Assembly: GCF_017298635.1 (NCBI RefSeq)
Contig: NZ_CP071182.1
Span: 5,122,001-5,186,000 of the forward strand
Source of the DNA: Paenalicyclobacillus mengziensis
GTDB taxonomy: Bacteria > Bacillota > Bacilli > Alicyclobacillales > Alicyclobacillaceae
Length of the DNA stretch: 64,000 bases
Direction: 5' to 3'
Numbering within the stretch: the stretch's first letter is position 1; every line of letters begins with the position of its first letter. Positions 1-64,000 of the stretch are shown one piece after another. Made by a program: the position numbers and the translations under genes. The notes beneath the pieces are model-generated. The model was not told the origin of the DNA. It did no database searches and saw nothing but the letters and a program-made list of their open reading frames with translations.

Positions 1-976
1 TTACAATCGCCTCGACTTCGGGCAACTTCATCTTCTGTACAGAAGACAGATATACCCACTGATCGGGATAAGGGTGAAACTCATCATCGATAAACAGGCT
101 GTTACCTATCTTGCCAGCGACTCTTTGCAGAGGCAGGGCAATCAGATTGCCAAGCCTCTTGCCTTTTGGCAACGTATCCTGGTTTGGGAACATCCTGTCA
201 TATGAATCAAGTCCGACCTGGTGTCGTTTTTCCAAGGTTCGACTTAACAGCATCGTACCTAGTGCCCGGGCGACTCTAGCTGGAATGGGTTCATCGAAGA
301 AGACCCAGACGTGACCACCTGTACCGGATCGTGAGCGTTCTAAAGCAACCGGAACACGAAACTCCAAACATGTCTTTAAAAATGCGGTTGCATCCTCTTG
401 CCAACTGTGTTTGTCGAAATCAATGGCGAGAAACCAGCAGGTCTCATCCAACAACAGCGGATACAATCCGATGACGACGGGCTGTTCCTCATCCTGCAGA
501 TGTGCCCGAATGACATCATCGGTTAGGGGCAAATAGTCACCCCAACTCGCTCTGCCATTTTCTTGACCCATGTATTGCCGCTTCGGGTAGTACCGGGCTT
601 TGCCCATTCGCTCTTGCCCGCGTACTGCATACACATCCTCACGCCCGCGAAAATATCTGCGAAAGAGCGCAATCTTGTCTTCTATGGTGGACCGCCTCGT
701 TACAGAAGAGGTAGCTTCGACTGGATGATCCGGTGAAGAAGAATATGCAAGAGTCGAATCCCTAGGCTGTTCGAGGAGTCTGTTTGTCGAGGAAGCTGCA
801 TCGATCTTAATGGTCTTACGTAAACGCTCGTTCTCGTTCGTTAACCGAGCTACCTGTATCCTGAGGCGTTCGTTCTCAGCACCCAAGCGTCGGTTCTCAT
901 CGATTAATCTCTCTAAGTCGCTTGTTTCAGGAAGTACCAGATTCAATTGCGTCGATTCTTTGCCCCTGCGCCCCAT
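1..976 (-). CDS. TOTE conflict system-type archaeo-eukaryotic primase protein (N-terminal part, runs off left edge)
   Basis: Open on the minus strand from ATG at 974-976 to the window edge; 325 residues are visible. Residues about 20-65 form a Leu/Glu/Arg-rich coiled coil (repeats of ENERLR). An AEP primase-like domain follows, with the family's entry motif FRGREDVYAVR, the catalytic DFD of FLAIDFDKHSWQED, ERSRSGTGGHVWVFF with the conserved His, and GLDSYDRMFPNQDTLPKGKR. The visible part ends at PDQWVYLSSVQKM. Family proteins, known as predicted nucleic-acid conflict systems, normally continue into an SF2 helicase and a nuclease; here that part lies outside the window. Odd feature: the segment that usually carries a Cys-rich, probably zinc-binding stretch before PLTD reads YYPKRQYMGQENGRASWGDY, without Cys. 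A weak GGTGAGGG ribosome site precedes the ATG. Family assignment is from motif memory, not a search. Confidence 0.85.
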   Translation of the reverse strand, partial: MGRRGKESTQLNLVLPETSDLERLIDENRRLGAENERLRIQVARLTNENERLRKTIKIDAASSTNRLLEQPRDSTLAYSSSPDHPVEATSSVTRRSTIEDKIALFRRYFRGREDVYAVRGQERMGKARYYPKRQYMGQENGRASWGDYLPLTDDVIRAHLQDEEQPVVIGLYPLLLDETCWFLAIDFDKHSWQEDATAFLKTCLEFRVPVALERSRSGTGGHVWVFFDEPIPARVARALGTMLLSRTLEKRHQVGLDSYDRMFPNQDTLPKGKRLGNLIALPLQRVAGKIGNSLFIDDEFHPYPDQWVYLSSVQKMKLPEVEAIV

Positions 977-1132
977 ATGACCCTCACCCGCACGCCTACT
1001 GGATTTGTCTGTCAGTTTACCGCAGGTCAATAGGTGCTGCAAACCATGCATCGTTTAGTCATTCCCCGTGTGAAATGAGACCAGAGTGTGTATGATGAAG
1101 ATATAAGAAGAAATCACAAGGAGGTCGGAGCA

Positions 1133-1552
1133 ATGGCGGTACACAGTCAAGAGTTCAGCTATATTCAGCCAGTTCTCGACCTCCTTGAATCACGTGTTCA
1201 TCCATATGCCGTATATCTGTTTGGCTCTGCTGTTCGTGGGAACCTTAGAGAAGATAGTGACATTGATCTGGCGTTTCTCACAGACGAAAAGCTCAGTGGT
1301 TATGAGCAATTTCGACTCGCTCAAGAAGCGGCTGAACGATTGAACCGAGAGGTAGATCTGATTAACTTAGGAACCATAGAGACCGTATTTCGGGCGCAGA
1401 TTGTGGCTACTGGAGTATTAGTCGTAAATCGAGATCTGCACAGAGTCGCGGAGTTTCAAATCCGTGCATTCAAAGAGTACGCGTTGCTGAACGAAGAGCG
1501 CGCTTTGATTCTCAATCGAATTCATGATAGGGGGAGCCTCTATGACGGATGA
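1133..1552 (+). CDS. mntA: MNT-family minimal nucleotidyltransferase, MntA-like antitoxin
   Basis: A 139-residue protein from the ATG at 1133, chosen because a strong AAGGAGG ribosome site lies about 8 bases upstream; an upstream in-frame start at 1088 lacks one. It carries the polymerase-beta nucleotidyltransferase signature LFGSAVRGNLREDSDIDL (Gly31-Ser32; Asp43 and Asp45 as metal ligands). In established MntA/HepT modules this enzyme AMPylates the HEPN RNase toxin HepT and silences it. The ATG of the expected hepT follows at 1542, overlapping the 3' end, but that gene is cut short (see 1542-1600). If the antitoxin is expressed it is therefore an orphan. It lies next to the TOTE-type primase, a defence-like neighbourhood. 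Confidence 0.88.
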   Translation: MAVHSQEFSYIQPVLDLLESRVHPYAVYLFGSAVRGNLREDSDIDLAFLTDEKLSGYEQFRLAQEAAERLNREVDLINLGTIETVFRAQIVATGVLVVNRDLHRVAEFQIRAFKEYALLNEERALILNRIHDRGSLYDG

Positions 1553-1600
1553 CGTCATCCTGAATAAGCTTGCCGTCATCAAACGTTGTGTTTTGCGAAC
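1542..1600 (+). pseudogene. hepT: hepT (DUF86 HEPN toxin) 5' remnant
   Basis: ATG at 1542 overlaps the end of mntA and has a GGGGGAG ribosome site. The first 19 codons read MTDDVILNKLAVIKRCVLR, which fits the N-terminal helix of HepT/DUF86 HEPN proteins. After that the frame continues as unrelated sequence antisense to the NCS1 permease gene. The catalytic RxxxxH motif of HEPN RNases is therefore absent. I read this as a deletion that fused the start of hepT to the 3' end of the neighbouring operon. The junction near 1600 is an estimate. Confidence 0.7.
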
Positions 1601-1613
1601 CCCAACACGTATC

Positions 1614-3059
1614 CTATCTTCCAGACGGTCCCTGCCTCGTGCCTTCTGCCTGGTAACCCTGCATCTTCATGACAATGTAATAAAGGACGAACCCAAGAAC
1701 GACACCAATCAGCCAACCATAACCCGCGAACACTTTGAAAATCGGCAGAAAGTTACCGGCAAACGACACAAGCATACTGATAATGAGCACGACAATGGCC
1801 GTGACGTTAAATCCCTTGCTGTACCGGTACACACCCTCCCTGGTGTACAGATCGGTCAGTTTGACACGCCGTGTTCGCAGCAACCAGAAGTCTGCAATGA
1901 CAATCCCGGTCGCAGGCCCGAGGAACGCTCCGGCCGTATTGAGCAGCGTATCAATTCCTTGAGGGCTCTGCATGAGTTTCCACGGCATGATAACAAACGC
2001 AATCACCATACTCACAATAGCTGCAGACCTGAAATTCAGTTTTCGTGGAAACGCGTTAATCAAGTCATAAATGGGGGAGACAAGGTTGGATGCGACGTTG
2101 ACCGACATCGTGGCGATGGTTAGTGCTGCAGCGCCAAGGATGAGGACCACCGGGCTCTTGAAGTGTTGCAGGAGCTGCACCGGATCCCAAATCGCAGAGC
2201 CAAAGGCAACAATGGTTGCAGAGGTAATAAACGATGCCATCAGCGAAAAGACAAATGTGGTAATCGGCAAACCGACGAACTGGCCGACTACCTGGTCTTT
2301 GGTGGAGCGAGAGAACCTCGTAAAGTCTGGAATGTTCAGGCCCATTGAGGCCCAGCTTCCAATCACACTGATGACACCGGGGCCAAACACTGCCCAGAAT
2401 GCACCCGATGACTTGAATTTACTCGGTTCGGTGAAGATGGGACCCATACCATGAAGGACCGTCACGGCCCACACCACGAGACCGAGCATGACAATCAAAA
2501 TGACGGGACCGGCCCAGTTTTCAAAGCGGCGAATGACATCCATGCCGTGGGTTGCAACGACTCCCTGAAGCACCCAGAACAACAGCAAGGCGATCCACCC
2601 GTTGCCGGGGAGGCCGAGAAATGTTCCAGACATGTGACTCCAACTGGGAATCAGTAAAATCAGTAGGGCGTTCAGTGCCGTTGAGCCCAAGAACGACTGC
2701 ACCCCGAACCAGCCAATCGCGACGAATGCACGAATCAACGCAGGGATATTCGCGCCGAATACGCCGAAGGCCAGTCTCGCAAATACAGGAAACGGGATGC
2801 CGTATTTGTTTCCAACGTATCCATTCAAGGCGAGGGGGACCATCAGAATCAAATCGGCAACAAATATCGTCAACAGCGCCTGCCAGATGTTCATACCGAG
2901 CACAATCAGGCTTGCGGCGACTTCATAATTGAAGATGTTATGCACCATGCCCATCCACAGCGCCATGTAGCTGTACCAGGACCATTTCCGTTCTGACTGG
3001 GCGATGGGCCTGAGATTGGCATTACTCAGCGCCTCGTCAAATGGGATCTGAACGGCCAT
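1614..3059 (-). CDS. NCS1-family allantoin/hydantoin/nucleobase permease
   Basis: A 481-residue, very hydrophobic protein with about 12 predicted membrane segments. Its N-terminal half is typical of nucleobase:cation symporter-1 proteins (PucI/Mhp1 type): WSWYSYMALWMGMVHN, then NYEVAASLIVLGM and GIPFPVFARLAFGV, with IGWFGVQSFLG in TM3. The ribosome site GGGAGG lies 8 bases before the ATG. It is the last gene of the minus-strand operon and overlaps the AroM-like gene by 23 bases. Given the amidohydrolases upstream, the likely substrate is allantoin or another hydantoin taken up with a cation; the substrate is an inference. Its stop lies just beside the truncated hepT. Confidence 0.88.
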   Translation of the reverse strand: MAVQIPFDEALSNANLRPIAQSERKWSWYSYMALWMGMVHNIFNYEVAASLIVLGMNIWQALLTIFVADLILMVPLALNGYVGNKYGIPFPVFARLAFGVFGANIPALIRAFVAIGWFGVQSFLGSTALNALLILLIPSWSHMSGTFLGLPGNGWIALLLFWVLQGVVATHGMDVIRRFENWAGPVILIVMLGLVVWAVTVLHGMGPIFTEPSKFKSSGAFWAVFGPGVISVIGSWASMGLNIPDFTRFSRSTKDQVVGQFVGLPITTFVFSLMASFITSATIVAFGSAIWDPVQLLQHFKSPVVLILGAAALTIATMSVNVASNLVSPIYDLINAFPRKLNFRSAAIVSMVIAFVIMPWKLMQSPQGIDTLLNTAGAFLGPATGIVIADFWLLRTRRVKLTDLYTREGVYRYSKGFNVTAIVVLIISMLVSFAGNFLPIFKVFAGYGWLIGVVLGFVLYYIVMKMQGYQAEGTRQGPSGR

Positions 3060-3786
3060 CGATTCTACCTCCCTTTTTCGTCACATGAAGGTACTGATGT
3101 ATTTGCATTTTGAGCAGTTCCATCGGCCAGACAACAGGACACCCGAAGTACGCTTCGCATTTCCCCCGCTCCCGTGCGCCATAACCCATGCAGTCAAGGA
3201 CGATGGCATCTGGCTCACCATCAAGCAAATCAGCCAATTTCTTGCACACACCTTGAATCGTCTCGTCGACCGATCTCGGTGGAAGACACACCGCCCTCGC
3301 CTCAGCGGCAAGGCTCCACCTAGTTTCTCCAGGTACAACCTGCCCCTCGACGGGAACCAAGACGCCAAGCCGCGGCCGACTTCGCCCCGCAAGCAGCCCG
3401 TTCACCGTGTGAAACAGCAGTTGGTCCATCCGCAGCATGACGCTTGGTCGACGCACCTCAATCTCAGGAAATGACTCTGTGCAAAGCACACTTACCGCCG
3501 CCGCGCCGTCCGACACCTTGCTTACAGTTTCCGCAACCCTTTTCGAAAGCAGGTGTTTGTTCAGCACGACGACGTCTCCCTCAAACCATGTGAAGAGCGG
3601 AAGGGCGGGGTCGGTCGGCTGCCATGCCATCGCTTGCACATCCAAAGAAGTGAGTCCGTCCAGAGCACCAGCCAAGATAACGCCTGATTTTTCTGTCATT
3701 TCAAGTCCGCTTATCACATCCGGACGCGGTGACTGACCAATCGTGACCAGCGCGATATGCCTGTTCTGGCCTTGAGCGCTCGTCAT
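3037..3786 (-). CDS. AroM-family protein (Asp/Glu racemase fold)
   Basis: A 249-residue AroM-like protein. It starts with HIALVTIGQSPRPDV, the conserved AroM opening, and has the two Cys positions expected of the Asp/Glu/hydantoin racemase superfamily: SVLCTESFPE in the middle and VLDCMGYGAR towards the C-terminus. Its ATG overlaps the stop of the AllB-like gene in an ATGA arrangement, so translation is probably coupled. AroM itself has no settled function. Sitting between a cyclic amidohydrolase and an NCS1 permease suggests that it racemises or epimerises the ring substrate, as HpxA does for allantoin, but that role is an inference. Confidence 0.8.
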   Translation of the reverse strand: MTSAQGQNRHIALVTIGQSPRPDVISGLEMTEKSGVILAGALDGLTSLDVQAMAWQPTDPALPLFTWFEGDVVVLNKHLLSKRVAETVSKVSDGAAAVSVLCTESFPEIEVRRPSVMLRMDQLLFHTVNGLLAGRSRPRLGVLVPVEGQVVPGETRWSLAAEARAVCLPPRSVDETIQGVCKKLADLLDGEPDAIVLDCMGYGARERGKCEAYFGCPVVWPMELLKMQIHQYLHVTKKGGRIDGRSDPI

Positions 3787-5156
3787 CTTGGCGTGACCAC
3801 TTTTCCGTGCCCGGGATTTGCTTTGAAGACGCCTCGGTCGTAAACGACGGTTCCTCTCACCAGGGTCGTTTCGACCTGACCTTGGACCTCAATCCCGTCA
3901 TAAATCTTCGCAATCTCTTTGGCTTTGGTTACCATTGTGTTATGGTCGAGGGTCCACTTTACGTCAGGATTTACAATCGCCAGGTCCGCGTCTTTGCCGA
4001 CCGCAATCGAACCCTTCCTATCGTCGACACGGAAAATCCTTGACTGGTTGGTAGCTGTGAGCTTCGATAGTTGCAGAAAATCCAACTTCCCGTCTGCTGC
4101 AGCGGTCAACAGCAAGGGCAGTTCCGCTTCAAATCCTGGGATGCCAGATGGCGCCAGGAAGATGTTGTCCTTGCCGCGTTCCTTCTCTTCGACCGTAAAT
4201 GGGGCATGATCCGTTCCGATATAGTCAATCGTCCCATCGAGCACGTATTCCCACAGACCGTCTCGCTCTGCCGCGCTGCGCAAAGGCGGATTGATCTTTG
4301 CGTAAGGTCCATACTTCAGCAGTTCGTCGTTGGAGAAAAACAGGTAGTGCGGGCAGGTCTCTGCCACAATGGGCACACCGCGTTGTTTTGCTTCTTTAAT
4401 GAGTTTGGCGCTGTGTGGCGAGGTGACATGCTTAATGCCAACCATCGCACCAGTATCTTCTGCAAACAGGATGACTCGCGAAACGGCCTCCACCTCCGCA
4501 ATCACCGGGTGGGATTCAGCGTGGGCCCCGTAGTCTATGCGCAAAGTCTCCTCGAGTTCCTTTCGCGCCACCTCAAGAATATCGTCGTTTTCTGCGTGGA
4601 AGCACACCAAGCGACCTGTCTTCCGAAGTTGTTTGAGGTCCTCGTATAGGTAACCGTCATCGATGGTGTAAAGGCCTTCGAATTCGTGTTCCCGTCCGGC
4701 TTGCGGCCGATGGAGAAATATCTTGTACGCGACGACGCCAGCATCTGCCATCGGTTGGTACTGCGCTCTCGCTTGATGACCACCGCCAGCATAGAATCCG
4801 ATATCGACGAGACAGCTTTCTTCCGCGTACTTCATGCGGTCTCGTACAATCTCTGCGGTTCGAACTCCCGGTGTCGAAATCGGCATCTCAAAGAGTGTCG
4901 TGATGCCCCCTGCTGCGGCTGCCTGCGTCCCCGTCACGAAGTCTTCTCGCTCTGGATGCCCGGGGTAGCGGATATGTGTGTGCGTGTCGATGACCCCAGG
5001 CAATACCACGCTGCCCGGCGCATCGATGACTGTATCTGCCTCGACCTCTGTGGACGCATCATGCAACCCAACAATCTTTCCATCGTTCACCGCAATAACT
5101 CCGTTCAGGTATCCATCCTCTGTGACAATTCGATTTGAGCGAATGACTAAATCCAT
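3783..5156 (-). CDS. allB: Allantoinase / dihydropyrimidinase-family cyclic amidohydrolase
   Basis: A 457-residue member of the dihydroorotase/hydantoinase/allantoinase superfamily, which opens cyclic ureides. Metal-centre residues are all visible: HTH at 59-61, the carbamylated Lys145 in VVAYKIFLHR, His187 in CFHAEN, His243 in KHVTSPHSA, and Asp316 in GTDHAPF. Length matches AllB. The ribosome site GAGGGAGG precedes the ATG. It is followed by the AroM-like gene with a 4-base overlap and preceded by the AllC-like gene at 15 bases, so the four genes form one operon. Allantoinase is my preferred reading; a hydantoinase or other ureidohydrolase role cannot be excluded from sequence alone. Confidence 0.85.
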   Translation of the reverse strand: MDLVIRSNRIVTEDGYLNGVIAVNDGKIVGLHDASTEVEADTVIDAPGSVVLPGVIDTHTHIRYPGHPEREDFVTGTQAAAAGGITTLFEMPISTPGVRTAEIVRDRMKYAEESCLVDIGFYAGGGHQARAQYQPMADAGVVAYKIFLHRPQAGREHEFEGLYTIDDGYLYEDLKQLRKTGRLVCFHAENDDILEVARKELEETLRIDYGAHAESHPVIAEVEAVSRVILFAEDTGAMVGIKHVTSPHSAKLIKEAKQRGVPIVAETCPHYLFFSNDELLKYGPYAKINPPLRSAAERDGLWEYVLDGTIDYIGTDHAPFTVEEKERGKDNIFLAPSGIPGFEAELPLLLTAAADGKLDFLQLSKLTATNQSRIFRVDDRKGSIAVGKDADLAIVNPDVKWTLDHNTMVTKAKEIAKIYDGIEVQGQVETTLVRGTVVYDRGVFKANPGHGKVVTPR

Positions 5157-5171
5157 TTCGTGTCCTCCCTC

Positions 5172-6452
5172 TTATGCGTTGTCTTCTTCTTCATTGAGGC
5201 GCACAATCGCCTCGGCCAAGACCGATGCGCCGCGTGCAACTTGTTCATAGGTAGAAAATTCATCCGGGTGATGGCTCAATCCACCTCGGCACGGAATGAA
5301 CACCATCGCCGTCGGTGCAATCGACGCCATTTGGGCTGCGTCATGCCCTGCACCACTTGGCAGTTCTGTTTTTGTAAGTCCTAGTGAAGCTGCAGATTGA
5401 TGAAGGATATCAAGGAGGTGCGGATCTGAAGTGACCGGCGATGTTTCGCTCAGGCTGATAAATTCACTCGTCACCCCGTGACTGTTTGCCACATCTTTCA
5501 CTTGTTGCAATATGCCCCACGAGAGGTTGGCGAGTGTAGATGCGTCAATGGAGCGGGTTTCAACCGTGAACGTGACACGGCCCGGAATGACATTGGCGTG
5601 ATTCGGACCCACGTCGAGTACTCCGACGGTCGCCACGCACGGTGCAGACTCGGACGCATGTCGTGCCAGTTGATGGATACGTGTCACCATCTCGCTGGCT
5701 GCCACTAGAGCATCCTTTCTCATGGTCATCGGTACTGTTCCGGAATGCCCTTGTTCACCTGTAACCGTCACGCGATACCGTCGGATGCCTGCGATCCCGG
5801 TCACGATGCCGATGTCGAGACCCTCTTTCTCAAGGACTGGACCTTGCTCAATGTGAAGTTCGAGAAAGCCCTTTACCTCGTCTGAGGAACATAGCGGCTG
5901 CGTGAGCTTTGATGGGTCTCCGCCCATCGCCTGAATCCCCTCCGCGAGTGTCCGCCCCGCATCGTCCTCGTACCGGAGCATCTCTGGACTGAGCCGTCCG
6001 GCCATCCCGCGACTCCCCACAGTGGACAGCCCAAATGCACAAGGTTCCTCCGCGAGAAAGTCAATAACTGCTAACGGCCGCTTTAATCGGTAACCCGCCT
6101 CAGACAAGGCCTTCACGACGGCCAAGCCCGACACCACGCCTGCAATGCCGTCAAACCGTCCACCGTTCGCTACCGTATCTGTGTGCGATCCGATGGCCCA
6201 CACCGCCTTCTCACCCCCAACAAGTCCAGCACTGTCACCGGGAACACTGCCGTAGAGGCCGATGAGGTTTGCCGCCCTATCGACCGAAACGGAGAGCCCG
6301 AGCTTCCTCATCTCCTCCTTCAACCACTCTCTGGATTTTCGGTAGACCTCGGTGAACGATCTCCTCGCGTACAGCGTGCCGGGTTCATGCATCTCTGCGA
6401 GTCTATCAATCATCCTCTGGATGTATACCTCGTCAATCTGAATCTTCAACAA
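5172..6452 (-). CDS. allC: M20-family allantoate amidohydrolase / N-carbamoyl-L-amino acid hydrolase
   Basis: A 426-residue zinc-dependent M20/AllC-type hydrolase, which would cleave the linear ureide made by the AllB-like enzyme. Conserved pieces: IGSHTDTV with His90 and Asp92, FDGIAGV with Asp101, LAEEPCAFG with the catalytic Glu-Glu near 135-136, ELHIEQGPVLE with His200, the dimer-domain GHSGTVPM, and C-terminal SGAGHDAAQMA and HHPDEFS. The start is a TTG (6452, or the adjacent TTG at 6449) behind GAAGGTGAG; no ATG fits better. It is the first gene of the amidohydrolase operon, 62 bases downstream of iclR on the same strand. Confidence 0.87.
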   Translation of the reverse strand: MLKIQIDEVYIQRMIDRLAEMHEPGTLYARRSFTEVYRKSREWLKEEMRKLGLSVSVDRAANLIGLYGSVPGDSAGLVGGEKAVWAIGSHTDTVANGGRFDGIAGVVSGLAVVKALSEAGYRLKRPLAVIDFLAEEPCAFGLSTVGSRGMAGRLSPEMLRYEDDAGRTLAEGIQAMGGDPSKLTQPLCSSDEVKGFLELHIEQGPVLEKEGLDIGIVTGIAGIRRYRVTVTGEQGHSGTVPMTMRKDALVAASEMVTRIHQLARHASESAPCVATVGVLDVGPNHANVIPGRVTFTVETRSIDASTLANLSWGILQQVKDVANSHGVTSEFISLSETSPVTSDPHLLDILHQSAASLGLTKTELPSGAGHDAAQMASIAPTAMVFIPCRGGLSHHPDEFSTYEQVARGASVLAEAIVRLNEEEDNA

Positions 6453-6514
6453 CTCACCTTCTTCCGTGATATGATTCGACTATTGTCACCTGCGCGCCAA
6501 GACTCAGCGCAAAA

Positions 6515-7258
6515 TCACGTTTCGAACAAAGCGCCCGAAATTCGGTCAGCTGCAGCCTGCAGGTACGAAACGAACGGGGCCTCCTCAAATCGGCCGATGG
6601 GTCCCGCGATAGAAAGACCATATCGGCATATGCCGGATGTATCGTAAACCGGGGCCCCTATCGCAAATGCATCCTCGTCGACCTCTGAAAAGGTGCTTAG
6701 CCATCCTCGGCCTCGTGCATCGCAAATCTGCTGAAATATGTCAGACTCCGTCATTCTCCACCGATCTAGAATCCCCGCCTTTGCGACATCTGCCAGATAA
6801 TGCTTGAGCCCATCATCTGACATCCCCATGAGCAAAACCTTGCCAGACGCACCTGCGCACATGGGCATGCGCCGTCCTACCTCAAAAGACAACCGCACCG
6901 ATCTGTGCGACTCGACACGCGCCACGCAGACAGCATCGGGATACGAAACCGCGGTTAACATGGACGTCTCACCAGTCTGCTCCGTCAACTCTCCCAAAAT
7001 AAGTTTGACCGCTTCGCCGACCCCATCCTTATCCCCCGCGAGCAGCCCGAGACTCAAGACCCCGAATCCCAGTCGATAGACACCGCCACCGGAAGACTCA
7101 ACAAAGTTTTTGTTCCGCAAGGTTCCTAAAATGCGGTATAAGCTGCTGCGCGATAGGCCAACCTCAGCCTCCAACTCACTGGCCCTGGCTTCTCCTCCTT
7201 TGTTTGCGATCCACATCAGAACGTCCATCGCCTTACTTAGTGTCTGAAGTTCCTCCAC
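6515..7258 (-). CDS. IclR-family transcriptional regulator
   Basis: A 247-residue IclR protein: N-terminal winged helix-turn-helix (about residues 5-60, with ELEAEVGLSRSSLYRILGTL as recognition region) followed by an IclR effector-binding domain containing RRMPMCAGASGKVLL and EDAFAIGAPVYD. The start is a GTG at 7258 with an AGGTCG-like site. It is co-oriented with the amidohydrolase/permease operon just downstream, so it is the probable local regulator of ureide use, perhaps sensing a ring-cleavage product such as glyoxylate or allantoate; the ligand is a guess. Confidence 0.88.
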   Translation of the reverse strand: MEELQTLSKAMDVLMWIANKGGEARASELEAEVGLSRSSLYRILGTLRNKNFVESSGGGVYRLGFGVLSLGLLAGDKDGVGEAVKLILGELTEQTGETSMLTAVSYPDAVCVARVESHRSVRLSFEVGRRMPMCAGASGKVLLMGMSDDGLKHYLADVAKAGILDRWRMTESDIFQQICDARGRGWLSTFSEVDEDAFAIGAPVYDTSGICRYGLSIAGPIGRFEEAPFVSYLQAAADRISGALFET

Positions 7259-8001
7259 GTTGTCGACCTCATCTTTCCCGCAAAGTGGTACAGCGGCTGT
7301 TAATTTTCTCTTTATGTGAAATATATGGTGAAATCGACAGATTAGGACTCAGAAAGACACTGAAACTACACTCTGTGATGACAGCGAGATCAGCGAATTC
7401 CAAGCATCACACCGGAGATCATGTGTCAGATAAACAAATTTACATTTCAGAAATGAGTTTGCATGGAATATTGGCCTTGTGCTGCATGGGAGGATTACGA
7501 TAGCGTAGTATTTTGTGTCTTCTGGCGGTGATTGTGAGTCGTGTTTTTTGAGGTGGGAGAAAAAAATATAACTTCAGCTTTGGGCTGGACGAAATGTACA
7601 CAAGTCCCCCAGAGAGTTTCCGGCGTGATCCTTTAGTGGTGTGCATATGACTTATCCAGCCAGCCACAGGGTACCCTTTGAAATCTTCTTCTCCTGCGTC
7701 ATGACCACAAAATCACAAAGACAGTCTATGCGGGCAAACCCTACGCGAGGTACATAAACCGCTCACCTTGGGTTCCTAGGAGCGTGTCCGAGTCGCCATT
7801 GAAGCTTCTTCCAAAAGGAAATTTTCGGATGAGTCACGAAGTCTCATGTAGTAAGATTCATAGTGTACAGGCTTATACTTATTCAGGAAGATTGCAAGGG
7901 TGTTCCGTCGTCTCAGAGTCATTCTGGGCATGTATAATACTCAAAAGACGCCTTCGATCGTGAAACATTCGAGGATTTTTACAGACAAAGGGAGAATCAC
8001 C
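7259..8001. other. 743-bp divergent intergenic region
   Basis: This lies between the divergent iclR and lacI genes and should contain both promoters. I see no convincing gene. Short open frames here (for example 7440-7667 on the minus strand) have no ribosome site and biased, non-protein-like composition. A stretch around 7700-7830 on the plus strand (HKITKTVYAGKPYARYINR) looks faintly protein-like but is interrupted and was not assigned. Confidence 0.4.
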
Positions 8002-9015
8002 ATGCCAGCCATCCGATCGGATGTTGCAAAACTGGCCAACGTATCTGTATCCACCGTGTCGAGAGTATTAAACAACAGTGGGTACGTAGCGCCTGAAGTA
8101 AGAAAACGAATTGAAGCAGCTATTAAAGAACTCAACTACGTGCCAAACCGCGCGGCGCGAAGTCTGCGTCTACAACAGTATCGCCAAGTGGCTTGCATAG
8201 GCCCATCGGTCAGCAATTTCTTTTACAACGATATTGTTGCTGGAATTGAAGAAACCGCTCTTGAATACGGGTACACGCTGTCTTGGTACCACTTAACTAG
8301 AGAGCGGATTCAAGACATACACGTAATTATGAATGGCTTTTATGACGGTATCATCTTTCTTGCCCCATTTGATATCGATGAACTCATCGACTTATCCGCA
8401 ATTGCACAGAGTGTTCCAATCTGCCTTTACAGCGACCGAGGCAAATCATATGACATTCCGTACGTGTTTGTGGACCTCCGAGCGGCCATGCGAAAGAACA
8501 TGGATTACCTGCTTTCGCTAGGGCACGAGGACATTCTCTTCTTGGGGTACGAGTTTGACGATCCGGTAGAAAATCCACGTTACCAAGGCTATGTAGATAG
8601 TTTACAAGCGCACGGGCTCCGCGTGCGAAAGGAACTTATCCAGTTAATACCGAACCACAAGGATACCATTTCGTTTGGCCACGACTTAGTACGAGAAATT
8701 ATCGACAATGGTGTGTTTTTCTCTGCCATTGCGGCGTCAAACGACTCGCTGGCCGTAGGAGCACTTCGCGGACTGCGCGAAGCTGGGTTCAAAGTCCCGG
8801 AGGATGTATCCGTCACGGGATGCGACGATATCGAGTTGGCCAATCTGATTAGCCCTGCACTCACAACTATCCATATTCCTAGGCAAGAAGTCGGCGTGAA
8901 ACTTATGGAACTCCTGTTGAGGCAAATACGTGATGATGATACGGGTGGAAAGCCGATAGAACTTCCCACCCGTATGGTCATCCGTGAATCCTCCGGTCGT
9001 CACAGCCCGCGTTAA
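8002..9015 (+). CDS. LacI-family regulator flanking the galactan locus (copy 1)
   Basis: A 337-residue LacI/GalR protein started at the ATG at 8002, behind AAAGGGAG; this places the helix-turn-helix (VAKLANVSVSTVSRVLNNSG) at the N-terminus as the family requires, and the upstream in-frame ATG at 7900 is rejected. The periplasmic-binding-protein-like core follows, ending with IPRQEVGVKLMELL. It is clearly paralogous to the regulator at 17683-18687: the shared NNSGYVA, ELNYVPNR, GIEET and GYEF stretches place them in one subfamily. It converges with the cytoplasmic GH53 gene; the two stop codons share bases at 9012-9015. Likely ligand: a galacto-oligosaccharide (inference). Confidence 0.9.
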   Translation: MPAIRSDVAKLANVSVSTVSRVLNNSGYVAPEVRKRIEAAIKELNYVPNRAARSLRLQQYRQVACIGPSVSNFFYNDIVAGIEETALEYGYTLSWYHLTRERIQDIHVIMNGFYDGIIFLAPFDIDELIDLSAIAQSVPICLYSDRGKSYDIPYVFVDLRAAMRKNMDYLLSLGHEDILFLGYEFDDPVENPRYQGYVDSLQAHGLRVRKELIQLIPNHKDTISFGHDLVREIIDNGVFFSAIAASNDSLAVGALRGLREAGFKVPEDVSVTGCDDIELANLISPALTTIHIPRQEVGVKLMELLLRQIRDDDTGGKPIELPTRMVIRESSGRHSPR

Positions 9016-10019
9016 CGCAAGCGATTAAAAACCTCGACGCCGGGGAGCATTCGTCCTTTGCTGTCGAATAGGGACAGCTTACTCCAACCCTGCGGTGCCT
9101 CTCCGGTAGAGATGGCGTCTGGCTCCCAATAGAAAACTCCTAGACCTCGTCCATTTGGGACATTGTCCACGATATCCATGACCGTTTGCAAGAACATCTT
9201 TTGATTTTCAGGAGAGGCATCCACGGGTGCTATTGCGTTGTCTAGCTGAACATCCGTCCACGGAAACGCAGTTTCAACCAGAATGATGTCCTTGTTGTAC
9301 CGAGTCGCTAGGTCGTCCAGGTTCTCCTTAAGTGCCTCCTCAGGTCCGTGCCACCAGGGATAGTAGGATAAACCAATGCTGTCAAATTCAACGCCTTCCC
9401 GAATCACATGATCGAGAAAGAAACGAGCCCCAACATTATCCCCGCCCCTGTCGATATGTAACAACAGATTTACTTCTTGTCCCTGGCAATCCCGTGCAGC
9501 CTGGTTGCCGGACTTCATAAGACGGGCAAACCGTTTCCAAGATTCTGGATTGTCTTCGTCATTTGGACCAGGCAAACGGCCGTCTTCCCATAGCATTCCA
9601 TAGGTCACTTCATTGCCAATTTGAACGAAATCCGCTGGTGTTCCTTGTTCCTTTAATCGGTTTAGGACGTTGTATGTAAAATCGTATACACTCGTTACTA
9701 ACTCATCGAAAGAAAGGTTCTCCCAGGCTTTCGGCTTGTACTGCTTACCAGGGTCTGCCCACCAATCCGAGTAATGAAAATCAATACCGGTGACGAAACC
9801 GGTCTCTTTGAGACGTCGAGCCATTCGAAGCGTATTTTCCACACTGCAATATCCGTCCTTGGGGTCGTTCCAGACGCGTAAACGTACCGCGTTCATTCCA
9901 TGACGCTTCAGAATGGACAAGCATCCGTCTTCCACATTACCTTCATAAAACTTGCCGCCCTTTTGCTCAATTTCGTCCAAAAATGAAACATCTGCTCCGC
10001 TGAGAAACTTGCGAATCAT
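9012..10019 (-). CDS. ganB: Cytoplasmic GH53 endo-beta-1,4-galactanase
   Basis: A 335-residue GH53 enzyme without signal peptide. The start is the ATG at 10019 behind AAAGGAGC; the longer reading (to 10091) overlaps the GH42 gene and lacks a site. Family motifs are FLSGADVSFLDEI, VRLRVWNDP, DFHYSDWWADP, the acid/base Glu137 in QIGNEVTYG, and the nucleophile Glu249 in ILVETAFPW. As it is only the catalytic domain and probably intracellular, it should trim beta-1,4-galacto-oligosaccharides imported by GanSPQ. It is the last gene of the ganS-ganP-ganQ-GH42-GH53 operon. A second, secreted GH53 lies at 18931. Confidence 0.9.
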   Translation of the reverse strand: MIRKFLSGADVSFLDEIEQKGGKFYEGNVEDGCLSILKRHGMNAVRLRVWNDPKDGYCSVENTLRMARRLKETGFVTGIDFHYSDWWADPGKQYKPKAWENLSFDELVTSVYDFTYNVLNRLKEQGTPADFVQIGNEVTYGMLWEDGRLPGPNDEDNPESWKRFARLMKSGNQAARDCQGQEVNLLLHIDRGGDNVGARFFLDHVIREGVEFDSIGLSYYPWWHGPEEALKENLDDLATRYNKDIILVETAFPWTDVQLDNAIAPVDASPENQKMFLQTVMDIVDNVPNGRGLGVFYWEPDAISTGEAPQGWSKLSLFDSKGRMLPGVEVFNRLR

Positions 10020-10051
10020 TGTGTTTCGCTCCTTTCCATCTAGATTTAGCG

Positions 10052-12148
10052 TTACTCTGAACAACGCTCCACCACAAATTTGCCGGTGCACGGGCGCGTG
10101 AGAATCTTTACACCGAACGGTTCTAATTCTAGGGAACCGGAGACAGTTTCCTCCGTGAGTGCATCCGCCAGTTCATTATCCGGCAGAGTCACCATCTTCA
10201 TCTCCGAAGTAAAATTCAACACAAAAAGGTGATCGGTCTCTCCGTCAGTTCGCATTTGCACCGTTACGCCATGGGGCAATTCACTGTCGAGCACTTTCGT
10301 GATATGATGCCGTGCAATCAGTTTCGCAACAAATTCGCGATGGAACGGTGCCTTATTTCGCGAGGCAACATAGTACGCATACCCCTGTCCAAAATGGTTG
10401 ACCGTGAGCGCAGGATGCTCTTTGTAGAAGTCTTGGCCATAACGCGCTAGAACTTCTGCAGACTCAACATGGATAAGGTCGCATAACTCATAGGCGGCAT
10501 ACGACCCACTGATACCTAGTCCGTTTCCATCCACCATTTCAATTTGGTTGTTATCATGGTCGTATAAGGCATCGATTTCCTCTGACCAGATACCGAGCGT
10601 TTCACGCAAAGGTCCTGGGAACCCACCAAGGAACGTGAGATCTGTTTCGTTTACTATGCCCGACCAATAGGTAGACACAAACGTACCACCATTTTTCACG
10701 AACTCAGAGATCCGCTCGCCGACACCTGGTCGAACCATGTAGAGCATCGGGGCCATCAGTACCTTGTATCGAGAGAAATCCACGTCCATATCGATTACGT
10801 CAACCGGAACGCCGTGCTCCCACAGCCCCTGATAAAACTCACGCACTGTCTGCTCGTAGTGCATCCCGGTGTTCCGAGGCCCTTGTGAATTTCGAATAGC
10901 CCAACGGTTTTCCCAGTCGAATATGACAGCGACTTCCGGCCGAACGGTTTTACCCACGACGTCCGATAACTGCTTCAAGACCTCGCCGACTTGCGTCACA
11001 TCATGGAAAACCCGAGTGTGTTCGTGACCAACGTGATCCACGACGGCACCGTGAAACTTCTCACTCGAACCGCGGCTCTTTCTCCATTGAAAATATTGCA
11101 CGCTATCCGCACCGTGGGCCACAGCTTGCAGAGTACTGAGCAGATGCATTCCCGGTCGTTTTAATTTACTGACAGGTTGCCAGTTGGTCGTCGATGGCGT
11201 ACTCTCCATCAAGACAAAAGGCTTGCCACCTTTCAGCGAGCGTTTGATGTCATGAATCATCGACACCCATGCACCCTGCTCTGTATCATCCGCCTTGTCG
11301 TGCCATGTAGGATACGAGTCCCAAGAAATGATGTCGAGGTCATTGGCGAATTTCCAATAGTCGAGACCATCATACGCCTCCATGAAATTCGTCGTCACCG
11401 GCAAATCTGAGTTTACAGCGCGGAGAGGTGAAATTTCGTTTCGTATAAAGTCGAGCGTATTATCGGTGGTAAACCTCTTCCAATCCAAATTGAGTCCATG
11501 CACCATGGATTCACCATGTGGAGCCGGGGATTCGATTTGAGACCAGTTCGTAATGGTATGGCTCCAGAATGGTGACCACCAAGCGTGGTTCAGATTATCA
11601 AGTGTGCCATAACGCTCCTTCAACCAGTTGCGAAACCCTTCTTGGCACAAGTCGCAGTGACACTCTCCACCATACTCATTCGATAAATGCCATCCGATTA
11701 CCGCAGGATGGTGAGCATAGCGCTCGGCTAGCTGCGTGTTCATCTCCCTAACTTTCTCTCGATAAATCGGAGAAGTTATGCAGTGATTATGTCGAAGACC
11801 AAACAGATTACGAACGCGATTGGCTCCAACTCGTAAGACTTCTGGATATTTCTCGGCCATCCACGCGGGACGAGCTCCACTCGGAGTGGCTAGCCAGACG
11901 TAGATTTCATTTTCAGCAAGGGTATTAAGCACATTGTCCATCCACTCAAACATGTAGACGCCTTCTTCGGGCTCAAGCGTAGACCAAGCAAAGATGCCTA
12001 CCGACATCACGTTGCAATGAGCCAGTTTCATTAGACGAATGTCCTCAGCGAGCACTTCTGGACTGTTGAGCCATTGGTCTGGGTTGTAGTCGGCACCATG
12101 AAGAAATCCGTTCACTTTGGACTGGAATGGCGGATATTTAAAATGCAT
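10052..12148 (-). CDS. ganA: GH42 beta-galactosidase
   Basis: A 698-residue GH42 enzyme. The ATG at 12148 is preferred because AAAGGTGAG lies 9 bases upstream; the GTG four codons earlier overlaps that site. Motifs: GADYNPDQW at the N-terminus, acid/base Glu158 in GWHLSNEYG followed by the GH42 zinc-site cysteines (CHCDLC, 163-168), nucleophile Glu315 in VLMESTPS, and a C-terminal trimerisation/beta region. No signal peptide, so it acts in the cytoplasm, releasing galactose from beta-1,4-galacto-oligosaccharides. Position between the ABC permease genes and the GH53 gene fits a Bacillus ganSPQAB-like operon. Confidence 0.93.
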   Translation of the reverse strand: MHFKYPPFQSKVNGFLHGADYNPDQWLNSPEVLAEDIRLMKLAHCNVMSVGIFAWSTLEPEEGVYMFEWMDNVLNTLAENEIYVWLATPSGARPAWMAEKYPEVLRVGANRVRNLFGLRHNHCITSPIYREKVREMNTQLAERYAHHPAVIGWHLSNEYGGECHCDLCQEGFRNWLKERYGTLDNLNHAWWSPFWSHTITNWSQIESPAPHGESMVHGLNLDWKRFTTDNTLDFIRNEISPLRAVNSDLPVTTNFMEAYDGLDYWKFANDLDIISWDSYPTWHDKADDTEQGAWVSMIHDIKRSLKGGKPFVLMESTPSTTNWQPVSKLKRPGMHLLSTLQAVAHGADSVQYFQWRKSRGSSEKFHGAVVDHVGHEHTRVFHDVTQVGEVLKQLSDVVGKTVRPEVAVIFDWENRWAIRNSQGPRNTGMHYEQTVREFYQGLWEHGVPVDVIDMDVDFSRYKVLMAPMLYMVRPGVGERISEFVKNGGTFVSTYWSGIVNETDLTFLGGFPGPLRETLGIWSEEIDALYDHDNNQIEMVDGNGLGISGSYAAYELCDLIHVESAEVLARYGQDFYKEHPALTVNHFGQGYAYYVASRNKAPFHREFVAKLIARHHITKVLDSELPHGVTVQMRTDGETDHLFVLNFTSEMKMVTLPDNELADALTEETVSGSLELEPFGVKILTRPCTGKFVVERCSE

Positions 12149-12264
12149 ATTCTCTCTCACCTTTTCTCTCTATTGCTAGGTTGTCTAGCTAAGTTGTGAC
12201 CGCTTCACGAGCGATTTGAACAAATATACGTTCTTATTTCCGAACGCCTCGGTTGTTTTCGGAC

Positions 12265-13110
12265 TTATCCTTTGGTTGCACCTGCAGTCAAACCTCTCGC
12301 CATCAAGGGGTTCAGGAATCCGAACGCCACCGCCAAAGGAATGGCAGCCAACAGGGACGCAGCAGAGAACAGACCCCAGTTCTGGGCAAACTGTGTGTTA
12401 ATCAAGTTATACATCCCCAGACCCAGCGTGTAGTTGCCCGGGGACTGAAGTACAGTTCCCGCGAGAATGTACTCACTGTAATACCCAATCATGGAGAGAA
12501 AGAACACAACGGCCACCATCGGTCTAGCAAGTGGCAAAATGATATTGACGAAAATCCGAAAGTGACCAGCTCCATCGACCCGTGCGGCTTCGTCAAGCTC
12601 AATGGGAATGGTGTCATAGAAACCTTTCATCAGCCAGATGTTAAAGGCACTGCCACCAATCAAGAGCAACATATAAACCCATAGCCGATCGAGAAGATTC
12701 CACCGCGCGAGAACTGCGTAAATCGCGCCAACAGCCATAGAATTCGGGAACATTTGCAACAGGAGCAAGACCATCAAACCGTATTTGCGGCCAAGAAAGT
12801 GTAAGCGGGAGTACGCGTATGCGGCCGTACTCGTAATAATTAACTGCGCGGCCGAGACGACCAATGCTACTTCCGTACTGTTCCATGCCCAGCGGAGAAA
12901 ACCAGACGAAAATACGCTGGTATAGTTGCTTAATGTCGGGTGAAGCGGAATCAGTGATGCGGACGAGAGGGCATCTGTCGCACTGAAAGACGCGGTAACG
13001 ACGTACAACAAAGGAACCAATGTAACAATCAGCACGACCCATAGAACAATCCGGATAATCCAAGCTCGAACCCGGTCGTGAGGTCTCAACTCCACAGCGG
13101 CTTTTTTCAC
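12265..13110 (-). CDS. ganQ: ABC transporter permease, MalG/GanQ type
   Basis: A 281-residue inner-membrane permease. I start at the GTG at 13110, which follows AAGGGGGAAG and directly abuts the ganP stop; the longer reading runs 59 bases into ganP. Six membrane segments are visible, with the MalG EAA loop EAARVDGAGHFRIFVNIILP. The C-terminus NPLMARGLTAGATKG is typical of galacto-oligosaccharide permeases. It pairs with GanP and takes substrate from the lipoprotein GanS. No ATPase gene is present here; a shared MsmX-type ATPase elsewhere in the genome is the usual solution in this family. Confidence 0.92.
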   Translation of the reverse strand: MKKAAVELRPHDRVRAWIIRIVLWVVLIVTLVPLLYVVTASFSATDALSSASLIPLHPTLSNYTSVFSSGFLRWAWNSTEVALVVSAAQLIITSTAAYAYSRLHFLGRKYGLMVLLLLQMFPNSMAVGAIYAVLARWNLLDRLWVYMLLLIGGSAFNIWLMKGFYDTIPIELDEAARVDGAGHFRIFVNIILPLARPMVAVVFFLSMIGYYSEYILAGTVLQSPGNYTLGLGMYNLINTQFAQNWGLFSAASLLAAIPLAVAFGFLNPLMARGLTAGATKG

Positions 13111-13111
13111 G

Positions 13112-14077
13112 TCAATCTTCCCCCTTGAACGCGTTGGTAAAGCGCATGTTGATGAGACTGATAATGCCAATCATCACAAACAGCACAACGGAAAGAGTCG
13201 CACTCAAATCATAGCGGTTGAATTGCAAAGCAATTTTATAGGATGAAGAGGCGAGAATATCGGTATATCCCGCAAACTGTGTGGTTGCACGCGCCGGTCC
13301 ACCACCTGTAAGCAAGAAGATAATGTTAAAGTTGTTGAATGTTGCGGCGTAAGCAGGAATCAAAAGCGGCAAACTGACACGCCAAACATTCGGGAACGTG
13401 ATATAGGTAAACCGTTGGAAAGGAGTTGTTCCGTCGATGGCAGCAGAGTCATACTGCTCACTCGGAATCGACTGCAATGCACCAAGGGAAACCGTCATGA
13501 AGTACGGAAACGACAACCACAGATTCACGAGGATAATACTGATTCGTGCCCAACCGGGAGCCGCCAACCACGGTATCGCCGGGATGTGAAATAGATGAAG
13601 TAGAGCGTTTATTTGTCCGTAGTTTTGGTTGAGCAACCCCTGCCAGGACAATGTGGAGATGAGCGCTGGAATAGCCCACGGAATGATGAGCAACGTTCTG
13701 TACAAGCGAGCCTCTTTCAATGCCTTGTCATTCACCAAAATGGCGAGTATGAGACCCACTAAGTAGTTCAACGTTGTAGAGACAAATGTGAAGACTAACG
13801 TCCAAATCAGCGTTGGGATAAACGCAATGGAAAGCGGATTATTCTTTGAAAACAAACCGATGTAATTTTTCCATCCGACGAACTGGTAATTCATAAAATG
13901 CATTTGGCTCCAGTTTGTAAAGGAGATGTAGATGGTGAAGAACATCGGTAAAAAGCTCAGAACGCACATAGTCAAGATGGCAGGAGAAATATATCCATAG
14001 GCAGCCCACTGAATTTTTCGCTTGTTCTTCGCATTAAGTCGGCTGTCTGTGCTGCCAACCGATGCAATTGCGCTCAT
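13112..14077 (-). CDS. ganP: ABC transporter permease, MalF/GanP type
   Basis: A 321-residue permease started at the ATG at 14077 behind CGGAGG; the upstream in-frame ATG is rejected. It has about six to eight membrane segments, FLPMFFTIYISFTNWSQM after TM1, and the EAA-type loop SAAIDGTTPFQRFTYITFP. The stretch NNFNIIFLLTGGGP is highly characteristic of MalF/GanP permeases. It lies between ganS and ganQ, with stop and start codons of ganP and ganQ abutting, which indicates coupled translation. Confidence 0.92.
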   Translation of the reverse strand: MSAIASVGSTDSRLNAKNKRKIQWAAYGYISPAILTMCVLSFLPMFFTIYISFTNWSQMHFMNYQFVGWKNYIGLFSKNNPLSIAFIPTLIWTLVFTFVSTTLNYLVGLILAILVNDKALKEARLYRTLLIIPWAIPALISTLSWQGLLNQNYGQINALLHLFHIPAIPWLAAPGWARISIILVNLWLSFPYFMTVSLGALQSIPSEQYDSAAIDGTTPFQRFTYITFPNVWRVSLPLLIPAYAATFNNFNIIFLLTGGGPARATTQFAGYTDILASSSYKIALQFNRYDLSATLSVVLFVMIGIISLINMRFTNAFKGED

Positions 14078-14157
14078 TGTAAAACCTCCGTTCCCCATAT
14101 TCGATGGTGCGAACGGGTGAATCTCCCCCCCGTCCGCACACTATCTACGTAGAAAAA

Positions 14158-15429
14158 TTAGCCTTGTTGCACCGCGATTGCTTGCTTAATATTGGAAACA
14201 AATTGTTTCGCACCGGCTGCAGCGGATAATTTACCGCTCAGAATCGACGTGATGATGGCCTGTGCACTATAAACCGCTTGCATCTGCGCGATGTTTGGTG
14301 TCGCTACTGCTGTATTCAACTGGTCAACAAATCCTTTGGCAATTGAATTGTTTGTGATTTCGGAGTTGGTTTGTAGACTTTTGAGCGCAGGAAGGTCAGC
14401 GTCAGCTTTAAAGTATTGCAACTCTGCAGATGCATTGGTCAGATATTGTGCCAACGACTGTGCTGCAGCGATGTTTTTCGACTTATTACTGACAATCGCC
14501 GTCAAGTTGCTGATGAGTGGTGTGCCAGGCTTGCCGTTTGGCAAAGTGGGTATCGGTGCAACACCGACTTGAATACCTGCCTTTTGAGCTGCAGCAACGT
14601 CCCACGGACCACTCATGAACATCCCAACTTTTCCATTGTCAAACTGTGCAGTTGCTACACTCTGACTAACACTGGAATTCATCCAGTGATACTTCAAATT
14701 CATATCCTGCAACAGTTGGAACCCTGCCACTGCACCAGAGTTCGCCAGACCGATATTATTCGGGTTGAGGGTACCGTTGTTATCTTTGAAAATGTACCCG
14801 CCCATACCGCCAAGGAAGACATAGTCGTAATAGAACTGATGCTCAGCAAAGTTAAAGCCGTACTTGTTTGCATCTTGGACGAATGCATTCCAAGTTGTTG
14901 GCGGCGAGGAAATCTCTTTCTTGTTATAGAGCAGTGCCACGCTCTGGGCAGCTACAGGGTAAGCATAGTATTTACCGGCGATTTTCACACCTTCAGCCAC
15001 CGAAGCGGGATAATCCGAGGGGTTCATCCGTGTTGCTGGTGCAAGCAGCCCTTCATCATAGAACGTGCCCAGGTTGTCAGACGGCATTGCAATAGCAACA
15101 TCTGGGCCCGTACCTGCGCGAACCATTTGTGCCCAGTTGGAGAACTTATTGCTACCGGTTGCCGAGTTTTGCTCGACAACAACCGTATCGCCGTGTTCTT
15201 TGCCCCACTTTGCAGCCAGTTGCTTAATGACGGTCATCTCTTCTGGTTGCCAGTAAGAGAGAACGTGAAGCGTGATACCTTTCGGAATGCTGGAACTGGC
15301 AGACGCAGAAGTTTGATTACCAGAAGAAGTGTTTCCACCCCCGGAAGTACTGGTACCACAACCAGCCAGAAGTCCCGCAAAGGATAGTACACCAAGTGCA
15401 AGCAGTTTTACTGAATTTCCTTTTTTCAT
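14158..15429 (-). CDS. ganS: Galacto-oligosaccharide-binding lipoprotein, GanS type
   Basis: A 423-residue extracellular solute-binding protein: lipoprotein signal with lipobox LLAGC (Cys24), a Gly/Ser/Thr linker, then a class-I sugar-binding fold (ITLHVLSYWQPEE, MVRAGTGPDVAIAMP, FMSGPWDVAAAQKAG). The ribosome site AAAAGGGG precedes the ATG. First gene of the galactan-import operon. Its 5' leader is duplicated upstream (15391-15750 and 15761-16063). The long plus-strand open frame opposite this gene is a shadow. Confidence 0.93.
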   Translation of the reverse strand: MKKGNSVKLLALGVLSFAGLLAGCGTSTSGGGNTSSGNQTSASASSSIPKGITLHVLSYWQPEEMTVIKQLAAKWGKEHGDTVVVEQNSATGSNKFSNWAQMVRAGTGPDVAIAMPSDNLGTFYDEGLLAPATRMNPSDYPASVAEGVKIAGKYYAYPVAAQSVALLYNKKEISSPPTTWNAFVQDANKYGFNFAEHQFYYDYVFLGGMGGYIFKDNNGTLNPNNIGLANSGAVAGFQLLQDMNLKYHWMNSSVSQSVATAQFDNGKVGMFMSGPWDVAAAQKAGIQVGVAPIPTLPNGKPGTPLISNLTAIVSNKSKNIAAAQSLAQYLTNASAELQYFKADADLPALKSLQTNSEITNNSIAKGFVDQLNTAVATPNIAQMQAVYSAQAIITSILSGKLSAAAGAKQFVSNIKQAIAVQQG

Positions 15430-15619
15430 CTTTATTTGCCCCTTTTAAGTAGATTTCAATGTGTCCTTGCTATGTTTGGTGTAGAGCGTTGCGTACCACC
15501 CGAATTCGTCCGTGCCTTACTTTCCCGACCCGTTAGTCACCGTTTCACGTAATGACCATGCACTAAGGTTTGACATCGTCGGGCCATACCATCTCCTCTC
15601 ATACTTGTTTGATAATAAA

Positions 15620-15637
15620 TGTGGTCTCGATTTCACA
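15620..15637. promoter_or_regulatory. Operator-like dyad TGTG-N3-TCGA-N3-CACA, ganS leader
   Basis: Reads TGTGGTCTCGATTTCACA, an interrupted palindrome with a central TCGA, as LacI-family operators often have. Near-identical sites occur at 15948-15965, 16073-16090 (other orientation, one arm degenerate) and 18762-18779. They thus lie upstream of both ganS and the secreted galactanase. I infer that one of the two LacI regulators binds here. Confidence 0.5.
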
Positions 15638-15644
15638 AGTACAA

Positions 15645-15658
15645 AAAAACGTTTACAT
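15645..15658 (-). promoter_or_regulatory. cre/LacI-type site in ganS leader
   Basis: On the minus strand ATGTAAACGTTTTT matches the left half and centre of a CcpA cre-type sequence. A similar sequence, TGTAAACGCTTTAT, lies before the secreted galactanase at 18853. Its placement in the promoter region suggests catabolite control, but a LacI-paralogue site is an alternative. Confidence 0.4.
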
Positions 15659-15760
15659 AGTGAAGCGAGTGATAAAACGGTACTGGACATACCTCGTCAA
15701 TCAAAAAGCGACTGAATCGAGTTAGAACTTTCTTCGTTGTAGAATCGAGACGACATTTAC

Positions 15761-16063
15761 ACCAAGTGCAAGCAGTTTCACTGAGTTTTAATTGTTGCCC
15801 TTCATTTGCCCCTTTTAAGTAGATTTCAATGTGTCCTCGCCATGTTTGATGTAGAGCGTTCCGTACCACCCGAATTCGTCTGCGTGTACGGAGGTTTCAC
15901 ATCGTCGGGCCATATCATCTCCTCTCATACTTGTTTTTTAAAACAAATGTGGCCTCGATTTCACAAATACAAGAAACATTTACATAGTGAAGCGAGTGAT
16001 AAAACGGTAGTGGCGATACCTCGTCAATCAAAAAGCGACTGAATCAGGTTAGAGCTTTCGTTG
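15761..16063. repeat. ganS leader duplication, distal copy with dead 5' end of ganS
   Basis: Diverged tandem copy of 15391-15750. It includes the ganS 5' coding end, but the region matching the start codon reads AATTGTTGCCC rather than TTTTTTCATC, so no start survives. The operator-like dyad (15948-15965) is kept. The cre-like site is altered from ACGTTTAC to ACATTTAC. The copy lies between the real ganS promoter and the IS element. Confidence 0.85.
15948..15965. promoter_or_regulatory. Operator-like dyad in distal leader copy
   Basis: TGTGGCCTCGATTTCACA. Same dyad as at 15620-15637 with one change in the spacer; both TGTG/CACA arms and the TCGA centre are intact. Confidence 0.45.
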
Positions 16064-16072
16064 TAGAGTCGG

Positions 16073-16090
16073 TGTGAAATCGAGACCAGC
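16073..16090. promoter_or_regulatory. Operator-like half-dyad beside the IS element
   Basis: TGTGAAATCGAGACCAGC, the same motif in inverted orientation; one outer arm is degenerate (CAGC for CACA). It lies about 95 bases before the left end of the IS element. Confidence 0.35.
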
Positions 16091-16183
16091 ATAAATATTC
16101 CTATATGCACTAGAAGCGTTTTCATAAAAGGTGATATCTAATAATAAAACCCTTGCCAGAGATTCTGTCAATCACGAAAATTC

Positions 16184-17651
16184 CTTAATAACTTGACTCT
16201 TGTAAAAAACATGTTGTCGATTTGAGGTATCTTATGATGAATGAATAGAACCTTTGTCGCTGCCCTGAAAATCAAATAGGACAATCCATCTTCCCGTCGA
16301 AATTGCGGTTACCCCTAACCAAAATCCGACGAAGAAAGGACTGTCCAAGGTCATGGTAACTGTCTATTCACATATCGTCAATTTCATTTTGCTGCTACAA
16401 CTGAGCCTTTCAAAACCGCAAAGGAATCATCTGTTATCCATCATGCATGGTATCGTCCTTTGCGATGGAAGAAAGACCATCACAGCAATGCGTCGTCAAA
16501 CGAAGACGAACCGTGACCTGAGCTGCATGACTCGCTTCCTTTCAGAATCGCCCTGGAATCATCACACCATCAATCGGCAACGGCGGCGATTTCTTCAGCA
16601 ACTCGTCCGGCGTGAGCAAAAGAAATGTCCAGATAAACAACTCGTCTTTCTGCTTGTCGATGACACCGGATGCATGAAGAATGCAACAACACGGAAGATG
16701 GAGCGACTGGACTTTCACTTTTTACACGCTGAGGGTAAAACAGTTTGGTCACATGTCCTTGTCACCTCCCATGTCGTGACCGGCAATATCTCTGCTGCTT
16801 ATGACTTTCGGCCATACTTTCGGGAAGAGGCATGCACCGAGCTCGGAATTGGGTTCAAGAGCAAGATCGACTTGGCAATCGAACTCGTTCAAGATTTTGA
16901 CGTCAGTGATGACGAACGGGTCTATGTCCTATTTGACAGTTGGTATGCCAGCAAAAAACTGATTGATGCATGCAATGCCAAAGGATTTCACGTCATTGCA
17001 GCATTCAAGACCAACCGGATGATGTATCCAGCCGGGATTCAGGTCAAGGTCTCAGATTTCGCTCAGCAGTACATCCGTCATACCGACCTCCGCTCCGTTA
17101 CAGTGGGGGACCACCGTTACCGGGTGTACGAGTATGAAGGACAGCTGAGCGATATTGAAAATGTCGAGGTCCTGCTATGTTGGGAAGACGGCTTCAGTCC
17201 AGAGAAAACACCATTTTGCATTCTGTGTACGGATGGCGCATTGGATGTCGTGACAATCCTTCGCCATTACCTGGTGAGGTGGAACATTGAGACTGGATAC
17301 CGTTACTTCAAAGACCTGCTGGGCTTTGACCAATACCAAATGCAGTCGTATCAGGCAATTGAGCGTTTCTGGACGATTCAGTACCTGGTGTATGCATACC
17401 TTGAGTTTCAGCGATTGCAGTGGACAAAAGAAGACGCCATGACGCTCGGAGATGTCGTAAGACGTATCCGCAATGAGTATCTTGGCAACATTGTTTGCTA
17501 CGTATATCAGCAAGCGTTGGAAAATCGTCCTCTCCTCAAGGTACTAAATACCTTGCACCTCATTGCCTGAAACGACCGCGAGACCTTACCCACTACAAGT
17601 CTGCCTAATTCTGGAGTTTTGAACCGATTTTGCAAGAGTCAAGTTAATAAG
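16184..17651 (+). mobile_element. Insertion sequence with imperfect terminal inverted repeats (DDE transposase)
   Basis: A 1468-bp element bounded by inverted repeats. The left end is CTTAATAACTTGACTCTTGT at 16184; the reverse complement of the right end is CTTATTAACTTGACTCTTGC at 17651. About 22 of the first 24 bases match. One intact transposase gene fills it. CTTA also follows the right end (17652-17655), so the exact boundary and target duplication are unclear. It sits between the duplicated ganS leader and a lacI gene, interrupting a region that would otherwise be a divergent regulatory block. Confidence 0.85.
16353..17570 (+). CDS. IS4/IS701-like DDE transposase
   Basis: A 405-residue intact transposase. 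The acidic triad is visible as VDDTGCMKN (first Asp), VLFDSWYASK (second Asp) and WNIETGYRYFKDLLG (Glu within the Y-(2)-R-(3)-E-type region of IS4-superfamily enzymes). The N-terminus has CDGRKTITAMRRQ as in IS701-like proteins. The start ATG follows AAGGTC closely. No frameshift or stop is seen, so the element may still be mobile. The family name is by motif recognition. Confidence 0.85.
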   Translation: MVTVYSHIVNFILLLQLSLSKPQRNHLLSIMHGIVLCDGRKTITAMRRQTKTNRDLSCMTRFLSESPWNHHTINRQRRRFLQQLVRREQKKCPDKQLVFLLVDDTGCMKNATTRKMERLDFHFLHAEGKTVWSHVLVTSHVVTGNISAAYDFRPYFREEACTELGIGFKSKIDLAIELVQDFDVSDDERVYVLFDSWYASKKLIDACNAKGFHVIAAFKTNRMMYPAGIQVKVSDFAQQYIRHTDLRSVTVGDHRYRVYEYEGQLSDIENVEVLLCWEDGFSPEKTPFCILCTDGALDVVTILRHYLVRWNIETGYRYFKDLLGFDQYQMQSYQAIERFWTIQYLVYAYLEFQRLQWTKEDAMTLGDVVRRIRNEYLGNIVCYVYQQALENRPLLKVLNTLHLIA

Positions 17652-17682
17652 CTTATCCGAGCCCCAAGGTTAACACTTTTTC

Positions 17683-18687
17683 CTACCTGCTCCCAGTCGA
17701 TTCGCGACAAATCATCTCTGTGGCAACCTCGACAACCCGGTGATTATCTATTTCGCCCCCATCAAGACGCTCGAGCAGTAAACTCATCAACTTACGGCCA
17801 ATCTCATGTTTCGGTATCCTCACCGTGGTGAGTGTTGGCGTAATTGCCCTTGCCATCTCGATGTCGTCTACCCCTGTCACACTGACATCCTCCGAAACAC
17901 GAAGGCCGTGGTCTTTTAGAGCTCGCATGGCGCCAATGGCGAGCAAATCGTTAGAAGCGGCGATTGCAGTAAAGGGAACTCTTTCTCTCAAGACGTTCGA
18001 AATGGATTCGTATCCGACGGATAGTGTATCTTTAAAGTCGGGTATTAACTCTAAAAGACCATTTGGTACTTCCGCACCGTGCTCTGCCATTGCATCCATG
18101 TATCCTTGATACCTTGGGTTTTCCGTTTCCTCCACAAACTCATAGCCAAGGAATAGAATCTGTCGATGCCCGTCGTGGATTAACTGCGTGACAATATCCC
18201 TCATGGCTTTGCGAAGATCCACAAGCACTTGTGGTACGCCAAATACATGGCCTCTATCTGAATACACGACGGTGGGAATCTGCTTCGCAATTTCGGCGAT
18301 GTCATGCACTTTCTCCACTTCAAAAGGTGAAAGAAAGATAATACCATCATAAAAACCCTCGAGAATCACCTTGAGATAGTCTTCTCTTTTGTGAACCCGA
18401 TTGAACAGCGAAAACGTATACCCCTTGGTTAAACCGGTTTCCTCTATACCCGTGACAATCTCGTGATAGAAGGGATTTCGAATTGATGGCATTACACACG
18501 CTATCTGACCATAGCGTTGTTTTCGTAGACCTTGAGCCAGTCGGTTGGGAACATAGTTAAGCTCACGGATGGCTTGATTGACCCGCTCACGAACATCCGC
18601 AGCGACATAACCACTGTTGTTGAGCACACGAGAAACCGTTGCAGGGGACACCCCGGCTCGCTTTGCGACATCACGACTCGTAGTCAC
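17683..18687 (-). CDS. LacI-family regulator flanking the galactan locus (copy 2)
   Basis: A 334-residue LacI/GalR protein with a GTG start at 18687 behind AGGAGG. The helix-turn-helix is VAKRAGVSPATVSRVLNNSG, and the sugar-binding core ends IPKHEIGRKLMSLL. Similarity to the protein at 8002 is strong through the hinge (ELNYVPNR) and core (FYDGIIFLSPFEVE versus FYDGIIFLAPFDID). It is divergent from the secreted GH53 gene, with an operator-like dyad (18762-18779) and a cre-like site (18853) in the shared 243-bp spacer. Probably the direct regulator of galactan use. Confidence 0.92.
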   Translation of the reverse strand: MTTSRDVAKRAGVSPATVSRVLNNSGYVAADVRERVNQAIRELNYVPNRLAQGLRKQRYGQIACVMPSIRNPFYHEIVTGIEETGLTKGYTFSLFNRVHKREDYLKVILEGFYDGIIFLSPFEVEKVHDIAEIAKQIPTVVYSDRGHVFGVPQVLVDLRKAMRDIVTQLIHDGHRQILFLGYEFVEETENPRYQGYMDAMAEHGAEVPNGLLELIPDFKDTLSVGYESISNVLRERVPFTAIAASNDLLAIGAMRALKDHGLRVSEDVSVTGVDDIEMARAITPTLTTVRIPKHEIGRKLMSLLLERLDGGEIDNHRVVEVATEMICRESTGSR

Positions 18688-18761
18688 ATGCTGTTCCTCC
18701 TGAAAGTCAGTTGACCAGCCTGACGACTAGTCTTATAATTCCGATTAACCATCAGGCATTG

Positions 18762-18779
18762 TATGGTCTCGATTTCACA
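18762..18779. promoter_or_regulatory. Operator-like dyad between lacI copy 2 and secreted GH53
   Basis: TATGGTCTCGATTTCACA, identical to the ganS-leader dyad over 14 of the inner and right-hand bases; only the left arm differs (TATG for TGTG). It lies in the divergent promoter region and could control both genes. Confidence 0.45.
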
Positions 18780-18852
18780 CCCCGCGTACCACAAGTTATG
18801 TGGGCATCGTGATGGAAATGGAGGTGAGAGAATGAGTCTCCTGAAGGCGGTG

Positions 18853-18866
18853 TGTAAACGCTTTAT
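18853..18866 (+). promoter_or_regulatory. cre-like site upstream of secreted GH53
   Basis: TGTAAACGCTTTAT fits the left half of the CcpA cre consensus and resembles the ganS-leader site. It lies 65 bases before the GH53 start. Catabolite repression of the secreted enzyme would be expected; a LacI-paralogue operator is possible. Confidence 0.45.
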
Positions 18867-18930
18867 ATTGGTCTGAAAGCTATCATATGAACCAGTTTAC
18901 CGTACTTGAACGAACAAGGGGAGAATTTTC

Positions 18931-21765
18931 ATGCCTAGACAGCTGAAGCAGGCAATTCGGGCGATAGCGGCCACTACATTATCGACGGTCTTCCTCATCA
19001 CTTCGTACCCCATCACCTCTCACGCAGATGTTACCCCTCCACGACATGTCACCACACCTGACACAACCACCGTCACTCCAAGCTTACCGGCGGTGTCCGT
19101 AGCCCCGGTACCAGCGTTAGAAAACGGAAAGAGGCACAATTTCATTATGGGTGCGGATGTATCTGAACTCTATGCGCTTGAACAAGCGAACAAAAAATTT
19201 TATACCAGCAATGGTCTTCAGGAGAATTGCTTGCGAATTCTGAAGAACCATGGCGTAAACTGGATCCGCATCCGTTTATGGAATGACCCGACCAATGCGC
19301 TCGGTCAGCCACTTGGCGGAGGAGATAATAACCTGGCTACAGACATTTCCATCGCGAAACAAGCAAAGGCACTCGGTCTTAAAGTATTTCTTGATTTTAT
19401 GTACAGCGACTTCTGGGCCGACCCTGGGGAACAAAATAAGCCGAAAGCATGGGCGAATGACCACGGAACAGCGCTCGAGAATGACGTGTACAATTTCACC
19501 TACAATACGCTAGAGACAATGAAGCATGACGGTGTTCTGCCCAATATGGTTCAAATCGGCAACGAAATTAACAACGGAATTTTGTGGCCAGATGGAGAAT
19601 CCGCGGCTGCTGCCGCCCCATTTTTACAAAAAGCAGCAGACGCTGTTCGGTCTGCTGATCCGAACGCGAATAACCCGAACAAGAAAATAAAAATCGTCCT
19701 TCATCTCGCCGGTGACTCAAGTGGAAGTGTTGGAACCTTTACCAGCGATCTAAACACATGGACCACCGGTAGTACAAAGGTTAATTTCGATGTCATTGGT
19801 ATCTCTTATTATCCGTATTACGACGGAACCATGGCGCAGGACGCAAATATCTTAGACACGCTTGCGAATACTTACCATAAACCGGTTATCGTTGCTGAAA
19901 ATTCGACCGGCTGGACCTTGGCACAGGCGAAGGGTAACAATATCCCCAACACCTTTAACCAAAGCTTAGCCGAAACAGCGGGATATACGCCAACGCCTCA
20001 AGGCCAGGCAGAGGAAATCCGCGATGTCATTAACAATGTTGCAAACGTTCCAAACGACATGGGACTCGGCATGTTCTACTGGGGCTCGGATTGGCTTCCC
20101 GGCAATACCACAGGTTGGACTGCGGGACAAGGAAGCAGTTGGTCCAACCAAGCCCTATTTGATTTTAGTGGTCGGGCCCTACCATCCATGAATGTATTTA
20201 AACTGGTTCGGACGTCTAAGTCCGCACCCCCGTCAAACTTCGTGTCAGCTGACCCTGTTACGGTCACTACATCGGTGGGCGGAACACTCAGTCTACCTAC
20301 CACTGTGGATGGCCAGTACAGTGATGGGTATTACAAGCCAACAACGGTAAGCAGTTGGGATACTTCTACGGCGAATTTATCTACGCCTGGGGTCTACACA
20401 GTCTACGGCATGATTGGAGACAATCCGAAGGCTGCAAAGGCGATTGTCACCGTTCAACCTGTCCAACCGAAGAACTTCGTAACCAATCCGAATTTGGCAA
20501 GTGGATGGACTGGATGGACAAGTTCTGACCCTTCTGTTGCTTACGCGGCTAACGGTGGTAATATCACACCACTCAATGGAACAACTGATATCCATTACTG
20601 GAGCGCGAATGCATTCAGAAATGTCACTGTATCTCAAACCATTACAGGCATCCCAAACGGAACCTACACATTGTCTGTCTGGGGTGAAGGTTCGGCTTCC
20701 GGTTCCGCTGTGCCTTTCTTGTATGCCACTGGGTATGACGCGACTAATCCAAGTGCAACTGTAACGCAGAGCTTTACTCCTTCCGGTTGGAACATCTATA
20801 AGAAATACAGTGTCGAAGTCACTGTTACTTCTGGACAATGCACAATCGGTGTAAACTTCAACGGAGCGGCGGGAGACTGGGGTGACGTAGATGACTTCTA
20901 CTTTGGATTACCACCCGTATCTTCAACAGCTACCCAAACACAACCGGTAACTGCTTATGCCCCGGGTGGGAAGGCGCTGTCAAGTGACGCGACGGTACCA
21001 TTTAACACACCGTACGTTATGCTTTCTTCCCCCACGCCTGGTGCAACCATTTACTACACAACGGACGGAAGCGAACCTGGAAATACCACTTCCTCAAGCG
21101 TAACGTACGTATACACGGGCCCTATTAAAATTGCTGCGAATACGGAACTGAAGGTGTATGCAGTCGCACCCGGTTATTCGCAAAGTTCCGTCAATACGTA
21201 CGATTTGACGACTAACGATACATCTACTTCGCTTGTTCCAAACGGCGGATTCAATCAACAAGGCGTTCTGTCTCCTTGGACACTGTCGGGCGTTCCCGAG
21301 GGCACGGACAATTCGACGTACGATTTTAATGCTACGCAAGATTCCACCCCGGGTGTTGTCTATGAGGGGCATGGTGCGTTCAAGTATTGGTCGTCGAAGA
21401 GTTTTACGTTTACCTTGTCACAAAAGGTTACCGGGTTACAAAACGGTGTATACAGGTTAGCTGCCGAATCCGCTGGCGGTAACAACATGGTTCTGAAACC
21501 AGATGGTACGGCCACGAATGACCCGTCTGTGGCTACGCTGACCCTTGCAGCGAAGACACCATTTACAAGTAGATCTGCAAACGTCATCAACGAAGGGACT
21601 GGAGCAAACGGGTGGAACAAGTGGAACCAGTTTGGTGTAAACAATATTGTTGTGACAGACGGAACCTGTACCATTTCCTTCACCGTAAAGGGTAGCGCGA
21701 ACTACTGGGGTTACCTAGATAACGTGAAGTTGGTTAAAGTGAGCAGCCTGCGGACTTTAAAGTAA
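18931..21765 (+). CDS. Secreted multidomain GH53 endo-beta-1,4-galactanase with galactan-binding modules
   Basis: A 944-residue exported enzyme. A signal peptide is visible to about residue 32 (SHA before DVTPP). The GH53 catalytic domain covers about 68-430, with acid/base Glu212 in QIGNEINNG and nucleophile Glu322 in VIVAENSTGW. It is followed by a bacterial Ig-like domain (about 435-510), a CBM61-like beta-sandwich (about 515-670), a chitobiase/HEX C-terminal-type domain with TPGATIYYTTDGSEP (about 680-760), and a second CBM61-like module (about 768-940). The ribosome site AAGGGGAG precedes the ATG. It should depolymerise galactan outside the cell and feed GanSPQ. The CBM assignment is by resemblance (HYWSANAF and KYWSSKSF in matching positions). 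Confidence 0.92.
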   Translation: MPRQLKQAIRAIAATTLSTVFLITSYPITSHADVTPPRHVTTPDTTTVTPSLPAVSVAPVPALENGKRHNFIMGADVSELYALEQANKKFYTSNGLQENCLRILKNHGVNWIRIRLWNDPTNALGQPLGGGDNNLATDISIAKQAKALGLKVFLDFMYSDFWADPGEQNKPKAWANDHGTALENDVYNFTYNTLETMKHDGVLPNMVQIGNEINNGILWPDGESAAAAAPFLQKAADAVRSADPNANNPNKKIKIVLHLAGDSSGSVGTFTSDLNTWTTGSTKVNFDVIGISYYPYYDGTMAQDANILDTLANTYHKPVIVAENSTGWTLAQAKGNNIPNTFNQSLAETAGYTPTPQGQAEEIRDVINNVANVPNDMGLGMFYWGSDWLPGNTTGWTAGQGSSWSNQALFDFSGRALPSMNVFKLVRTSKSAPPSNFVSADPVTVTTSVGGTLSLPTTVDGQYSDGYYKPTTVSSWDTSTANLSTPGVYTVYGMIGDNPKAAKAIVTVQPVQPKNFVTNPNLASGWTGWTSSDPSVAYAANGGNITPLNGTTDIHYWSANAFRNVTVSQTITGIPNGTYTLSVWGEGSASGSAVPFLYATGYDATNPSATVTQSFTPSGWNIYKKYSVEVTVTSGQCTIGVNFNGAAGDWGDVDDFYFGLPPVSSTATQTQPVTAYAPGGKALSSDATVPFNTPYVMLSSPTPGATIYYTTDGSEPGNTTSSSVTYVYTGPIKIAANTELKVYAVAPGYSQSSVNTYDLTTNDTSTSLVPNGGFNQQGVLSPWTLSGVPEGTDNSTYDFNATQDSTPGVVYEGHGAFKYWSSKSFTFTLSQKVTGLQNGVYRLAAESAGGNNMVLKPDGTATNDPSVATLTLAAKTPFTSRSANVINEGTGANGWNKWNQFGVNNIVVTDGTCTISFTVKGSANYWGYLDNVKLVKVSSLRTLK

Positions 21766-21786
21766 ACAATCTCAAACAATCACTTA

Positions 21787-21832
21787 AACAGGGACCGCCA
21801 CCAAACAACGGGACGTCCCTGTTACATTCCTG
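21787..21832 (+). terminator. Terminator-like hairpin after secreted GH53
   Basis: Stem AACAGGGAC (21787-21795) pairs with GTCCCTGTT (21815-21823), followed by a short T-poor tail. It lies 22 bases after the GH53 stop. Confidence 0.6.
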
Positions 21833-21888
21833 ATTCTCTCCCAACTTCTAACTTCATGTCACTATTTTTTCCTAGACTAGACCACATC

Positions 21889-22656
21889 TCAACTTGTCTG
21901 GAACTCGGACATAACTTTTCGCAAGCTTTTATCCGGATCACCGAGTGGGAAATATTCCAGACCAAGATATCCTGAATAGCCGGCCTCATCCACTGCTCGA
22001 AGGACATTTTTAAAAGGTATCTGGCCGGTACCAAATTCATGTCTTCCTGGGTAATCTGCAGCATGCAGGTACGCAACTTTATCGAGATTTCTCGTGATAC
22101 CTGGAATGATGTTTCCCTCCGAGATTTGTTGATGATAAATGTCATACAAAAGCTTTACATTAGGGCTATTCACTTTATCGATGATTTCGAATCCCTCTTC
22201 CGAGGACTCCAAAAAATATTCTGCATGATCGACTTTGGTATTCAAAGGCTCAATCAGAAGCGTAATACCTTGTTCCTCTAACGCAGGCGCGCATCGTTTT
22301 AGCCCATCGACAATGCTCTGTTTCTGTTTGAGCCTCGTTATTCCTGGCTCTTCCTGACCGACTTGGCTCACAAGGTATTTACATTGCAAACGGTTTGCCA
22401 CCACCATGGTTTCTTTCAGCCCTTCTACGTACGCATCTCGTAGTAATGGATTGACAAGTGAAATCATCTTTGTGCAAAAAGAGGCAACCGTTACGCCGTG
22501 TTCTTCTTTCGCCTTGTGAATCTCGTTAATGTCCTTATCCCACCAACTCCAGAATTCAAACGCCGAAAAGCCTAATTCTGAAATACGGGAAATAATATTG
22601 GATACGCTCAGCTTTGAATCTCTGTAAACGGCTTCAATTGATGGAGAGAAAATCAC
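21889..22656 (-). CDS. Hydroxypyruvate isomerase-like TIM-barrel sugar isomerase
   Basis: A 255-residue AP-endonuclease-2-type TIM barrel of the Hyi/OtnI family. The start is the GTG at 22656 behind AAAGGAGG; upstream in-frame sequence belongs to a decayed transposase. Metal and substrate residues are visible: Glu in LLIEPLN, Asp and His in LLYDIYHQQ, the family motif HAADYPGRHEFGTGQI, and Glu in LGLEYFPLGDP. Such enzymes interconvert hydroxypyruvate/tartronate semialdehyde or related keto-acids. It stands alone; glyoxylate metabolism linked to the ureide operon or sugar-acid use is possible but unproven. Confidence 0.8.
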   Translation of the reverse strand: MIFSPSIEAVYRDSKLSVSNIISRISELGFSAFEFWSWWDKDINEIHKAKEEHGVTVASFCTKMISLVNPLLRDAYVEGLKETMVVANRLQCKYLVSQVGQEEPGITRLKQKQSIVDGLKRCAPALEEQGITLLIEPLNTKVDHAEYFLESSEEGFEIIDKVNSPNVKLLYDIYHQQISEGNIIPGITRNLDKVAYLHAADYPGRHEFGTGQIPFKNVLRAVDEAGYSGYLGLEYFPLGDPDKSLRKVMSEFQTS

Positions 22657-22690
22657 GTTCCGTCCTCCTTTCGTTAAGTCTAACATTAAT

Positions 22691-23080
22691 CTACACCTCA
22701 TAAAGACCATCCGTCTGGAATCCTGTGTCTCCCACGCCCCCGACGAATACGCACTGTTCGACGGAGAAGTCTTTTTCAAAGCGCTTCAGAATATCTTTGA
22801 CGGCCTTCTCGTCCGCGTGTTCCCAGCAAAGACTTCATGGGTGATTGGCAGTCCATCAGGTGTCACAAAGCACCAGCCACAAACAAAACCTCAAGAGGTC
22901 TGTGAGTCGTCGGTAGATGAACATCTCAAGCTATGGCTTCATGTCCATGAGATGATCCAAGGCACGGTTGAAATGTTTGATTTGCCAGGTTTATCAAGCG
23001 TTTTTTCTCGGCTATTCCACACTTTCTCCCCACGACTTGTTCGCAAATCGCTCTCGCCGACGCCGCTAGTCGGATTGCCA
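22691..23080 (-). pseudogene. Decayed IS1634/IS4-type transposase fragment
   Basis: Read on the minus strand across frames this gives HFNRALDHLMDMKP, stop, LEMFIYRRLTDLL, then DGLPITHEVFAGNT. After a one-base shift it continues ADEKAVKDILKRFEKDFSV and EQCVFVGGVGD, ending at a stop at 22691. The order (DG-P-F-GN-T, then VFVGD-type second-Asp region) is that of IS1634/IS4-superfamily transposases. At least one frameshift and two stops make it non-functional, and the C-terminal half is missing. It abuts the isomerase gene. Confidence 0.7.
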
Positions 23081-23189
23081 GGGAACTAAATGGTCCGATG
23101 CATTTGAACGAGACAGGGAACCCTTGTGCATGGAGGGATCCCCGCCCGAGCGCATGACCGGCTCCAATGGTTGTCTGGACGTGTGGGTT

Positions 23190-23282
23190 TTACACAATGT
23201 GTGAATCAACCACAAAAGCAGTCCCACAAACTACAACAATCCCTACTACAACCCAGAAAAGTTGATTCTCCCAGAACTTCAT
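23190..23282 (-). CDS. 30-residue single-pass membrane peptide
   Basis: ATG at 23282 follows a strong GGAGGG site by 7 bases; stop at 23190. The peptide begins MKFWENQLFW and continues as one hydrophobic segment (VVVGIVVVCGTAFVV) with a short polar tail. It is too short for routine gene callers. No family was recognised. A comparable 31-residue membrane peptide is at 59735-59830. The function is unknown; it may be regulatory or spore-related, or a chance frame. Confidence 0.5.
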   Translation of the reverse strand: MKFWENQLFWVVVGIVVVCGTAFVVDSHIV

Positions 23283-23444
23283 GGTGATTCCCTCCATTTA
23301 CTCTGACATTTTTTGTAGGCATCGTCACGAAGTCATACACTGTTAAATTCCGCCAGGCCCGCTCTTCTGCACCCAGAACCTCAGTTACAATTATGCCTCA
23401 TCTCCCCGAAAGCTCAAGAAGCGCAACCGGCACTCTAGTCTGAC

Positions 23445-23492
23445 TTATGCCAAGAAATCAAAGATGCGGGCCCCCATTTGAGGACCCGCATC
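23445..23492 (-). terminator. Terminator of the lipoprotein gene
   Basis: On the minus strand GATGCGGG ... CCCGCATC (23485-23492 with 23463-23470) is followed by TTTGATTTCTT. It lies 37 bases after the stop of the lipoprotein gene. Confidence 0.65.
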
Positions 23493-23528
23493 ACAACCAC
23501 CAATAGTTCTATCGGCAAACAGTATCGA

Positions 23529-24560
23529 TTAATAACTGCGCATCGAAATCGCCATCTCCAGTGCTGTTGAAATGGGATCTTTCGCATAACGATTTGCATC
23601 CGTTTCAAACAACAGATTGTTTTCTTGCCATGTTACAACCGCCACAGTTCCGCTTGTGCCCGTCTCAACCACAATGGATCCCATGTTGTGCGGGATCGGC
23701 ATGAAGTGTGCATCGAGATAATTCGCGACTTGGTTTGCAGCGCTGGTTGGAGCGGATGTACTGGAGTCATTTTTCACCGCGATGGTCCAGTTACCTTCCG
23801 CCCAGCTAATGACACTCGTAGAACTATTTTTATCCACCGCCAGTATGGCTTTATGGTGGTTGGTGCCAACAAATGTGGTAGAGCGTTTTCCACTCAGAGG
23901 TGTACTCATGAGCGCGTACGACATGGTTTGACTCGCATGTGCCGAAGTATCATATCGATGCCCGGAAAAGTCTGCGATTTGATGGGTTGGTGACGACAAG
24001 GTGACGCTGTAAGATGATAAAGATCCAGGATGACTCATAATCCGCGTTGTAGAATCTGCCGTCTTATAGAAAAGTTCGTTGGATCCGGATGCAGGCGTCG
24101 GAACGACAGTGGGTGCTTCTGCTCCTTGAAGCACATTGTCAGGGAAGTTTTTCATCGCCATATTGATGATGGCGGGGAACGCTGACTGTGAGGCCGAACC
24201 CGACTGCGCCCCGCTTGCGGACCCAGCCGCATTGTTGCTCGCCGGGCTCGGCTGACTGGTGGCAACGTTCGTAGTCACACTCGTTGTGCTTCCTGCGCTG
24301 GATCCTGTCGTCGTGGAACCAGTCGCAGTATTGTTGTTGTTCGTCGAGGGCGTCCCCGCCCCCGCCGTATCGGTGGTTGTCGCTTGATTGCTTGCAGGTT
24401 GGCTGGTTGTTGACGGATTCGTTGTCGCTTGATTGGTTGCGGCGGCTGTAGACGGTGGACTCGAAGCGGTGGCAGGATGGTTTGTTGCACATCCGCTCAC
24501 AGCCAAAGTTGTAACAACGGCAATTCCTATGCCGGATAAAATGCGGTGTTTGCGAATCAT
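23529..24560 (-). CDS. Hypothetical lipoprotein with Thr/Ser/Ala-rich linker
   Basis: A 343-residue protein with a lipoprotein signal (LAVSGC, Cys24) and ribosome site GAGGGGG. Residues about 25-130 are a low-complexity Thr/Ala/Ser/Asn linker, as in wall-spanning lipoproteins. The C-terminal 200 residues look folded (NMAMKNFPDNVLQGAEAP, HKAILAVDKNSSTSVISWAEG, WTIAVKNDSS, GTSGTVAVVTWQENNLLFET). No family recognised. It has its own terminator and no operon partner; probably an exported membrane-anchored protein of unknown role. Confidence 0.75.
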   Translation of the reverse strand: MIRKHRILSGIGIAVVTTLAVSGCATNHPATASSPPSTAAATNQATTNPSTTSQPASNQATTTDTAGAGTPSTNNNNTATGSTTTGSSAGSTTSVTTNVATSQPSPASNNAAGSASGAQSGSASQSAFPAIINMAMKNFPDNVLQGAEAPTVVPTPASGSNELFYKTADSTTRIMSHPGSLSSYSVTLSSPTHQIADFSGHRYDTSAHASQTMSYALMSTPLSGKRSTTFVGTNHHKAILAVDKNSSTSVISWAEGNWTIAVKNDSSTSAPTSAANQVANYLDAHFMPIPHNMGSIVVETGTSGTVAVVTWQENNLLFETDANRYAKDPISTALEMAISMRSY

Positions 24561-24767
24561 ATAATAACCCCCTCATGCGGTTCAGCCAAATTTGATGAAA
24601 GAAGGAATGTCTGCGTGCTGAACATTGGAGTAGACGATGCACCGGTGGAAAGGTTACAAAAAGAATTTTCCCATGCGCATTTGCAAGTGTCCGGGCGGAG
24701 ATTGTTTTACAGCCTTTGGCACTTCCTAAGCTCTTGCTGTTTGAACCGATCCGGTGTCAACGCAGCA

Positions 24768-24807
24768 TAAAAAAACACCGCAATCCTTTGTCGGAAGCGG
24801 CGTTCTT
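24768..24807 (-). terminator. Terminator facing the repeat array
   Basis: Minus-strand stem AACGCCGC / GCGGTGTT (8 pairs with one G-T) is followed by seven T residues. It would end transcripts coming from the repeat array or from the small basic gene at 26205-26516; no other gene ends here. Confidence 0.6.
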
Positions 24808-24879
24808 GTTAACATTGTACTATTGTTCATTCAAGGTGTGTTTAGGCCAGTAGTCGCAGCACACACTTCCACTTTGAGG

Positions 24880-26110
24880 ATGTACTCAGTAACCCCCATG
24901 GGTATATGGCGGCATATAGATATCACTTCTTGTGTTATCCGCATACCCAGCTGGGTATGTTTCATCAATAGCGCTACCTTCAGTATCCTTATTCGTCAAC
25001 CCCAGGGGGTATCGTACGTATCATTCTGTACCCTACGGCCGATCCGGTACCCCCCGCCGTGAGTGCCTAGATATATTTTTGTATCCTAGCGCCCAGTCGG
25101 TACCCCCTCGTTTCGCCAGCTAAGGATACTTTTGCACCTTACGGCTAGGCGGGTACCCCCTTGATGAGCCTGAGGCCTGCATACGTCTCAGCATCCCTCT
25201 AGGCGTAGGTATCAACTTGAGCCCTGGCAGCCGGACCTCCAAGTGTGTGCCTGGGGTGTGCCCGGGCTGCGCGTAGGTGTGCCCGCGCGTAGGTATCAAC
25301 TTGTGCCCTAGCAATATAAACCCCATGAGGTATCATGCTGGCGCTAGGTATCAACTGTTTCCTTACGGCATAACCCCCCAGGGTATACGGTCCAAATAGC
25401 GCTACCTTCAGTATCCTTATTCGTCAACCCCAGGGGGTATCGTACGTATCATTCTGTACCCTACGACCGATCCGGTACCCCCCGCCGTGAGTGCCTAGAT
25501 ATATTTTTGTATCCTAGCGCCCAGTCGGTACCCCCTCGTTTCGCCAGCTAAGGATACTTTTGCACCTTACGGCTAGGCGGGTACCCCCTTGATGAGCCTG
25601 AGGCCTGCATACGTCTCAGCATCCCTCCAGGCGTAGGTATCAACTTGAGCCCTGGCAGCCGGACCTCCAAGTGTGTGCCTGGGGTGTGCCCGGGCTGCGC
25701 GTGGGTGTGCCCGCGCGTAGGTATCAACTTGTGCCCTAGCAATATAAACCCCATGGGGTATCATGCTGGCTCTAGGTATCAACTGTTTCCTTACGGCATA
25801 ACCCCCCAGGGTATACGGCCCAAATAGCGCTACCTTCAGTATCCTTATTCGTCAACCCCAGGGGGTATCGTACGTATCATTCTGTACCCTACGGCCGATC
25901 CGGTACCCCCCGCCGTGAGTGCCTAGATATATTTTTGTATCCTAGCGCCCAGTCGGTACCCCCTCGTTTCGCCAGCTAAGGATACTTTTGCACCTTACGG
26001 CTAGGCGGGTACCCCCTTGATGAGCCTGAGGCCTGCATACGTCTCAGCATCCATCCAGGCGTAGGTATCAATTTGCGCACTACAAAAGGTCGGGTACCCT
26101 GCGGGTACCC
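24880..26110. repeat. Higher-order tandem repeat, 428-bp period, about 2.6 copies
   Basis: Copies begin at AATAGCGCTACC at 24967, 25395 and 25823, exactly 428 bases apart. Copies 1 and 2 are full and nearly identical (a few substitutions); copy 3 ends near 26067. Each unit holds shorter degenerate subunits: GGTATCAACTTG followed by CCCTACGGC- or CCCTAGC-like sequence, alternating with short palindromes of the CCC-N4-GGG type such as GGGGGTATC and GGGTACCCCC. The flank contains a perfect 18-bp palindrome at 24942-24959. It has no spacer diversity like a CRISPR array. Open frames inside it are products of the repeat. Function unknown. Confidence 0.9.
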
Positions 26111-26204
26111 CCGTTTGGCGTAAGGTCTCACATTTCAAGAGTTTCCCTAACACGGAATATCAGTCCCTATTTCGTCACTGCGGTCACCGTATCCGCCCAT
26201 CTCG

Positions 26205-26516
26205 TCAGCCTTCTTTTACCGCCTGGCTTATCGCACCGTAGAATGTCCTCCACTCGTCTGACATCCCCTCAATCTGACTCACAAACTCAGGTGTCACAGA
26301 AATAGGCTGCGCACCCCGCCTTGTCGGCTTGACCGTCGCGACACGCCGCTGCCGTCCCGATTGTCGCGATCCACGCTCCTGCGCTTGTTGCTGGTCGCTC
26401 CCTTGTGCTTGCTGCTCCCCAGCCCCTTGTGCTTGGCGATCACGCTGTCCCTGCTGCGCCCGTCCCTGCTGCCTGTGCTTGTTTTTCTTCGCGCTTTTAC
26501 CCTTACTCTTCGCCAC
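26205..26516 (-). CDS. Small basic Gln/Gly/Arg-rich protein
   Basis: A 103-residue frame from GTG at 26516, chosen for its AAAGGGGGG site; the longer upstream frame is repeat-derived. The N-terminal half is highly charged and low-complexity (VAKSKGKSAKKNK, then Gln/Gly/Arg repeats). The C-terminal 35 residues look folded: PISVTPEFVSQIEGMSDEWR followed by TFYGAISQAVKEG. It follows the SNF2 helicase gene on the same strand after 213 bases of GC-rich repeat. No family recognised; the Lys/Arg-rich tail suggests nucleic-acid binding. Confidence 0.6.
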   Translation of the reverse strand: MAKSKGKSAKKNKHRQQGRAQQGQRDRQAQGAGEQQAQGSDQQQAQERGSRQSGRQRRVATVKPTRRGAQPISVTPEFVSQIEGMSDEWRTFYGAISQAVKEG

Positions 26517-26534
26517 GGCTGTCCCCCCTTTCTG

Positions 26535-26660
26535 CTCCATGCGCGTGGTACACGCGTCCGCTCCACGCAACTTCCCGCGCACACGCGTCCCGCTCGACGC
26601 AACTCTCCCTCCATGCGCGTGGTACACGCGTCCCGCTCCACGCAACTTCCCGCGCACTCC
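26535..26660. repeat. GC-rich tandem repeat between helicase and small basic gene
   Basis: CCATGCGCGTGGTACACGCG recurs with a 74-bp period (26537 and 26611), with CGCTCCACGCAACTTCCCGC repeated inside each period and once more in between in a degenerate form (CGCTCGACGCAACTCTCCC). It produces several overlapping open frames in all phases that are not credible genes. Confidence 0.75.
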
Positions 26661-26729
26661 CGGATGACCACCCCTTTTGGCGCCCTTTCGACACGCGCGG
26701 CCTTCATTCAGGCGGCCGCCGTCCTCAAC

Positions 26730-29700
26730 TCATTCCACCCACTCGCGCCGCAGAGCAAACAGGTCCCGCAGTTCGTCTGTCGACAGCTCTGTAATCCACT
26801 GCTCTCCAGCGCCCAAAATTTCCTCACTCTGCGCTTGTTTGCGCGCTATCAACTCGTCGATCCGCTCCTCCACCGTCCCCAGCGCCACAAACTTATACAC
26901 GTTCACATGCTGGTGCTGGCCGATGCGGTATGCCCTGTCAGTGGCCTGGTTCTCGACAGCAGGGTTCCACCACCTGTCAAAGTGAAACACGTGATTCGCC
27001 GCGGTCAGGTTCAGTCCCACTCCGCCAGCTTTCAGTGACAGGACGAATGCCCCGTAAGGTCCATCATCGTCGCTAAATGCCGCAATCATCTCGTCTCTCT
27101 GCTTCTTGCTCGAACCTCCATGCAGAAACAGAACCTCTTCACCGATCTCCGCTCGAAGGACATCCACAATCATCCTGCCCGTCTCCACAAACTGCGTGAA
27201 GACGAGACATTTATCGCCCTCGGCGCGCAGTTCCTCCACCATTTCCACAAATCGCTTAAGTTTCGCCGATCTCGCTGTTTCCGCCGATCTCCCTGCCCCT
27301 ACGGACCTCCCTGCCCCTGCGGCCCTCCCTGCCCCTACGGACCTCCCTGCCCCGGCCGCGCTTCGTGAGGCACTCCGGCCGCGGCGAGAAGCGGATGTCG
27401 CCGGCTGGCCTGCCCCGTCCTTGAGGGCGAGGGCAGGGTGGTTGCAGACCTGTTTCAACCGTGTCAGAGTAGAGAGAATCAGGCCGCGGCGTTCCATCGG
27501 ATCGGCAGCGTCAATCCGAACCAACAAATCCGCCAGAATGCTTTCGTAAAGCGCAGCCTGATCGGGTGTCAGGGAGACATACACCTTATTTTCCGTCTTT
27601 TCAGGGAGGTCAAGTTCAATCGCCGCATCGGTCTTGAGACGGCGCAACAGGAAGGGCCGCACAAGCTGCTGTAACTGTGCAAGGAGCCCTTTGTCCTGTG
27701 TCTTCTCAATCGGTGTCACAAAGCGCCGCGTAAATGCCGTCAGTCCTCCGAGGTAGCCTGGGTTAATAAAATCGAAAATCGACCACAACTCGGTCAGTCG
27801 GTTCTCCATCGGTGTGCCAGTCATGGCTATGCGGTGCCGCGCCGACAACTTCCGAATGGCCATCGACTGTTTGCCATATGCGTTCTTGATATTCTGTGCC
27901 TCGTCGAGGCAGACAGAATCCCAGGTGACGGACGCCACATCGGACTCATCAATTTGGGCGAGTGCGTACGTGGTCAAGACAAGATCGACCTGTGCCACTG
28001 CGGTGTGGAATGCTTGTCCGTGTTGGCGATGCGTCCCGTAGTGTACATAGGTCCGAATCCCGGGCGCAAAGCGGACAAGTTCCTTCTGCCAGTTGCCAAG
28101 CACCGACGTTGGGCAAATCAACAGCGCCGGGCCATCAACCTTTGGTGTGGTGCGCGTCTGCAGTAGATAGGCAATGTACTGTACGGTCTTGCCAAGACCC
28201 ATGTCGTCGGCCAAGATGGCCCCGAGACCAAACTGATACAAAAAGAACAACCAAGAAAACCCGCGCACCTGATAGGGCCGAAGTTCCCCCGCAAAGCCAA
28301 CCGGTGTCGGTAGCAGCTCTGTGTCTGTCTGCTGCAACCGTGCAATGAACTCGGCCAAGTACTTGTTCAACTCAATGTCCATCGGAACAGTGATCGGCCC
28401 CGCGTCGACAATCGACCCTGCATTTCCAATGGACCCCTTATCAGCAATCGACCCTGCATTTCCAATCGACTCCGCATCAGCAATGGTCTGTGCGTCATCC
28501 TTGGCCTTTACACCATCTGCCGACTCCACCTCGCGGCCTGTGGCCTCCTTCGTTGACCCCAGCAGGTACATCTCAAGAACGTCTCGAAATGTCAGGCCGT
28601 GCTTCTTTTCAAGGTGCTGCAAGGCTTTTTTCGTTGCCGCAAGAAACTCCGGACTCACCTGAACCCACTGCCCGTGCAGCAGCACGAGACGGGTCTTTGC
28701 TGCAACAAGCTGTTTGTACTCGGACTCTGATAACTCGAGTTCGCCAACCGCGATGTGCCAATCAAAATCGACGGTCTGATGGATGCCAAACAGAGGCTGC
28801 GTCGCCGATCCGACCGAGGACTCCACCCGGATTTTGACACGGGGTTTTGTGCGTTGCACCTTCTCCCACCAGGCGGGAAGAAACAGAGTGTAGCCTGCCT
28901 CAGTCAGGGTTAAGCTGGATTCCGTTAAAAAACGCCAAGCCTCATCCGTCGTCAACCCCGCTCGCAAGGAGACATCGCGGTCCGCATCCCAATCGCTGTC
29001 GGCCCCATCACCATCGTCGGCCCCATCACCATCGTCGGCACCATCCCCATCGTCGGCACCATCCCCATCGCTGTCGGCACCATCCCCATCGGCACCATCC
29101 GCCGTAGATGCTCCGTCCATCTCCTTTTGCAGCCATGGCACCAACCCTGTGATGGTCCTAATCTTGCTGTCCAGCCAGTCTTGATGGTCCAACCATTCGT
29201 AAGGCACCGTGTGGCCAATCAGGAAGCTCTCGCCAGAGGCCCTCCCTCTATCCGCATCATCCCTATCAGGGTAATAGAAGAGGCGCGTCGCATCTCTCTT
29301 GTCCTGCAGAACAATATTGAGCCCCCATAGACCCTCAAACTGGGAGACATCTGCCTCATTTGAACCTGACATTGTCCCCTCCAGACGTGTTTCAGCGCAT
29401 CCGGCCGAAGGCATGACTGGTTCTTGCAGTTCCAGACAAACCATAAATGGAACCGGATGCTCCATCCAACCAATCGCGGCAAGAAAATCCGGCTCGGTCA
29501 GCATCCCGGCTGACGCATCCGCTGAGACCACTCCATCCGCCTTTAGGCCGCCAGCCGTTATGCTCGGTTCTCCATCTTTCCTCGTTGCATCTTTCCTCGT
29601 TGCATCTTTCCTCGTTCCATCTTTCCTCTTTCCATCCGCCCTTGTCCCCTCGAGCAACGGGCTTCCACTTACGACGCCTTCAAAGGCGCTGCGAACTGTG

Positions 29701-30227
29701 GGGTCTTCTTCTATCAGTTGATCGATTATATGATTCAGCCACGACTCGGCAAACTGGGTGTCTATCGTGATGCCATCTGACCATTCCAACGGATCATCAA
29801 GGATTTTCCATCCCCTCTTCCCCGTCTGCCAGCCGTTGGAGTCAGGAGCGAACCGTCCTGTGTCAAGCACCCTTTGAAGCAAACCTGCTGTCTCTCGAAT
29901 CCCGCGCATCTCCTTGGGCCATACAATGTCCACTATGGAATTGAAGTAGTTGCCTCTGAAATACTTTAGGGCTTCGCGGGGTGGCAAGAACACCCCTGGC
30001 TCCCCTTGATAGAAGTCAACTCTGCTCGTGGTGCCGTAGACGTTGTCAGGAAAGCGGGCAAACAAAAGGAAGCTCAGCGTTAATCCACCCACCTGATATC
30101 CATCCGCGTTCGCCCCGGAAAAGAAAAACTCCCCAGTGTTCAAGAACTGGATGAATACTTCGAGTTCACTTTCGTCACCGATTGTCCGAACATCGGAAAA
30201 GGGGGAAAAGGGGGCAAAGCGATTCAC
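26730..30227 (-). CDS. SNF2-family DEAD/DEAH helicase with intragenic tandem repeats
   Basis: A 1165-residue SNF2/RapA-type ATPase. The GTG at 30227 is chosen: it overlaps the SWIM-gene stop by 4 bases (GTGA) and has AAAGGTGG upstream. A SNF2-associated region (HGLTFRDVLEMYLLG) precedes the motor. Motor motifs: Walker A LADDMGLGKTVQYIAYLL, CLDEAQNIKN, TGTPMENRL, KAGGVGLNLTAANHVFHFD and ATDRAYRIGQ. Four low-complexity inserts come from DNA minisatellites: TRKDA, DGDGAD, AGSI and GAGRS-like repeats. Predicted to remodel or translocate on DNA; co-transcribed with a SWIM protein, a pairing often seen in Gram-positives. Confidence 0.92.
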   Translation of the reverse strand: MNRFAPFSPFSDVRTIGDESELEVFIQFLNTGEFFFSGANADGYQVGGLTLSFLLFARFPDNVYGTTSRVDFYQGEPGVFLPPREALKYFRGNYFNSIVDIVWPKEMRGIRETAGLLQRVLDTGRFAPDSNGWQTGKRGWKILDDPLEWSDGITIDTQFAESWLNHIIDQLIEEDPTVRSAFEGVVSGSPLLEGTRADGKRKDGTRKDATRKDATRKDGEPSITAGGLKADGVVSADASAGMLTEPDFLAAIGWMEHPVPFMVCLELQEPVMPSAGCAETRLEGTMSGSNEADVSQFEGLWGLNIVLQDKRDATRLFYYPDRDDADRGRASGESFLIGHTVPYEWLDHQDWLDSKIRTITGLVPWLQKEMDGASTADGADGDGADSDGDGADDGDGADDGDGADDGDGADSDWDADRDVSLRAGLTTDEAWRFLTESSLTLTEAGYTLFLPAWWEKVQRTKPRVKIRVESSVGSATQPLFGIHQTVDFDWHIAVGELELSESEYKQLVAAKTRLVLLHGQWVQVSPEFLAATKKALQHLEKKHGLTFRDVLEMYLLGSTKEATGREVESADGVKAKDDAQTIADAESIGNAGSIADKGSIGNAGSIVDAGPITVPMDIELNKYLAEFIARLQQTDTELLPTPVGFAGELRPYQVRGFSWLFFLYQFGLGAILADDMGLGKTVQYIAYLLQTRTTPKVDGPALLICPTSVLGNWQKELVRFAPGIRTYVHYGTHRQHGQAFHTAVAQVDLVLTTYALAQIDESDVASVTWDSVCLDEAQNIKNAYGKQSMAIRKLSARHRIAMTGTPMENRLTELWSIFDFINPGYLGGLTAFTRRFVTPIEKTQDKGLLAQLQQLVRPFLLRRLKTDAAIELDLPEKTENKVYVSLTPDQAALYESILADLLVRIDAADPMERRGLILSTLTRLKQVCNHPALALKDGAGQPATSASRRGRSASRSAAGAGRSVGAGRAAGAGRSVGAGRSAETARSAKLKRFVEMVEELRAEGDKCLVFTQFVETGRMIVDVLRAEIGEEVLFLHGGSSKKQRDEMIAAFSDDDGPYGAFVLSLKAGGVGLNLTAANHVFHFDRWWNPAVENQATDRAYRIGQHQHVNVYKFVALGTVEERIDELIARKQAQSEEILGAGEQWITELSTDELRDLFALRREWVE
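27285..27360. repeat. In-frame minisatellite in SNF2 gene (GAGRS/GAGRA)
   Basis: The unit CTCCCTGCCCCTACGGAC (18 bp) repeats about four times and encodes an Ala-Gly-Arg-rich insert in the C-terminal RecA lobe. The period is a multiple of three, so copy-number change would keep the frame. Confidence 0.8.
28420..28490. repeat. In-frame minisatellite in SNF2 gene (AGSI/ESIGN)
   Basis: Repeats of GACCCTGCATTTCCAAT-type units encode NAGSI-, ESIGN- and DKGSI-like peptides just before the helicase core. Confidence 0.7.
28990..29100. repeat. In-frame minisatellite in SNF2 gene (DGDGAD)
   Basis: Repeats of CATCGTCGGCCCCATCAC and CATCGTCGGCACCATCCC (18 bp) encode an acidic Asp-Gly-Ala tract of about 35 residues. 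Confidence 0.85.
29575..29640. repeat. In-frame minisatellite in SNF2 gene (TRKDA)
   Basis: A 15-bp unit, TTTCCTCGTTGCATC, repeats about four times and encodes basic/acidic RKDGT and RKDAT peptides. Confidence 0.85.
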
Positions 30228-31930
30228 GAGGCAACCCCACCTTTCTGCATTTCTTCCATTAATGCACGTAACCTTCCATACCGTTCGACAAAGCCGGATA
30301 TGAACTTCTCCCAATCGGGCAGGCGTTTTTGGCGGCGGTACAATGTCTTCAGTTGCTTCAACAGTTTCGCTGCATCACGATACGCTTCTCGCTTCTTCTC
30401 TTGGACATATCTTTCAATCAACTGGTGGTAATAAGGCAAGAGTGCGTAGGGTGCCTTGCTTTCGAGGCGTTGCAGGTGCTGCGGCTTTGCCTCGGAAAGC
30501 GGGATCTCAAAGGCCATATAATAATCGACAAAGTCCTCGTATCGTTCGGTCTGAATCAGGTAATCCTCCCACGTCTCGTAGACAACCTCTACCCATAACT
30601 TCAGGAAAACGAAGCACGCCTCATCCGCATATGGAAGTTGTGTGGCCACATTCACCCACGCATCGGCTGCCTTATGTATCAGCTGATGTTGGGACCAGTC
30701 ATCGCTGTCCAATATCGGCGAAATAAATTGCAGCCAATGGTAGACTCGCTCAGTCCCCTGTGCACCGTTTTTCATGGAATCCAACAGGGGTACGACGTAG
30801 ACGACGGCTGGCAACCCGATACCGGCCAGTTCAGCCCTCGCCGATTCGTCATCGCCATTGAGAATATGAAGAAACGCAATGGCTTGCTTTATGCTAGGCA
30901 AGAGTTCTGTCTGTGACTTCTCCGCCCTTCTCTTGTGGACGGCAAGTCGTGAAATTTCGTCTCTCGGTTCAGCCACGTGAAAGAGCAACCAGCTCCACAC
31001 CACCTTGAAGGCAGTGAGATGCATACCGGATTCCCCCGGATGCAGGACAACGGACCGCACCAACTCGATTAAGGGTGACATGCTCTGCAATTTCAGCCAC
31101 CCGAGAGAGTCTTCATGAAGGAATGTCACAGCATCGTAGATATCATCCATCGCGGCGTCAAGCAAACTATCATCCGGGGCCGTTGACATAGACCGCATAA
31201 ACCGATGGAGTTCCTCACTGCTGCCTTTTCTCTGCAGCATCCTGTTCGCCTCGCGAATGACAACGAGTCCCGCGACGACCGTGAACAAAGCGTATTTCTG
31301 TGTCTCCCAATTCTCTGCAGTGTGCGACCACTCGTCCATTCGTAAGCTCAAATCACGCAAATCCACACGATTACGCCGTTCATACCGCCATTCCACCAAG
31401 TCATCGAGATAGCTTATCCACTCGGCTAAACCCTGTTCTTCCGCCAGACCAGACGGTCTCTGCATCTCCTTTATCTCTTCCGATAAGCTATCCGATCCGC
31501 TATCCGATCCGCTGTCGCGATCTCCACCCACACCACTACCACTCACCTTCGCGGTTACACCTGAGCGCGGCACCTTATTCTGCACGTTCGGTACAAGTCC
31601 TTTCGCTTCTGCGTTCCGCTGCTCCAGATATGTACGTGCATCACCGTATTTGGCGAACAAGGTGAAGGCGACAGCCGCGATGTGCTCACATCCACCTTCC
31701 TGGCCACAATCGCACGTACTGTTCAGGTGGGCAAAGTCCAATTGGAGCGTGACCAAGTGGTCGTTCTTGCCGTGAACTCGTGCCGACACCAATCTGTCCT
31801 TGACCGCCACGTCGAGTACGCAGGACTCCTCACAGTAATAGATGGCGTTCACCAACATCTGTGCCGGATAGACCGCACAGAACTCTTCGACCACCTGTGC
31901 CGCATCCGACCGTTCTACAACAAAGGCCAT
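30224..31930 (-). CDS. SWIM zinc-finger protein, SNF2 partner
   Basis: A 568-residue protein with a SWIM zinc finger near the N-terminus (STCDCGQEGGCEHIAAVAF; Cys73, Cys75, Cys81, His83). The rest is mostly helical with TPR-like character (VDYYMAFEIPLSEAKPQHLQ, AYRDAAKLLKQLKTLYRRQK), ending in KKREAYRDAAK and a short basic tail. A short repeat, SGSDSGSDS, lies around residue 140. The start ATG has GGAAGGCGG upstream. It overlaps the helicase start by 4 bases. SWIM domains bind DNA or proteins; together with SNF2 this probably makes a DNA-processing unit of unknown purpose. Confidence 0.9.
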   Translation of the reverse strand: MAFVVERSDAAQVVEEFCAVYPAQMLVNAIYYCEESCVLDVAVKDRLVSARVHGKNDHLVTLQLDFAHLNSTCDCGQEGGCEHIAAVAFTLFAKYGDARTYLEQRNAEAKGLVPNVQNKVPRSGVTAKVSGSGVGGDRDSGSDSGSDSLSEEIKEMQRPSGLAEEQGLAEWISYLDDLVEWRYERRNRVDLRDLSLRMDEWSHTAENWETQKYALFTVVAGLVVIREANRMLQRKGSSEELHRFMRSMSTAPDDSLLDAAMDDIYDAVTFLHEDSLGWLKLQSMSPLIELVRSVVLHPGESGMHLTAFKVVWSWLLFHVAEPRDEISRLAVHKRRAEKSQTELLPSIKQAIAFLHILNGDDESARAELAGIGLPAVVYVVPLLDSMKNGAQGTERVYHWLQFISPILDSDDWSQHQLIHKAADAWVNVATQLPYADEACFVFLKLWVEVVYETWEDYLIQTERYEDFVDYYMAFEIPLSEAKPQHLQRLESKAPYALLPYYHQLIERYVQEKKREAYRDAAKLLKQLKTLYRRQKRLPDWEKFISGFVERYGRLRALMEEMQKGGVAS

Positions 31931-32085
31931 ACTTCAACCGCCTTCCACCTTGTGGCCAACGATCCATTCGTGTGGAACTCCGTTAGCCCGCTCTCTCGTT
32001 TATCATATTTTATCTGTTATTTGGACTAGGGTGAACTGGGATAAGCCGCCATACGACAAATTTTGACGCCGCATGGACGTTCAAG

Positions 32086-32109
32086 CGACCACCTGAGAAC
32101 AGGTGGTCG
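32086..32109. terminator. Strong palindromic hairpin upstream of SWIM/SNF2 operon
   Basis: A perfect 10-bp stem CGACCACCTG / CAGGTGGTCG with loop AGAA. It lacks a clear T-run on either strand, so it may be a bidirectional stop for the facing MNT genes or a structural element. Confidence 0.45.
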
Positions 32110-32154
32110 TCGTTGTGGCGTCCTACAAGAGCAGGCCCGACAGGGTGAGCCAAC

Positions 32155-32409
32155 TCACAGTTTTCCCTTTATATTTCCCAATGCTGCAAACATAACGTTA
32201 TAGTAGTTGGGGATCCTTGCAAAGATTTCAGTCGCTGTTTCGTCCTCGTACGTATGGGAACAACTCAATACAGAATTCAAACCTCTGAATGGTTCCGTCG
32301 ATAAGCAGGCAGTTTGTCTCTGCATCAGGTTCTTTGATGGCTCTCCAAGCCTTGACAGGGCACGTTCGAGATTTTCAATGGATTGATTGGTTTTCTCGTT
32401 CAAACACAA
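32155..32409 (-). pseudogene. Broken nucleotidyltransferase substrate-binding (HEPN-like, HI0074-type) gene
   Basis: The open frame encodes 84 residues. The start (SIENLERALSRLGE) and the end (SHTYEDETATEIFARIPNYY) match the two ends of HI0074/TIGR01987 proteins, normally about 130 residues. The middle frame is wrong; a neighbouring frame reads LLIDGTIQRFEFCIEL, the expected helix 2. So there is a single-base shift plus loss of about 40 internal residues. Partner of the MNT gene directly upstream (35-base overlap of frames). Probably inactive. Confidence 0.65.
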
Positions 32410-32737
32410 TCACGCCTTCGCTTTGAATTCGTTGCACAAGCCTGTTCGGTGCCCGTTGTAACCATATCAAGTCAATGGCCAGTAAAGTCTTAGAATTCTC
32501 GGCCATCAAGAGGCAAGTTTCGTCCCACTTTGCAATCTCCATGTTGGGTGCATCGACAGCCAAATCGATGTCTGAACGCTCCTCATGATCTCCACGAGCA
32601 CGAGAGCCAAACAGAATGACCCGCTCAATCTCTGAAACCTGTGACAAGATGTGCACAAGCGACGATATGGGCTCACCTAGGTCTGTGTTTCTTGCCTTAG
32701 AGTTGTTCTTCCGCGAATCGCTGGATGCTTCAGGCAT
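32375..32737 (-). CDS. MNT-family nucleotidyltransferase (second copy, unrelated to mntA)
   Basis: A 120-residue protein with the signature VILFGSRARGDHEERSDIDL, giving Gly-Ser and the two metal-binding Asp residues. The C-terminal half (LLAIDLIWLQRAPNRLVQRI, GVIVFE) fits HI0073-like MNT subunits, which normally pair with an HI0074-like HEPN partner. That partner is present but broken (32155-32409). An AGGGGTGAC site precedes the ATG. As in the first MNT/HEPN locus, the nucleotidyltransferase is intact and the partner is lost. Confidence 0.85.
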   Translation of the reverse strand: MPEASSDSRKNNSKARNTDLGEPISSLVHILSQVSEIERVILFGSRARGDHEERSDIDLAVDAPNMEIAKWDETCLLMAENSKTLLAIDLIWLQRAPNRLVQRIQSEGVIVFERENQSIH

Positions 32738-32815
32738 GACGGGTCACCCCTAAGACTATTCTAGCACTGCAAATGAGTCTTCGAATTACACCTGCCCATT
32801 GTATGGGTTTCATGT

Positions 32816-32956
32816 TTACCGACCTCTCACAAAGGCCTGATGTTTACCTCTTCGCCTCATTCGATGAAAAGCGAATTCGTCATCATCGTCGTCTTCAAGC
32901 TCATTTTCAAATGCGCCAATATCGAAACAGCTATGCTCTTGTTCGCAGTTCTGCAC
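32816..32956 (-). CDS. Possible 46-residue acidic/basic small protein
   Basis: GTG at 32956 has GAGGTGA 5 bases upstream. The product has two Cys near the N-terminus (QNCEQEHSC), an acidic block (ELEDDDDDEF) and a basic end (HRMRRRGKH). No family recognised. It could be a real small gene or chance; coding evidence is limited to the ribosome site. Confidence 0.3.
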   Translation of the reverse strand: MQNCEQEHSCFDIGAFENELEDDDDDEFAFHRMRRRGKHQAFVRGR

Positions 32957-33049
32957 GTATTTTCACCTCATCTGACACCTCAGAGTGTTGCCCGAGTTGC
33001 ATGAATAAATAACCTTCGTTCGATAAAATGGTCATATGTGACACAAGTA

Positions 33050-33080
33050 AAGAGCCCCGGTATGCTCAAGGGCTCCTACT
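33050..33080 (-). terminator. Hairpin downstream of small acidic gene
   Basis: Minus strand GAGCCC ... GGGCTC (33070-33075 with 33052-33057), flanked by imperfect AAAGTA/TTTACTT complementarity. It lies about 120 bases after the stop at 33201. Confidence 0.5.
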
Positions 33081-33200
33081 TTACCTCCAAGATTCCAAGA
33101 ACAACAGCATCCAAAGTGTCGTCAATCGTTTTATATGGCTTGAATATTTTCGTATGTCGGTCGAATAGAGTGTTTATCTATTGGTGTAACTGAATATGCG

Positions 33201-33302
33201 TTAGGCGGCAGACTCATCATCCATATCCGGTTCTTGCTCGCTTAACCAACTTTCTACATATTCACGCTCTTCATCGGTCATTTCATTGATCCGTTTCAGC
33301 AT
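33201..33302 (-). CDS. 33-residue acidic small protein
   Basis: ATG at 33302 with an excellent AAGGAGGTG ribosome site 5 bases upstream; stop at 33201. The sequence starts MLKRINEMTDEEREYVESWL and ends EQEPDMDDESAA, an amphipathic helix followed by an acidic tail. This looks like a genuine small gene missed by length filters. No family recognised. Confidence 0.55.
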   Translation of the reverse strand: MLKRINEMTDEEREYVESWLSEQEPDMDDESAA

Positions 33303-33415
33303 TGGGCCACCTCCTTCGTTGTCCATTCTACTATCTCAATTTTTTGAGTTTGTTGTTCTTATGTGTAGAGATTGTGAAGGAGTTCCAAGAAAAGCATGGT
33401 CTATCCTCCGTTGAT

Positions 33416-33452
33416 ACAGAATGCCCTCACAGATGACGTGAAGGCATTCTGT
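33416..33452. terminator. Long hairpin, 15-bp stem with one mismatch
   Basis: ACAGAATGCCCTCAC pairs with GTGAAGGCATTCTGT around a 7-base loop. There is no T-run on either side. It separates the small gene at 33201-33302 from that at 33617-33802. Confidence 0.5.
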
Positions 33453-33616
33453 ATGCTATAGTCGATTTTCTTTGCTTTTCTCCATAACCAGTCATATTTG
33501 GCAGCAAAGCAACCGAGCTAGTCGCCGTTTTTCTTGTTCGGATCCTTGGCTAAAAGTAAAACGGTGTATAAGCAACTCGCAAAGGCGAGCACTAACAGAA
33601 CATCCACCGTCATCTA

Positions 33617-33802
33617 TCAGTTTCCCTGTGGAGAACCTGCAAGCTGACTCCAGAATGCAGATCGCCGCCGATGAGGAATCTTAGAGAAGTCATTTCTTCT
33701 CTTTTTCACTCTGTTTTCGTGTCTTAACCGGGCCTTGTCAATCTGCATTTCTGCTTCGTCAGTTGCTTCAAGCAAAATTTCATCCCATCGTAGATTTCGC
33801 AT
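33617..33802 (-). CDS. Hypothetical 61-residue basic protein
   Basis: ATG at 33802 with GAAAGGATGG upstream; a longer in-frame reading to 33868 has no better site. It begins MRNLRWDEILLEATDEAEMQ and continues with a Lys/Arg-rich helix (DKARLRHENRVKKRRNDF). No family recognised; moderate coding appearance only. Confidence 0.45.
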   Translation of the reverse strand: MRNLRWDEILLEATDEAEMQIDKARLRHENRVKKRRNDFSKIPHRRRSAFWSQLAGSPQGN

Positions 33803-34059
33803 CGTAACCATCCTTTCGGTTTGTTTTGTTCCACCTTGGACGTGCGACGTTTCCTCACGTGAGAGCATGATGTTACGCTTATATGTTTCGGCAGTAGAAA
33901 TAGATTGTTGGGGGTTATTGCAAATCGGGATACAGTTGATGCGTTGTAGGATGCGTTTTCCGTTCTTTTGTTAGAGGAGTCTCGTCTACCCCCAGAAAAT
34001 CATTTCATATCTCCGAATATACTTACGTTTGCATAAATATTACCAAGGAGGGGTTCAGT

Positions 34060-35217
34060 ATGAAAAAACGTGGTTTAATCAAAGGATTTGGTGTTTTAGC
34101 AACTGCAGCGTCGATAACCGCACTCAGTACGTCCGTCGCATTCGCAGATACCTCATTTAGCGCAAAGTATCAAGCTAACGCCGCAGAAGAAGCGTCATTA
34201 TTACAAACGGCACAATCATCTACGGTAACGACTCCCGAGATATCTGTTTTGCGCACTACCGTTCAAAACATTAATGCTCAGGTGACATCGCTATACAATG
34301 CCGAACAAACACTGGTTGCCGATGAACCCAGTATGCCGCAGATGAATCCACAAAGCTTAAATCAACAAATTCATAATCTTGAGCAGAGACGTCATCAGTT
34401 ACTCAAACAGACCCAAGTCGAATGGCGTTATGTCAATAAATTCTTTCATCGTCCCGACCGCTACGATGAAGAGCAGTTCTCTCACTATAAAGGTGTCTGG
34501 ACAGATTTCAGTTCACAATTGATGAACGTAGACAAGCAATTAGAAACATTAATGAACGAGAAAAAAATGTGGACTGAATCCCCATATGGCGGCGGCCTGA
34601 CCAGCTTACAAAACGCGATTTTGAAGTTGCAATCTGCATCCATTCGCTATACACGGGATTGGATATCTCTCGAGCAAAACGGAGGTAGCACAACAACTTC
34701 CCTCCCTGCACCAACAAATCTGACAGCCAGTGACGTAACGACAAGCGGCTGGACTGTGTCCTGGACGGGTGTATCTGGAGCTACATCATATGATGTCTAC
34801 ATAAACGGATCGCAAGCCGCACAGGTCACGGGTACATCCTATACGTTTACCGGCGGAATGCCAGGTACAATGTACAACGTTACGGTTACTGCTGTGGATG
34901 CATCAAACAACCAAAGCCCTCAATCGAGTCCCATCTCACTCATGACTCCCATCGCGAATCCCTATACCGTACCAACCAATTTAACCATTAGCAACGTAAC
35001 AAGCAGTGGTTGGACCGTAAACTGGGCAGCGGTCACCGGAGCAACTTCTTATAATATATATGTGAATGGTAATTTGGCCGTTACCAACCTCGACGGAACA
35101 TCGTATACGTTTAGTGGTCAGAACCCGAATACGACTTACAAGATAACCGTGAGTGCAGTCGATTCAGGGAACCAAAGTGCACAGTCTACCGCAGCAACAG
35201 TCACTACGCTGTCTTAG
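34060..35217 (+). CDS. Secreted helical protein with two fibronectin type III domains
   Basis: A 385-residue exported protein. AAGGAGGGG precedes the ATG; the signal peptide ends near VAFADT (about residue 30). Residues about 31-205 are alpha-helical and coiled-coil-like (QQIHNLEQRRHQLLKQ, LETLMNEKKMW). Two FN3 domains follow (about 215-300 and 305-385) with the repeated SGWTVSW/SGWTVNW and TSYTFSG patterns. FN3 modules in secreted Gram-positive proteins usually serve as spacers or bind polymers. No enzyme domain seen; it is monocistronic with a terminator at 35278. Confidence 0.85.
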   Translation: MKKRGLIKGFGVLATAASITALSTSVAFADTSFSAKYQANAAEEASLLQTAQSSTVTTPEISVLRTTVQNINAQVTSLYNAEQTLVADEPSMPQMNPQSLNQQIHNLEQRRHQLLKQTQVEWRYVNKFFHRPDRYDEEQFSHYKGVWTDFSSQLMNVDKQLETLMNEKKMWTESPYGGGLTSLQNAILKLQSASIRYTRDWISLEQNGGSTTTSLPAPTNLTASDVTTSGWTVSWTGVSGATSYDVYINGSQAAQVTGTSYTFTGGMPGTMYNVTVTAVDASNNQSPQSSPISLMTPIANPYTVPTNLTISNVTSSGWTVNWAAVTGATSYNIYVNGNLAVTNLDGTSYTFSGQNPNTTYKITVSAVDSGNQSAQSTAATVTTLS

Positions 35218-35277
35218 TTTTAGCCATCACCGGCTAGACTGCAATATGGGGTTGTACAGTGTGTCGATTTATCAAGA

Positions 35278-35312
35278 AACCGTCCGGAAAGGCATTCCCG
35301 GGCGGTTTTTCT
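35278..35312 (+). terminator. Rho-independent terminator of the FN3 protein gene
   Basis: Stem AACCGTCCGG / CCGGGCGGTT (10 pairs, one G-T) followed by TTTTTCT. Confidence 0.9.
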
Positions 35313-35340
35313 ACGTCACCCTCCCGGAGAGACCCAAGCC

Positions 35341-35658
35341 CTAGATGATTCCTTCCCCCGATGAGCAGGCAGGCTCCTTTGTATGCTGAGGCGACTCCTC
35401 CATGTGCGTTTCGCCAAGGTTCTCGAACGCGCCCGGTAATTCTTCTTTAGATCCGCTCCCCGTGTCCAATCGTTTGCGCATCGCGCAACCCATCAACCGT
35501 CCAGAATCGACATTTTGCTCAACATTGATCAGTTCTCTTCTGGATCTGGTCCTACATAACTGGTACCCTTTTGTTTTAGCACTGTGGGGATGGTCAAATG
35601 CTTCGAGAACATTCCAAGCAGGTTTCCAATACACGCCTGTGCCACGAAGGTTGTCCAT
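35341..35658 (-). CDS. Doubtful 105-residue ORF
   Basis: An open frame without a well-placed ribosome site; composition is polar and no family is recognised (MDNLRGTGVYWKPAWNVLEA at the start). It may be a chance frame or a decayed gene. The rest of the 35313-35935 interval shows only a weak GACTC/GAGTC hairpin near 35780 followed by TTTTTT. Confidence 0.25.
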   Translation of the reverse strand: MDNLRGTGVYWKPAWNVLEAFDHPHSAKTKGYQLCRTRSRRELINVEQNVDSGRLMGCAMRKRLDTGSGSKEELPGAFENLGETHMEESPQHTKEPACSSGEGII

Positions 35659-35935
35659 TTAGTTTCTGAGACTTACCCACCACAAAATTTGCGGAACTCA
35701 TCTGGTCTATCAAGTAGTATTGACAGTAGGGATATCAGTCTAGACAGACTCTAACTACATTTTCATCATAGCCTGCGACTCTGAGGAGTCATGTGCGTTT
35801 TTTAAGCCACTCAACCTTAGTACTTTGAATGCTGCCGTGTAGGGTTTTCTCAGAGCCGGAGTGTAGCTTAACTGGTCCCTTCTCAGTTGTTTAAATTCCT
35901 GGGACCACTATAATCATCTTGGGGAGCTGACAAAA

Positions 35936-36808
35936 GTGTGGGCGAATGTATGGAATTCAGTTTTGAATTATGCTTCTTTACACGTTGACATTCTCACATC
36001 ATCGGCGTGGGACATTGCGAAAATTTTGGCCCTATTCATAGGTGCTCGCATCGTCATCTTCGTTTCCTCTGGTTTAACTACACGATTATTTCACCATGAT
36101 GCAGTACGAATGAATAACAGGCGACGTGAAACACTGACTTACCTACTCCATAACATTGTCCGATATACGGTCTATTTCATCTTTATCATGATGAGCTTAC
36201 AGACGCTTCATTTTCACATCGGAACATTACTTGCCGGGGCCGGAATTGCAGGACTCGCCATTGGTTTTGGGGCACAGAACATCATTAAAGATTTATTCAG
36301 CGGATTCTTTATTCTGTTCGAAGACCAGTATGCAGTTGGGGACTACGTTACAATCAACGGTCAAACGGGAACCATTAAGCAAATCGGGATTCGTCTTACA
36401 CAACTGCAGATTTGGACAGGTGAAATGGTCAGTATTCCAAACGGTTTAATCGAACAGGTGACAAATTACTCAAGAACCAACTCCCTTGCTGTCATCGATG
36501 TTGGAGTAAACTACGCCACCGATTTACGACAAGCGCTGGACATTCTTAACCAGATTATGATGGAGGAAAAAGAAACAAACGCAGATATAGTGGGTGCAGT
36601 GAACGTTCTCGGGGTTCAGGCCTTAGAAGCAAGTGATATTTTGCTCCGCGTTACTGCAGAGTGTAATCCCACGACACAATATAGCGTTCGCAGAATGGTG
36701 TATCTCAAAATCAAAGAAGCATTTGATGCCGCCGGAATTGATATTCCTGTACCACAGCAGGTAGTGGAGATTAAGAACCCAGAGGCATTTACAGTCAGCC
36801 ACAGTTAA
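35936..36808 (+). CDS. mscS: MscS-family small-conductance mechanosensitive channel
   Basis: A 290-residue membrane protein with a GTG start at 35936 behind GGGGAG. Three membrane helices cover about residues 25-115. The pore-helix and beta-domain signatures are clear: LLAGAGIAGLAIGFGAQNII, DLFSGFFILFEDQYAVGD and VSIPNGLIEQVTNYSR. The C-terminal alpha/beta domain ends near 285. It releases solutes on hypo-osmotic shock. Convergent with the CorA-like gene. Confidence 0.92.
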   Translation: MWANVWNSVLNYASLHVDILTSSAWDIAKILALFIGARIVIFVSSGLTTRLFHHDAVRMNNRRRETLTYLLHNIVRYTVYFIFIMMSLQTLHFHIGTLLAGAGIAGLAIGFGAQNIIKDLFSGFFILFEDQYAVGDYVTINGQTGTIKQIGIRLTQLQIWTGEMVSIPNGLIEQVTNYSRTNSLAVIDVGVNYATDLRQALDILNQIMMEEKETNADIVGAVNVLGVQALEASDILLRVTAECNPTTQYSVRRMVYLKIKEAFDAAGIDIPVPQQVVEIKNPEAFTVSHS

Positions 36809-36888
36809 GGATACTGACCGGCACCATTTTGTTGCGTTCCATGTTATTGGAGAATCCCTCACGCCAATACTGGAAGGTTTTGATCCAG

Positions 36889-37803
36889 TCACATCCATTT
36901 TTTGCGTTTGAAGTAAACTATCATAAAAATCGACGAAAAGAGGAGCCATCCCCAAAGCCACAAATAGTTTTTTGTCCAACCGTATATCGGTAAGTGAATA
37001 TTTGTTCCATACAGTCCGACAATGAACATCATTGGCAGAAAGACTGTGTTCACAATGGTCAGCGTCTTCATAATTTCGTTCATTTTGTCTCCCTTGATTG
37101 ACATTTGCAACTCAATCAATCCTGTGAGTGAATCGCGAAATGTATCCACCATCTCCACCACTTGACCTGCGTGTTGGTAAATATCAGCGAGGTAGCGTAC
37201 GTCTTCCTCTTGGAAGAACCGTGCATGCATTAAGCTATTCACCAACTCTCGCTCTTCTGTAAAAATCCGACGGACCTTATGTAGTTTCCGTTTCATTTTA
37301 AAGATTTTCGCAGCTAATTTTGCATGAGGATTCTTATAAAGCTGATTTTCTGACTTGTTCACGAAGTCATCGATAGTATCGACCAGTTCGGAATAACCCA
37401 GTACACATGAATGCAATAACTCGTACAACAGCATTCCTGTCGATTTCATTCTATTCGGAGAACGCAACAGGATATCCTTCAGGTTTGCGATGAGCGGTTC
37501 TTCTTCCGGTAAAATGGCAATGACAAAATTCTTACCGGCAACGATGGACATTTCATACAGATCCCATTCGTCTTTCAATGCATAAAACGACATGTAGAAA
37601 TAGTCATCATACATGTCAATGGTGGGACGTTGCCCCCGCGATGTGCAATTTTGAACGACAAGGGGATGACACTCGAAAACATCTCCTACGATATGTTGAA
37701 TTTCATCGTCGGAAGGGTTCGCTCGATAAATGAATGCGATCTCGTCGTCGGAAGGTCGCCTAACTTCAGATTTGACTATAGCACCATTCTTATATACCAG
37801 CAC
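36889..37803 (-). CDS. CorA-family divalent-cation transporter with GTN in place of GMN
   Basis: A 304-residue CorA-superfamily protein: N-terminal alpha/beta cytoplasmic domain, long helices (LLYELLHSCVLGYSELVDTI; KIFKMKRKLHKVRRIF), and two C-terminal membrane helices with a basic tail (YFKRKKWM). The selectivity motif, GMN in Mg channels, here reads GLYGTNIHLPIYGW, so Met is replaced by Thr. GMN variants occur in ZntB-like proteins with other ion preferences, so the substrate is uncertain. TTG/ATG start choice is not firm. Confidence 0.88.
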   Translation of the reverse strand: MLVYKNGAIVKSEVRRPSDDEIAFIYRANPSDDEIQHIVGDVFECHPLVVQNCTSRGQRPTIDMYDDYFYMSFYALKDEWDLYEMSIVAGKNFVIAILPEEEPLIANLKDILLRSPNRMKSTGMLLYELLHSCVLGYSELVDTIDDFVNKSENQLYKNPHAKLAAKIFKMKRKLHKVRRIFTEERELVNSLMHARFFQEEDVRYLADIYQHAGQVVEMVDTFRDSLTGLIELQMSIKGDKMNEIMKTLTIVNTVFLPMMFIVGLYGTNIHLPIYGWTKNYLWLWGWLLFSSIFMIVYFKRKKWM

Positions 37804-37995
37804 CGGTTATGTAACCTCCAATAATCAGGAAATGAAACATCCCCCAAAACAGATTGGTATTTGTTCTACAATAGGATTGGCTACCCGTCCGCTCATATCC
37901 TGCATCAAAAAGGAGCCCTCGAAAACCGTGCCTGCCACAACTCAGGAAACAACAACAACCCGCTGTCGTGAAATGGTTACTGCGGAGCTTGCATC

Positions 37996-39747
37996 ATGAG
38001 CATGGAACCATTGTTTGAAGTGGTGACTGAATACGGAACGCTGCAAAAGCATGTGCATCAACTTGAATCAGCCAAAGTACTGGGAATCGATACGGAAACA
38101 ACGGGGCTCGACCCCATACAGGACAAGCTTCGGTTGGTTCAGATTGCCACGCGCGGGTATCTGACCATCCTCTTTGACATGGTACGGGTCGACGAGCCGA
38201 CGCTATCCTTTCTAAGAGAACTCCTGTGTGGACATGCGGTGAAGGTGTTCCAGAATGCGAAATTTGACATGAAGTTTCTCCGTCAAGCAGGATTGCCAGT
38301 GGCTGGTCGGGTCTTCGACACATATATTGCCGGACATCTTTTGCGCCAGACAACCGGTCTGGCGAAATTTGGACTGGACACTTTGGTACAGCACTACCTG
38401 TCGGTTGACTTACCCAAGCAGGAACAGACAAGTGACTGGACCGGTGATTTATCGCAAGCGCAATACCTCTACGCCGCACGTGATGCCGCCATTTTGCTGC
38501 CACTGCGGGATGCTATGATTCGTGGTCTTCTATCGGAAGACATGATGGACGTGGCAAGGCTTGAGTTCGGCTGTCTCAGCGCAGTGGTGGAAATGGAGTT
38601 GACGGGGATTCAGTTGGACCTTGGGCGTTGGCAGCAGCTCGGGAAACAATTAGAGCAGCAGAGAGAACAAGCCTCCATCGCACTGAGGAGACTCCTGCGC
38701 AAGCCTGCGATTCAACTCAGTCTGTTTGGAGAAGACACTGAGGCTCTCAATTTGGATAGTCACCATCAGGTTCTCAAGGCGTTGAAGAATGAAGGAATAC
38801 CTATCACCAACACCTCGAAGAGTCAACTTGTACCTCTTGCTGGTCAATATCCCGTACTGCAACAGTTATTAGATTATCGTCGAGCAGCCAAAGTACTCCA
38901 GGCATTCATATACAGCATTCCACAAACAATTCATCCTGTCAGCGGACGCCTGCATCCTCAGTACCATCAGATTGGAGCATCCACCGGTCGGTTTTCCTGC
39001 GGACATCCGAATCTGCAACAAATCCCTCGCAGCAAAGAATTTAGAAGTTGCTTCGTAGCGAAACCACACCACAAACTGGTAATCGCGGATTACTCCCAAA
39101 TTGAGTTGCGCGTCATCGCGGAGATGTCGCACGACAAAACCATGATGGAGGCGTACGCAACCGGGCAGGACCTTCACAGATTGACGGCATCATTGGTTGC
39201 GAATAAGCCCTTGAATGACGTGACGAAACACGAGAGACAAGCGGCGAAAGCCATTAACTTTGGGCTCGTCTATGCAATGGGGGCACGAGGATTAAAAGCA
39301 TATGCCGAAACGACCTATGGGGTCAGGATGACACTGGACGAGGCGGAGACATTTCGTAAGCGTTTCTTTGAGGCGTATTCAGGCGTTGCCAACTGGCATA
39401 AATCAGTGCGAATGTCCAGTTTAAGCGTGACGCGGACCCTTGGTGGGCGGAAACATCGATGGAAGCAAGGCACAGGCGTTTCGGGACTATACAATTGGTC
39501 GGTGCAAGGCACAGCGGCCGATATCGTAAAACGAGCCCTTGCTGATTTGGTCAATAACCTGAGCGGCACAACGGCAAAAATAATAGGCATGGTTCACGAC
39601 GAAATCATCGTTGAAACCCATCGTTCAGAGGCTGAGCAGACCGCGAAAATCCTTAAGGAAACAATGGAAAATGCGGGAGCTCAGTTCCTTCACCGTGTAC
39701 CCGTGATTGCCGAGACTACGGTGGCTAATAACTGGGCTGAAAAGTAA
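37996..39747 (+). CDS. Family A DNA polymerase with 3'-5' exonuclease domain (stand-alone)
   Basis: A 583-residue polymerase without the 5' nuclease domain of Pol I. The exonuclease (about 1-190) has intact ExoI GIDTETTGLDP, ExoII FQNAKFDMKF and ExoIII YAARD. The polymerase palm/fingers have motif A VIADYSQIELRVIAEMS, motif B RQAAKAINFGLVYAMGARGL and motif C MVHDEIIVE. All catalytic Asp and Lys residues are present, so both activities are expected. It is short, like phage, plasmid or accessory repair polymerases. It stands alone between a CorA-like gene and a decayed gene; a role as accessory or element-derived polymerase is an inference. Confidence 0.93.
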   Translation: MSMEPLFEVVTEYGTLQKHVHQLESAKVLGIDTETTGLDPIQDKLRLVQIATRGYLTILFDMVRVDEPTLSFLRELLCGHAVKVFQNAKFDMKFLRQAGLPVAGRVFDTYIAGHLLRQTTGLAKFGLDTLVQHYLSVDLPKQEQTSDWTGDLSQAQYLYAARDAAILLPLRDAMIRGLLSEDMMDVARLEFGCLSAVVEMELTGIQLDLGRWQQLGKQLEQQREQASIALRRLLRKPAIQLSLFGEDTEALNLDSHHQVLKALKNEGIPITNTSKSQLVPLAGQYPVLQQLLDYRRAAKVLQAFIYSIPQTIHPVSGRLHPQYHQIGASTGRFSCGHPNLQQIPRSKEFRSCFVAKPHHKLVIADYSQIELRVIAEMSHDKTMMEAYATGQDLHRLTASLVANKPLNDVTKHERQAAKAINFGLVYAMGARGLKAYAETTYGVRMTLDEAETFRKRFFEAYSGVANWHKSVRMSSLSVTRTLGGRKHRWKQGTGVSGLYNWSVQGTAADIVKRALADLVNNLSGTTAKIIGMVHDEIIVETHRSEAEQTAKILKETMENAGAQFLHRVPVIAETTVANNWAEK

Positions 39748-39910
39748 CGAGAATGTATCCTCTCTGAAGGGTCACGTGGTTACGCATCTCCAAGTATACG
39801 TCGCCGCATTTCCATCGAGCGGGTTTGACGGGCGGCGTACACTTTGTGATTTTTTATACCCTCCGCCCTACAACAGGCATTTCAGGAAAAGACTCTGACG
39901 CCCAAGTCAT

Positions 39911-40440
39911 TTATTCCTTGCAATCATCATCATCGTCATTATCGTCACAACATGATTGATGAAGGCAATCAAAACACATAGGGTTTACATATTTTCCGCA
40001 CGGATAGTATTTTCCCAAAATGGGGCACGAGAGGAAGATCACTAACGTCAATCCAGGTGAATCCATTCTCTGTGGTGACGCACGATGGACGTGGAGCCCC
40101 AAAACTGATAACCAGATTTACGTACCCATTTTCATCGATTATCGCCTGAAACTCTGCAAGTGTATATCAACTGAACGGGTGTTACAAAAGTCATACTCCA
40201 ATATCGCACCTCTTCAGTGCCTGTGATTCCAATATTATGGTACGTATTCGGGAACGTGGGAGCCTTCCATCGAATGAACAATAGTTGACCCGGGTCTCTT
40301 TGAAGGAGGTTAGGAATTAACTCGCGGTCTACTGCTGAAGCGACCAACAGGTTGAATTGACCTATTACGGTTATCGAAAAATATACACACACCTTCGCTA
40401 TGCTGATGTATCGTATTATCCTCCTGTGCCCATTGGCAAT
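39911..40440 (-). pseudogene. Decayed gene, frames shifted at least twice
   Basis: On the minus strand one frame reads DPGQLLFIRWKAPTFPNTYH, then EEVRYWSMTFVTPVQL. The next continues LAEFQAIIDENGYVNLVISF and FTWIDVSDLPLVPHFGK. A third ends with a Cys-rich CFDCLHQSCCDDNDDDDD. The pieces join in order like one protein with single-base shifts. No family named with confidence; RYWS-containing bacterial exported proteins are a vague resemblance. The remaining interval 40441-40646 has no gene I can support. Confidence 0.45.
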
Positions 40441-40646
40441 CGCCTAAAAATTCCTTAACAGAGCCGGCTTTCGTCCGCTCACAATAATCCTGCCGTACAT
40501 ATCATTGAACACAGCATTTTGACAAAGGTACTGGAACTCGGTGCCACAACCGCAAACTGAGGATCAGTCGTGAACAAGATGACGGCCTGCCCCGCAGAAG
40601 TTGACGCCAATGTCAATAACCGGTCACAAGGTCCATTGTCACAAGT

Positions 40647-41615
40647 TTATTCGACAAAATGACCTGATGAATATATCTGATAGTTGTTCTTTCCATGTTG
40701 TTGTTTGACATAATACATGGCTTCATCCGCCTGCTGCAACAGAACGTCCACGTCAGTTCCGTCTTGAGGAAAGGTACTAACCCCGATACTTACAGAAGCC
40801 CGAACCTCTCCTTCCGCCGTCGTAAGTGCTGATGACTCAAATTGCGAGAGGATATCTGCTGCAATGATTTCCAGGGTTTCGATTTGTCCATAATTTGGAA
40901 TGATAACAACAAACTCATCTCCACCGAATCTGCACACAATATCTGACTTACGGACACAGGCTCGTAATCGCTTCACCACTTCGCAAAGCACCTCGTCACC
41001 TGCCGCGTGACCGTATGTATCATTGATTTCTTTGAAATTGTCGACATCAATAAAAAGCAGAGCCACCGTCTCAAATCTACGCTTCCAATCTCCGGATAGG
41101 TACATCCGAAGAAAATTGCGACTGAACGAGTCCGTTAATGTGTCACGAAACGCCAGATGCTCTAGATCGACGACGTACCCTAAGAATGTTGCCATACTTT
41201 TCAGCAGTGCTATATCTCGTTCCGAATATTGATAGCCATAGGAATCCAGCGCACATATCGTCCCGCAAACTGTACGATCTTGAAGCACAATCGGTACCCC
41301 GATAAATGATTTGTCCCCTAGTCGCCTGGTTACATCTAGATTAGATGTTTCTAGTGAGGTCGCTGTGCTATCAATGACGACAACACGCTGCTCATCACGA
41401 GTCACTAAACCACAGTACGTTTCCAGAAGCGGGAAAGTATCTCCAGTTTGAACGAGGTTTTGATGACGATTAAAGGTACTCAACACAAAGTTCGTCGCCT
41501 TATCGTTGACCGCAATATACAGGGTGTTAACGCCAATAAACTCACTCAGCAGTTGAAGCACTTGCGCCGATGCCTGTTCCAAATGGTTGTACACATTCCC
41601 CGTGGGCGTAATCAA
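40647..41615 (-). CDS. GAF-GGDEF diguanylate cyclase
   Basis: A 322-residue protein: GAF sensor (about 10-150, PLLETYCGLV, SFIGVPIVLQDRTVCGTICA) and GGDEF domain (about 160-320) with active-site FGGDEFVVIIP, the DNFKEINDTYGHAAGDEVL segment, and an RxxD inhibitory site (RKSD) just upstream of GGDEF. It should make c-di-GMP from two GTP and be product-inhibited. TTG start at 41615 behind GAGAGGATGG is the best available; an in-frame GTG eight codons on is an alternative. Last gene in the chemosensory/c-di-GMP run; the GGDEF-EAL gene lies 40 bases upstream. Confidence 0.9.
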   Translation of the reverse strand: MITPTGNVYNHLEQASAQVLQLLSEFIGVNTLYIAVNDKATNFVLSTFNRHQNLVQTGDTFPLLETYCGLVTRDEQRVVVIDSTATSLETSNLDVTRRLGDKSFIGVPIVLQDRTVCGTICALDSYGYQYSERDIALLKSMATFLGYVVDLEHLAFRDTLTDSFSRNFLRMYLSGDWKRRFETVALLFIDVDNFKEINDTYGHAAGDEVLCEVVKRLRACVRKSDIVCRFGGDEFVVIIPNYGQIETLEIIAADILSQFESSALTTAEGEVRASVSIGVSTFPQDGTDVDVLLQQADEAMYYVKQQHGKNNYQIYSSGHFVE

Positions 41616-41655
41616 ACTACACCATCCTCTCCGGATTGGAATTGCGAAACCTTGT

Positions 41656-43482
41656 TCATTTGTGTTGAAACGTCACAGCTTGTCCATCAAAACTTCTGCG
41701 AAACAAGCTTATAAACTCATTTGCGGGCAACGGCCGACTGAATAGAAACCCTTGCATTTCGTCACATCCGATGTCCACCAAAAAGTCTCGCTGCTCAATC
41801 GTCTCGACCCCTTCAGCAACAACTTGCAGGTCAATACTGTGCGCGAGCTGAACTATCATGGACACGATGGCCCGACTCTTCCGATCCGGTTCACTGACAA
41901 AAGATCGGTCAATCTTTAAGTAGTCTGCAGTAACCCGCTTTAAAATGTCGAGGGATGAATATCCCATTCCGAAATCGTCAACGGAGACCTTTACACCCAT
42001 ATCACGAATTTTCCGTATCGTGAGGATAATCTCGTCCTTGTATTCCATCACGGCGGTTTCCGTGATCTCAATCTCGATCTGGCGTGCAGGGATAGCATAT
42101 TTGTCCATGTTATCCACAAGTTTCTCGATAAATTGCGTTCGAACGAGTTGTTGCGGTGAAACATTCATTGCAATCCGCGGAATACGGTAAGACCGTTCAT
42201 TCCATTCGGCCAACTGTCGACACACCTCTTCAAGCACCCATTCACCTATCTGCATCATCAAATGCCCGCTTTCAGCAGATGGTATGAACTCGCTTGGTAG
42301 CACGACACCTCGCTGAGGGTGCATCCAACGTATCAACGCCTCACCACTAACAATCGCATTTGTCCGCGCACAGACTTTTGGTTGATACACAAGATAGAAC
42401 TCACTTCGATTTAACGCGGTCTCTAAGTCGTCTTCAATGGTCAGGATGTGGTGGTCAACACCAGTGCAATATTCGTTAAACACATAAACTCCATTTTTAC
42501 CATGTGTCTTCACGTGACTTAATGCCATGTTGGCCTTACGGATGACATCATGCACATTCTCCATCTCTGGATTCCACTCGGCCATTCCAATACTTACTGT
42601 CACACGGATGGAATGCTCTTTTACCTGGATCGGTGTACGAAGAAGCCGCGTGAGTCGTTCACCCGTTTCGAGCAGATCTGATAACTCATCGTTGTCTCGT
42701 ATCAATATCCCAAACTCATCACCACCGAGACGGGCCACCAGGTCGATGGACGAAAAAAAGCTTCTGAGTCTCCGAGACCATTCCGTGAGGATTTCATCTG
42801 CTACATAGGGTCCAAGCGAACCGTTGACCAACTGAAACCGATCTAAATCGAGAATCATAACCACAAACCGGGTACTTGAAGCATACGCTTCCTGGATCTC
42901 CGTTTGAATTTCCGTTAAAAAATCTTCACGATTTGGTAGCATGGTCAAGGAATCGAGCGAAGAACCGTGTTGTGCGCGGTGGTGGTTGAGGACCATGGCA
43001 ACCAGCAGCGCATCCTCAATACCCTCTAAATCATCTTTATGCGGACTAGACACATCAGTGGTCGATTCCGGCAGACACCAGATGATTGCAGAGAACAGGC
43101 TCTGATGATACAACAACGTGCACAAGAGCGCACATGTTGCTCCATGGACGTTTTCGCCATGAATGAGGTCTGCTAGCTCCGTGATTGGATCCGTTAGCAA
43201 GAATTCACGACTCTTGTCGGCCGTCCAGTTTCGCAGATTCTTAACCAGTTGAACATAGCTTCGTTCACTCCGATGCAGAACACCACCTTGATGAAGCTTT
43301 GTATCGATAAAGACGACAAAGAAGGCGGCTTGAGGGCAAGCGGACGATAGCCAATCAAGAATAAATTCGTATTCCCTATATCGTTTCGGACTTGTAACAG
43401 AGTACTTCGCCAGATCTTGAAGTGTTTTTCGATGTGTCTCTTTGCTGACGGCAGACGGAAATTTAACGTGCGCTGAATTCAT
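41656..43482 (-). CDS. GGDEF-EAL bifunctional c-di-GMP protein
   Basis: A 608-residue protein: N-terminal GAF-like sensor region (to about 170), GGDEF domain (about 175-340; LARLGGDEFGILI intact, no RxxD site) and EAL domain (about 350-605; SGEALIRWMHP, AMNVSPQQL, EIEITETAV, SVDDFGMGYSSLDIL, YLKIDRSFV, VAEGVE all present). Both domains look catalytically competent. AAAGGTGAG precedes the ATG. With the GAF-GGDEF gene it forms a c-di-GMP-turnover pair next to the chemosensory genes. Confidence 0.92.
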   Translation of the reverse strand: MNSAHVKFPSAVSKETHRKTLQDLAKYSVTSPKRYREYEFILDWLSSACPQAAFFVVFIDTKLHQGGVLHRSERSYVQLVKNLRNWTADKSREFLLTDPITELADLIHGENVHGATCALLCTLLYHQSLFSAIIWCLPESTTDVSSPHKDDLEGIEDALLVAMVLNHHRAQHGSSLDSLTMLPNREDFLTEIQTEIQEAYASSTRFVVMILDLDRFQLVNGSLGPYVADEILTEWSRRLRSFFSSIDLVARLGGDEFGILIRDNDELSDLLETGERLTRLLRTPIQVKEHSIRVTVSIGMAEWNPEMENVHDVIRKANMALSHVKTHGKNGVYVFNEYCTGVDHHILTIEDDLETALNRSEFYLVYQPKVCARTNAIVSGEALIRWMHPQRGVVLPSEFIPSAESGHLMMQIGEWVLEEVCRQLAEWNERSYRIPRIAMNVSPQQLVRTQFIEKLVDNMDKYAIPARQIEIEITETAVMEYKDEIILTIRKIRDMGVKVSVDDFGMGYSSLDILKRVTADYLKIDRSFVSEPDRKSRAIVSMIVQLAHSIDLQVVAEGVETIEQRDFLVDIGCDEMQGFLFSRPLPANEFISLFRRSFDGQAVTFQHK

Positions 43483-43785
43483 TCAACCAACTCACCTTTC
43501 ACTGATTGTGATTGATGAGAATGACATGACAAATTATGAAAACCTCTATTTCATAGAAAAGGAATTGTTGATCATGGTGTACAGGGGAGGCAATCGAGGT
43601 CATTGAATCACTCTCAAAATTCCCAAGCGGCAATCACGACATTTGTGGAAAAATCAACCTTGGAAACTATACATCAGGCACCATAACAATACAAGAGTGG
43701 GAATGCATTCATATCATCATGACAGCGCTTCACTTTTGTTAGTTCATAACTTAGACATAGTATTTATGTGTTCTGTGATTCTGCT

Positions 43786-44006
43786 TCATTCGGTTATATT
43801 GCTGATAATCCCTGTAACTCGGCAAATTCCTGTTCCAATTCGTACAGATGTCCGGCCTGTGTAGTCCTCAGCCACGTGATCCCATTCAGCCAGTATCAAC
43901 TTGTCGCCTACTTGATACCCGCGATCATCCTTTCTGATCTCGACGGTCTGATTGCCGAACTTAACTGGCTCAAAATGTTCCGCCAGATTTTTACGATGTG
44001 AACCAA
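43786..44006 (-). pseudogene. DUF3850 (ASCH/PUA-like) protein gene with one-base deletion
   Basis: TTG at 44006 behind AGGAAGG starts LVHIVK. One base is then missing in a run of A. The next frame continues NLAEHFEPVKFGNQTVEIRK, DDRGYQVGDKLILAEWD and DYTGRTSVRIGTGICRVTGI, ending at 43786. This is the DUF3850 pattern (H-x-x-K, G-x-x-T-x-E-I-R-K-x-D-R, G-D-x-L-x-L). The total length is one base short of a multiple of three. It could be a pseudogene, a sequencing error or programmed slippage. No other gene lies in 43483-44114. Confidence 0.6.
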
Positions 44007-44031
44007 TTCATTCCTTCCTATATACAAGCAA

Positions 44032-44069
44032 AACGTGCTATAGCCATTGTAGCGAGGCTACAGCACGTT
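44032..44069 (-). terminator. Terminator downstream of yjfB
   Basis: Stem AACGTGCTGTAGCC / GGCTATAGCACGTT on the minus strand (14 pairs with one mismatch), followed by TTTGCTTG. It would end the cheX-to-yjfB transcript. Confidence 0.75.
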
Positions 44070-44114
44070 CTTTGTTCCACTTTTGAACAGAGTTACCTCA
44101 CCATCAGATCTGAG

Positions 44115-44315
44115 TTAAGCGTACGAATCAAAATTTTGCCCTTTTCCGGGCGTTGATATGGAGGCCGTGATGGCAGATTCAACCTTGTTAAACCCGTTTA
44201 TCAACGCTGTAGCAGCTGATGTTTGGGCATCCATGGTCTTTTTCAATACGTCGATTCCGTATTGAGTCTGCGTTTGATGTTGAGCAAAAGCTGAGATTGA
44301 CGCCGCATTGATCAT
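44115..44315 (-). CDS. YjfB-family putative motility protein
   Basis: A 66-residue protein resembling YjfB (ISAFAQHQTQTQYGIDVLKK; MDAQTSAATALINGF). GAGGTGAAG precedes the ATG. YjfB-like proteins are small, of unknown mechanism, and co-occur with motility genes. It lies 162 bases downstream of cheA on the same strand, with a terminator beyond, consistent with being the last gene of the chemosensory transcript. Confidence 0.75.
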   Translation of the reverse strand: MINAASISAFAQHQTQTQYGIDVLKKTMDAQTSAATALINGFNKVESAITASISTPGKGQNFDSYA

Positions 44316-44477
44316 ATTTCTTCACCTCTTCGTACATTCAATCAGATCCACAAGTTCTTGTCCAATCTTCTGCAAAGGCATCCCGCTCACCGTCATATGG
44401 AAGTCGCCTGGGGCGATATAACCCGTCACACTTTCAAGGACTTGATGATGCTCCGCTTCAGTCCGACGAGTTCCAAT

Positions 44478-46565
44478 TCATCGCCTCCGGCCGGACTGTT
44501 CACGGGATTTGGAAATTGTGGCAATATCCAAAATGAGCCCTACCAAGCCATCACCAAGAATCGTCGCACCTGCAATCCCGTCTGGTGTCTCGACGCGGTC
44601 AGCGAGTGTCTTCTTCACAATCTCCTGATTCCCGTTCAATTCGTCCACAACCATCGCGATACGTCTTTCCCCTGCACCGACAACCACAACTGGCAAGTAT
44701 TTTTTCACGGCTGGCTCGTCGTGGAGATGAAAATACTCCCGCAGATACACAACTGGCGTCGCTTGTCCGCGAAGCAGAATCGTCGGCCGGCCATGAACGC
44801 TTTGAATGGAATCCGGTTGAATCCGGACAATCTCAAAGACATTGCTAATCGGGATGACAAACGTCCGATCCGCTACACCGACGAGCAGCCCTTTAATAAT
44901 GGCTAGCGTCAGTGGTAACGTGATGCGAAAGATGGTGCCCTTCCCAAGCTCGGTGTGTATCTCAATCGTTCCATTCAGATGTTCAATATTGTTACGCACA
45001 ATGTCCATGCCGACACCGCGACCGGAGATATCAGTCAACTTGTCGGCCGTCGAGAACCCGGCACGAAAGATGAGGTAGAGACACTCTGTTTCACTCAGCT
45101 GGTCTGCCTCTTCCTGCGTAATCACCCCTTTATCGATGGCGGCCTGACGAATACGCTTGGCATCCATTCCGGCGCCATCATCTTGAACCGTGATAACCAC
45201 TCTGTTATCCTCGTGACTCGCCTTCAGGGAAATCGTTCCCGTTTCCGGCTTACCCGCTTGTACCCGTCTTTCAACGGGTTCAATGCCATGGTCCACAGCA
45301 TTCCTGATGAGGTGAATCAAAGGGTCCGCAATCTCTTCGATAACTGTGCGGTCTAACCGTGTTTCCTTCCCCTCAATCGACAAGTGGACATCCTTATTCA
45401 GGGCGTGGGCCAAATCCCGTACCACCCTCGGAAACCGGTCGAACAACGATTCTATCGGGAGCATCCTCGCCGTCATGATGTTCGCTTGCAGTTCACCGAC
45501 AATCCTCGAAACATGGGTTGAAACGTCGCCCAACGTGGTCACGTCTCGGTCCGCCTTGTAACGTTTACTCAAGTTCCGATTCACTTGTTCAAGACGGGCC
45601 TGGTCAATCACTAATTCTCCAACCAGATTCATGAGCGTCTCCAATTGTTCAACGTCCACTCGAACGGATTGTGCCTTTCGTTTGGGGCGGTGGGCTGCTT
45701 GCTTGGGTGGCCCTTCTTCTGATACTTGTCGCGTATCTAATGCCTTCACTGGACTTATTTTTTCTGACGTGTCATCTGGTTCGTTGGACACGGACTTGCT
45801 GGCATCAGCCTGGTCATTCTGCTCGAGCGTGAATACGTCGACACGCGCATACTCTGAAGTGGCTACACGACTTCGGACTCCGTCCGGTTCAGCTTGTGTT
45901 ACGAATACTACCTCGAAGTTGGAGAGCTCATCGTCCTCCGTGCTCTCCATTTCCTCGAGCTGAGGTGTGACTTGCAGGACATCTCCGAGCTCTCGCAAGC
46001 TATCCACAGCAAGGTAGGCACGGACACCACGCATGATAGAACTATGGTCAAAGTAAAATACAACCCGATATCCACGCTGCCCCTGTTTAACCGCTTCGAG
46101 AGCTCTAAGCTGGGCCTCCGTCGTGAGCATCATTTCTGTCGTATCTGCAGACGCACTTTTACGAACTGATTCCTCGTCCAAGTTCTTACCTGCTAAGAAC
46201 GACCTTAGTGCTGAAATCAGTCGGTCTACCTGTACATTCGGTTCCTCGTCGCTTGAAACACTCGTCTTGAAGTCTTGGAGTCCATCAAAACACTGGAACA
46301 GCAACTGAATCATGTCGCTAGACACATGCAATCGGTGATTTCGTACTTCATCAAGAACTTGTTCCATCTCGTGGGTCAAATCTTTCATGTCCTCAAAACC
46401 CATTGCCGCACACGATCCTTTTAACGTGTGAGCTACACGGAACAATTCTTGAATCGTGTCATCGTCGTCTCCGTTTGCTTCCAACTCAATAATTTTCTGC
46501 TCCATCTGAACCAACATTTCATCCAACTCTTCGAGGAAGGCACCCATAAAATCGGATGTATTCAT
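44478..46565 (-). CDS. cheA: Chemotaxis histidine kinase CheA
   Basis: A 695-residue CheA. It has an HPt domain with His46 in RVAHTLKGSC, a P2-like spacer (about 130-290), and a dimerisation helix pair (VDVEQLETLMNLVGELVIDQ). The HATPase shows LIRNAVDHGIE, VQDDGAGMD and GRGVGMDIV. The C-terminal CheW-like domain has VADRTFVIPISNVFEI and TPVVYLREYF. It overlaps cheW by 4 bases (ATGA), so translation is coupled. It receives signals from the two receptors and phosphorylates CheY. No cheB, cheR or cheD is present nearby. Confidence 0.96.
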   Translation of the reverse strand: MNTSDFMGAFLEELDEMLVQMEQKIIELEANGDDDDTIQELFRVAHTLKGSCAAMGFEDMKDLTHEMEQVLDEVRNHRLHVSSDMIQLLFQCFDGLQDFKTSVSSDEEPNVQVDRLISALRSFLAGKNLDEESVRKSASADTTEMMLTTEAQLRALEAVKQGQRGYRVVFYFDHSSIMRGVRAYLAVDSLRELGDVLQVTPQLEEMESTEDDELSNFEVVFVTQAEPDGVRSRVATSEYARVDVFTLEQNDQADASKSVSNEPDDTSEKISPVKALDTRQVSEEGPPKQAAHRPKRKAQSVRVDVEQLETLMNLVGELVIDQARLEQVNRNLSKRYKADRDVTTLGDVSTHVSRIVGELQANIMTARMLPIESLFDRFPRVVRDLAHALNKDVHLSIEGKETRLDRTVIEEIADPLIHLIRNAVDHGIEPVERRVQAGKPETGTISLKASHEDNRVVITVQDDGAGMDAKRIRQAAIDKGVITQEEADQLSETECLYLIFRAGFSTADKLTDISGRGVGMDIVRNNIEHLNGTIEIHTELGKGTIFRITLPLTLAIIKGLLVGVADRTFVIPISNVFEIVRIQPDSIQSVHGRPTILLRGQATPVVYLREYFHLHDEPAVKKYLPVVVVGAGERRIAMVVDELNGNQEIVKKTLADRVETPDGIAGATILGDGLVGLILDIATISKSREQSGRRR

Positions 46566-46981
46566 TGCATCCCCTCCTCAATCAAGTGCTCAAGGTCCAA
46601 GATACTAACCAGCATGTCACCTTTACATCCCAATCCGCTGAGATATGCGACCTTCCCTTGATGAGGGGGTGGCTGAATGTCTTCGAAGGAGAGGACTTGA
46701 TGCACCCGGTCAACAATGATACCCATGTGTCCCTCACGCTCTGTCACGATGACAACCCGTGTGTGCTTGGTATATTCGGCATCCGGAAGTCCCAACCGCT
46801 CTCTAAGACTGACGATAGGGATGATTTGTCCGCGTAATTTAATGACACCCAGTACGCAAGCTCTTGTGTTGGGGACATGCGTAATCTCTTGCATCCGGAT
46901 GATTTCGTGTACCTTTAAAATAGGTATGGCATAGTTGTCGGAATTGACTTGAACGCCAACATACTGTTCCGTATTCGTCAT
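46562..46981 (-). CDS. cheW: CheW coupling protein (copy 1)
   Basis: A 139-residue CheW, started at the ATG at 46981 behind GGGAG rather than the GTG one codon earlier. Motifs: YAIPILKVHEIIRMQEIT, RACVLGVIKLRGQIIPIVSL and MGIIVDRVHQVL. Bridges receptor and CheA. The same N-terminal pattern (TEQYVGVQVNSDNYAIPI) recurs in the second CheW at 48792, indicating a recent cassette duplication. Confidence 0.95.
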   Translation of the reverse strand: MTNTEQYVGVQVNSDNYAIPILKVHEIIRMQEITHVPNTRACVLGVIKLRGQIIPIVSLRERLGLPDAEYTKHTRVVIVTEREGHMGIIVDRVHQVLSFEDIQPPPHQGKVAYLSGLGCKGDMLVSILDLEHLIEEGMQ

Positions 46982-47017
46982 CACTTTCTCCCTTCTTCGC
47001 TTGCTGTTTCGGTTGGA

Positions 47018-48661
47018 TTAGTTGATTTTGAATACGGAGACATACCCATTGAGTTCTTCTGCGAGTTGTGCCAACGACTGCGATGAAGATGCGGTTTCTT
47101 CACTACTTGCCGCGGATTCTTCGGCAGCTGCTGCAATACTTTCGACAGCCATGAACACTTCAGAAGTTTGAGCGGATTGTTCCTCACTGGCTGCCGCAAT
47201 CTCTGTAACCTTATCTGCGGATGTGATAACCATCGAAGCAATCTCTTTAAAGGCTTCACCACTCAGTCGAGTCGATTCGGCGCCTTCCTGAACCGCCTGG
47301 ACACTGGTGTTTGTATTCGCCTGCATTGTCTTGATGATGGCTGTGATTTGTTTTGTTGCTTCACCACTTCGCTCTGCCAGTTTGCGGACCTCATCAGCCA
47401 CGACTGCAAAACCGCGGCCCTGCTCTCCGGCACGCGCGGCCTCAATCGCGGCATTGAGAGCTAACAAGTTTGTCTGGTCTGCAATATCATCAATGACTTC
47501 CACAATCTCACCGACACGATTCGAGTCTTCACTGAGTCTAGCGATTTGCTCGCTGACCCTGTTCATACCCGATACAGATTTCTGGACAATGTCTTCACCC
47601 TTGTGCGCTACATCAACGGTTTTCGATGACAATTCAGCCGCTTGTTCAGCATTTTCAGCGACCGAATGGATGGCTGTTGATAGTTCTTTAAAGAGCTGGG
47701 TGACGGTGTCGGCAGATTCCGCCTGTGTTGTACTCCCTGCTGCCACCTGCTCCGTTGCAGCAAATATTTGTTGCGATGCAGCTGAGACATTCTCTGCAGC
47801 TAAGAGAACTCCAGAGATAATGTTGCGTAGTTTCAAAACCATGTTGTTTACGGATTCAGATAATACTCCAACTTCGTCCGTGGACGTGATTTTTAAAGGT
47901 TCCACAGTAAGGTCACCGTCGGCAACCATCGCAACCTGTTTCGCTATCCCTTTGATTGCCCGTGACAGGCGATTTGAGAATAGAATCAGCAAGATAAGCC
48001 CAAGTACTACTGCAATTCCAAGCGTAATGATTAAATTCACGAGAATGGTCGTTGCACCACTGTTGAAATCGCTCATATATGAACCAACGGCGATAACCCA
48101 TCCCCATGCAGGTGCTTTGTCGGAGTATACAATTTTTTTCTGGAGTTGATTGGGATGTCCCGGTAGAGGCCAAATGTAACTTGTATATCCTCCTCCGTTG
48201 TCCGCTTTATTGATAATATCTTGAACCATATACGTCCCATTTTTGTCTTTAGCACTCCATACATTTTTACCTTGTGGTACAGTTGGATTGGCTAGTGAAT
48301 TCCCTTTCTGATCATAGATAAAGAAATAACCTCGATGATTACCGATATTATAGTTCGGATTGATAGGACGCATTCCATTTGATTGTACTGGTCCAAGCAC
48401 CATTTCCTTAACCTGTTCTTGCGCCTCGGCGAGAGACATATTTCCTGCCTCAACTTGCTTGTTCAAGATGTTAATTGTCGCATTCACCAATTGAACATCA
48501 TTTTTTAACGCGATTTCACTGCTCTGATTCAATTCCCCTTTTGCATCTATGTATGAAACAATACCAATGACGACACTTGGAACAATGAGAAGGACAAGCG
48601 AAATCGACATTAACTTACTTCGGACTGATGACTTGAATCGAAACTTAAATATATTTTTCAC
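47018..48661 (-). CDS. Methyl-accepting chemotaxis protein with Cache sensor
   Basis: A 547-residue receptor. I choose the GTG at 48661 (AGAGG 8 bases upstream). The first membrane helix is at about 15-35. The extracellular single-Cache domain follows (about 40-185; [29 protein letters not shown]), then the second membrane helix, HAMP, and a signalling domain with the hairpin tip [20 protein letters not shown] and [20 protein letters not shown]. Cache domains bind small organic acids or amino acids. It pairs with the adjacent CheW. Confidence 0.94.
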
Positions 48662-48791
48662 TACGTTCACCTCTACCCTTTCATCGTTGACACTGAAGTT
48701 GACACTGACAGTCGGGGATTGCGCACCTTCTCGAACACTTGCTCCACCATGCGTCTAAGTCTTCCAGGAAAGCTGAGTCAGCCCTGCCCTT

Positions 48792-49199
48792 CTAGTTGTC
48801 CATCAATTTGGCAACATCGAGGATGCTCACTAAAGCATCCCCCTTGCGCCCAATTCCCTGCAGATACGTAACATGTTCGTCTTCCGGCGGTGGTTGAATG
48901 TCTTCGAAGGACATCACCTGGTGCACGCTGTCGACAATCATCCCGATGACGCTATCGTGGTCATTGACCACAACGATACGGGTATGTTTGTTGACCTCTT
49001 CTTCGGGCAGGCCTAACCGTTCGCGGAGGCTTACAATGGGAATAATCTGCCCACGCAAATTGATAACCCCGAGTACACACGAGCGGCTGTTCGGAATGTG
49101 CGTGATCTCCTGCATCCGAATAATTTCGTGAATCTCGAGAATTGGGATTGCGTAACTGTCTGCGTTGGCACGAACTTCAACATACTGCTCCGTAGTCAT
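48792..49199 (-). CDS. cheW: CheW coupling protein (copy 2)
   Basis: A 135-residue CheW started at the ATG at 49199, 7 bases after GGGGAG. Motifs: YAIPILEIHEIIRMQEITHI, RSCVLGVINLRGQIIPIVSL and IGMIVDSVHQVMSFEDIQPP. It is strongly similar to copy 1 over its full length. It follows the four-helix-bundle receptor gene, so each receptor has its own CheW. Confidence 0.95.
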   Translation of the reverse strand: MTTEQYVEVRANADSYAIPILEIHEIIRMQEITHIPNSRSCVLGVINLRGQIIPIVSLRERLGLPEEEVNKHTRIVVVNDHDSVIGMIVDSVHQVMSFEDIQPPPEDEHVTYLQGIGRKGDALVSILDVAKLMDN

Positions 49200-49234
49200 C
49201 CTCATGCTCCCCTTTCATGATTCTTGTTGGATGA

Positions 49235-50866
49235 TTAGTTGACTTTGAATACGGACACATATCTGTTGAGTTCTTCTGCCAATTGCGCGAGAGACTGAGT
49301 AGAAGATGCCGTCTCTTCACTGCTGGCCGCTGACTCGTGAGCCGCTGCAGCAATCGTTTCCACCGATACGAGAACTTCAGATGCCTGTGCAGACTGTTCC
49401 TCACCGGCAGCTGCGATTTCCGTCACTTTGTCTGCTGAAGAATTGACCATTGAGACAATTTTACTGAATGCGTCACCACTTTTTTGCGTGGAAGCAACGC
49501 CGGCCTGAACTGCTTGTACACTCGCCTGTGTGTTTGCTTGCATGGTTTTAATGATGGTGTTAATTTGCTTCGTGGCTTCACCGCTTCGCTCAGCGAGTTT
49601 TCGGACTTCATCGGCGACGACCGCAAAACCGCGACCCTGGTCTCCTGCGCGAGCAGCCTCAATCGCTGCGTTGAGCGCGAGAAGATTGGTCTGATCAGCG
49701 ATATCATCAATCACTTCCACGATTTCCCCAACCCGGTTTGAGTCCTCGTTAAGTCTTGCAATTTGCGCACGAACCTTGTTCATACCGGATACCGAGTCCT
49801 GGACAATTACCTCTCCATTGCGCGCCACGTCCGCTGTCTTCGATGACAGCTCTGCAGCCTCTTCTGCATTTTTAGCGACCGAGTTTATCGCTGTGCTAAG
49901 TTCCCTAAACACCTGGTTGACTGTTTCGGCCGACTCAGCTTGTGCCGTGCTTCCAGAAGCGATTTGTTCTGTGGCTGCGGCGATTTCTTGTGAGGCTGCG
50001 GAGACATTTTCCGCTGCGGATAATACGCCGCTCATAATTTCGCGCAGCTGTGCAACCATTGCATTGACTGACTGAGCTAGTTGTCCCACTTCGTCACGTG
50101 TATTGATGTCTGTCGTATCTCTCAAATCACCCTTTGCAACCTTCGAAACGAGGGCAACCACCTTTTGGAGTGGGCGCGTGATCATTTGTGAAATGGCGAT
50201 GGCCAACCCTAAGCCGATGACGATGGACAGAATGATGATACCAATCAGAATCCATCGTGCTGTGTTCACTAGTGCATGTGCGTTCGTATCTGCTTGGCTC
50301 GCGCTTGTATTGCTCATCGTCATCAACTGTGACAGCAGGCTTGACAATTTATTTCCTTCAGAGTCGAGTGTCGACGATGTCAATGAGGACGCACTCATGA
50401 TGTTTCCCGAATTGAGATCGGACTCAACCTTCTGCAGAGCCGCTTCGTACGCCTTCCATGCCGTCCCGACTTTACCATTCACGACCTGTTGCTCAGCATT
50501 GCTCAAACTTGTGCTCTCGTAGGCACTGAGTTGTGTCTTTGCATTCTTCATGTCAGTGTTTGTTGATGTCAAAAACGTGTTGGGTTCACCAAAAGCGACC
50601 ACCGCACCTTGAATATCCGCACGCGATATTGCGATATCCTCCTGCAATTGTGCGAGGTATTCGATAGGTTGCAGGTTGTTCGTAAACACATGATTAAGAC
50701 TACTTCCAAGTCTGCTGCTCGTTACCAATCCGCTTGTGCCTACAATAATGATGAGTACAATCGAAACTAAAAATGATCCGATAATTTTCAATGAGATCTT
50801 GAGATTTTCTAGCCACTTCATCGAGATCTTGAGATTCTCTAGCCACTTCATCCAAAACCGTTTCAT
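49235..50866 (-). CDS. Methyl-accepting chemotaxis protein with four-helix-bundle sensor
   Basis: A 543-residue receptor, ATG at 50866 behind GGGGGATAAGG. The N-terminus carries an internal duplication: [10 protein letters not shown] occurs twice in tandem before the first membrane helix. An extracellular 4HB_MCP-type helical sensor (about 50-190), second membrane helix, HAMP, and a signalling domain nearly identical to the other receptor ([40 protein letters not shown]) follow. Ligand unknown. Confidence 0.93.
50788..50850. repeat. 30-bp tandem duplication in receptor gene start
   Basis: GAGATCTTGAGATTTTCTAG-type sequence is repeated directly with a 30-bp period (ending CCACTTCATC each time), encoding the doubled [10 protein letters not shown]. 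In frame, so the receptor gains 10 cytoplasmic residues. Confidence 0.85.
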
Positions 50867-51031
50867 CCTTATCCCCCATCTCTTTTGTGAATTTGTACGT
50901 GCCAACCATGCTCCAGTCGCGTATCAATCTCGAAAGACTTTATATAAGCAAATCCTTCAGTCTCTTCTAAGATTTTTGCGCCGTCACACGACTTAATTTT
51001 TGTTTTGGGTTCTCAAAGGATACACGGCCTT

Positions 51032-51388
51032 TCACACCAACTGGGCAATTTCACTCAGCACCTTGTCCTTCTCAAACGGCTTCACGATAAATCCCTTGGC
51101 ACCCGCTTGTATCGCCTCCATGACCATCTCCTTCTGCCCCATCGCGGAACACATTACAATCTTGGCATCAGGATGCTTTTCCTTAATTGCACGTACCGCT
51201 GCGATTCCTTCCATGACAGGCATCGTGATATCCATCGTGACTACATCAGGACTATGTATGTCGTAAAAATCAATGGCTTCTTGTCCATTACTTGCTTCTG
51301 CCACAACTTCGTGTCCACCCTCGCTTAACAAAGTTTTTAACATCATTCTCATAAACGCTGCATCGTCCGTAATCATAATCCGTGCCAT
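51032..51388 (-). CDS. cheY: CheY response regulator
   Basis: A 118-residue single-domain receiver: acidic pocket Asp8-Asp9, phospho-acceptor Asp53 in VVTMDITMPVM, Ser81 switch position, and Lys103 in GFIVKPFEKD. It is the output of CheA and would bind the flagellar switch or another target. Lies 30 bases downstream of cheX in the same run. Confidence 0.96.
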   Translation of the reverse strand: MARIMITDDAAFMRMMLKTLLSEGGHEVVAEASNGQEAIDFYDIHSPDVVTMDITMPVMEGIAAVRAIKEKHPDAKIVMCSAMGQKEMVMEAIQAGAKGFIVKPFEKDKVLSEIAQLV

Positions 51389-51418
51389 GTCTCATCCACC
51401 CCTGCTCTTGTTTAGCCC

Positions 51419-51877
51419 TTACTTTTCGTCAATGATGAGAATTATAGTTAATTCCCCAGTGTTTTGGAGGTCCAACGACACCTTGATTCCGTGTTGGAAT
51501 CCTGCCATCTTCGTTTCTCCAACCAGTACGGTTGGAGGTGTAATATTAAGTATCAATCCAGTTTCCGACAAGGCTGATACCGCATTGCCAGCAACCATGT
51601 TCCCGACTTCACCAACAAAGCTCTCCAGCATGTCCCCTTCTAATGCGACTCCGAACATCGCCGTGCCCAAGTTTGTGAAAGTGGCCCTACTTGCATTCAG
51701 AATTAGACGTCCTGGTAGATCGCCAGCCAGTCCAATGAGGACACCCGTGTCGGATTGAACGAATGACCCCTCTACCAGTGAAGGTCCGGAATTCCGGTTA
51801 CTTTGCACCGGCACAACAGATTTCACGGCATCTAACGTACTGTTGAGTAGATCCGTTACGGTTGCAGCTACACCCAT
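51419..51877 (-). CDS. cheX: CheX-type CheY-P phosphatase, first gene after the c-di-GMP riboswitch
   Basis: A 152-residue CheX/CheC-family protein from the ATG at 51877 (AGGAGAGAAG upstream); the longer reading runs into the riboswitch leader and is rejected. The phosphatase motif E-x-x-N is visible as Glu90 and Asn93 in SFVGEVGNMVAGNA. It dephosphorylates CheY-P in related systems and, with no cheB/cheR here, may be the main signal-termination step. It is the first gene of the run cheX-cheY-mcp-cheW-mcp-cheW-cheA-yjfB. Confidence 0.88.
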   Translation of the reverse strand: MGVAATVTDLLNSTLDAVKSVVPVQSNRNSGPSLVEGSFVQSDTGVLIGLAGDLPGRLILNASRATFTNLGTAMFGVALEGDMLESFVGEVGNMVAGNAVSALSETGLILNITPPTVLVGETKMAGFQHGIKVSLDLQNTGELTIILIIDEK

Positions 51878-51930
51878 CTTCACTTCTCTCCTATCTCTAC
51901 TGGCCATCACAGGGTGAACGGTTCGCAAAT

Positions 51931-51965
51931 GAAAAATGCGCCCCATATTGAACACAGGACGCCGC
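51931..51965 (-). terminator. Expression-platform terminator of the cheX riboswitch
   Basis: On the minus strand GCGTCC ... GGGCGC (6 pairs, one G-T) is followed by ATTTTTCATTT, between the aptamer and the cheX ribosome site. Confidence 0.7.
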
Positions 51966-51971
51966 CATAAG

Positions 51972-52060
51972 GAAGAATATAGCAACCCGGCGATCATAGG
52001 TGAATACCCGTAGACCCGTAGCTTTGTGACACAGAGTTTCCTCTGTTGTACCCGTATTCA
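51972..52060 (-). ncRNA. c-di-GMP-I (GEMM-I) riboswitch upstream of cheX
   Basis: Minus strand. The tetraloop hairpin ACAGAG-GAAA-CTCTGT (P1b) is followed by the conserved joining segment CACAAAGCTACGGGTCT and the P1a/P2 return strand GATCGCCGGGTTGC; GAATA at the 5' end pairs with TATTC at the 3' end. This is the GEMM-I architecture. A terminator hairpin follows before cheX. Compared with the copy at 58783 the core reads CACAAAG instead of CGCAAAG. It should make chemosensory gene expression respond to c-di-GMP; whether binding turns genes on or off cannot be read safely. Confidence 0.9.
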
Positions 52061-52357
52061 AATATTCGTTTTTACGCACACGTCAATTAATATGAGCAAC
52101 CAAACAGCAATTGTCAAGACAATTTCCGACATGATTTCCAATAGTTCGACACTAAACGAAAATGAGGTTAATGCCGTTGTCCCCACGGATTACGTTCTCA
52201 TTCTGCTCATCTCGATTACGTCGCTTGCGTAACATTACAGAGACACTTAGGTAAGTGATGCCACTATACGCCTAGGTAAGGGGTAAGTTCGGGTGAATGC
52301 ACGGTGTGTGGCTCCATTTTGGATACCCATAAAGAGACGGAAATCCACTGATAAACT

Positions 52358-52419
52358 GTGGACAGTTTATGAATAATGTTCCGAACTCGTGGACAGTTTG
52401 TGAACAACGTTCTGAACTC
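52358..52419. repeat. 31-bp direct tandem repeat upstream of APC permease
   Basis: GTGGACAGTTTATGAATAAT... at 52358-52388 is followed immediately by a copy at 52389-52419 with four substitutions. It lies 129 bases before the permease start. It could be a doubled regulator site. Nothing else was identified in 52061-52547. Confidence 0.7.
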
Positions 52420-52547
52420 ATTGAAGAGAGAAACTACATTAATTATGCTGAAAATTGTCGCATCCGTAGTTACATGTGTAGTTATAGGCTTTGTATTCTC
52501 TTTTTTTCAGTAGGACAGCGATGACAGAACAGGAGGAGAAACACTCA

Positions 52548-54164
52548 ATGAATCAAGAAGGAAGTTTTCGTCAACGGTTGAGCCTCACAGATTTAACTTT
52601 CATTGGGCTAGGGTCCATGGTGGGTTCCGGATGGTTGTTCGCATCGCAACGGGGTGCGCAAATTGCGGGACCAGCAGCCTGGATTTCGTGGATTATTGGA
52701 GCGTTTGCAGTTACACTGCTGGGCCTGGTGTATGCAGAACTGGGTGGAATGTTGCCGAGGGCAGGGGGGACGGTACGATACCCGGACTATTCACACGGAC
52801 CATTGGTTGGCTACCTCACAGGTTTTGCATCGATTATTGCTTTTGCGAGTGTTGCGGGTATTGAGGCTGAAGCCATGCGTCAGTATGCCGATACATGGTG
52901 GCCAAGCTTAGGCAGCAACGGTCCAACACTGCTTGGTTGGTTCGTCCAATGTGTACTACTGGTTATCTTCTTCTTATTGAATTTTGCCTCGGTAAATCTC
53001 TTTGGGAAATCGAATACGATTATTACGTCCATCAAGTTCATTGTACCTACTCTTACCATCGTTACATTGTTGTTCTTCTTTAAACCCACTAATTTCACCA
53101 TGCACGGTTTTGCACCCCAAGGATTTTCAGGAATTGAATCAGCGGTTTCTACGGCAGGTATCATTTTTGCCTTTCTAGGATTCCAACAGGCTGTAGCATT
53201 TTCCTCAGAGGCGAAGAACCCACAACGCAATGTTCCTATCGCTATCTTTCTTGCTGTCTTTCTTGCGGCTGCACTCTATATATTGTTGCAAACCACCTTT
53301 GTAGGTGCGATGCCAAGTAGCAAACTGGGCAATGGGTGGTCAGCTTTGTCCTTTACCTCGCCATTTGCAAATCTAGCAACGGTATTGGGGATGGGTTGGC
53401 TAGGGATAATTGTCCTGGCGGATGCTGTTGTTTCACCCAGTGGTACAGCCAATATTTATTTGTCAGCAACGTCACGGGTTATCTTTGCTTGGGCTCGCAC
53501 AGGAACCTTCTTTCGCGTATTTAAAAAAGTAGACTCTAAGTCTGGTGTGCCTCGTCCAGCTCTTTGGCTAGCATTTTTCCTTGCTGTCTTCTTTACACTG
53601 CCGTTTCCATCTTGGAATACCTTGGTGGGCGTGGTTTCATCCGCATCGGTGCTAACCTATATTCTTGGTCCCATTTCTCTTCATGCGTTCCGCCTTAGAG
53701 CGCCGAATATGCCAAGACCGTTCCGTTTGAAAGCACTATCCATTATTTCTCCGGCATCCTTTGTGGTGGCGTCACTCATCATTTACTGGACAGGTTGGGG
53801 CACAGATGCCTGGCTACTGAGTGCAGAACTACTGATGTTTGTCATTTATTTGATATTCATCAAGAAGTCGCCTACTCGCATCAGTCCGTTGCAGCAGATA
53901 AAGGCATCCATTTGGATGGTGGCATATTTCGCGATGATGATGGTGGTTTCTTATCTTGGTTCGTTTGGTGGCATCAAGGTGCTGCCCAATCCATGGGATC
54001 AAGTATTGGTCGTTATCGTTTCTCTCGGTGTCTATTACTGGGGGGTTTATGCTGCACTACCTAGTACTGCAATGGAATTTGCGCAAGATGAAGAAACTCA
54101 ATCTGCGCGTGTAGAAGAAATGACGACCTCAGAAGGTATGTATACAGAAACAGGCTCTCCGTAA
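52548..54164 (+). CDS. APC-family amino acid permease
   Basis: A 538-residue transporter with about 12-14 membrane segments. The ATG at 52548 follows AGGAGGAG by 9 bases; the ATG at 52521 has a weaker site. Family features: SLTDLTFIGLGSMVGSGWLF in TM1 and GAFAVTLLGLVYAELGGMLP in TM2. The central segment is FAFLGFQQAVAFSSEAKNPQ. A homologous permease lies at 63234-64000 (shared SASVLTY and IIYWTGW). Substrate unknown. It is followed by a strong terminator. Confidence 0.92.
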   Translation: MNQEGSFRQRLSLTDLTFIGLGSMVGSGWLFASQRGAQIAGPAAWISWIIGAFAVTLLGLVYAELGGMLPRAGGTVRYPDYSHGPLVGYLTGFASIIAFASVAGIEAEAMRQYADTWWPSLGSNGPTLLGWFVQCVLLVIFFLLNFASVNLFGKSNTIITSIKFIVPTLTIVTLLFFFKPTNFTMHGFAPQGFSGIESAVSTAGIIFAFLGFQQAVAFSSEAKNPQRNVPIAIFLAVFLAAALYILLQTTFVGAMPSSKLGNGWSALSFTSPFANLATVLGMGWLGIIVLADAVVSPSGTANIYLSATSRVIFAWARTGTFFRVFKKVDSKSGVPRPALWLAFFLAVFFTLPFPSWNTLVGVVSSASVLTYILGPISLHAFRLRAPNMPRPFRLKALSIISPASFVVASLIIYWTGWGTDAWLLSAELLMFVIYLIFIKKSPTRISPLQQIKASIWMVAYFAMMMVVSYLGSFGGIKVLPNPWDQVLVVIVSLGVYYWGVYAALPSTAMEFAQDEETQSARVEEMTTSEGMYTETGSP

Positions 54165-54253
54165 GGGCCTGCTTCTGACAGTATTCGCTATCCGCTACGT
54201 GCGCCAGTTCATATTTTCAATGGCGGTATCAGAAGTTTTTTGATTCCATCTAC

Positions 54254-54277
54254 AAAAGGCCCCGGATGGGGCCTTTT
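54254..54277 (+). terminator. Rho-independent terminator after APC permease
   Basis: Perfect stem AAAAGGCCCC / GGGGCCTTTT with loop GGAT. Confidence 0.9.
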
Positions 54278-54543
54278 GCTACGCTATGGAAACAAGGCCA
54301 AAAATGATCCAGCCAAATAAGCTCAACTGTTCCTATACCGCTGCAATCCGGCTACTACCGCTGCAATCCGGGTACGGTAGGAGTCAGGTCATTTCTCGTG
54401 GCGCACCAGTGTGCCTTCAATATGTGTCAATATATTCCAACCCAAATCTGTACCAGAGTTATCCGTGTATGCTTTTCCATGTATGCCGGAATCCTAAACC
54501 TATATTGTGCATCTCGGACAATTACGAGGAGGATCTTTGGAAT

Positions 54544-56103
54544 ATGTATGGAAGCGTTGCGGCTTTAATCCCGTTTTTTGTGGTCATTCCAATCGCACTC
54601 TGGACGAAGCAGGTGATTCCTGGACTCGCGGTTGGTTTGATTATTGGGGCGTATATGGTGCATCCGACTCTGTTTGGTGGCCTGCAGAGCATCATCACAT
54701 ATGTGGTAAAAGAAACAGCAAGCGGGAGCAATTTGAACCTTATCCTGTTCTTATACGGCTTCGGATCTTTCGTAGGTCTGATTCGAGTGACCGGCGGCAC
54801 TAAGGGATTTTCGGAGTGGGTTGAAAAGCGGATTAAGAGTGAACGCAGTGCATTTGGACTTACTTGGATTTCGTCTCTCGCTACGTTTATGGCACCAGAC
54901 TTTCGAATTATCACTATCGCCCCTGTCGTCAAGAGAATTTTCGAACGACTCGGTGTGGATACGGAGCGCGCGGCATACGCGATTGACGTCACTTCAACGC
55001 CGCTTTGCGCGATTGTGCCTCTTGGTACAGCATTCGTCGGTTATATGGTCGGCTTGATGCACACGTCCATTCATCACACGGGAACCGCGATATCTCCTTA
55101 CCGGTTATATATCGAAAGCATTCCATTCAACTTCTTCGCCTGGGTCATGCTTGCGCTGGCTTTTGTAATGACATTTTTCGTGCGTGCGAGAAAGCCGGCG
55201 AAAATCCCTCAAAATGAAAGTGACGAAGGGATGGATTCAAGTCGTATCACACTCCGAGGACAGCGCCATGTCGAACAGCAAATGCGAAATGTAACTGCCA
55301 TGGTCAGTATGGAAACTGGCGCAATCGGTGCGATACCAAGAGAAAAGCATATCGCTCATCAGCACAACGACAAGAAAGGGGACAATGTATCGGATCCTGT
55401 GGAGCAACTGTCCGAAGAAGTGGAAGGTAGTGCACTAAATTTGCTTCTGCCACTGGGAGTTTTGCTCTGTCTCACCCTCGGCCTCACATATTGGTCAGGG
55501 TATGCGAATGGCGGGCGCGGCATATTTCAAGCACTGATTCAAGCCAATGCTGCCGCTGCGATGCTGCAAGCGGTCGTTGTCACACTGGTATTTATGTTTT
55601 TGTTCTACGCATTTCGCCGACAACCCATAGAGAGAACCATGTTCGGCTTCATGCACGGAGGCAATGAGATGATGTCTGTGATTGTCTTGCTTGTCTTGAT
55701 TTGGGCTGTCTCTGCAGTATCTGCCGATTTGGGCTTTGCTCAGTTCTGCCAGCGCGAAATTACTCGATTTATTCCGCAAGCGTTTATCGTTCCTGCGTTG
55801 TTCGTTTTTGGCTGTATCATCTCGTACTTCATCGGATCGTCGTTTGGAACTTGGGGAATGCTGATGCCGCTTGGCTTCTCACTGGCTGCTGCTGGGGCAG
55901 GAAGTTTGCCGTTGGTCGCGGGTGCCGTATTTGCAAGTGGTACGTTTGGCGGCTTTGCATCACCTCTCAGTGACAACACCGTAGCGATGGCCACGATGAT
56001 GAAACTACCCGTGATGAAGTACGCCAAGTATAAAACGAAAAGCGCCTCGATAGCTGCAGGAATATGCGCCATACTGTATGGGGTTTATGCGTGGGTAGCA
56101 TGA
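54544..56103 (+). CDS. NhaC-family Na+/H+ antiporter-like protein
   Basis: A 519-residue membrane protein with about 10-12 segments. The ATG at 54544 is preferred; AGGAGG lies 12 bases upstream and codons before it are not protein-like. Features: IPFFVVIPIALWTKQVIPGL at the N-terminus, the conserved FMAPDFRIITIAPVVKRI, DVTSTPLCAIVPLGTAF and C-terminal FGGFASPLSDNTVAMATMMK. A hydrophilic loop of about 80 residues splits the two halves. Probably exchanges Na+ or an organic substrate for protons. The leader holds a direct repeat, TACCGCTGCAATCCGG (twice near 54336-54370). Confidence 0.85.
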   Translation: MYGSVAALIPFFVVIPIALWTKQVIPGLAVGLIIGAYMVHPTLFGGLQSIITYVVKETASGSNLNLILFLYGFGSFVGLIRVTGGTKGFSEWVEKRIKSERSAFGLTWISSLATFMAPDFRIITIAPVVKRIFERLGVDTERAAYAIDVTSTPLCAIVPLGTAFVGYMVGLMHTSIHHTGTAISPYRLYIESIPFNFFAWVMLALAFVMTFFVRARKPAKIPQNESDEGMDSSRITLRGQRHVEQQMRNVTAMVSMETGAIGAIPREKHIAHQHNDKKGDNVSDPVEQLSEEVEGSALNLLLPLGVLLCLTLGLTYWSGYANGGRGIFQALIQANAAAAMLQAVVVTLVFMFLFYAFRRQPIERTMFGFMHGGNEMMSVIVLLVLIWAVSAVSADLGFAQFCQREITRFIPQAFIVPALFVFGCIISYFIGSSFGTWGMLMPLGFSLAAAGAGSLPLVAGAVFASGTFGGFASPLSDNTVAMATMMKLPVMKYAKYKTKSASIAAGICAILYGVYAWVA

Positions 56104-56162
56104 TTCGAGTTCGCCTTCGGGACTATGTAAGTGTGTCGATGGAGTCGTCTACGAGCAACGTT

Positions 56163-58715
56163 TTAACAGTCATCAGCAAGCCTCCGATACAAAACGTTAT
56201 ATTCAACTTCGAAATTCCGGTCGCGTTGGTTGCCGACCTGAAGCAGTGTATTTGAATGCCTAATTTTCATAGCAATCAGACCGGTGTCACTCATCACCTT
56301 CACGGCTGTCTCAGTAGCGGACTTTGTTCCTAACTCATGGACACGGACTGTGTTCTTAGCGATCATAAATCCTCCACGTACGTTCCCTTTGACGAGGATT
56401 GTTTCTTCAGACTCCAAAGTACTCGTGTAGACCCCGGCACCTTTTACAATAATTTTACCAGTTGCTCTTAGTACGCTGGATGTTACGGTGTTCGCTCGTA
56501 TATCCGCAGGTTCCGCGGAGGACATTGCCTGAACACGGTCAAGAAAATTCAACAGCTGTTCGTGAAGAAAGTTCACGTCTTGTTCATGGATTTTCATACG
56601 CTGAATAACAAGCCACTTTGACCGCAATTCGTGGCTTAATTGTGCAAATGCAGCATCTCTGGCGGAAAGGTCTCTGAAGTTATTCGAGAGTTGTTCAAAG
56701 GTGCTGAGCAGCATTGGGTGACGCTGTTCCAGAAGTACGTGAGCAATCATCGGAACACTGGTTACTTTACTGGGGTATTTTTGTGCATGCTCAAGCAGAG
56801 TCTTGTATTCCTGATGAAATCGTTCGTATTCAGTTATGCATCTTCTCAGCGTAGGCTCTGTCTTCTGATATAAAAATCTCGACTGTCCAGCGATAACTTG
56901 TGAGCCCACAACCGAACCGGATACAAAGACACCTCGTTCTCCCATTACGGTTGCACACATGATGCTACCGTGAACTGTAATTGTGCCCGAGGATTGGATA
57001 TAAGCACCGTCAAGGATGGACCCATAAATAATCACATCCCCATCAAAATCAATGTTTCCGTCCTTCGAGGTCAGATTATGTCCAATAACCAGCTCAGGAA
57101 CCACATCAATCTTGTCCTTCGTGAATATCAGACGTCCGTTACGCAGAGCGACGAGCATGTCCCCAATTTCAACGACACCTGATCCGATTTTTGGTGATGC
57201 CTTCAGCAAGGGGTGGTCAACCTGTTCTCCGAATACGTTGTATCCGGGGACTCCGGGTGTTCCGCGAGTTAACGTGGCTATTTTCATTCCTACAGTTACT
57301 GTGGAAGTTTTCATACGACGATGTAAAGGGTCGTACACATGTGGTCGTTCTATTTCTATGTAGCTATCAGGCGTACCTGGAATGGGCCTCTTACCGCGTA
57401 GTACCGTTAATTCAATGGTTTCTCGCGCATTACAGATTTGTTCAACCGCCGTCGCATCTAACGTCCCTTGGTATCCAGAGGACTGTAACAGTTGGGCGAC
57501 TGATTCAATGGTCAATGGGTCTGGATACACGGCTTCAGATTTGATTTGAAGAACGATGTGGGCCGATGCTTCGGTGTCAGCCAATCGATACCGTTCACCT
57601 AGTGTAATTTGGCGAACTGCAACGATTTCCATTTTGTCAGGCGATTCTCGGGTAATGAGTCTACTGGTTGGATCCACGTTGTGACTTTCAACAAGAATGT
57701 GGTCGTTCTCCTGAACAAGAACTCGACCAATCGCTGGTACGTTATTTATAGTGACACTCACACGCGGGTCTGATGGGATTTCGATTGTGGCAAAGTGCCC
57801 AAGTTGCTGAGGATCACTGACGATGACTTGTCCGTGGTGAACTCGTACAGTGCCGTTTTGTTGCTCCAATTTCAGAACGACAGATCGGGCTGCACCGAAC
57901 AGGTGCTGACTTGTAGGGACGAGATGAAAGGGCTCTGGTTTCCCCCAAATATACCCCTGACTCAGGTGGATACCCGTTTGTTTAACGACATTTAAGTCAT
58001 CTGTGTTTTCGATGCCTTCCGCAACCACGCGGTCACCATCCCCCATGTAGTCGACAAGCTGAGATACCATCTTCTGCTTGGAGACGGAAGACGATATCCC
58101 GGCAATTAAGGCTCGGTCAAGTTTGATGAGGTCTGGTTCCAACTCGATAATCGATGACAGATTCGACGAACCCAGGCCAACATCATCCAAAGCGAATCGT
58201 AGGCCAATCGCTCTCAACGGACGTAACGCTGCAGCGAGGACAGTAGGGTCATATGTAATGTGTTCTGTGATCTCAAGGACAATTTGACCGGGTTCACATA
58301 AACCGCTTCTGAAGATGGATTCCAATTCAACGTGGAAAGACCGAGAAACAAGGGAACTCGGCATTACATTAATGAACAGTAACTGTTGGCTGTCACGTCT
58401 GGCTCCAATAGAAGATTGCTGGATGGCGCTTCGAATCGCCAGCAAATCGGTCTCCAGGGAATGGTTATAGTCGTGAGAAATACTAAACCAGATATCAGGA
58501 CGAATAGATGTACCACGATATGTTGGTCTACTCAGTGATTCATGAGCAAATATGTCTTGATTCATGTGATTCACGATGGGTTGAAATACCATCGGCAAGT
58601 GTTGTTTATGGATACACTCCAAAATGCTTGCGTGTACTTCCCTTACGTGTGAATTGACAAAGACCACTTGTGCCATGGTTTTTAGCTTGTTTTGAACAAG
58701 AGCCAACGGACCCAA
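56163..58715 (-). CDS. EAL phosphodiesterase domain fused to FapA (DUF342) domain
   Basis: An 850-residue two-part protein. Residues about 35-265 are an EAL domain, with HESLSRP (ESL for EAL), LFINVMPSSL, LEITEHI, FALDDVGLGSSN, LIKLDRALI, VVAEGIE and SQGYIWGKP. All usual metal and catalytic positions are kept. Residues about 290-845 are a FapA/DUF342 region: PGVPGYNVFGEQ, VALRNGRLIF, the beta-helix KDGNIDFDGDVIIYGSILDG, and a coiled-coil segment before the end. The start is TTG at 58715 behind AGAGGGTGAG; the ATG at 58676 is the alternative. A c-di-GMP-I riboswitch precedes it, so a probable c-di-GMP-degrading protein is controlled by c-di-GMP-sensing RNA. I know FapA as a separate protein; this fusion is unusual. 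Confidence 0.9.
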   Translation of the reverse strand: MGPLALVQNKLKTMAQVVFVNSHVREVHASILECIHKQHLPMVFQPIVNHMNQDIFAHESLSRPTYRGTSIRPDIWFSISHDYNHSLETDLLAIRSAIQQSSIGARRDSQQLLFINVMPSSLVSRSFHVELESIFRSGLCEPGQIVLEITEHITYDPTVLAAALRPLRAIGLRFALDDVGLGSSNLSSIIELEPDLIKLDRALIAGISSSVSKQKMVSQLVDYMGDGDRVVAEGIENTDDLNVVKQTGIHLSQGYIWGKPEPFHLVPTSQHLFGAARSVVLKLEQQNGTVRVHHGQVIVSDPQQLGHFATIEIPSDPRVSVTINNVPAIGRVLVQENDHILVESHNVDPTSRLITRESPDKMEIVAVRQITLGERYRLADTEASAHIVLQIKSEAVYPDPLTIESVAQLLQSSGYQGTLDATAVEQICNARETIELTVLRGKRPIPGTPDSYIEIERPHVYDPLHRRMKTSTVTVGMKIATLTRGTPGVPGYNVFGEQVDHPLLKASPKIGSGVVEIGDMLVALRNGRLIFTKDKIDVVPELVIGHNLTSKDGNIDFDGDVIIYGSILDGAYIQSSGTITVHGSIMCATVMGERGVFVSGSVVGSQVIAGQSRFLYQKTEPTLRRCITEYERFHQEYKTLLEHAQKYPSKVTSVPMIAHVLLEQRHPMLLSTFEQLSNNFRDLSARDAAFAQLSHELRSKWLVIQRMKIHEQDVNFLHEQLLNFLDRVQAMSSAEPADIRANTVTSSVLRATGKIIVKGAGVYTSTLESEETILVKGNVRGGFMIAKNTVRVHELGTKSATETAVKVMSDTGLIAMKIRHSNTLLQVGNQRDRNFEVEYNVLYRRLADDC

Positions 58716-58733
58716 CCCAACTCACCCTCTTCC

Positions 58734-58773
58734 ACGCAAACAAACGCCCTGCATAGGAAATACAGGACGTCGC
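58734..58773 (-). terminator. Expression-platform terminator of the EAL-FapA riboswitch
   Basis: Minus strand ACGTCCTG ... CAGGGCGT (8 pairs, one G-T) followed by TTGTTTG, between the aptamer and the gene start. Confidence 0.7.
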
Positions 58774-58782
58774 AAAGAACGA

Positions 58783-58870
58783 ATATAGCAACCCGGCGAT
58801 CATAGACATGTCGTCTTTAGACCCGTAGCTTTGCGTCCCATGGTTTCCCATAGTTTGCCCGTATTCAATA
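58783..58870 (-). ncRNA. c-di-GMP-I (GEMM-I) riboswitch upstream of the EAL-FapA gene
   Basis: Minus strand GAATACGGGCAAACTATGGG, GAAA-type loop, then GGGACGCAAAGCTACGGGTC and ATGATCGCCGGGTTGCTATA. This is a near-textbook GEMM-I core, including GGGCAAAC and CGCAAAG. The flanking GAATA/TATTC pairing and the 3' ATATTC match the cheX riboswitch closely, so the two probably arose by duplication. Confidence 0.94.
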
Positions 58871-58984
58871 TTATTTGGTTATATTTATATCTAATGGTCT
58901 AATTACATCTGTTTGGATGTAATTTCATCTTCAACATACTTTCCAATTGGGATTTTTGCAATAGTAAGTTCATATTGTTCATTT

Positions 58985-59419
58985 TTAAGGAATGTTGAGA
59001 ATCTGGTTCAATTGACGATATACCCTTTCTGTACATTGAGCATCCGTTTCGGCGTATGAACTGGACTGGAGCAAGTTCCATGTATCTTCGACCATCTTAC
59101 TGCCTGCTTGCGTAAGGTTAAGACGAATAATCCGACGGTCGATTGGATCAGTGACAGCGGTTACGAATTGTTGATGAATCAGGGAGCGTATCACACTCGA
59201 CACTGTGTTTGGTGCCAACCCTGCATATTCTGCAAGGTCTTTGTAACTACACTGGGGCGATTGTTCAATAGAAACAAGGAGATAAAGCGCGGCGCCGGAA
59301 ACCCCAAAATTTCTGGCGATTCCTTCTCTGTACGAGTCAAATCCATGGATGATTTGTCTCAGGTTTCGGTATAGATGAAACCTCTTGATGTTTGTCTTAT
59401 TGTCTTTGTTGCCTTCCAT
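58985..59419 (-). CDS. MarR-family transcriptional regulator
   Basis: A 144-residue MarR-type winged-helix protein: helical N-terminus, recognition region DLAEYAGLAPNTVSSVIRSL, wing VTDPIDRRIIRLNLTQAG, and a C-terminal dimerisation helix. GAGGATGGG precedes the ATG. Inverted repeats of ATTTTAG lie immediately upstream (59435-59464), the usual place for autoregulation. It is co-oriented with and upstream of the EAL-FapA riboswitch (115 bases), so it might also influence that gene. Confidence 0.92.
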   Translation of the reverse strand: MEGNKDNKTNIKRFHLYRNLRQIIHGFDSYREGIARNFGVSGAALYLLVSIEQSPQCSYKDLAEYAGLAPNTVSSVIRSLIHQQFVTAVTDPIDRRIIRLNLTQAGSKMVEDTWNLLQSSSYAETDAQCTERVYRQLNQILNIP

Positions 59420-59434
59420 ATACTAACCCATCCT

Positions 59435-59464
59435 CATTTTAGTATATTTCATCTATCTAAAATG
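59435..59464. promoter_or_regulatory. Inverted repeat CATTTTAG-N14-CTAAAATG upstream of marR
   Basis: Perfect 8-bp arms 14 bases apart, 16 bases before the marR start. Three further ATTTTAG copies follow at about 59523-59560, two of them inside a direct repeat of TGGAATATTTTAGG with 16-bp period. Likely MarR operator region. The rest of 59465-59734 shows no gene. Confidence 0.55.
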
Positions 59465-59734
59465 CTGTATAGCACGAAAATAATCAAGGGTATACAGGAT
59501 GGTTATCACTGAAATGTCAGACTATTTTAGTGGAATATTTTAGGTGTGGAATATTTTAGGCGACCGTGTGGCTGCACTCCAAGTACGCTGACCCCCCACC
59601 GTCTTCAAAAACATGTACGGAAAACTATCCGAGTTATCCTTACATGTTTCTAAAGGACTTATAACGCTCCAACCCGAGTGTAATGAACTTACGACCCAAC
59701 TCGGGCGTCTAAATAGGTAAGAGGTGAAATCTGA

Positions 59735-59830
59735 ATGCGAATCGGATGGTGGATAATCGCCGGTTTGGTCAGCACTATGTTATGGGCGGTCGTCATATAC
59801 GGTATCGTATCATTTTCACAAGTTGTGTAG
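59735..59830 (+). CDS. 31-residue single-pass membrane peptide
   Basis: ATG at 59735 with GAGGTGA 7 bases upstream. The peptide starts MRIGWWIIAGLVSTMLWAVV and ends IYGIVSFSQVV. One membrane helix, basic N-terminus. Below usual length limits. Similar in plan to the 30-residue peptide at 23190-23282 but not obviously homologous. No family recognised. Confidence 0.5.
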   Translation: MRIGWWIIAGLVSTMLWAVVIYGIVSFSQVV

Positions 59831-59886
59831 CCTCTGTCACCAGTGGGTATGGGCCATGAAGGTTATCGCTTGACAGCAGGCGGCAA

Positions 59887-61575
59887 TTACTGCGCCGGTG
59901 GCGTGTAATTGGCCGCAAGATACCACGCCTTTCCGTTCCATTGACTTGGAATGTTCACTTCATTGAGTAGTCGCATAACATACCAAATGGGCATGTACGT
60001 CGTTGCATGACCCGTGCTTGGGTCCGTTGCAGCAACGGTCGGAGCATTTTGCACGAGCTTACCGTTGAGGTATATTCCGGTTTCCTTTGGGTTTGGCGAT
60101 AATGTCTTCACATTGGGCGTTGACGATCCGTTCGTCGACATCTGCCACTTTTGCCCTGACCACCTGCTGGTAAACCCAAGTCCGTTTAGTAGGTGCATGA
60201 CATACCAGATGGGCATGTACGTCGTCTGGTTCTTGACGAAGGCCGGGACGACACTCTCCAGTTTCCCGTCAAACATCAAAGCCCGCTCGTTTGTCTTCAT
60301 GCTTGGCATGGGCTGTGGTGAAACGAGCACCAGGTTGGCATTACCGGGTACGGACAATATCACCTTGCCACTAGAGACGCTGGCAGTCAGAATCTTAAGC
60401 CCCGTTGACATCACTTGGTACACCGCCATACCGGACTGGATGGTCCGGTCGGTCACAGTAAGGGTGGCCGCATGTTGCGGCGGATTGGAAAATCCGACGG
60501 AGAGCGTCAACGCTGTCCTGTAAGCGGACGGCAGGACCTTTGAAAAATTGGTCCCACTTGCCACCGCTCCAAGGGTCACCTTATTCGGCTGACTGAATGC
60601 CCCGACGGGTACCTTCAATTGAATCGTCGACCCCTGGTTTGAAACCTCGACCGTTCCTCCCGTTGCCCCGACGGATACCGCAGTCAGCGCTCGTGAAAAC
60701 GCCTGCTGTATCTCCCGCAAGGCCGACGACGACATTGCAGTACCTGTCGATGCACCCGTTGTGCTACCAGTGGTGCTTTGGCCAACCGTACCCGTTCCGG
60801 TACTTTGTCCGCCTGTACCCGTTCCGGTACTTTGTCCGGACGCAGTCTGCCCGACGCTCTGTCCGGTAGTGGATGCCGACGGCGAGTTCCCGGGGATAAG
60901 GCTGAGAATCACCGCATTTGAAAGTCCTGACTGGAAAACCGCATCACCAAGGGCAGAGATGATGTCCTGTTTGGATAGTGGTCGGGACGGGATGGCCAGC
61001 GAGGTCAATTCCGACACACCATTTTGGACCAACCGGTTGAAGTAATTTAAGGCGTCGTTGCTCGTTATCTGTGTGCTGTCGAGGCCGGTTAAAGCACTCA
61101 CGCTGTTTTGAACCAGCGACTGCACCTCTGTGGCACTGCCCGCGGTAGACAGGTTCAGCATGGTTTGAACATCCGACAACAGTGCCTTCTCCGTCTTTTG
61201 CTGTGAGGACGTCAGTGTTGTCGTGTTAAACATGATTTGCTCCAAGTCGGTCGTGGTGAGCGACTGTACCTGACGAATGACGTTTCCTGCAATCGCTTGA
61301 ATGGTTGGTGACTGTTCTCGTTGCGCCAATGTCACAATCTCACTGGTCAGACTTTGGACCGTTACAGTAGCCGCATTCGCGGTCATGTTCGGTACCAAGA
61401 CGCCTGCGCCCACCCCAACAGCAAGGAGAACTCCGGCAATGCGGCTGGGCCTGTAAGGTCCTTTGCTGACGTTTTGGTTGACGTTTTCGTAGATGGACTT
61501 TTCATTCGCGACCGTTCCTTGTCCCAGCGACAGCGACTTGCTGGCCACGCCCGTACGCTTGCGGAGTCCCTGCAT
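59887..61575 (-). CDS. Exported stalk protein with two copper-amine-oxidase-N-like repeats
   Basis: A 562-residue protein from the ATG at 61575 (GGGAGAG upstream). A long basic N-terminus precedes a hydrophobic segment ending NMTANAA, a signal or anchor. Residues about 65-230 are helical. A Gly/Thr/Ser/Gln low-complexity linker (TGTGTGGQST) follows, then a beta domain (about 285-430). Last come two copies of a module with TTYMPIWYVMHLLN and TTYMPIWYVMRLLN, resembling copper-amine-oxidase N-terminal domains. Such modules are common in secreted wall-associated proteins. No enzyme residues seen; probably a surface protein. Confidence 0.75.
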   Translation of the reverse strand: MQGLRKRTGVASKSLSLGQGTVANEKSIYENVNQNVSKGPYRPSRIAGVLLAVGVGAGVLVPNMTANAATVTVQSLTSEIVTLAQREQSPTIQAIAGNVIRQVQSLTTTDLEQIMFNTTTLTSSQQKTEKALLSDVQTMLNLSTAGSATEVQSLVQNSVSALTGLDSTQITSNDALNYFNRLVQNGVSELTSLAIPSRPLSKQDIISALGDAVFQSGLSNAVILSLIPGNSPSASTTGQSVGQTASGQSTGTGTGGQSTGTGTVGQSTTGSTTGASTGTAMSSSALREIQQAFSRALTAVSVGATGGTVEVSNQGSTIQLKVPVGAFSQPNKVTLGAVASGTNFSKVLPSAYRTALTLSVGFSNPPQHAATLTVTDRTIQSGMAVYQVMSTGLKILTASVSSGKVILSVPGNANLVLVSPQPMPSMKTNERALMFDGKLESVVPAFVKNQTTYMPIWYVMHLLNGLGFTSRWSGQKWQMSTNGSSTPNVKTLSPNPKETGIYLNGKLVQNAPTVAATDPSTGHATTYMPIWYVMRLLNEVNIPSQWNGKAWYLAANYTPPAQ

Positions 61576-61584
61576 ACACATCTC

Positions 61585-61760
61585 TCCCGTCTAAAAAGAA
61601 CAGCAGAGTCCGCCAATCCATCAATTGGGGCGCACCCTGCCTGTGTTCAAAGATCCCTTCATGCTGTTCTTCTTCGTCATCTGGTAGGGCATGCCGATGA
61701 CAAAGATAAGGTCATCTACCGGCCACGTTGGCCTAGTTTTGACACTCCGAGGTTGTCCAT
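61585..61760 (-). promoter_or_regulatory. Structured leader with attenuator-like hairpin
   Basis: On the minus strand AGAACAGCA pairs with TGCTGTTCT (9 bp) about 60 bases apart, followed by TTTTTAG, directly before the ribosome site of the stalk-protein gene. Further upstream are GGCC-ACGT-GGCC and two copies of GATGAC-like complementarity. It looks like an attenuator or unrecognised regulatory RNA; I could not match it to a known riboswitch class. The interval 61761-61968 holds nothing I can identify. Confidence 0.4.
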
Positions 61761-61968
61761 GGTAGGGTCATTTTACCACACTTCTTGTCAGGTAATGTCA
61801 GACTCCGCATAACAACTCACGGTCTTTTTCTAATATTCGATATTTATACACATGCGCAGGTCTCTTTCACCCGCACGCCGTAGCGCAGAACTTCGGTCGT
61901 GAGCGGCTCTTCTCGTTGAAGCAGGCTCCCCGCAGGTATTCATAGACACATGTGTGTCACCCTCCCTA

Positions 61969-62979
61969 TCACAGCACCACCTTCGGTTCATCTCCCGTTA
62001 AAAAGTCAAACCAGCGCTGGCGAAAGCGGACCTGCGGTGCGTCTGCCGGGACGTGCGCTTCCATGCGGAGTGCCTCCGGGATGGGCCGGGGGTGTTGGCT
62101 CTCCACCACCGCCTGGTCTTCACGCAGAATCTTTCGACTGTAGTACGAGAAGATGCGATTCAACCCCGGGACATGCGTCGCGAATGTGCGCCCGGCAAAG
62201 CCAAATATTTTCGTATGAGCGCTGTCTATTGGCGAGAACACCACGTAATTAATGAACTTTGCTGCACCAGGGTTGCTGGGGCGCAACATCCACTGCTGCG
62301 GAAACCGGTACTCGAGCAGACCGCCGCCGTTGTGGATGGAGATGACGTCCGGCGAGCCCTTGGCTTCGAACTTCAGCTCTTTGATTTCAGCTGGAACCCG
62401 TCGGCCGATGGTTTTCTTGTGGACAAATGCAAGGTGAGCCACGTCAAGCACGCTCTCAACCACGCGCGTGAGGTGCGCTTGCCACTCTTCTTCGTAAGGT
62501 GCGAGGACAAAGCGTGTGTCGTTCAGCTCGGGAAACACAGAGAGTACCGGTACGGCGGCGGCGGGAAGTTCACTCGGGTACACCCAGATGAGCTGCGCCT
62601 CCTCTCGTACAGGGTATGCTCTGACACGGGCAAAGTCAGGGACGGGCCTGTCTGGATGCGCGGGGATGTGTTCGCACATGCCTGAGGCTGCGAACTCCCA
62701 GCCGTGGTACGCACACTGCAAGCGACCGTTGCTGCACTTCCCCAGTGATAAATCTGCTCCACGGTGTGCACAGTAGGCTTCGAGGCAGCGAACCTGTCCG
62801 CGACCATCTCGATAGAGCACGAAGTCGCGACCGACGAGGCGACGCTTGATTGGCTTGTCTTTGAGTTCCTTCGACCAAGCCACCGGATACCAGGCAACAG
62901 GGAACACGTTCTCGTCACTCGGAAGTTTCTCGAGTGGCGTTTCACGCTTTGGCGAGACACCCAACCGAGTCGTCACCAT
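61969..62979 (-). CDS. Rieske [2Fe-2S] non-haem iron oxygenase
   Basis: A 336-residue oxygenase alpha-subunit-like protein, ATG at 62979 behind GGAGG. The Rieske cluster ligands are Cys70 and His72 in CAHRGADL and Cys89 and His92 in CAYHGW. The mononuclear iron site is ESVLDVAHLAFVH (Asp-x2-His-x4-His pattern). It resembles vanillate O-demethylase/phenoxybenzoate dioxygenase-type enzymes, which need a separate reductase not seen here. Substrate unknown. Confidence 0.9.
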   Translation of the reverse strand: MVTTRLGVSPKRETPLEKLPSDENVFPVAWYPVAWSKELKDKPIKRRLVGRDFVLYRDGRGQVRCLEAYCAHRGADLSLGKCSNGRLQCAYHGWEFAASGMCEHIPAHPDRPVPDFARVRAYPVREEAQLIWVYPSELPAAAVPVLSVFPELNDTRFVLAPYEEEWQAHLTRVVESVLDVAHLAFVHKKTIGRRVPAEIKELKFEAKGSPDVISIHNGGGLLEYRFPQQWMLRPSNPGAAKFINYVVFSPIDSAHTKIFGFAGRTFATHVPGLNRIFSYYSRKILREDQAVVESQHPRPIPEALRMEAHVPADAPQVRFRQRWFDFLTGDEPKVVL

Positions 62980-63163
62980 GGCCATTCCTCCAAAAAAAAT
63001 TAATTAACTATATGGTATAATATTGCGATGAGGATTTCAAATGGAACTTTCCTATCAGGGTATTGGGCACTTGTCAGGGTATTGCACACCTGGCAGATTG
63101 GGCGCTTGGGGGGATCCGCTCGCACAGCAAACAAGGGGGACGCGTGCCTCTGGGCGCGCCGCA

Positions 63164-63198
63164 CCAAAAAAGGGGCACAGCCTGTGCTTGTGCCCCTT
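63164..63198 (-). terminator. Rho-independent terminator after the right-edge permease
   Basis: Minus strand AGGGGCACA / TGTGCCCCT (9 perfect pairs) followed by TTTTTGG. Confidence 0.92.
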
Positions 63199-63233
63199 CG
63201 GTCGGCATACCTACTCATGCGGCTCACGCGCTC

Positions 63234-64000
63234 TCATGCGCTGGTCGGTTGTTCGTAGCTCTCCTTGGCCTCGACGATTGCGTTCTCGAGTGAGGCGGTG
63301 CGGCGGCCGCTCGCTATCCCCCAGAAGAAGAAGCCGATGGAACCGACCGCGACGACGATGATGTCGAGCGGGTAGGCAAGTTGCTTCGTGCCGCCGAAAC
63401 TGCCGAAGTAGGACACGACGAACATGAACACCATGTAGACGAGCACCCAGATGGCGCTCTTGAAGTGTCGGCCCAAATCGGCGCGCAGTTTGGGGGCAAA
63501 CGCCGCGAAAATCAGGAAGACGACTAAGGCGGCAAATTCCAAGATCATGAGCGGCTCAACGTTGCTCCAGCCAGTCCAGTAGATGATGTTGCTGCCGACG
63601 ATGAAGGCAATGAGCGCGATAACAGGCATCCCACCAAGGCGCACAGGCCGCTTCGCATCGGGGGCGTGCCGGCGGAACACCATCGCAGACACCGGACCTA
63701 CGACGTACGTGAGAACGGATGCGCTCGAAGCAAAGGCGACGAGTTTGTTCCACTCGGGGAACGGCCCTGTCCAGATGATGCCTAAAATCAGCGAAAGCCA
63801 CATTGCGGAGCGCGGAATGCCGGTGCGCTCGTCGACTTTGGCAAACACTTTGAAGAAGTAGCCGTTGTTGGCGAAACCGAGCACGGCTCGCGCGGTCGAC
63901 GCAAAGTAGACCCAGCCGGCGCCAAGCGGCGACACCACGGCGCTGAGGCCCATCAGCCAGGCGAGCCAAGTCAGCCCGAGTAGCATGGAAACGTCGACGA
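63234..64000 (-). CDS. APC-family amino acid permease (C-terminal part, runs off right edge)
   Basis: At least 255 residues of an APC permease open to the right edge (codons before the internal ATG at 63986 continue VDVS). Visible motifs: SPLGAGWVYFASTARAVLG, NNGYFFKVFAKVDERTGIPR, SASVLTYVVGPVSAMVFR and IIYWTGWSNV. It is homologous to the permease at 52548-54164. GC content is noticeably higher than in the neighbouring blocks. Ends with a strong terminator. Confidence 0.9.
   Translation of the reverse strand, partial: VDVSMLLGLTWLAWLMGLSAVVSPLGAGWVYFASTARAVLGFANNGYFFKVFAKVDERTGIPRSAMWLSLILGIIWTGPFPEWNKLVAFASSASVLTYVVGPVSAMVFRRHAPDAKRPVRLGGMPVIALIAFIVGSNIIYWTGWSNVEPLMILEFAALVVFLIFAAFAPKLRADLGRHFKSAIWVLVYMVFMFVVSYFGSFGGTKQLAYPLDIIVVAVGSIGFFFWGIASGRRTASLENAIVEAKESYEQPTSA

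Follow-up and report, generated by a model that had tools for sequence, protein, structure and literature searches.

The chemosensory operon running from cheX to yjfB in Paenalicyclobacillus mengziensis, an acidophilic relative of Alicyclobacillus, is preceded by a c-di-GMP-I (GEMM-I) riboswitch, which probably controls its transcription by termination and is predicted to act as an OFF switch. The window analysed here is a stretch of 64,000 nucleotides (G000:C1:5122001-5186000) from a genome of 5.29 Mb in 2 contigs, in which at least 18 GEMM-I copies were found (150 of 465 candidates scored).

The riboswitch leader and the chemosensory operon

The initial annotation had read a GEMM-I core and a terminator hairpin directly upstream of cheX and had proposed a search with RF01051. 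This search matched the aptamer over the full length of the model (1-87) with 65.7 bits (E 1.3e-10; gathering threshold 35), and the hairpin was recovered by folding (Table 1), in agreement with that reading. Aptamer positions follow Vc2 numbering. The residues G20 (52052), A47 (52025) and C92 (51982) are intact, as is the interhelical pair C44 (52028)/G83 (51991), thus fitting c-di-GMP as the ligand, and the P2 loop carries a GAAA tetraloop. In PMC4744006, these three residues are named as ligand contacts and this interhelical pair as universal. A double change of C22-G45 to U-A maintains the pairing, and the window aptamer has C in place of the consensus A at position 24 and U in place of A at position 43. 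These last two changes occur together in 3 of 62 aligned aptamers (L013, L014, and L016), all of them che-linked and the window aptamer among them. Another che-linked aptamer, L069, combines A24U with A43G, and in this alignment changes at A24 are confined to che-linked aptamers; A43 is changed without A24 to U in L077, which is che-linked, and to G in six others. The changes may be a signature of the che lineage or merely the result of common descent. A class Ib (c-AMP-GMP) ligand, for which an A at position 20 (G20A) is the specificity signature, was ruled out for the che aptamers, as G20 is intact. From these residues we infer that the ligand is c-di-GMP, and the riboswitch itself is an ordinary member of its family.

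A predicted sigma-A promoter (52117-52089) precedes the aptamer by 26 bases. Since the promoter scan returned 13 matches against 11.4 expected, a total near chance that includes sigma-70-like matches inside the operon, the support for this promoter comes from the conservation of its hexamers, which together with their spacing are maintained in a second che cluster (see below) where the spacer between the hexamers has diverged. On the leader strand, no promoter-like site was found between 51938 and cheX. A separate strong promoter between the aptamer and cheX had been named in the initial annotation as the observation that would contradict it, and the sole match of this kind, at 52004-51976, is situated at the aptamer 3′ end. 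It was rejected as a bypass, since it is located inside the aptamer and would start transcription before the terminator. The anatomy of the leader thus speaks clearly for regulation through RNA: it has an aptamer with its contact residues, a terminator and an upstream promoter, and no promoter-like site between the terminator and cheX.

Downstream of the terminator, the genes cheX-cheY-mcp-cheW-mcp-cheW-cheA-yjfB follow on one strand with gaps of 30, 126, 29, 121, 33, -4, and 162 bases, as the earlier description of a closely spaced run had it. All of these genes pass the Pfam cut-offs, and they are presumably transcribed from cheX to yjfB as a single transcript. The most likely start of cheX is 51877 (ATG) or the in-frame 51883 (GTG), and the gene contains SFVGEVGN, which fits the CheC/CheX phosphatase motif. 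The run had also been called complete, and in this respect the description has to be corrected: genes for CheA, CheW, CheY, receptors and phosphatase are present, but the run lacks those for CheR and CheB, the enzymes of adaptation. Only fragments of cheR and cheB are left, in the last part of cheA and in the interval that separates it from yjfB, and since both genes are intact in the second cluster, the window copy is a deletion derivative.

Table 1. Features of the riboswitch leader, the chemosensory operon and a second GEMM-I locus in the window.
Feature	Position	Strand	Evidence
Predicted sigma-A promoter, TTGACA-17-CATATT, start ~52082	52089..52117	(-)	10/12 match
c-di-GMP-I (GEMM-I) aptamer	51978..52062	(-)	RF01051 covariance-model match
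Putative antiterminator 5′ strand, part of the aptamer 5′ strand, contains G20 and G21	52051..52061	(-)	MFE fold
Putative antiterminator 3′ strand, overlaps the terminator 5′ arm	51948..51958	(-)	MFE fold
Predicted intrinsic terminator, 11-pair stem 51962-51938 then ATTTTT	51932..51962	(-)	Folding, -12.8 kcal/mol
cheX, chemotaxis phosphatase	51419..51877	(-)	PF13690 9.5e-12, PF04509 8.7e-11
cheY-like receiver	51032..51388	(-)	PF00072 1.2e-29
Methyl-accepting chemotaxis protein, 4HB sensor	49235..50905	(-)	PF00015, PF12729, PF00672
cheW	48792..49205	(-)	PF01584
Methyl-accepting chemotaxis protein, single Cache sensor (sCache_2)	47018..48670	(-)	PF00015, PF17200
cheW	46562..46984	(-)	PF01584
cheA, all five domains	44478..46565	(-)	Hpt, P2, H-kinase_dim, HATPase_c, CheW
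Fragments of cheR (codons 1-21) and cheB (codons 221-246, 336-353)	44328..44524	(-)	tblastn, CheR/CheB of the second cluster
yjfB, motility protein	44115..44315	(-)	PF14070 5.4e-10
Second GEMM-I aptamer	58784..58869	(-)	RF01051 75.4 bits
EAL-FapA gene, 3′ of the second GEMM-I	56163..58715	(-)	EAL, FapA

CheA operons in the genome and in relatives

The second che cluster (G000:C1:5198360-5207698) lies 34 kb from the window cluster, has its own GEMM-I at 5207670-5207586, and carries cheR and cheB 3′ of cheA. The two clusters share 97.9% identity across 5.64 kb and 89% in the region of the leader, cheX, and cheY, and their CheA proteins are identical. The stretch of highest identity, which may derive from recent gene conversion or duplication, aligns window positions 44461-50098 with G000:C1:5200209-5205843, and its flanking matches are at 85-91%. 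A GEMM-I (4624505-4624414) also stands immediately before the third CheA gene (4622197-4624353), which is followed by cheW and a receiver gene, so that 3/3 CheA genes of this genome have a GEMM-I upstream on the same strand. Two of the three CheB genes (4902589 and 5198390), one of two CheR genes, and four of nine MCP genes of the genome are likewise inside GEMM-I-headed runs.

The flagellar operon (2604246-2627822), with the order flhA-flhF-flhG-cheW-cheC by gene names assigned from translated ends and gene order (FliG having been identified separately), resembles the fla/che operon of Bacillus subtilis in its Bacillota chemotaxis genes and retains flhF-flhG-cheW-cheC, but it has neither cheB nor cheA between flhG and cheW, which is the usual place of these two genes, as in B. 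subtilis. No GEMM-I was found across two stretches covering this operon, which also contains a CheY-like gene (G000:C1:2616733-2617095). Hence, the initial claim that the entire CheA/CheY system is set by c-di-GMP at the RNA level is partly supported: it goes too far for CheY, given the CheY-like gene in this operon, whereas for CheA the case is stronger than first proposed, all three CheA genes being GEMM-I-headed.

GEMM-I elements were found in 40 and CheA in 34 of the 41 genomes searched, our own included. Among the relatives, 9 of 44 CheA loci have a GEMM-I upstream on the same strand, several of the CheA stretches being shortened by contig ends; at a further locus, L090, the GEMM-I is on the opposite strand. 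The layouts, with genes mostly named by best BLAST match to those of our genome, are GEMM-cheX-cheA (L069), GEMM-cheA-cheW (L084), GEMM-cheA-cheB (L074), GEMM-cheA-cheW-mcp-cheR-cheB (L072), GEMM-mcp-cheA (L106 and L108), GEMM-EAL-cheW-cheA-mcp-cheR-cheB (L073), and GEMM-GGDEF/EAL-mcp-cheW-cheA (L077 and L078). In four genomes (G002, G004, G017, and G019) the sole CheA found is GEMM-I-headed, with FliG elsewhere in the genome. This recurrence is a further argument for regulation through RNA.

On a tree of 46 CheA sequences (43 from relatives and 3 of our own, 12 of them GEMM rows, the fragment L103 being left out), the GEMM label requires at least 6 changes compared to a mean of 10.7 for shuffled labels (0/500 as low), indicating gain or loss several times. 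A clade of 11, which contains all 9 loci with FlhA/FlhF/FlhG neighbours, is without GEMM-I. The clade of the window CheA holds five GEMM rows and one without, that of A. ferrooxydans; a search before cheX of this orthologous cluster (TC-34, G001) with R1 and Rfam at E up to 5 found no GEMM-I, and the arrangement is thus not essential to the operon. Outside the order, a GEMM-I near CheA was found at 0 of 80 loci in one collection scan, one of the 80 being A. ferrooxydans, with a model that was trained on the genome's own 18 aptamers and might miss distant variants.

The presence of an RNA switch leaves room for a different output, and it is conceivable, albeit unlikely, that the control is real but serves c-di-GMP turnover, pili, or another function instead of flagellar swimming, a reading compatible with an OFF mechanism. 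The operon is followed, without a change of strand, by GGDEF-EAL and GAF-GGDEF genes at distances of 632 and 40 bases, respectively; a GGDEF-EAL gene is part of the riboswitch-headed run in L077 and L078 and an EAL gene in L073, and a Flp pilin gene is under a GEMM-I in the same genome. However, CheX, CheY, and YjfB together with CheR and CheB of the second cluster make up an ordinary chemotaxis set, and as the flagellar operon has no cheA of its own, the flagella would otherwise be without a kinase.

Predicted direction of switching

In the MFE fold of the free leader, 52061-52051 pairs with 51958-51948 in 11 contiguous pairs. This antiterminator occupies G20 and G21, thus excluding the ligand-bound fold of the aptamer, and the expression platform, as predicted by folding, consists of a terminator and a mutually exclusive antiterminator and would be able to switch. 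The strength of this duplex exceeds chance only to a moderate degree: its energy was reached by 44/2000 shuffled platforms and by 144/2000 shuffled 5′ strands, and in a ranking against mismatched platforms, which separated own and foreign platforms poorly, the window leader came 2/18 with its 5′ strand and 4/18 with its 3′ strand.

In equilibrium folding, which ignores co-transcriptional kinetics, the terminator probability of the window leader was 0.001 in the free state and, once the aptamer was enforced, 0.563 in one calculation and 0.512 in another. Enforcing the aptamer likewise raised it from 0.215 to 0.959 in the leader of the second cluster (L016), from 0.000 to 0.384 in the third CheA leader (L003), from 0.200 to 0.998 in the ortholog of the latter (L084), and from 0.103 to 0.811 in L077. 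The OFF pattern is therefore seen in 5 of 13 che-linked leaders, while L106 showed the reverse (0.256 to 0.048) and the remaining seven (L013, L069, L108, L072, L073, L074, and L078) did not respond, the terminator being dominant with and without the enforced aptamer.

We thus propose, with moderate confidence as to the OFF direction, that RNA polymerase would start at ~52082 and that at low c-di-GMP the aptamer 5′ strand, with the pocket residues G20 and G21, would pair with the terminator 5′ arm, preventing the terminator hairpin and allowing transcription of the che operon. When c-di-GMP is high, the ligand would hold the aptamer in its fold and leave the arm free, and the terminator would form and end transcription before cheX. 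A close parallel is Cd1 of the Clostridioides difficile flagellar operon, which, according to PMC9262584 and PMC4744006, also combines a GEMM-I with an intrinsic terminator, allows aptamer and terminator to coexist, and acts as an OFF switch on motility genes. Cd1 targets flagellar structural genes, whereas the target in the window is a chemosensory kinase operon; moreover, its antiterminator is made from the aptamer 3′ strand, as is that of the third CheA leader, in contrast to the 5′ strand used by the window leader.

A working riboswitch of opposite sign, by which c-di-GMP would raise che expression for surface sensing or a non-swimming output, seems doubtful. The precedent is Bc1, located before mcpE in the Bacillus cereus group, which shares with our operon a GEMM-I leader, terminator(s), and a chemotaxis gene downstream, and which, according to PMC11218506, turned on a reporter at the level of transcription and has a dual terminator; it governs one chemoreceptor gene, whereas the window operon includes CheA, CheW, and CheY. 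The behaviour of L106 points the same way, and G030, which has a GEMM-I-headed CheA operon, yielded no FliG. On the other hand, the aptamer of the window leader is compatible with the terminator and is broken up by the antiterminator, an arrangement that corresponds to the OFF architecture of Cd1 in PMC9262584. The folding test, too, gave the OFF pattern in five leaders and its reverse in one. The c-GAMP-sensing GEMM-I of Geobacter pilM has the aptamer fold in common with ours, but its specificity change is G20A, while the window aptamer keeps G20. It is an ON switch in which aptamer and terminator are mutually exclusive, as reported in PMC9262584, whereas in the window the two can coexist.

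It is improbable that the aptamer has decayed to a relic or makes only a minor contribution and that other promoters in or downstream of the leader mainly set che expression. The rare A24C/A43U change, the ortholog without GEMM-I, and the sigma-70-like matches inside the operon would be consistent with such decay, but the aptamer retains its ligand contacts and its interhelical pair, the leader has been retained in two copies with its promoter hexamers conserved despite spacer drift, and promoter matches inside the operon are no more frequent than chance predicts. That one of many GEMM-I copies in the genome came to lie next to a che operon by accident, with no role in its regulation, is hardly credible: the element is associated with every CheA gene of our genome and with nine CheA loci of relatives, for which GEMM-I counts and genome sizes predict 0.227 within 6 kb (Poisson 3.6e-12), and with none in the collection scan.

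Implications for chemosensory array synthesis

c-di-GMP is mostly known to act on chemotaxis via proteins, and the earlier statement to this effect is justified where the kinase operon is concerned, although c-di-GMP-I riboswitches were already known before mcp genes and a flagellar operon. The name GEMM refers to the genes for the environment, membranes, and motility with which these riboswitches are associated. GEMM-I control of the core kinase operon is an extension of the known GEMM-mcp and GEMM-flagellum cases, and no report of a c-di-GMP riboswitch before cheA was present among the matches listed in the open-licence PMC literature. New here is the hold of the riboswitch on the kinase operon, several times over: whereas Bc1 concerns a single receptor gene, here the RNA heads the operon of the core kinase, three times in a single genome and at nine loci among relatives whose gene orders differ.

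Since the two other CheA operons are also GEMM-I-led, the presence or absence of CheA in the cell would depend on c-di-GMP. The operon would probably be turned off as the cell settles down, halting synthesis of the chemotaxis machinery, and we infer that a cell committed to sessile life would cease building chemosensory arrays. If this prediction is true, the decision to build the arrays is taken at transcript elongation. More tentatively, and with the balance leaning slightly against so broad a reading, the kinase gene may, in this acidophilic order of Bacillota, have left the flagellar operon repeatedly and come under a c-di-GMP riboswitch, such that high c-di-GMP would halt every CheA by premature termination and spare the flagellar genes. 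The repeated GEMM-cheA pairing offers natural replicates for asking why, and the four other flagellated species whose sole detected CheA is riboswitch-headed make such a test feasible.

Other GEMM-I elements of the genome

Other GEMM-I targets in the genome include EAL, GGDEF, and FapA genes and a Flp pilin. The EAL-FapA gene behind the second GEMM-I of the window has, together with its GEMM-I, a paralogous counterpart at G000:C1:4881160; the position of a c-di-GMP phosphodiesterase-like gene behind a riboswitch for its own signal suggests feedback, and the folding test showed no switching direction for this leader (58869-58784). The GEMM-I at L004:1501-1588 (G000:C1:858193-858280), directly before a Flp/Fap pilin gene (L004:1657-1848, PF04964), has an A at the G20 position, as does that of L064 in a relative; to our knowledge, the class Ib signature is unusual outside Geobacter. 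Four GEMM-I elements (L001, L008, L015, and L017) lie within 18 kb at G000:C1:1091482-1109418, beside EAL, GGDEF, FapA, and histidine kinase genes, and a weak additional copy (26.9 bits) is located upstream of L008. The elements L005 and L017 are followed by very short ORFs that look secreted by eye and then by HisKA_3 histidine kinase genes (L030 and L026), possibly forming peptide-kinase pairs under c-di-GMP.

Follow-up and report, generated by a model that had tools for sequence, protein, structure and literature searches.

An EAL–FapA fusion protein encoded behind a c-di-GMP-I riboswitch, derived from an Alicyclobacillaceae operon

Cd1 of C. difficile, a class I c-di-GMP riboswitch that controls the flagellar operon, is a proven OFF switch: its aptamer and terminator coexist and compete with an antiterminator that destroys the aptamer and whose own stability is transient (PMC9262584). 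Every one of the seven functional class I switches in C. difficile is OFF, and class I ON switches are also known, as with Bc2 of B. thuringiensis (PMC6366702). The protein parts are known separately as well. Bd1971, BlrP1, and RocR are EAL phosphodiesterases with sensor domains, and FapA of Vibrio vulnificus and V. cholerae is a flagellar assembly protein to which EIIA-Glc binds and which HubP recruits to the pole (PMC6877527, PMC12918733).

The locus studied here lies on a 64,000-nucleotide stretch of DNA (the window) and combines these parts in another way. Its EAL domain shares domain type, fold, and catalytic residues with the three enzymes, but its C-terminal partner is a FapA scaffold and not a sensor domain, and its loop 6 is altered. 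The FapA part belongs to the same family as the Vibrio proteins and has FapA_N and a beta-solenoid with a coiled coil; whereas Vibrio FapA is a separate protein, it is fused to EAL. The leader has in common with Cd1 the class I aptamer and, in silico, a terminator compatible with it and a predicted aptamer-destroying antiterminator. It differs in that it would switch via the 5' strand of P1, has a weak U tract after the terminator, and controls the gene of a c-di-GMP-degrading enzyme rather than flagellar genes. The features are listed in Table 1.

Table 1. Features of the fusion locus in window coordinates.
Feature	Position	Strand	Basis or remark
Response-regulator remnant, 16 codons (MTVKTLLVDDSIDTLT, then stop)	56123..56173	−	Overlaps fusion stop; sequence
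EAL-FapA fusion gene	56163..58715	−	TTG start, 850 aa; start conserved in 4/4 fused genes
FapA region, residues 274-834	56175..57857	−	PF20250, PF03961; model pLDDT mostly 85-97
Flexible linker, residues 244-273	57858..57947	−	pLDDT <50; relaxed dN/dS
EAL phosphodiesterase domain	57936..58625	−	PF00563, 1.4e-43; residues 18-247 of the 837-aa ATG form; model matches EAL structures
Probable Shine-Dalgarno AGAGGG	58725..58730	−	Sequence
Terminator-like hairpin	58743..58771	−	−16.7 kcal/mol; found in all four fused leaders
P1 3' strand UAUUC	58781..58785	−	Folding
c-di-GMP-I (GEMM-I) aptamer	58784..58869	−	RF01051, 75.4 bits, E 5.5e-13, model 1-87/87
5' switching strand GAAUACGGG	58858..58866	−	GAAUA engaged in P1 (with UAUUC), or AAUACGGG engaged in the antiterminator

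EAL and FapA are confirmed to be one protein. The frame contains no internal stop, as the original prediction had it, and the Pfam search returned both domains above their cut-offs: PF00563 with 149.4 bits (cut-off 31.3), FapA (PF03961) with E=1.9e-16, and FapA_N (PF20250) with E=2.1e-12, the HMM scores of FapA_N and the beta-solenoid being 61.0 and 47.2 bits. The four fused genes described below share the TTG at 58715 as start, and the in-frame ATG at 58676 is not conserved. The structure predicted for the whole fusion has a mean pLDDT of 86.6, with the EAL barrel at residues 9–240; in a Foldseek search the barrel matches EAL enzymes, e.g. Bd1971, BlrP1, and RocR. The FapA region is complete, as proposed, and is ordered as N-terminal beta domain, FapA_N, beta-solenoid, coiled coil (598–719), and second beta part (725–831). 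The predicted model agrees, placing strands at residues 501–596 and 725–831 and helices in between with pLDDT of about 85–97. The earlier description of FapA as a polymer-like protein has to be replaced, as PF03961 is a flagellar-assembly family.

The aptamer upstream of the fusion, likewise predicted, was not missed by the covariance model: the match is full length with no broken pairs, the gathering score of RF01051 being 35 bits. A terminator-like hairpin is present before the gene too, as expected, but the U tract that follows it, UGUUUGCGU, is poor. The competing helices of this leader are computed. GAAUA at 58862–58866 pairs with UAUUC in P1; alternatively, AAUACGGG (58858–58865) pairs with CCUGUAUU (58759–58766), the 5' arm of the terminator, to form an antiterminator. 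When not engaged in the latter, the arm forms the terminator hairpin. Aptamer and terminator occupy separate strands and can coexist on folding. For a transcript whose 3' end is in the terminator loop, the antiterminator ensemble is more stable than the P1+P2 ensemble by 8.2 kcal/mol in the window leader and by 5.5–14.2 kcal/mol in the other leaders. Against shuffled arms, the antiterminator is weakest in the window leader (p 0.10). The remaining three fused leaders give p 0.02, 0.007, and 0.003, and two CheX leaders p <0.004 and 0.017, all these leaders being related to each other and not independent. The minimum-energy fold of the full leader without ligand has the terminator together with a CGCAAAG:CUUUGCG helix; as the full leader prefers the terminator, read-through must be kinetic. 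CUUUGCG itself was considered as an antiterminator. It pairs with the aptamer's CGCAAAG yet coexists with the terminator, and was not taken as the switch.

Being built like Cd1, the leader is predicted to be an OFF switch. This sign is clearly favored over ON because the layout with a competing antiterminator is Cd1-like and the functional C. difficile class I switches are uniformly OFF. The window antiterminator's p of 0.10, the poor U tract, and the terminator in the ligand-free minimum-energy fold count against OFF in this in-silico assignment. An OFF switch before a phosphodiesterase gives a double-negative, self-reinforcing loop. Hence, c-di-GMP would most likely repress its own phosphodiesterase, a positive feedback that acts as a latch rather than as homeostasis. 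At low c-di-GMP, the 5' strand of P1 would pair with the 5' arm of the terminator and let RNA polymerase read through, and the phosphodiesterase made would keep c-di-GMP low. At high c-di-GMP, the ligand would hold the aptamer, the terminator would form, and production of the enzyme would stop. The loop could thereby latch the cell in a low-signal (motile) or a high-signal (sessile) state, and FapA would keep the enzyme at FapA's own site of action. Such an OFF switch would make a simple, testable bistable circuit. The original prediction of a feedback device in which c-di-GMP sets the level of its degrading enzyme holds as to self-regulation, with the aptamer placed before that enzyme's gene; the sign that such a device would usually have most likely does not, as the in-silico evidence points to OFF.

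"Feedback device" usually implies the ON direction, in which high c-di-GMP would induce its own phosphodiesterase and the device would be homeostatic. We regard this as unlikely. Class I ON switches do exist, Bc2 being one (PMC6366702), and in the free full-length leader the CGCAAAG:CUUUGCG helix disrupts the aptamer without preventing the terminator, a behavior compatible with read-through that depends on ligand. However, a search for a ligand-dependent antiterminator found none, the coexistence of aptamer and terminator on separate strands is the OFF layout of Cd1, and the antiterminator pairing with the 5' strand of P1 is conserved in the fused and CheX leaders. The observed domains, aptamer, residue conservation, selection, and operon ancestry are best explained by an active c-di-GMP phosphodiesterase that is attached to a FapA scaffold and made under the control of a c-di-GMP-I OFF riboswitch, with the gene derived from an operon by one deletion; we consider this account probable, the polarity in vivo, the catalysis, and the place in the cell being its inferred parts.

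Four fused copies were found, two in the window genome (82% identical to each other) and two in Alicyclobacillus curvatus, one of these on a plasmid. The window organism counts, broadly taken, as an Alicyclobacillus. A. curvatus, which belongs to the same genus and was found among the relatives, is the only other carrier: among 399 genomes sampled evenly from the class, the survey of the architecture gave no fusion beyond the window genome. Long "open frames" in G002, G025, and G045 were examined as fusions and proved to be neighboring genes separated by a stop codon. When EAL and FapA trees are built separately, the four copies group as one clade with support of 100/100 in both, consistent with one fusion event. 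Pairwise dN/dS is 0.05–0.11 for EAL, 0.10–0.22 for FapA, and 0.3–0.7 for the short linker, at dS of 0.5–2.8. Judged from these ratios, both domains are under purifying selection, and the fusion is retained in all four copies. An assembly error or frameshift between the domains, the artifact to be feared here, is ruled out by the open frame and by four copies under selection. The fusion is thus real, conserved, and selected, a variant built of known parts.

Selection on the parts shows that the parts matter, not that joining them does, and the fusion might be the neutral outcome of a deletion that struck a duplicated operon, functioning no differently from the separate proteins. Only one of the four fused copies retains an intact response regulator, the other three having lost or truncated it, and the window genome still has an intact unfused operon (from 1395411 onward), as such a history would have it. 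We nevertheless think it improbable given purifying selection on both domains and retention of the fusion in every copy over the dS range above.

The fusion is a derived form of a conserved operon of Alicyclobacillaceae, the family of the named relatives, and of their kin, with the Spo0E-like domain lost. The relatives have the same riboswitch, EAL subfamily, and FapA type in the same order: GEMM-I aptamer, EAL gene of ~320 codons, FapA gene of ~630 codons, and CheY-like regulator gene of ~150 codons. The aptamer is present at every relative locus examined that includes upstream sequence. FapA had been expected to be usually separate, and in the relatives it is a separate gene, more exactly the next gene in the same riboswitch operon. 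Compared with this operon, the window locus has EAL and FapA in one protein, lacks the Spo0E-like domain, and keeps a remnant of the regulator. Seven unfused EAL proteins were tested, and each has a Spo0E-like domain at its C-terminus (PF09388, E 5.7e-11 to 2.1e-6); this domain is absent from the fused proteins, and PF09388 has no HMM match in the window fusion. The site of the linker corresponds in the relatives to the Spo0E-like domain, the stop codon, and the start of FapA. A single deletion that joined the first two genes of the ancestral operon would have produced the fusion. Decay of the regulator differs among copies: on the A. curvatus plasmid it is intact and overlaps the fusion stop, the second copy of the window genome has a slightly longer remnant than the window's, and in the fourth copy nothing is left.

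The joining of EAL to a Spo0E-like phosphatase is an observation in itself (L065, 2083–3042; homologues in L061, L072, L074, L076, L077, and L080), and it may link c-di-GMP with the sporulation phosphorelay. In the literature searched, nothing relevant was found on Spo0E combined with EAL or on Alicyclobacillus and c-di-GMP riboswitches. Plasmid pAACI02 of A. acidocaldarius DSM 446 (L080/L181) carries the same operon with EAL gene, poly-G, and regulator, and its FapA is in pieces.

The metal, substrate, and general-base residues of the EAL domain are all present. E46, N103, E135, E138, D164, D165, K185, E220, and Q240 are invariant in the fused proteins and the unfused relatives (16 relatives), and they are spaced as in RocR. 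ESL replaces the EAL motif, as had been noted, with the catalytic glutamate kept. Loop 6 reads DDVGLGSSN, compared with the canonical DDFGTGYSS, and retains both aspartates; a canonical loop 6 supports activity and does not define the family. The residues make phosphodiesterase activity likely, and the altered loop could lower it. That the domain is instead a sensor, whose binding of c-di-GMP would control FapA assembly in the manner of FimX and LapD, is quite doubtful. The degenerate loop 6 would suit this reading, as would the attachment of EAL to a scaffold, no second catalytic partner being present. Against it, fused proteins and unfused relatives alike keep all residues that bind metal or substrate, purifying selection is strongest on EAL, and FimX and LapD, unlike the fusion, have lost catalytic residues.

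The window genome contains 18 GEMM-I aptamers, a number that exceeds the 12 class I riboswitches in C. difficile 630 (PMC6366702). Such an aptamer precedes each of the five FapA genes that score above the cut-off in the whole genome, and at least six transcription units for c-di-GMP enzymes as well. The genes behind aptamers include two GGDEF genes, one EAL-PAS-GGDEF gene, three EAL-FapA units, CheA, CheB-FapA, two CheX-CheY-receptor operons, a TadE-like protein, and two HisKA_3-type kinases followed by TPR proteins. One of the CheX operons lies in the window: a second c-di-GMP-I aptamer (51978–52062, minus strand, 65.7 bits) precedes the CheX/CheY/chemotaxis-receptor operon at 49235–51997, and this unit has a near-duplicate at genome position 5207586. 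By analogy with Vibrio, the flagellar or polar role of FapA may extend to Alicyclobacillus. Through its constant pairing with GEMM-I, in an operon and then within a single polypeptide, the poorly understood FapA family becomes linked to c-di-GMP in Gram-positive bacteria.

Outside the window, unfused EAL genes of the relatives have a run of 12–29 G near the 5' end (16 sites, distributed over 14 of the 41 family genomes, one genome per species), and the reversed control pattern gave no site in the same 41 genomes. Two genomes of another family of the class have runs of 25 and 29 G. The loci with such tracts are L036, L038, L041, L060–L063, L070, L080, L084–L099, and L186; several draft contigs end inside the tract. 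The EAL tract is the sole run of at least 13 G in the near-closed genomes G002, G026, G032, and G021, and G017 has two such runs, both at this type of EAL gene. Where an upstream start is readable, the frame is ON in L036, L038, and L060 and OFF in L037, L041, L061, L062, L070, and L080 (L061 and L062 read by eye). The fused genes of the window genome have no poly-G, and its unfused copy has an interrupted tract and reads ON. Read across species, these tracts are probably the signature of contingency loci, i.e. of phase variation. A role of the tract as promoter spacer before a TATAAT-like box, TAT nearly always following it, was considered and rejected: in L061, L062, and L063, the stretch from the tract to the EAL core contains no start codon, and translation must therefore begin upstream.

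Stochastic control of a c-di-GMP phosphodiesterase is known from C. difficile, which varies PdcB via an invertible DNA switch (PMC9286219). The relatives would achieve it with a homopolymer tract, and the window gene has neither. As far as the literature searched shows, the homopolymer means would be new for this enzyme class. Taken together, these loci might, tentatively and with less confidence than the account of the fusion itself, represent an undescribed device of Alicyclobacillaceae and their kin. In it, an OFF riboswitch would drive an EAL enzyme with an exchangeable C-terminal partner (Spo0E-like ancestrally, FapA in the fusion), accompanied by FapA and a CheY-like regulator. Random switching by the ancestral poly-G and the riboswitch latch would decide on motility, attachment, and perhaps sporulation, and the fusion would have been freed from poly-G and from the phosphorelay branch. 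A phase-variable EAL-Spo0E protein, to which the relatives point, would tie the breakdown of c-di-GMP to the sporulation phosphorelay.

Receptor-like and PAS-type genes of G078 and G097 have further poly-G tracts close to their 5' ends (L190, L191, L198, and L199). A mobile DNA element shared by the sites was rejected as their explanation; the extra tracts are in or near the 5' ends of these genes, and no such element is needed. Phase variation in these two genomes may extend to other signaling genes.
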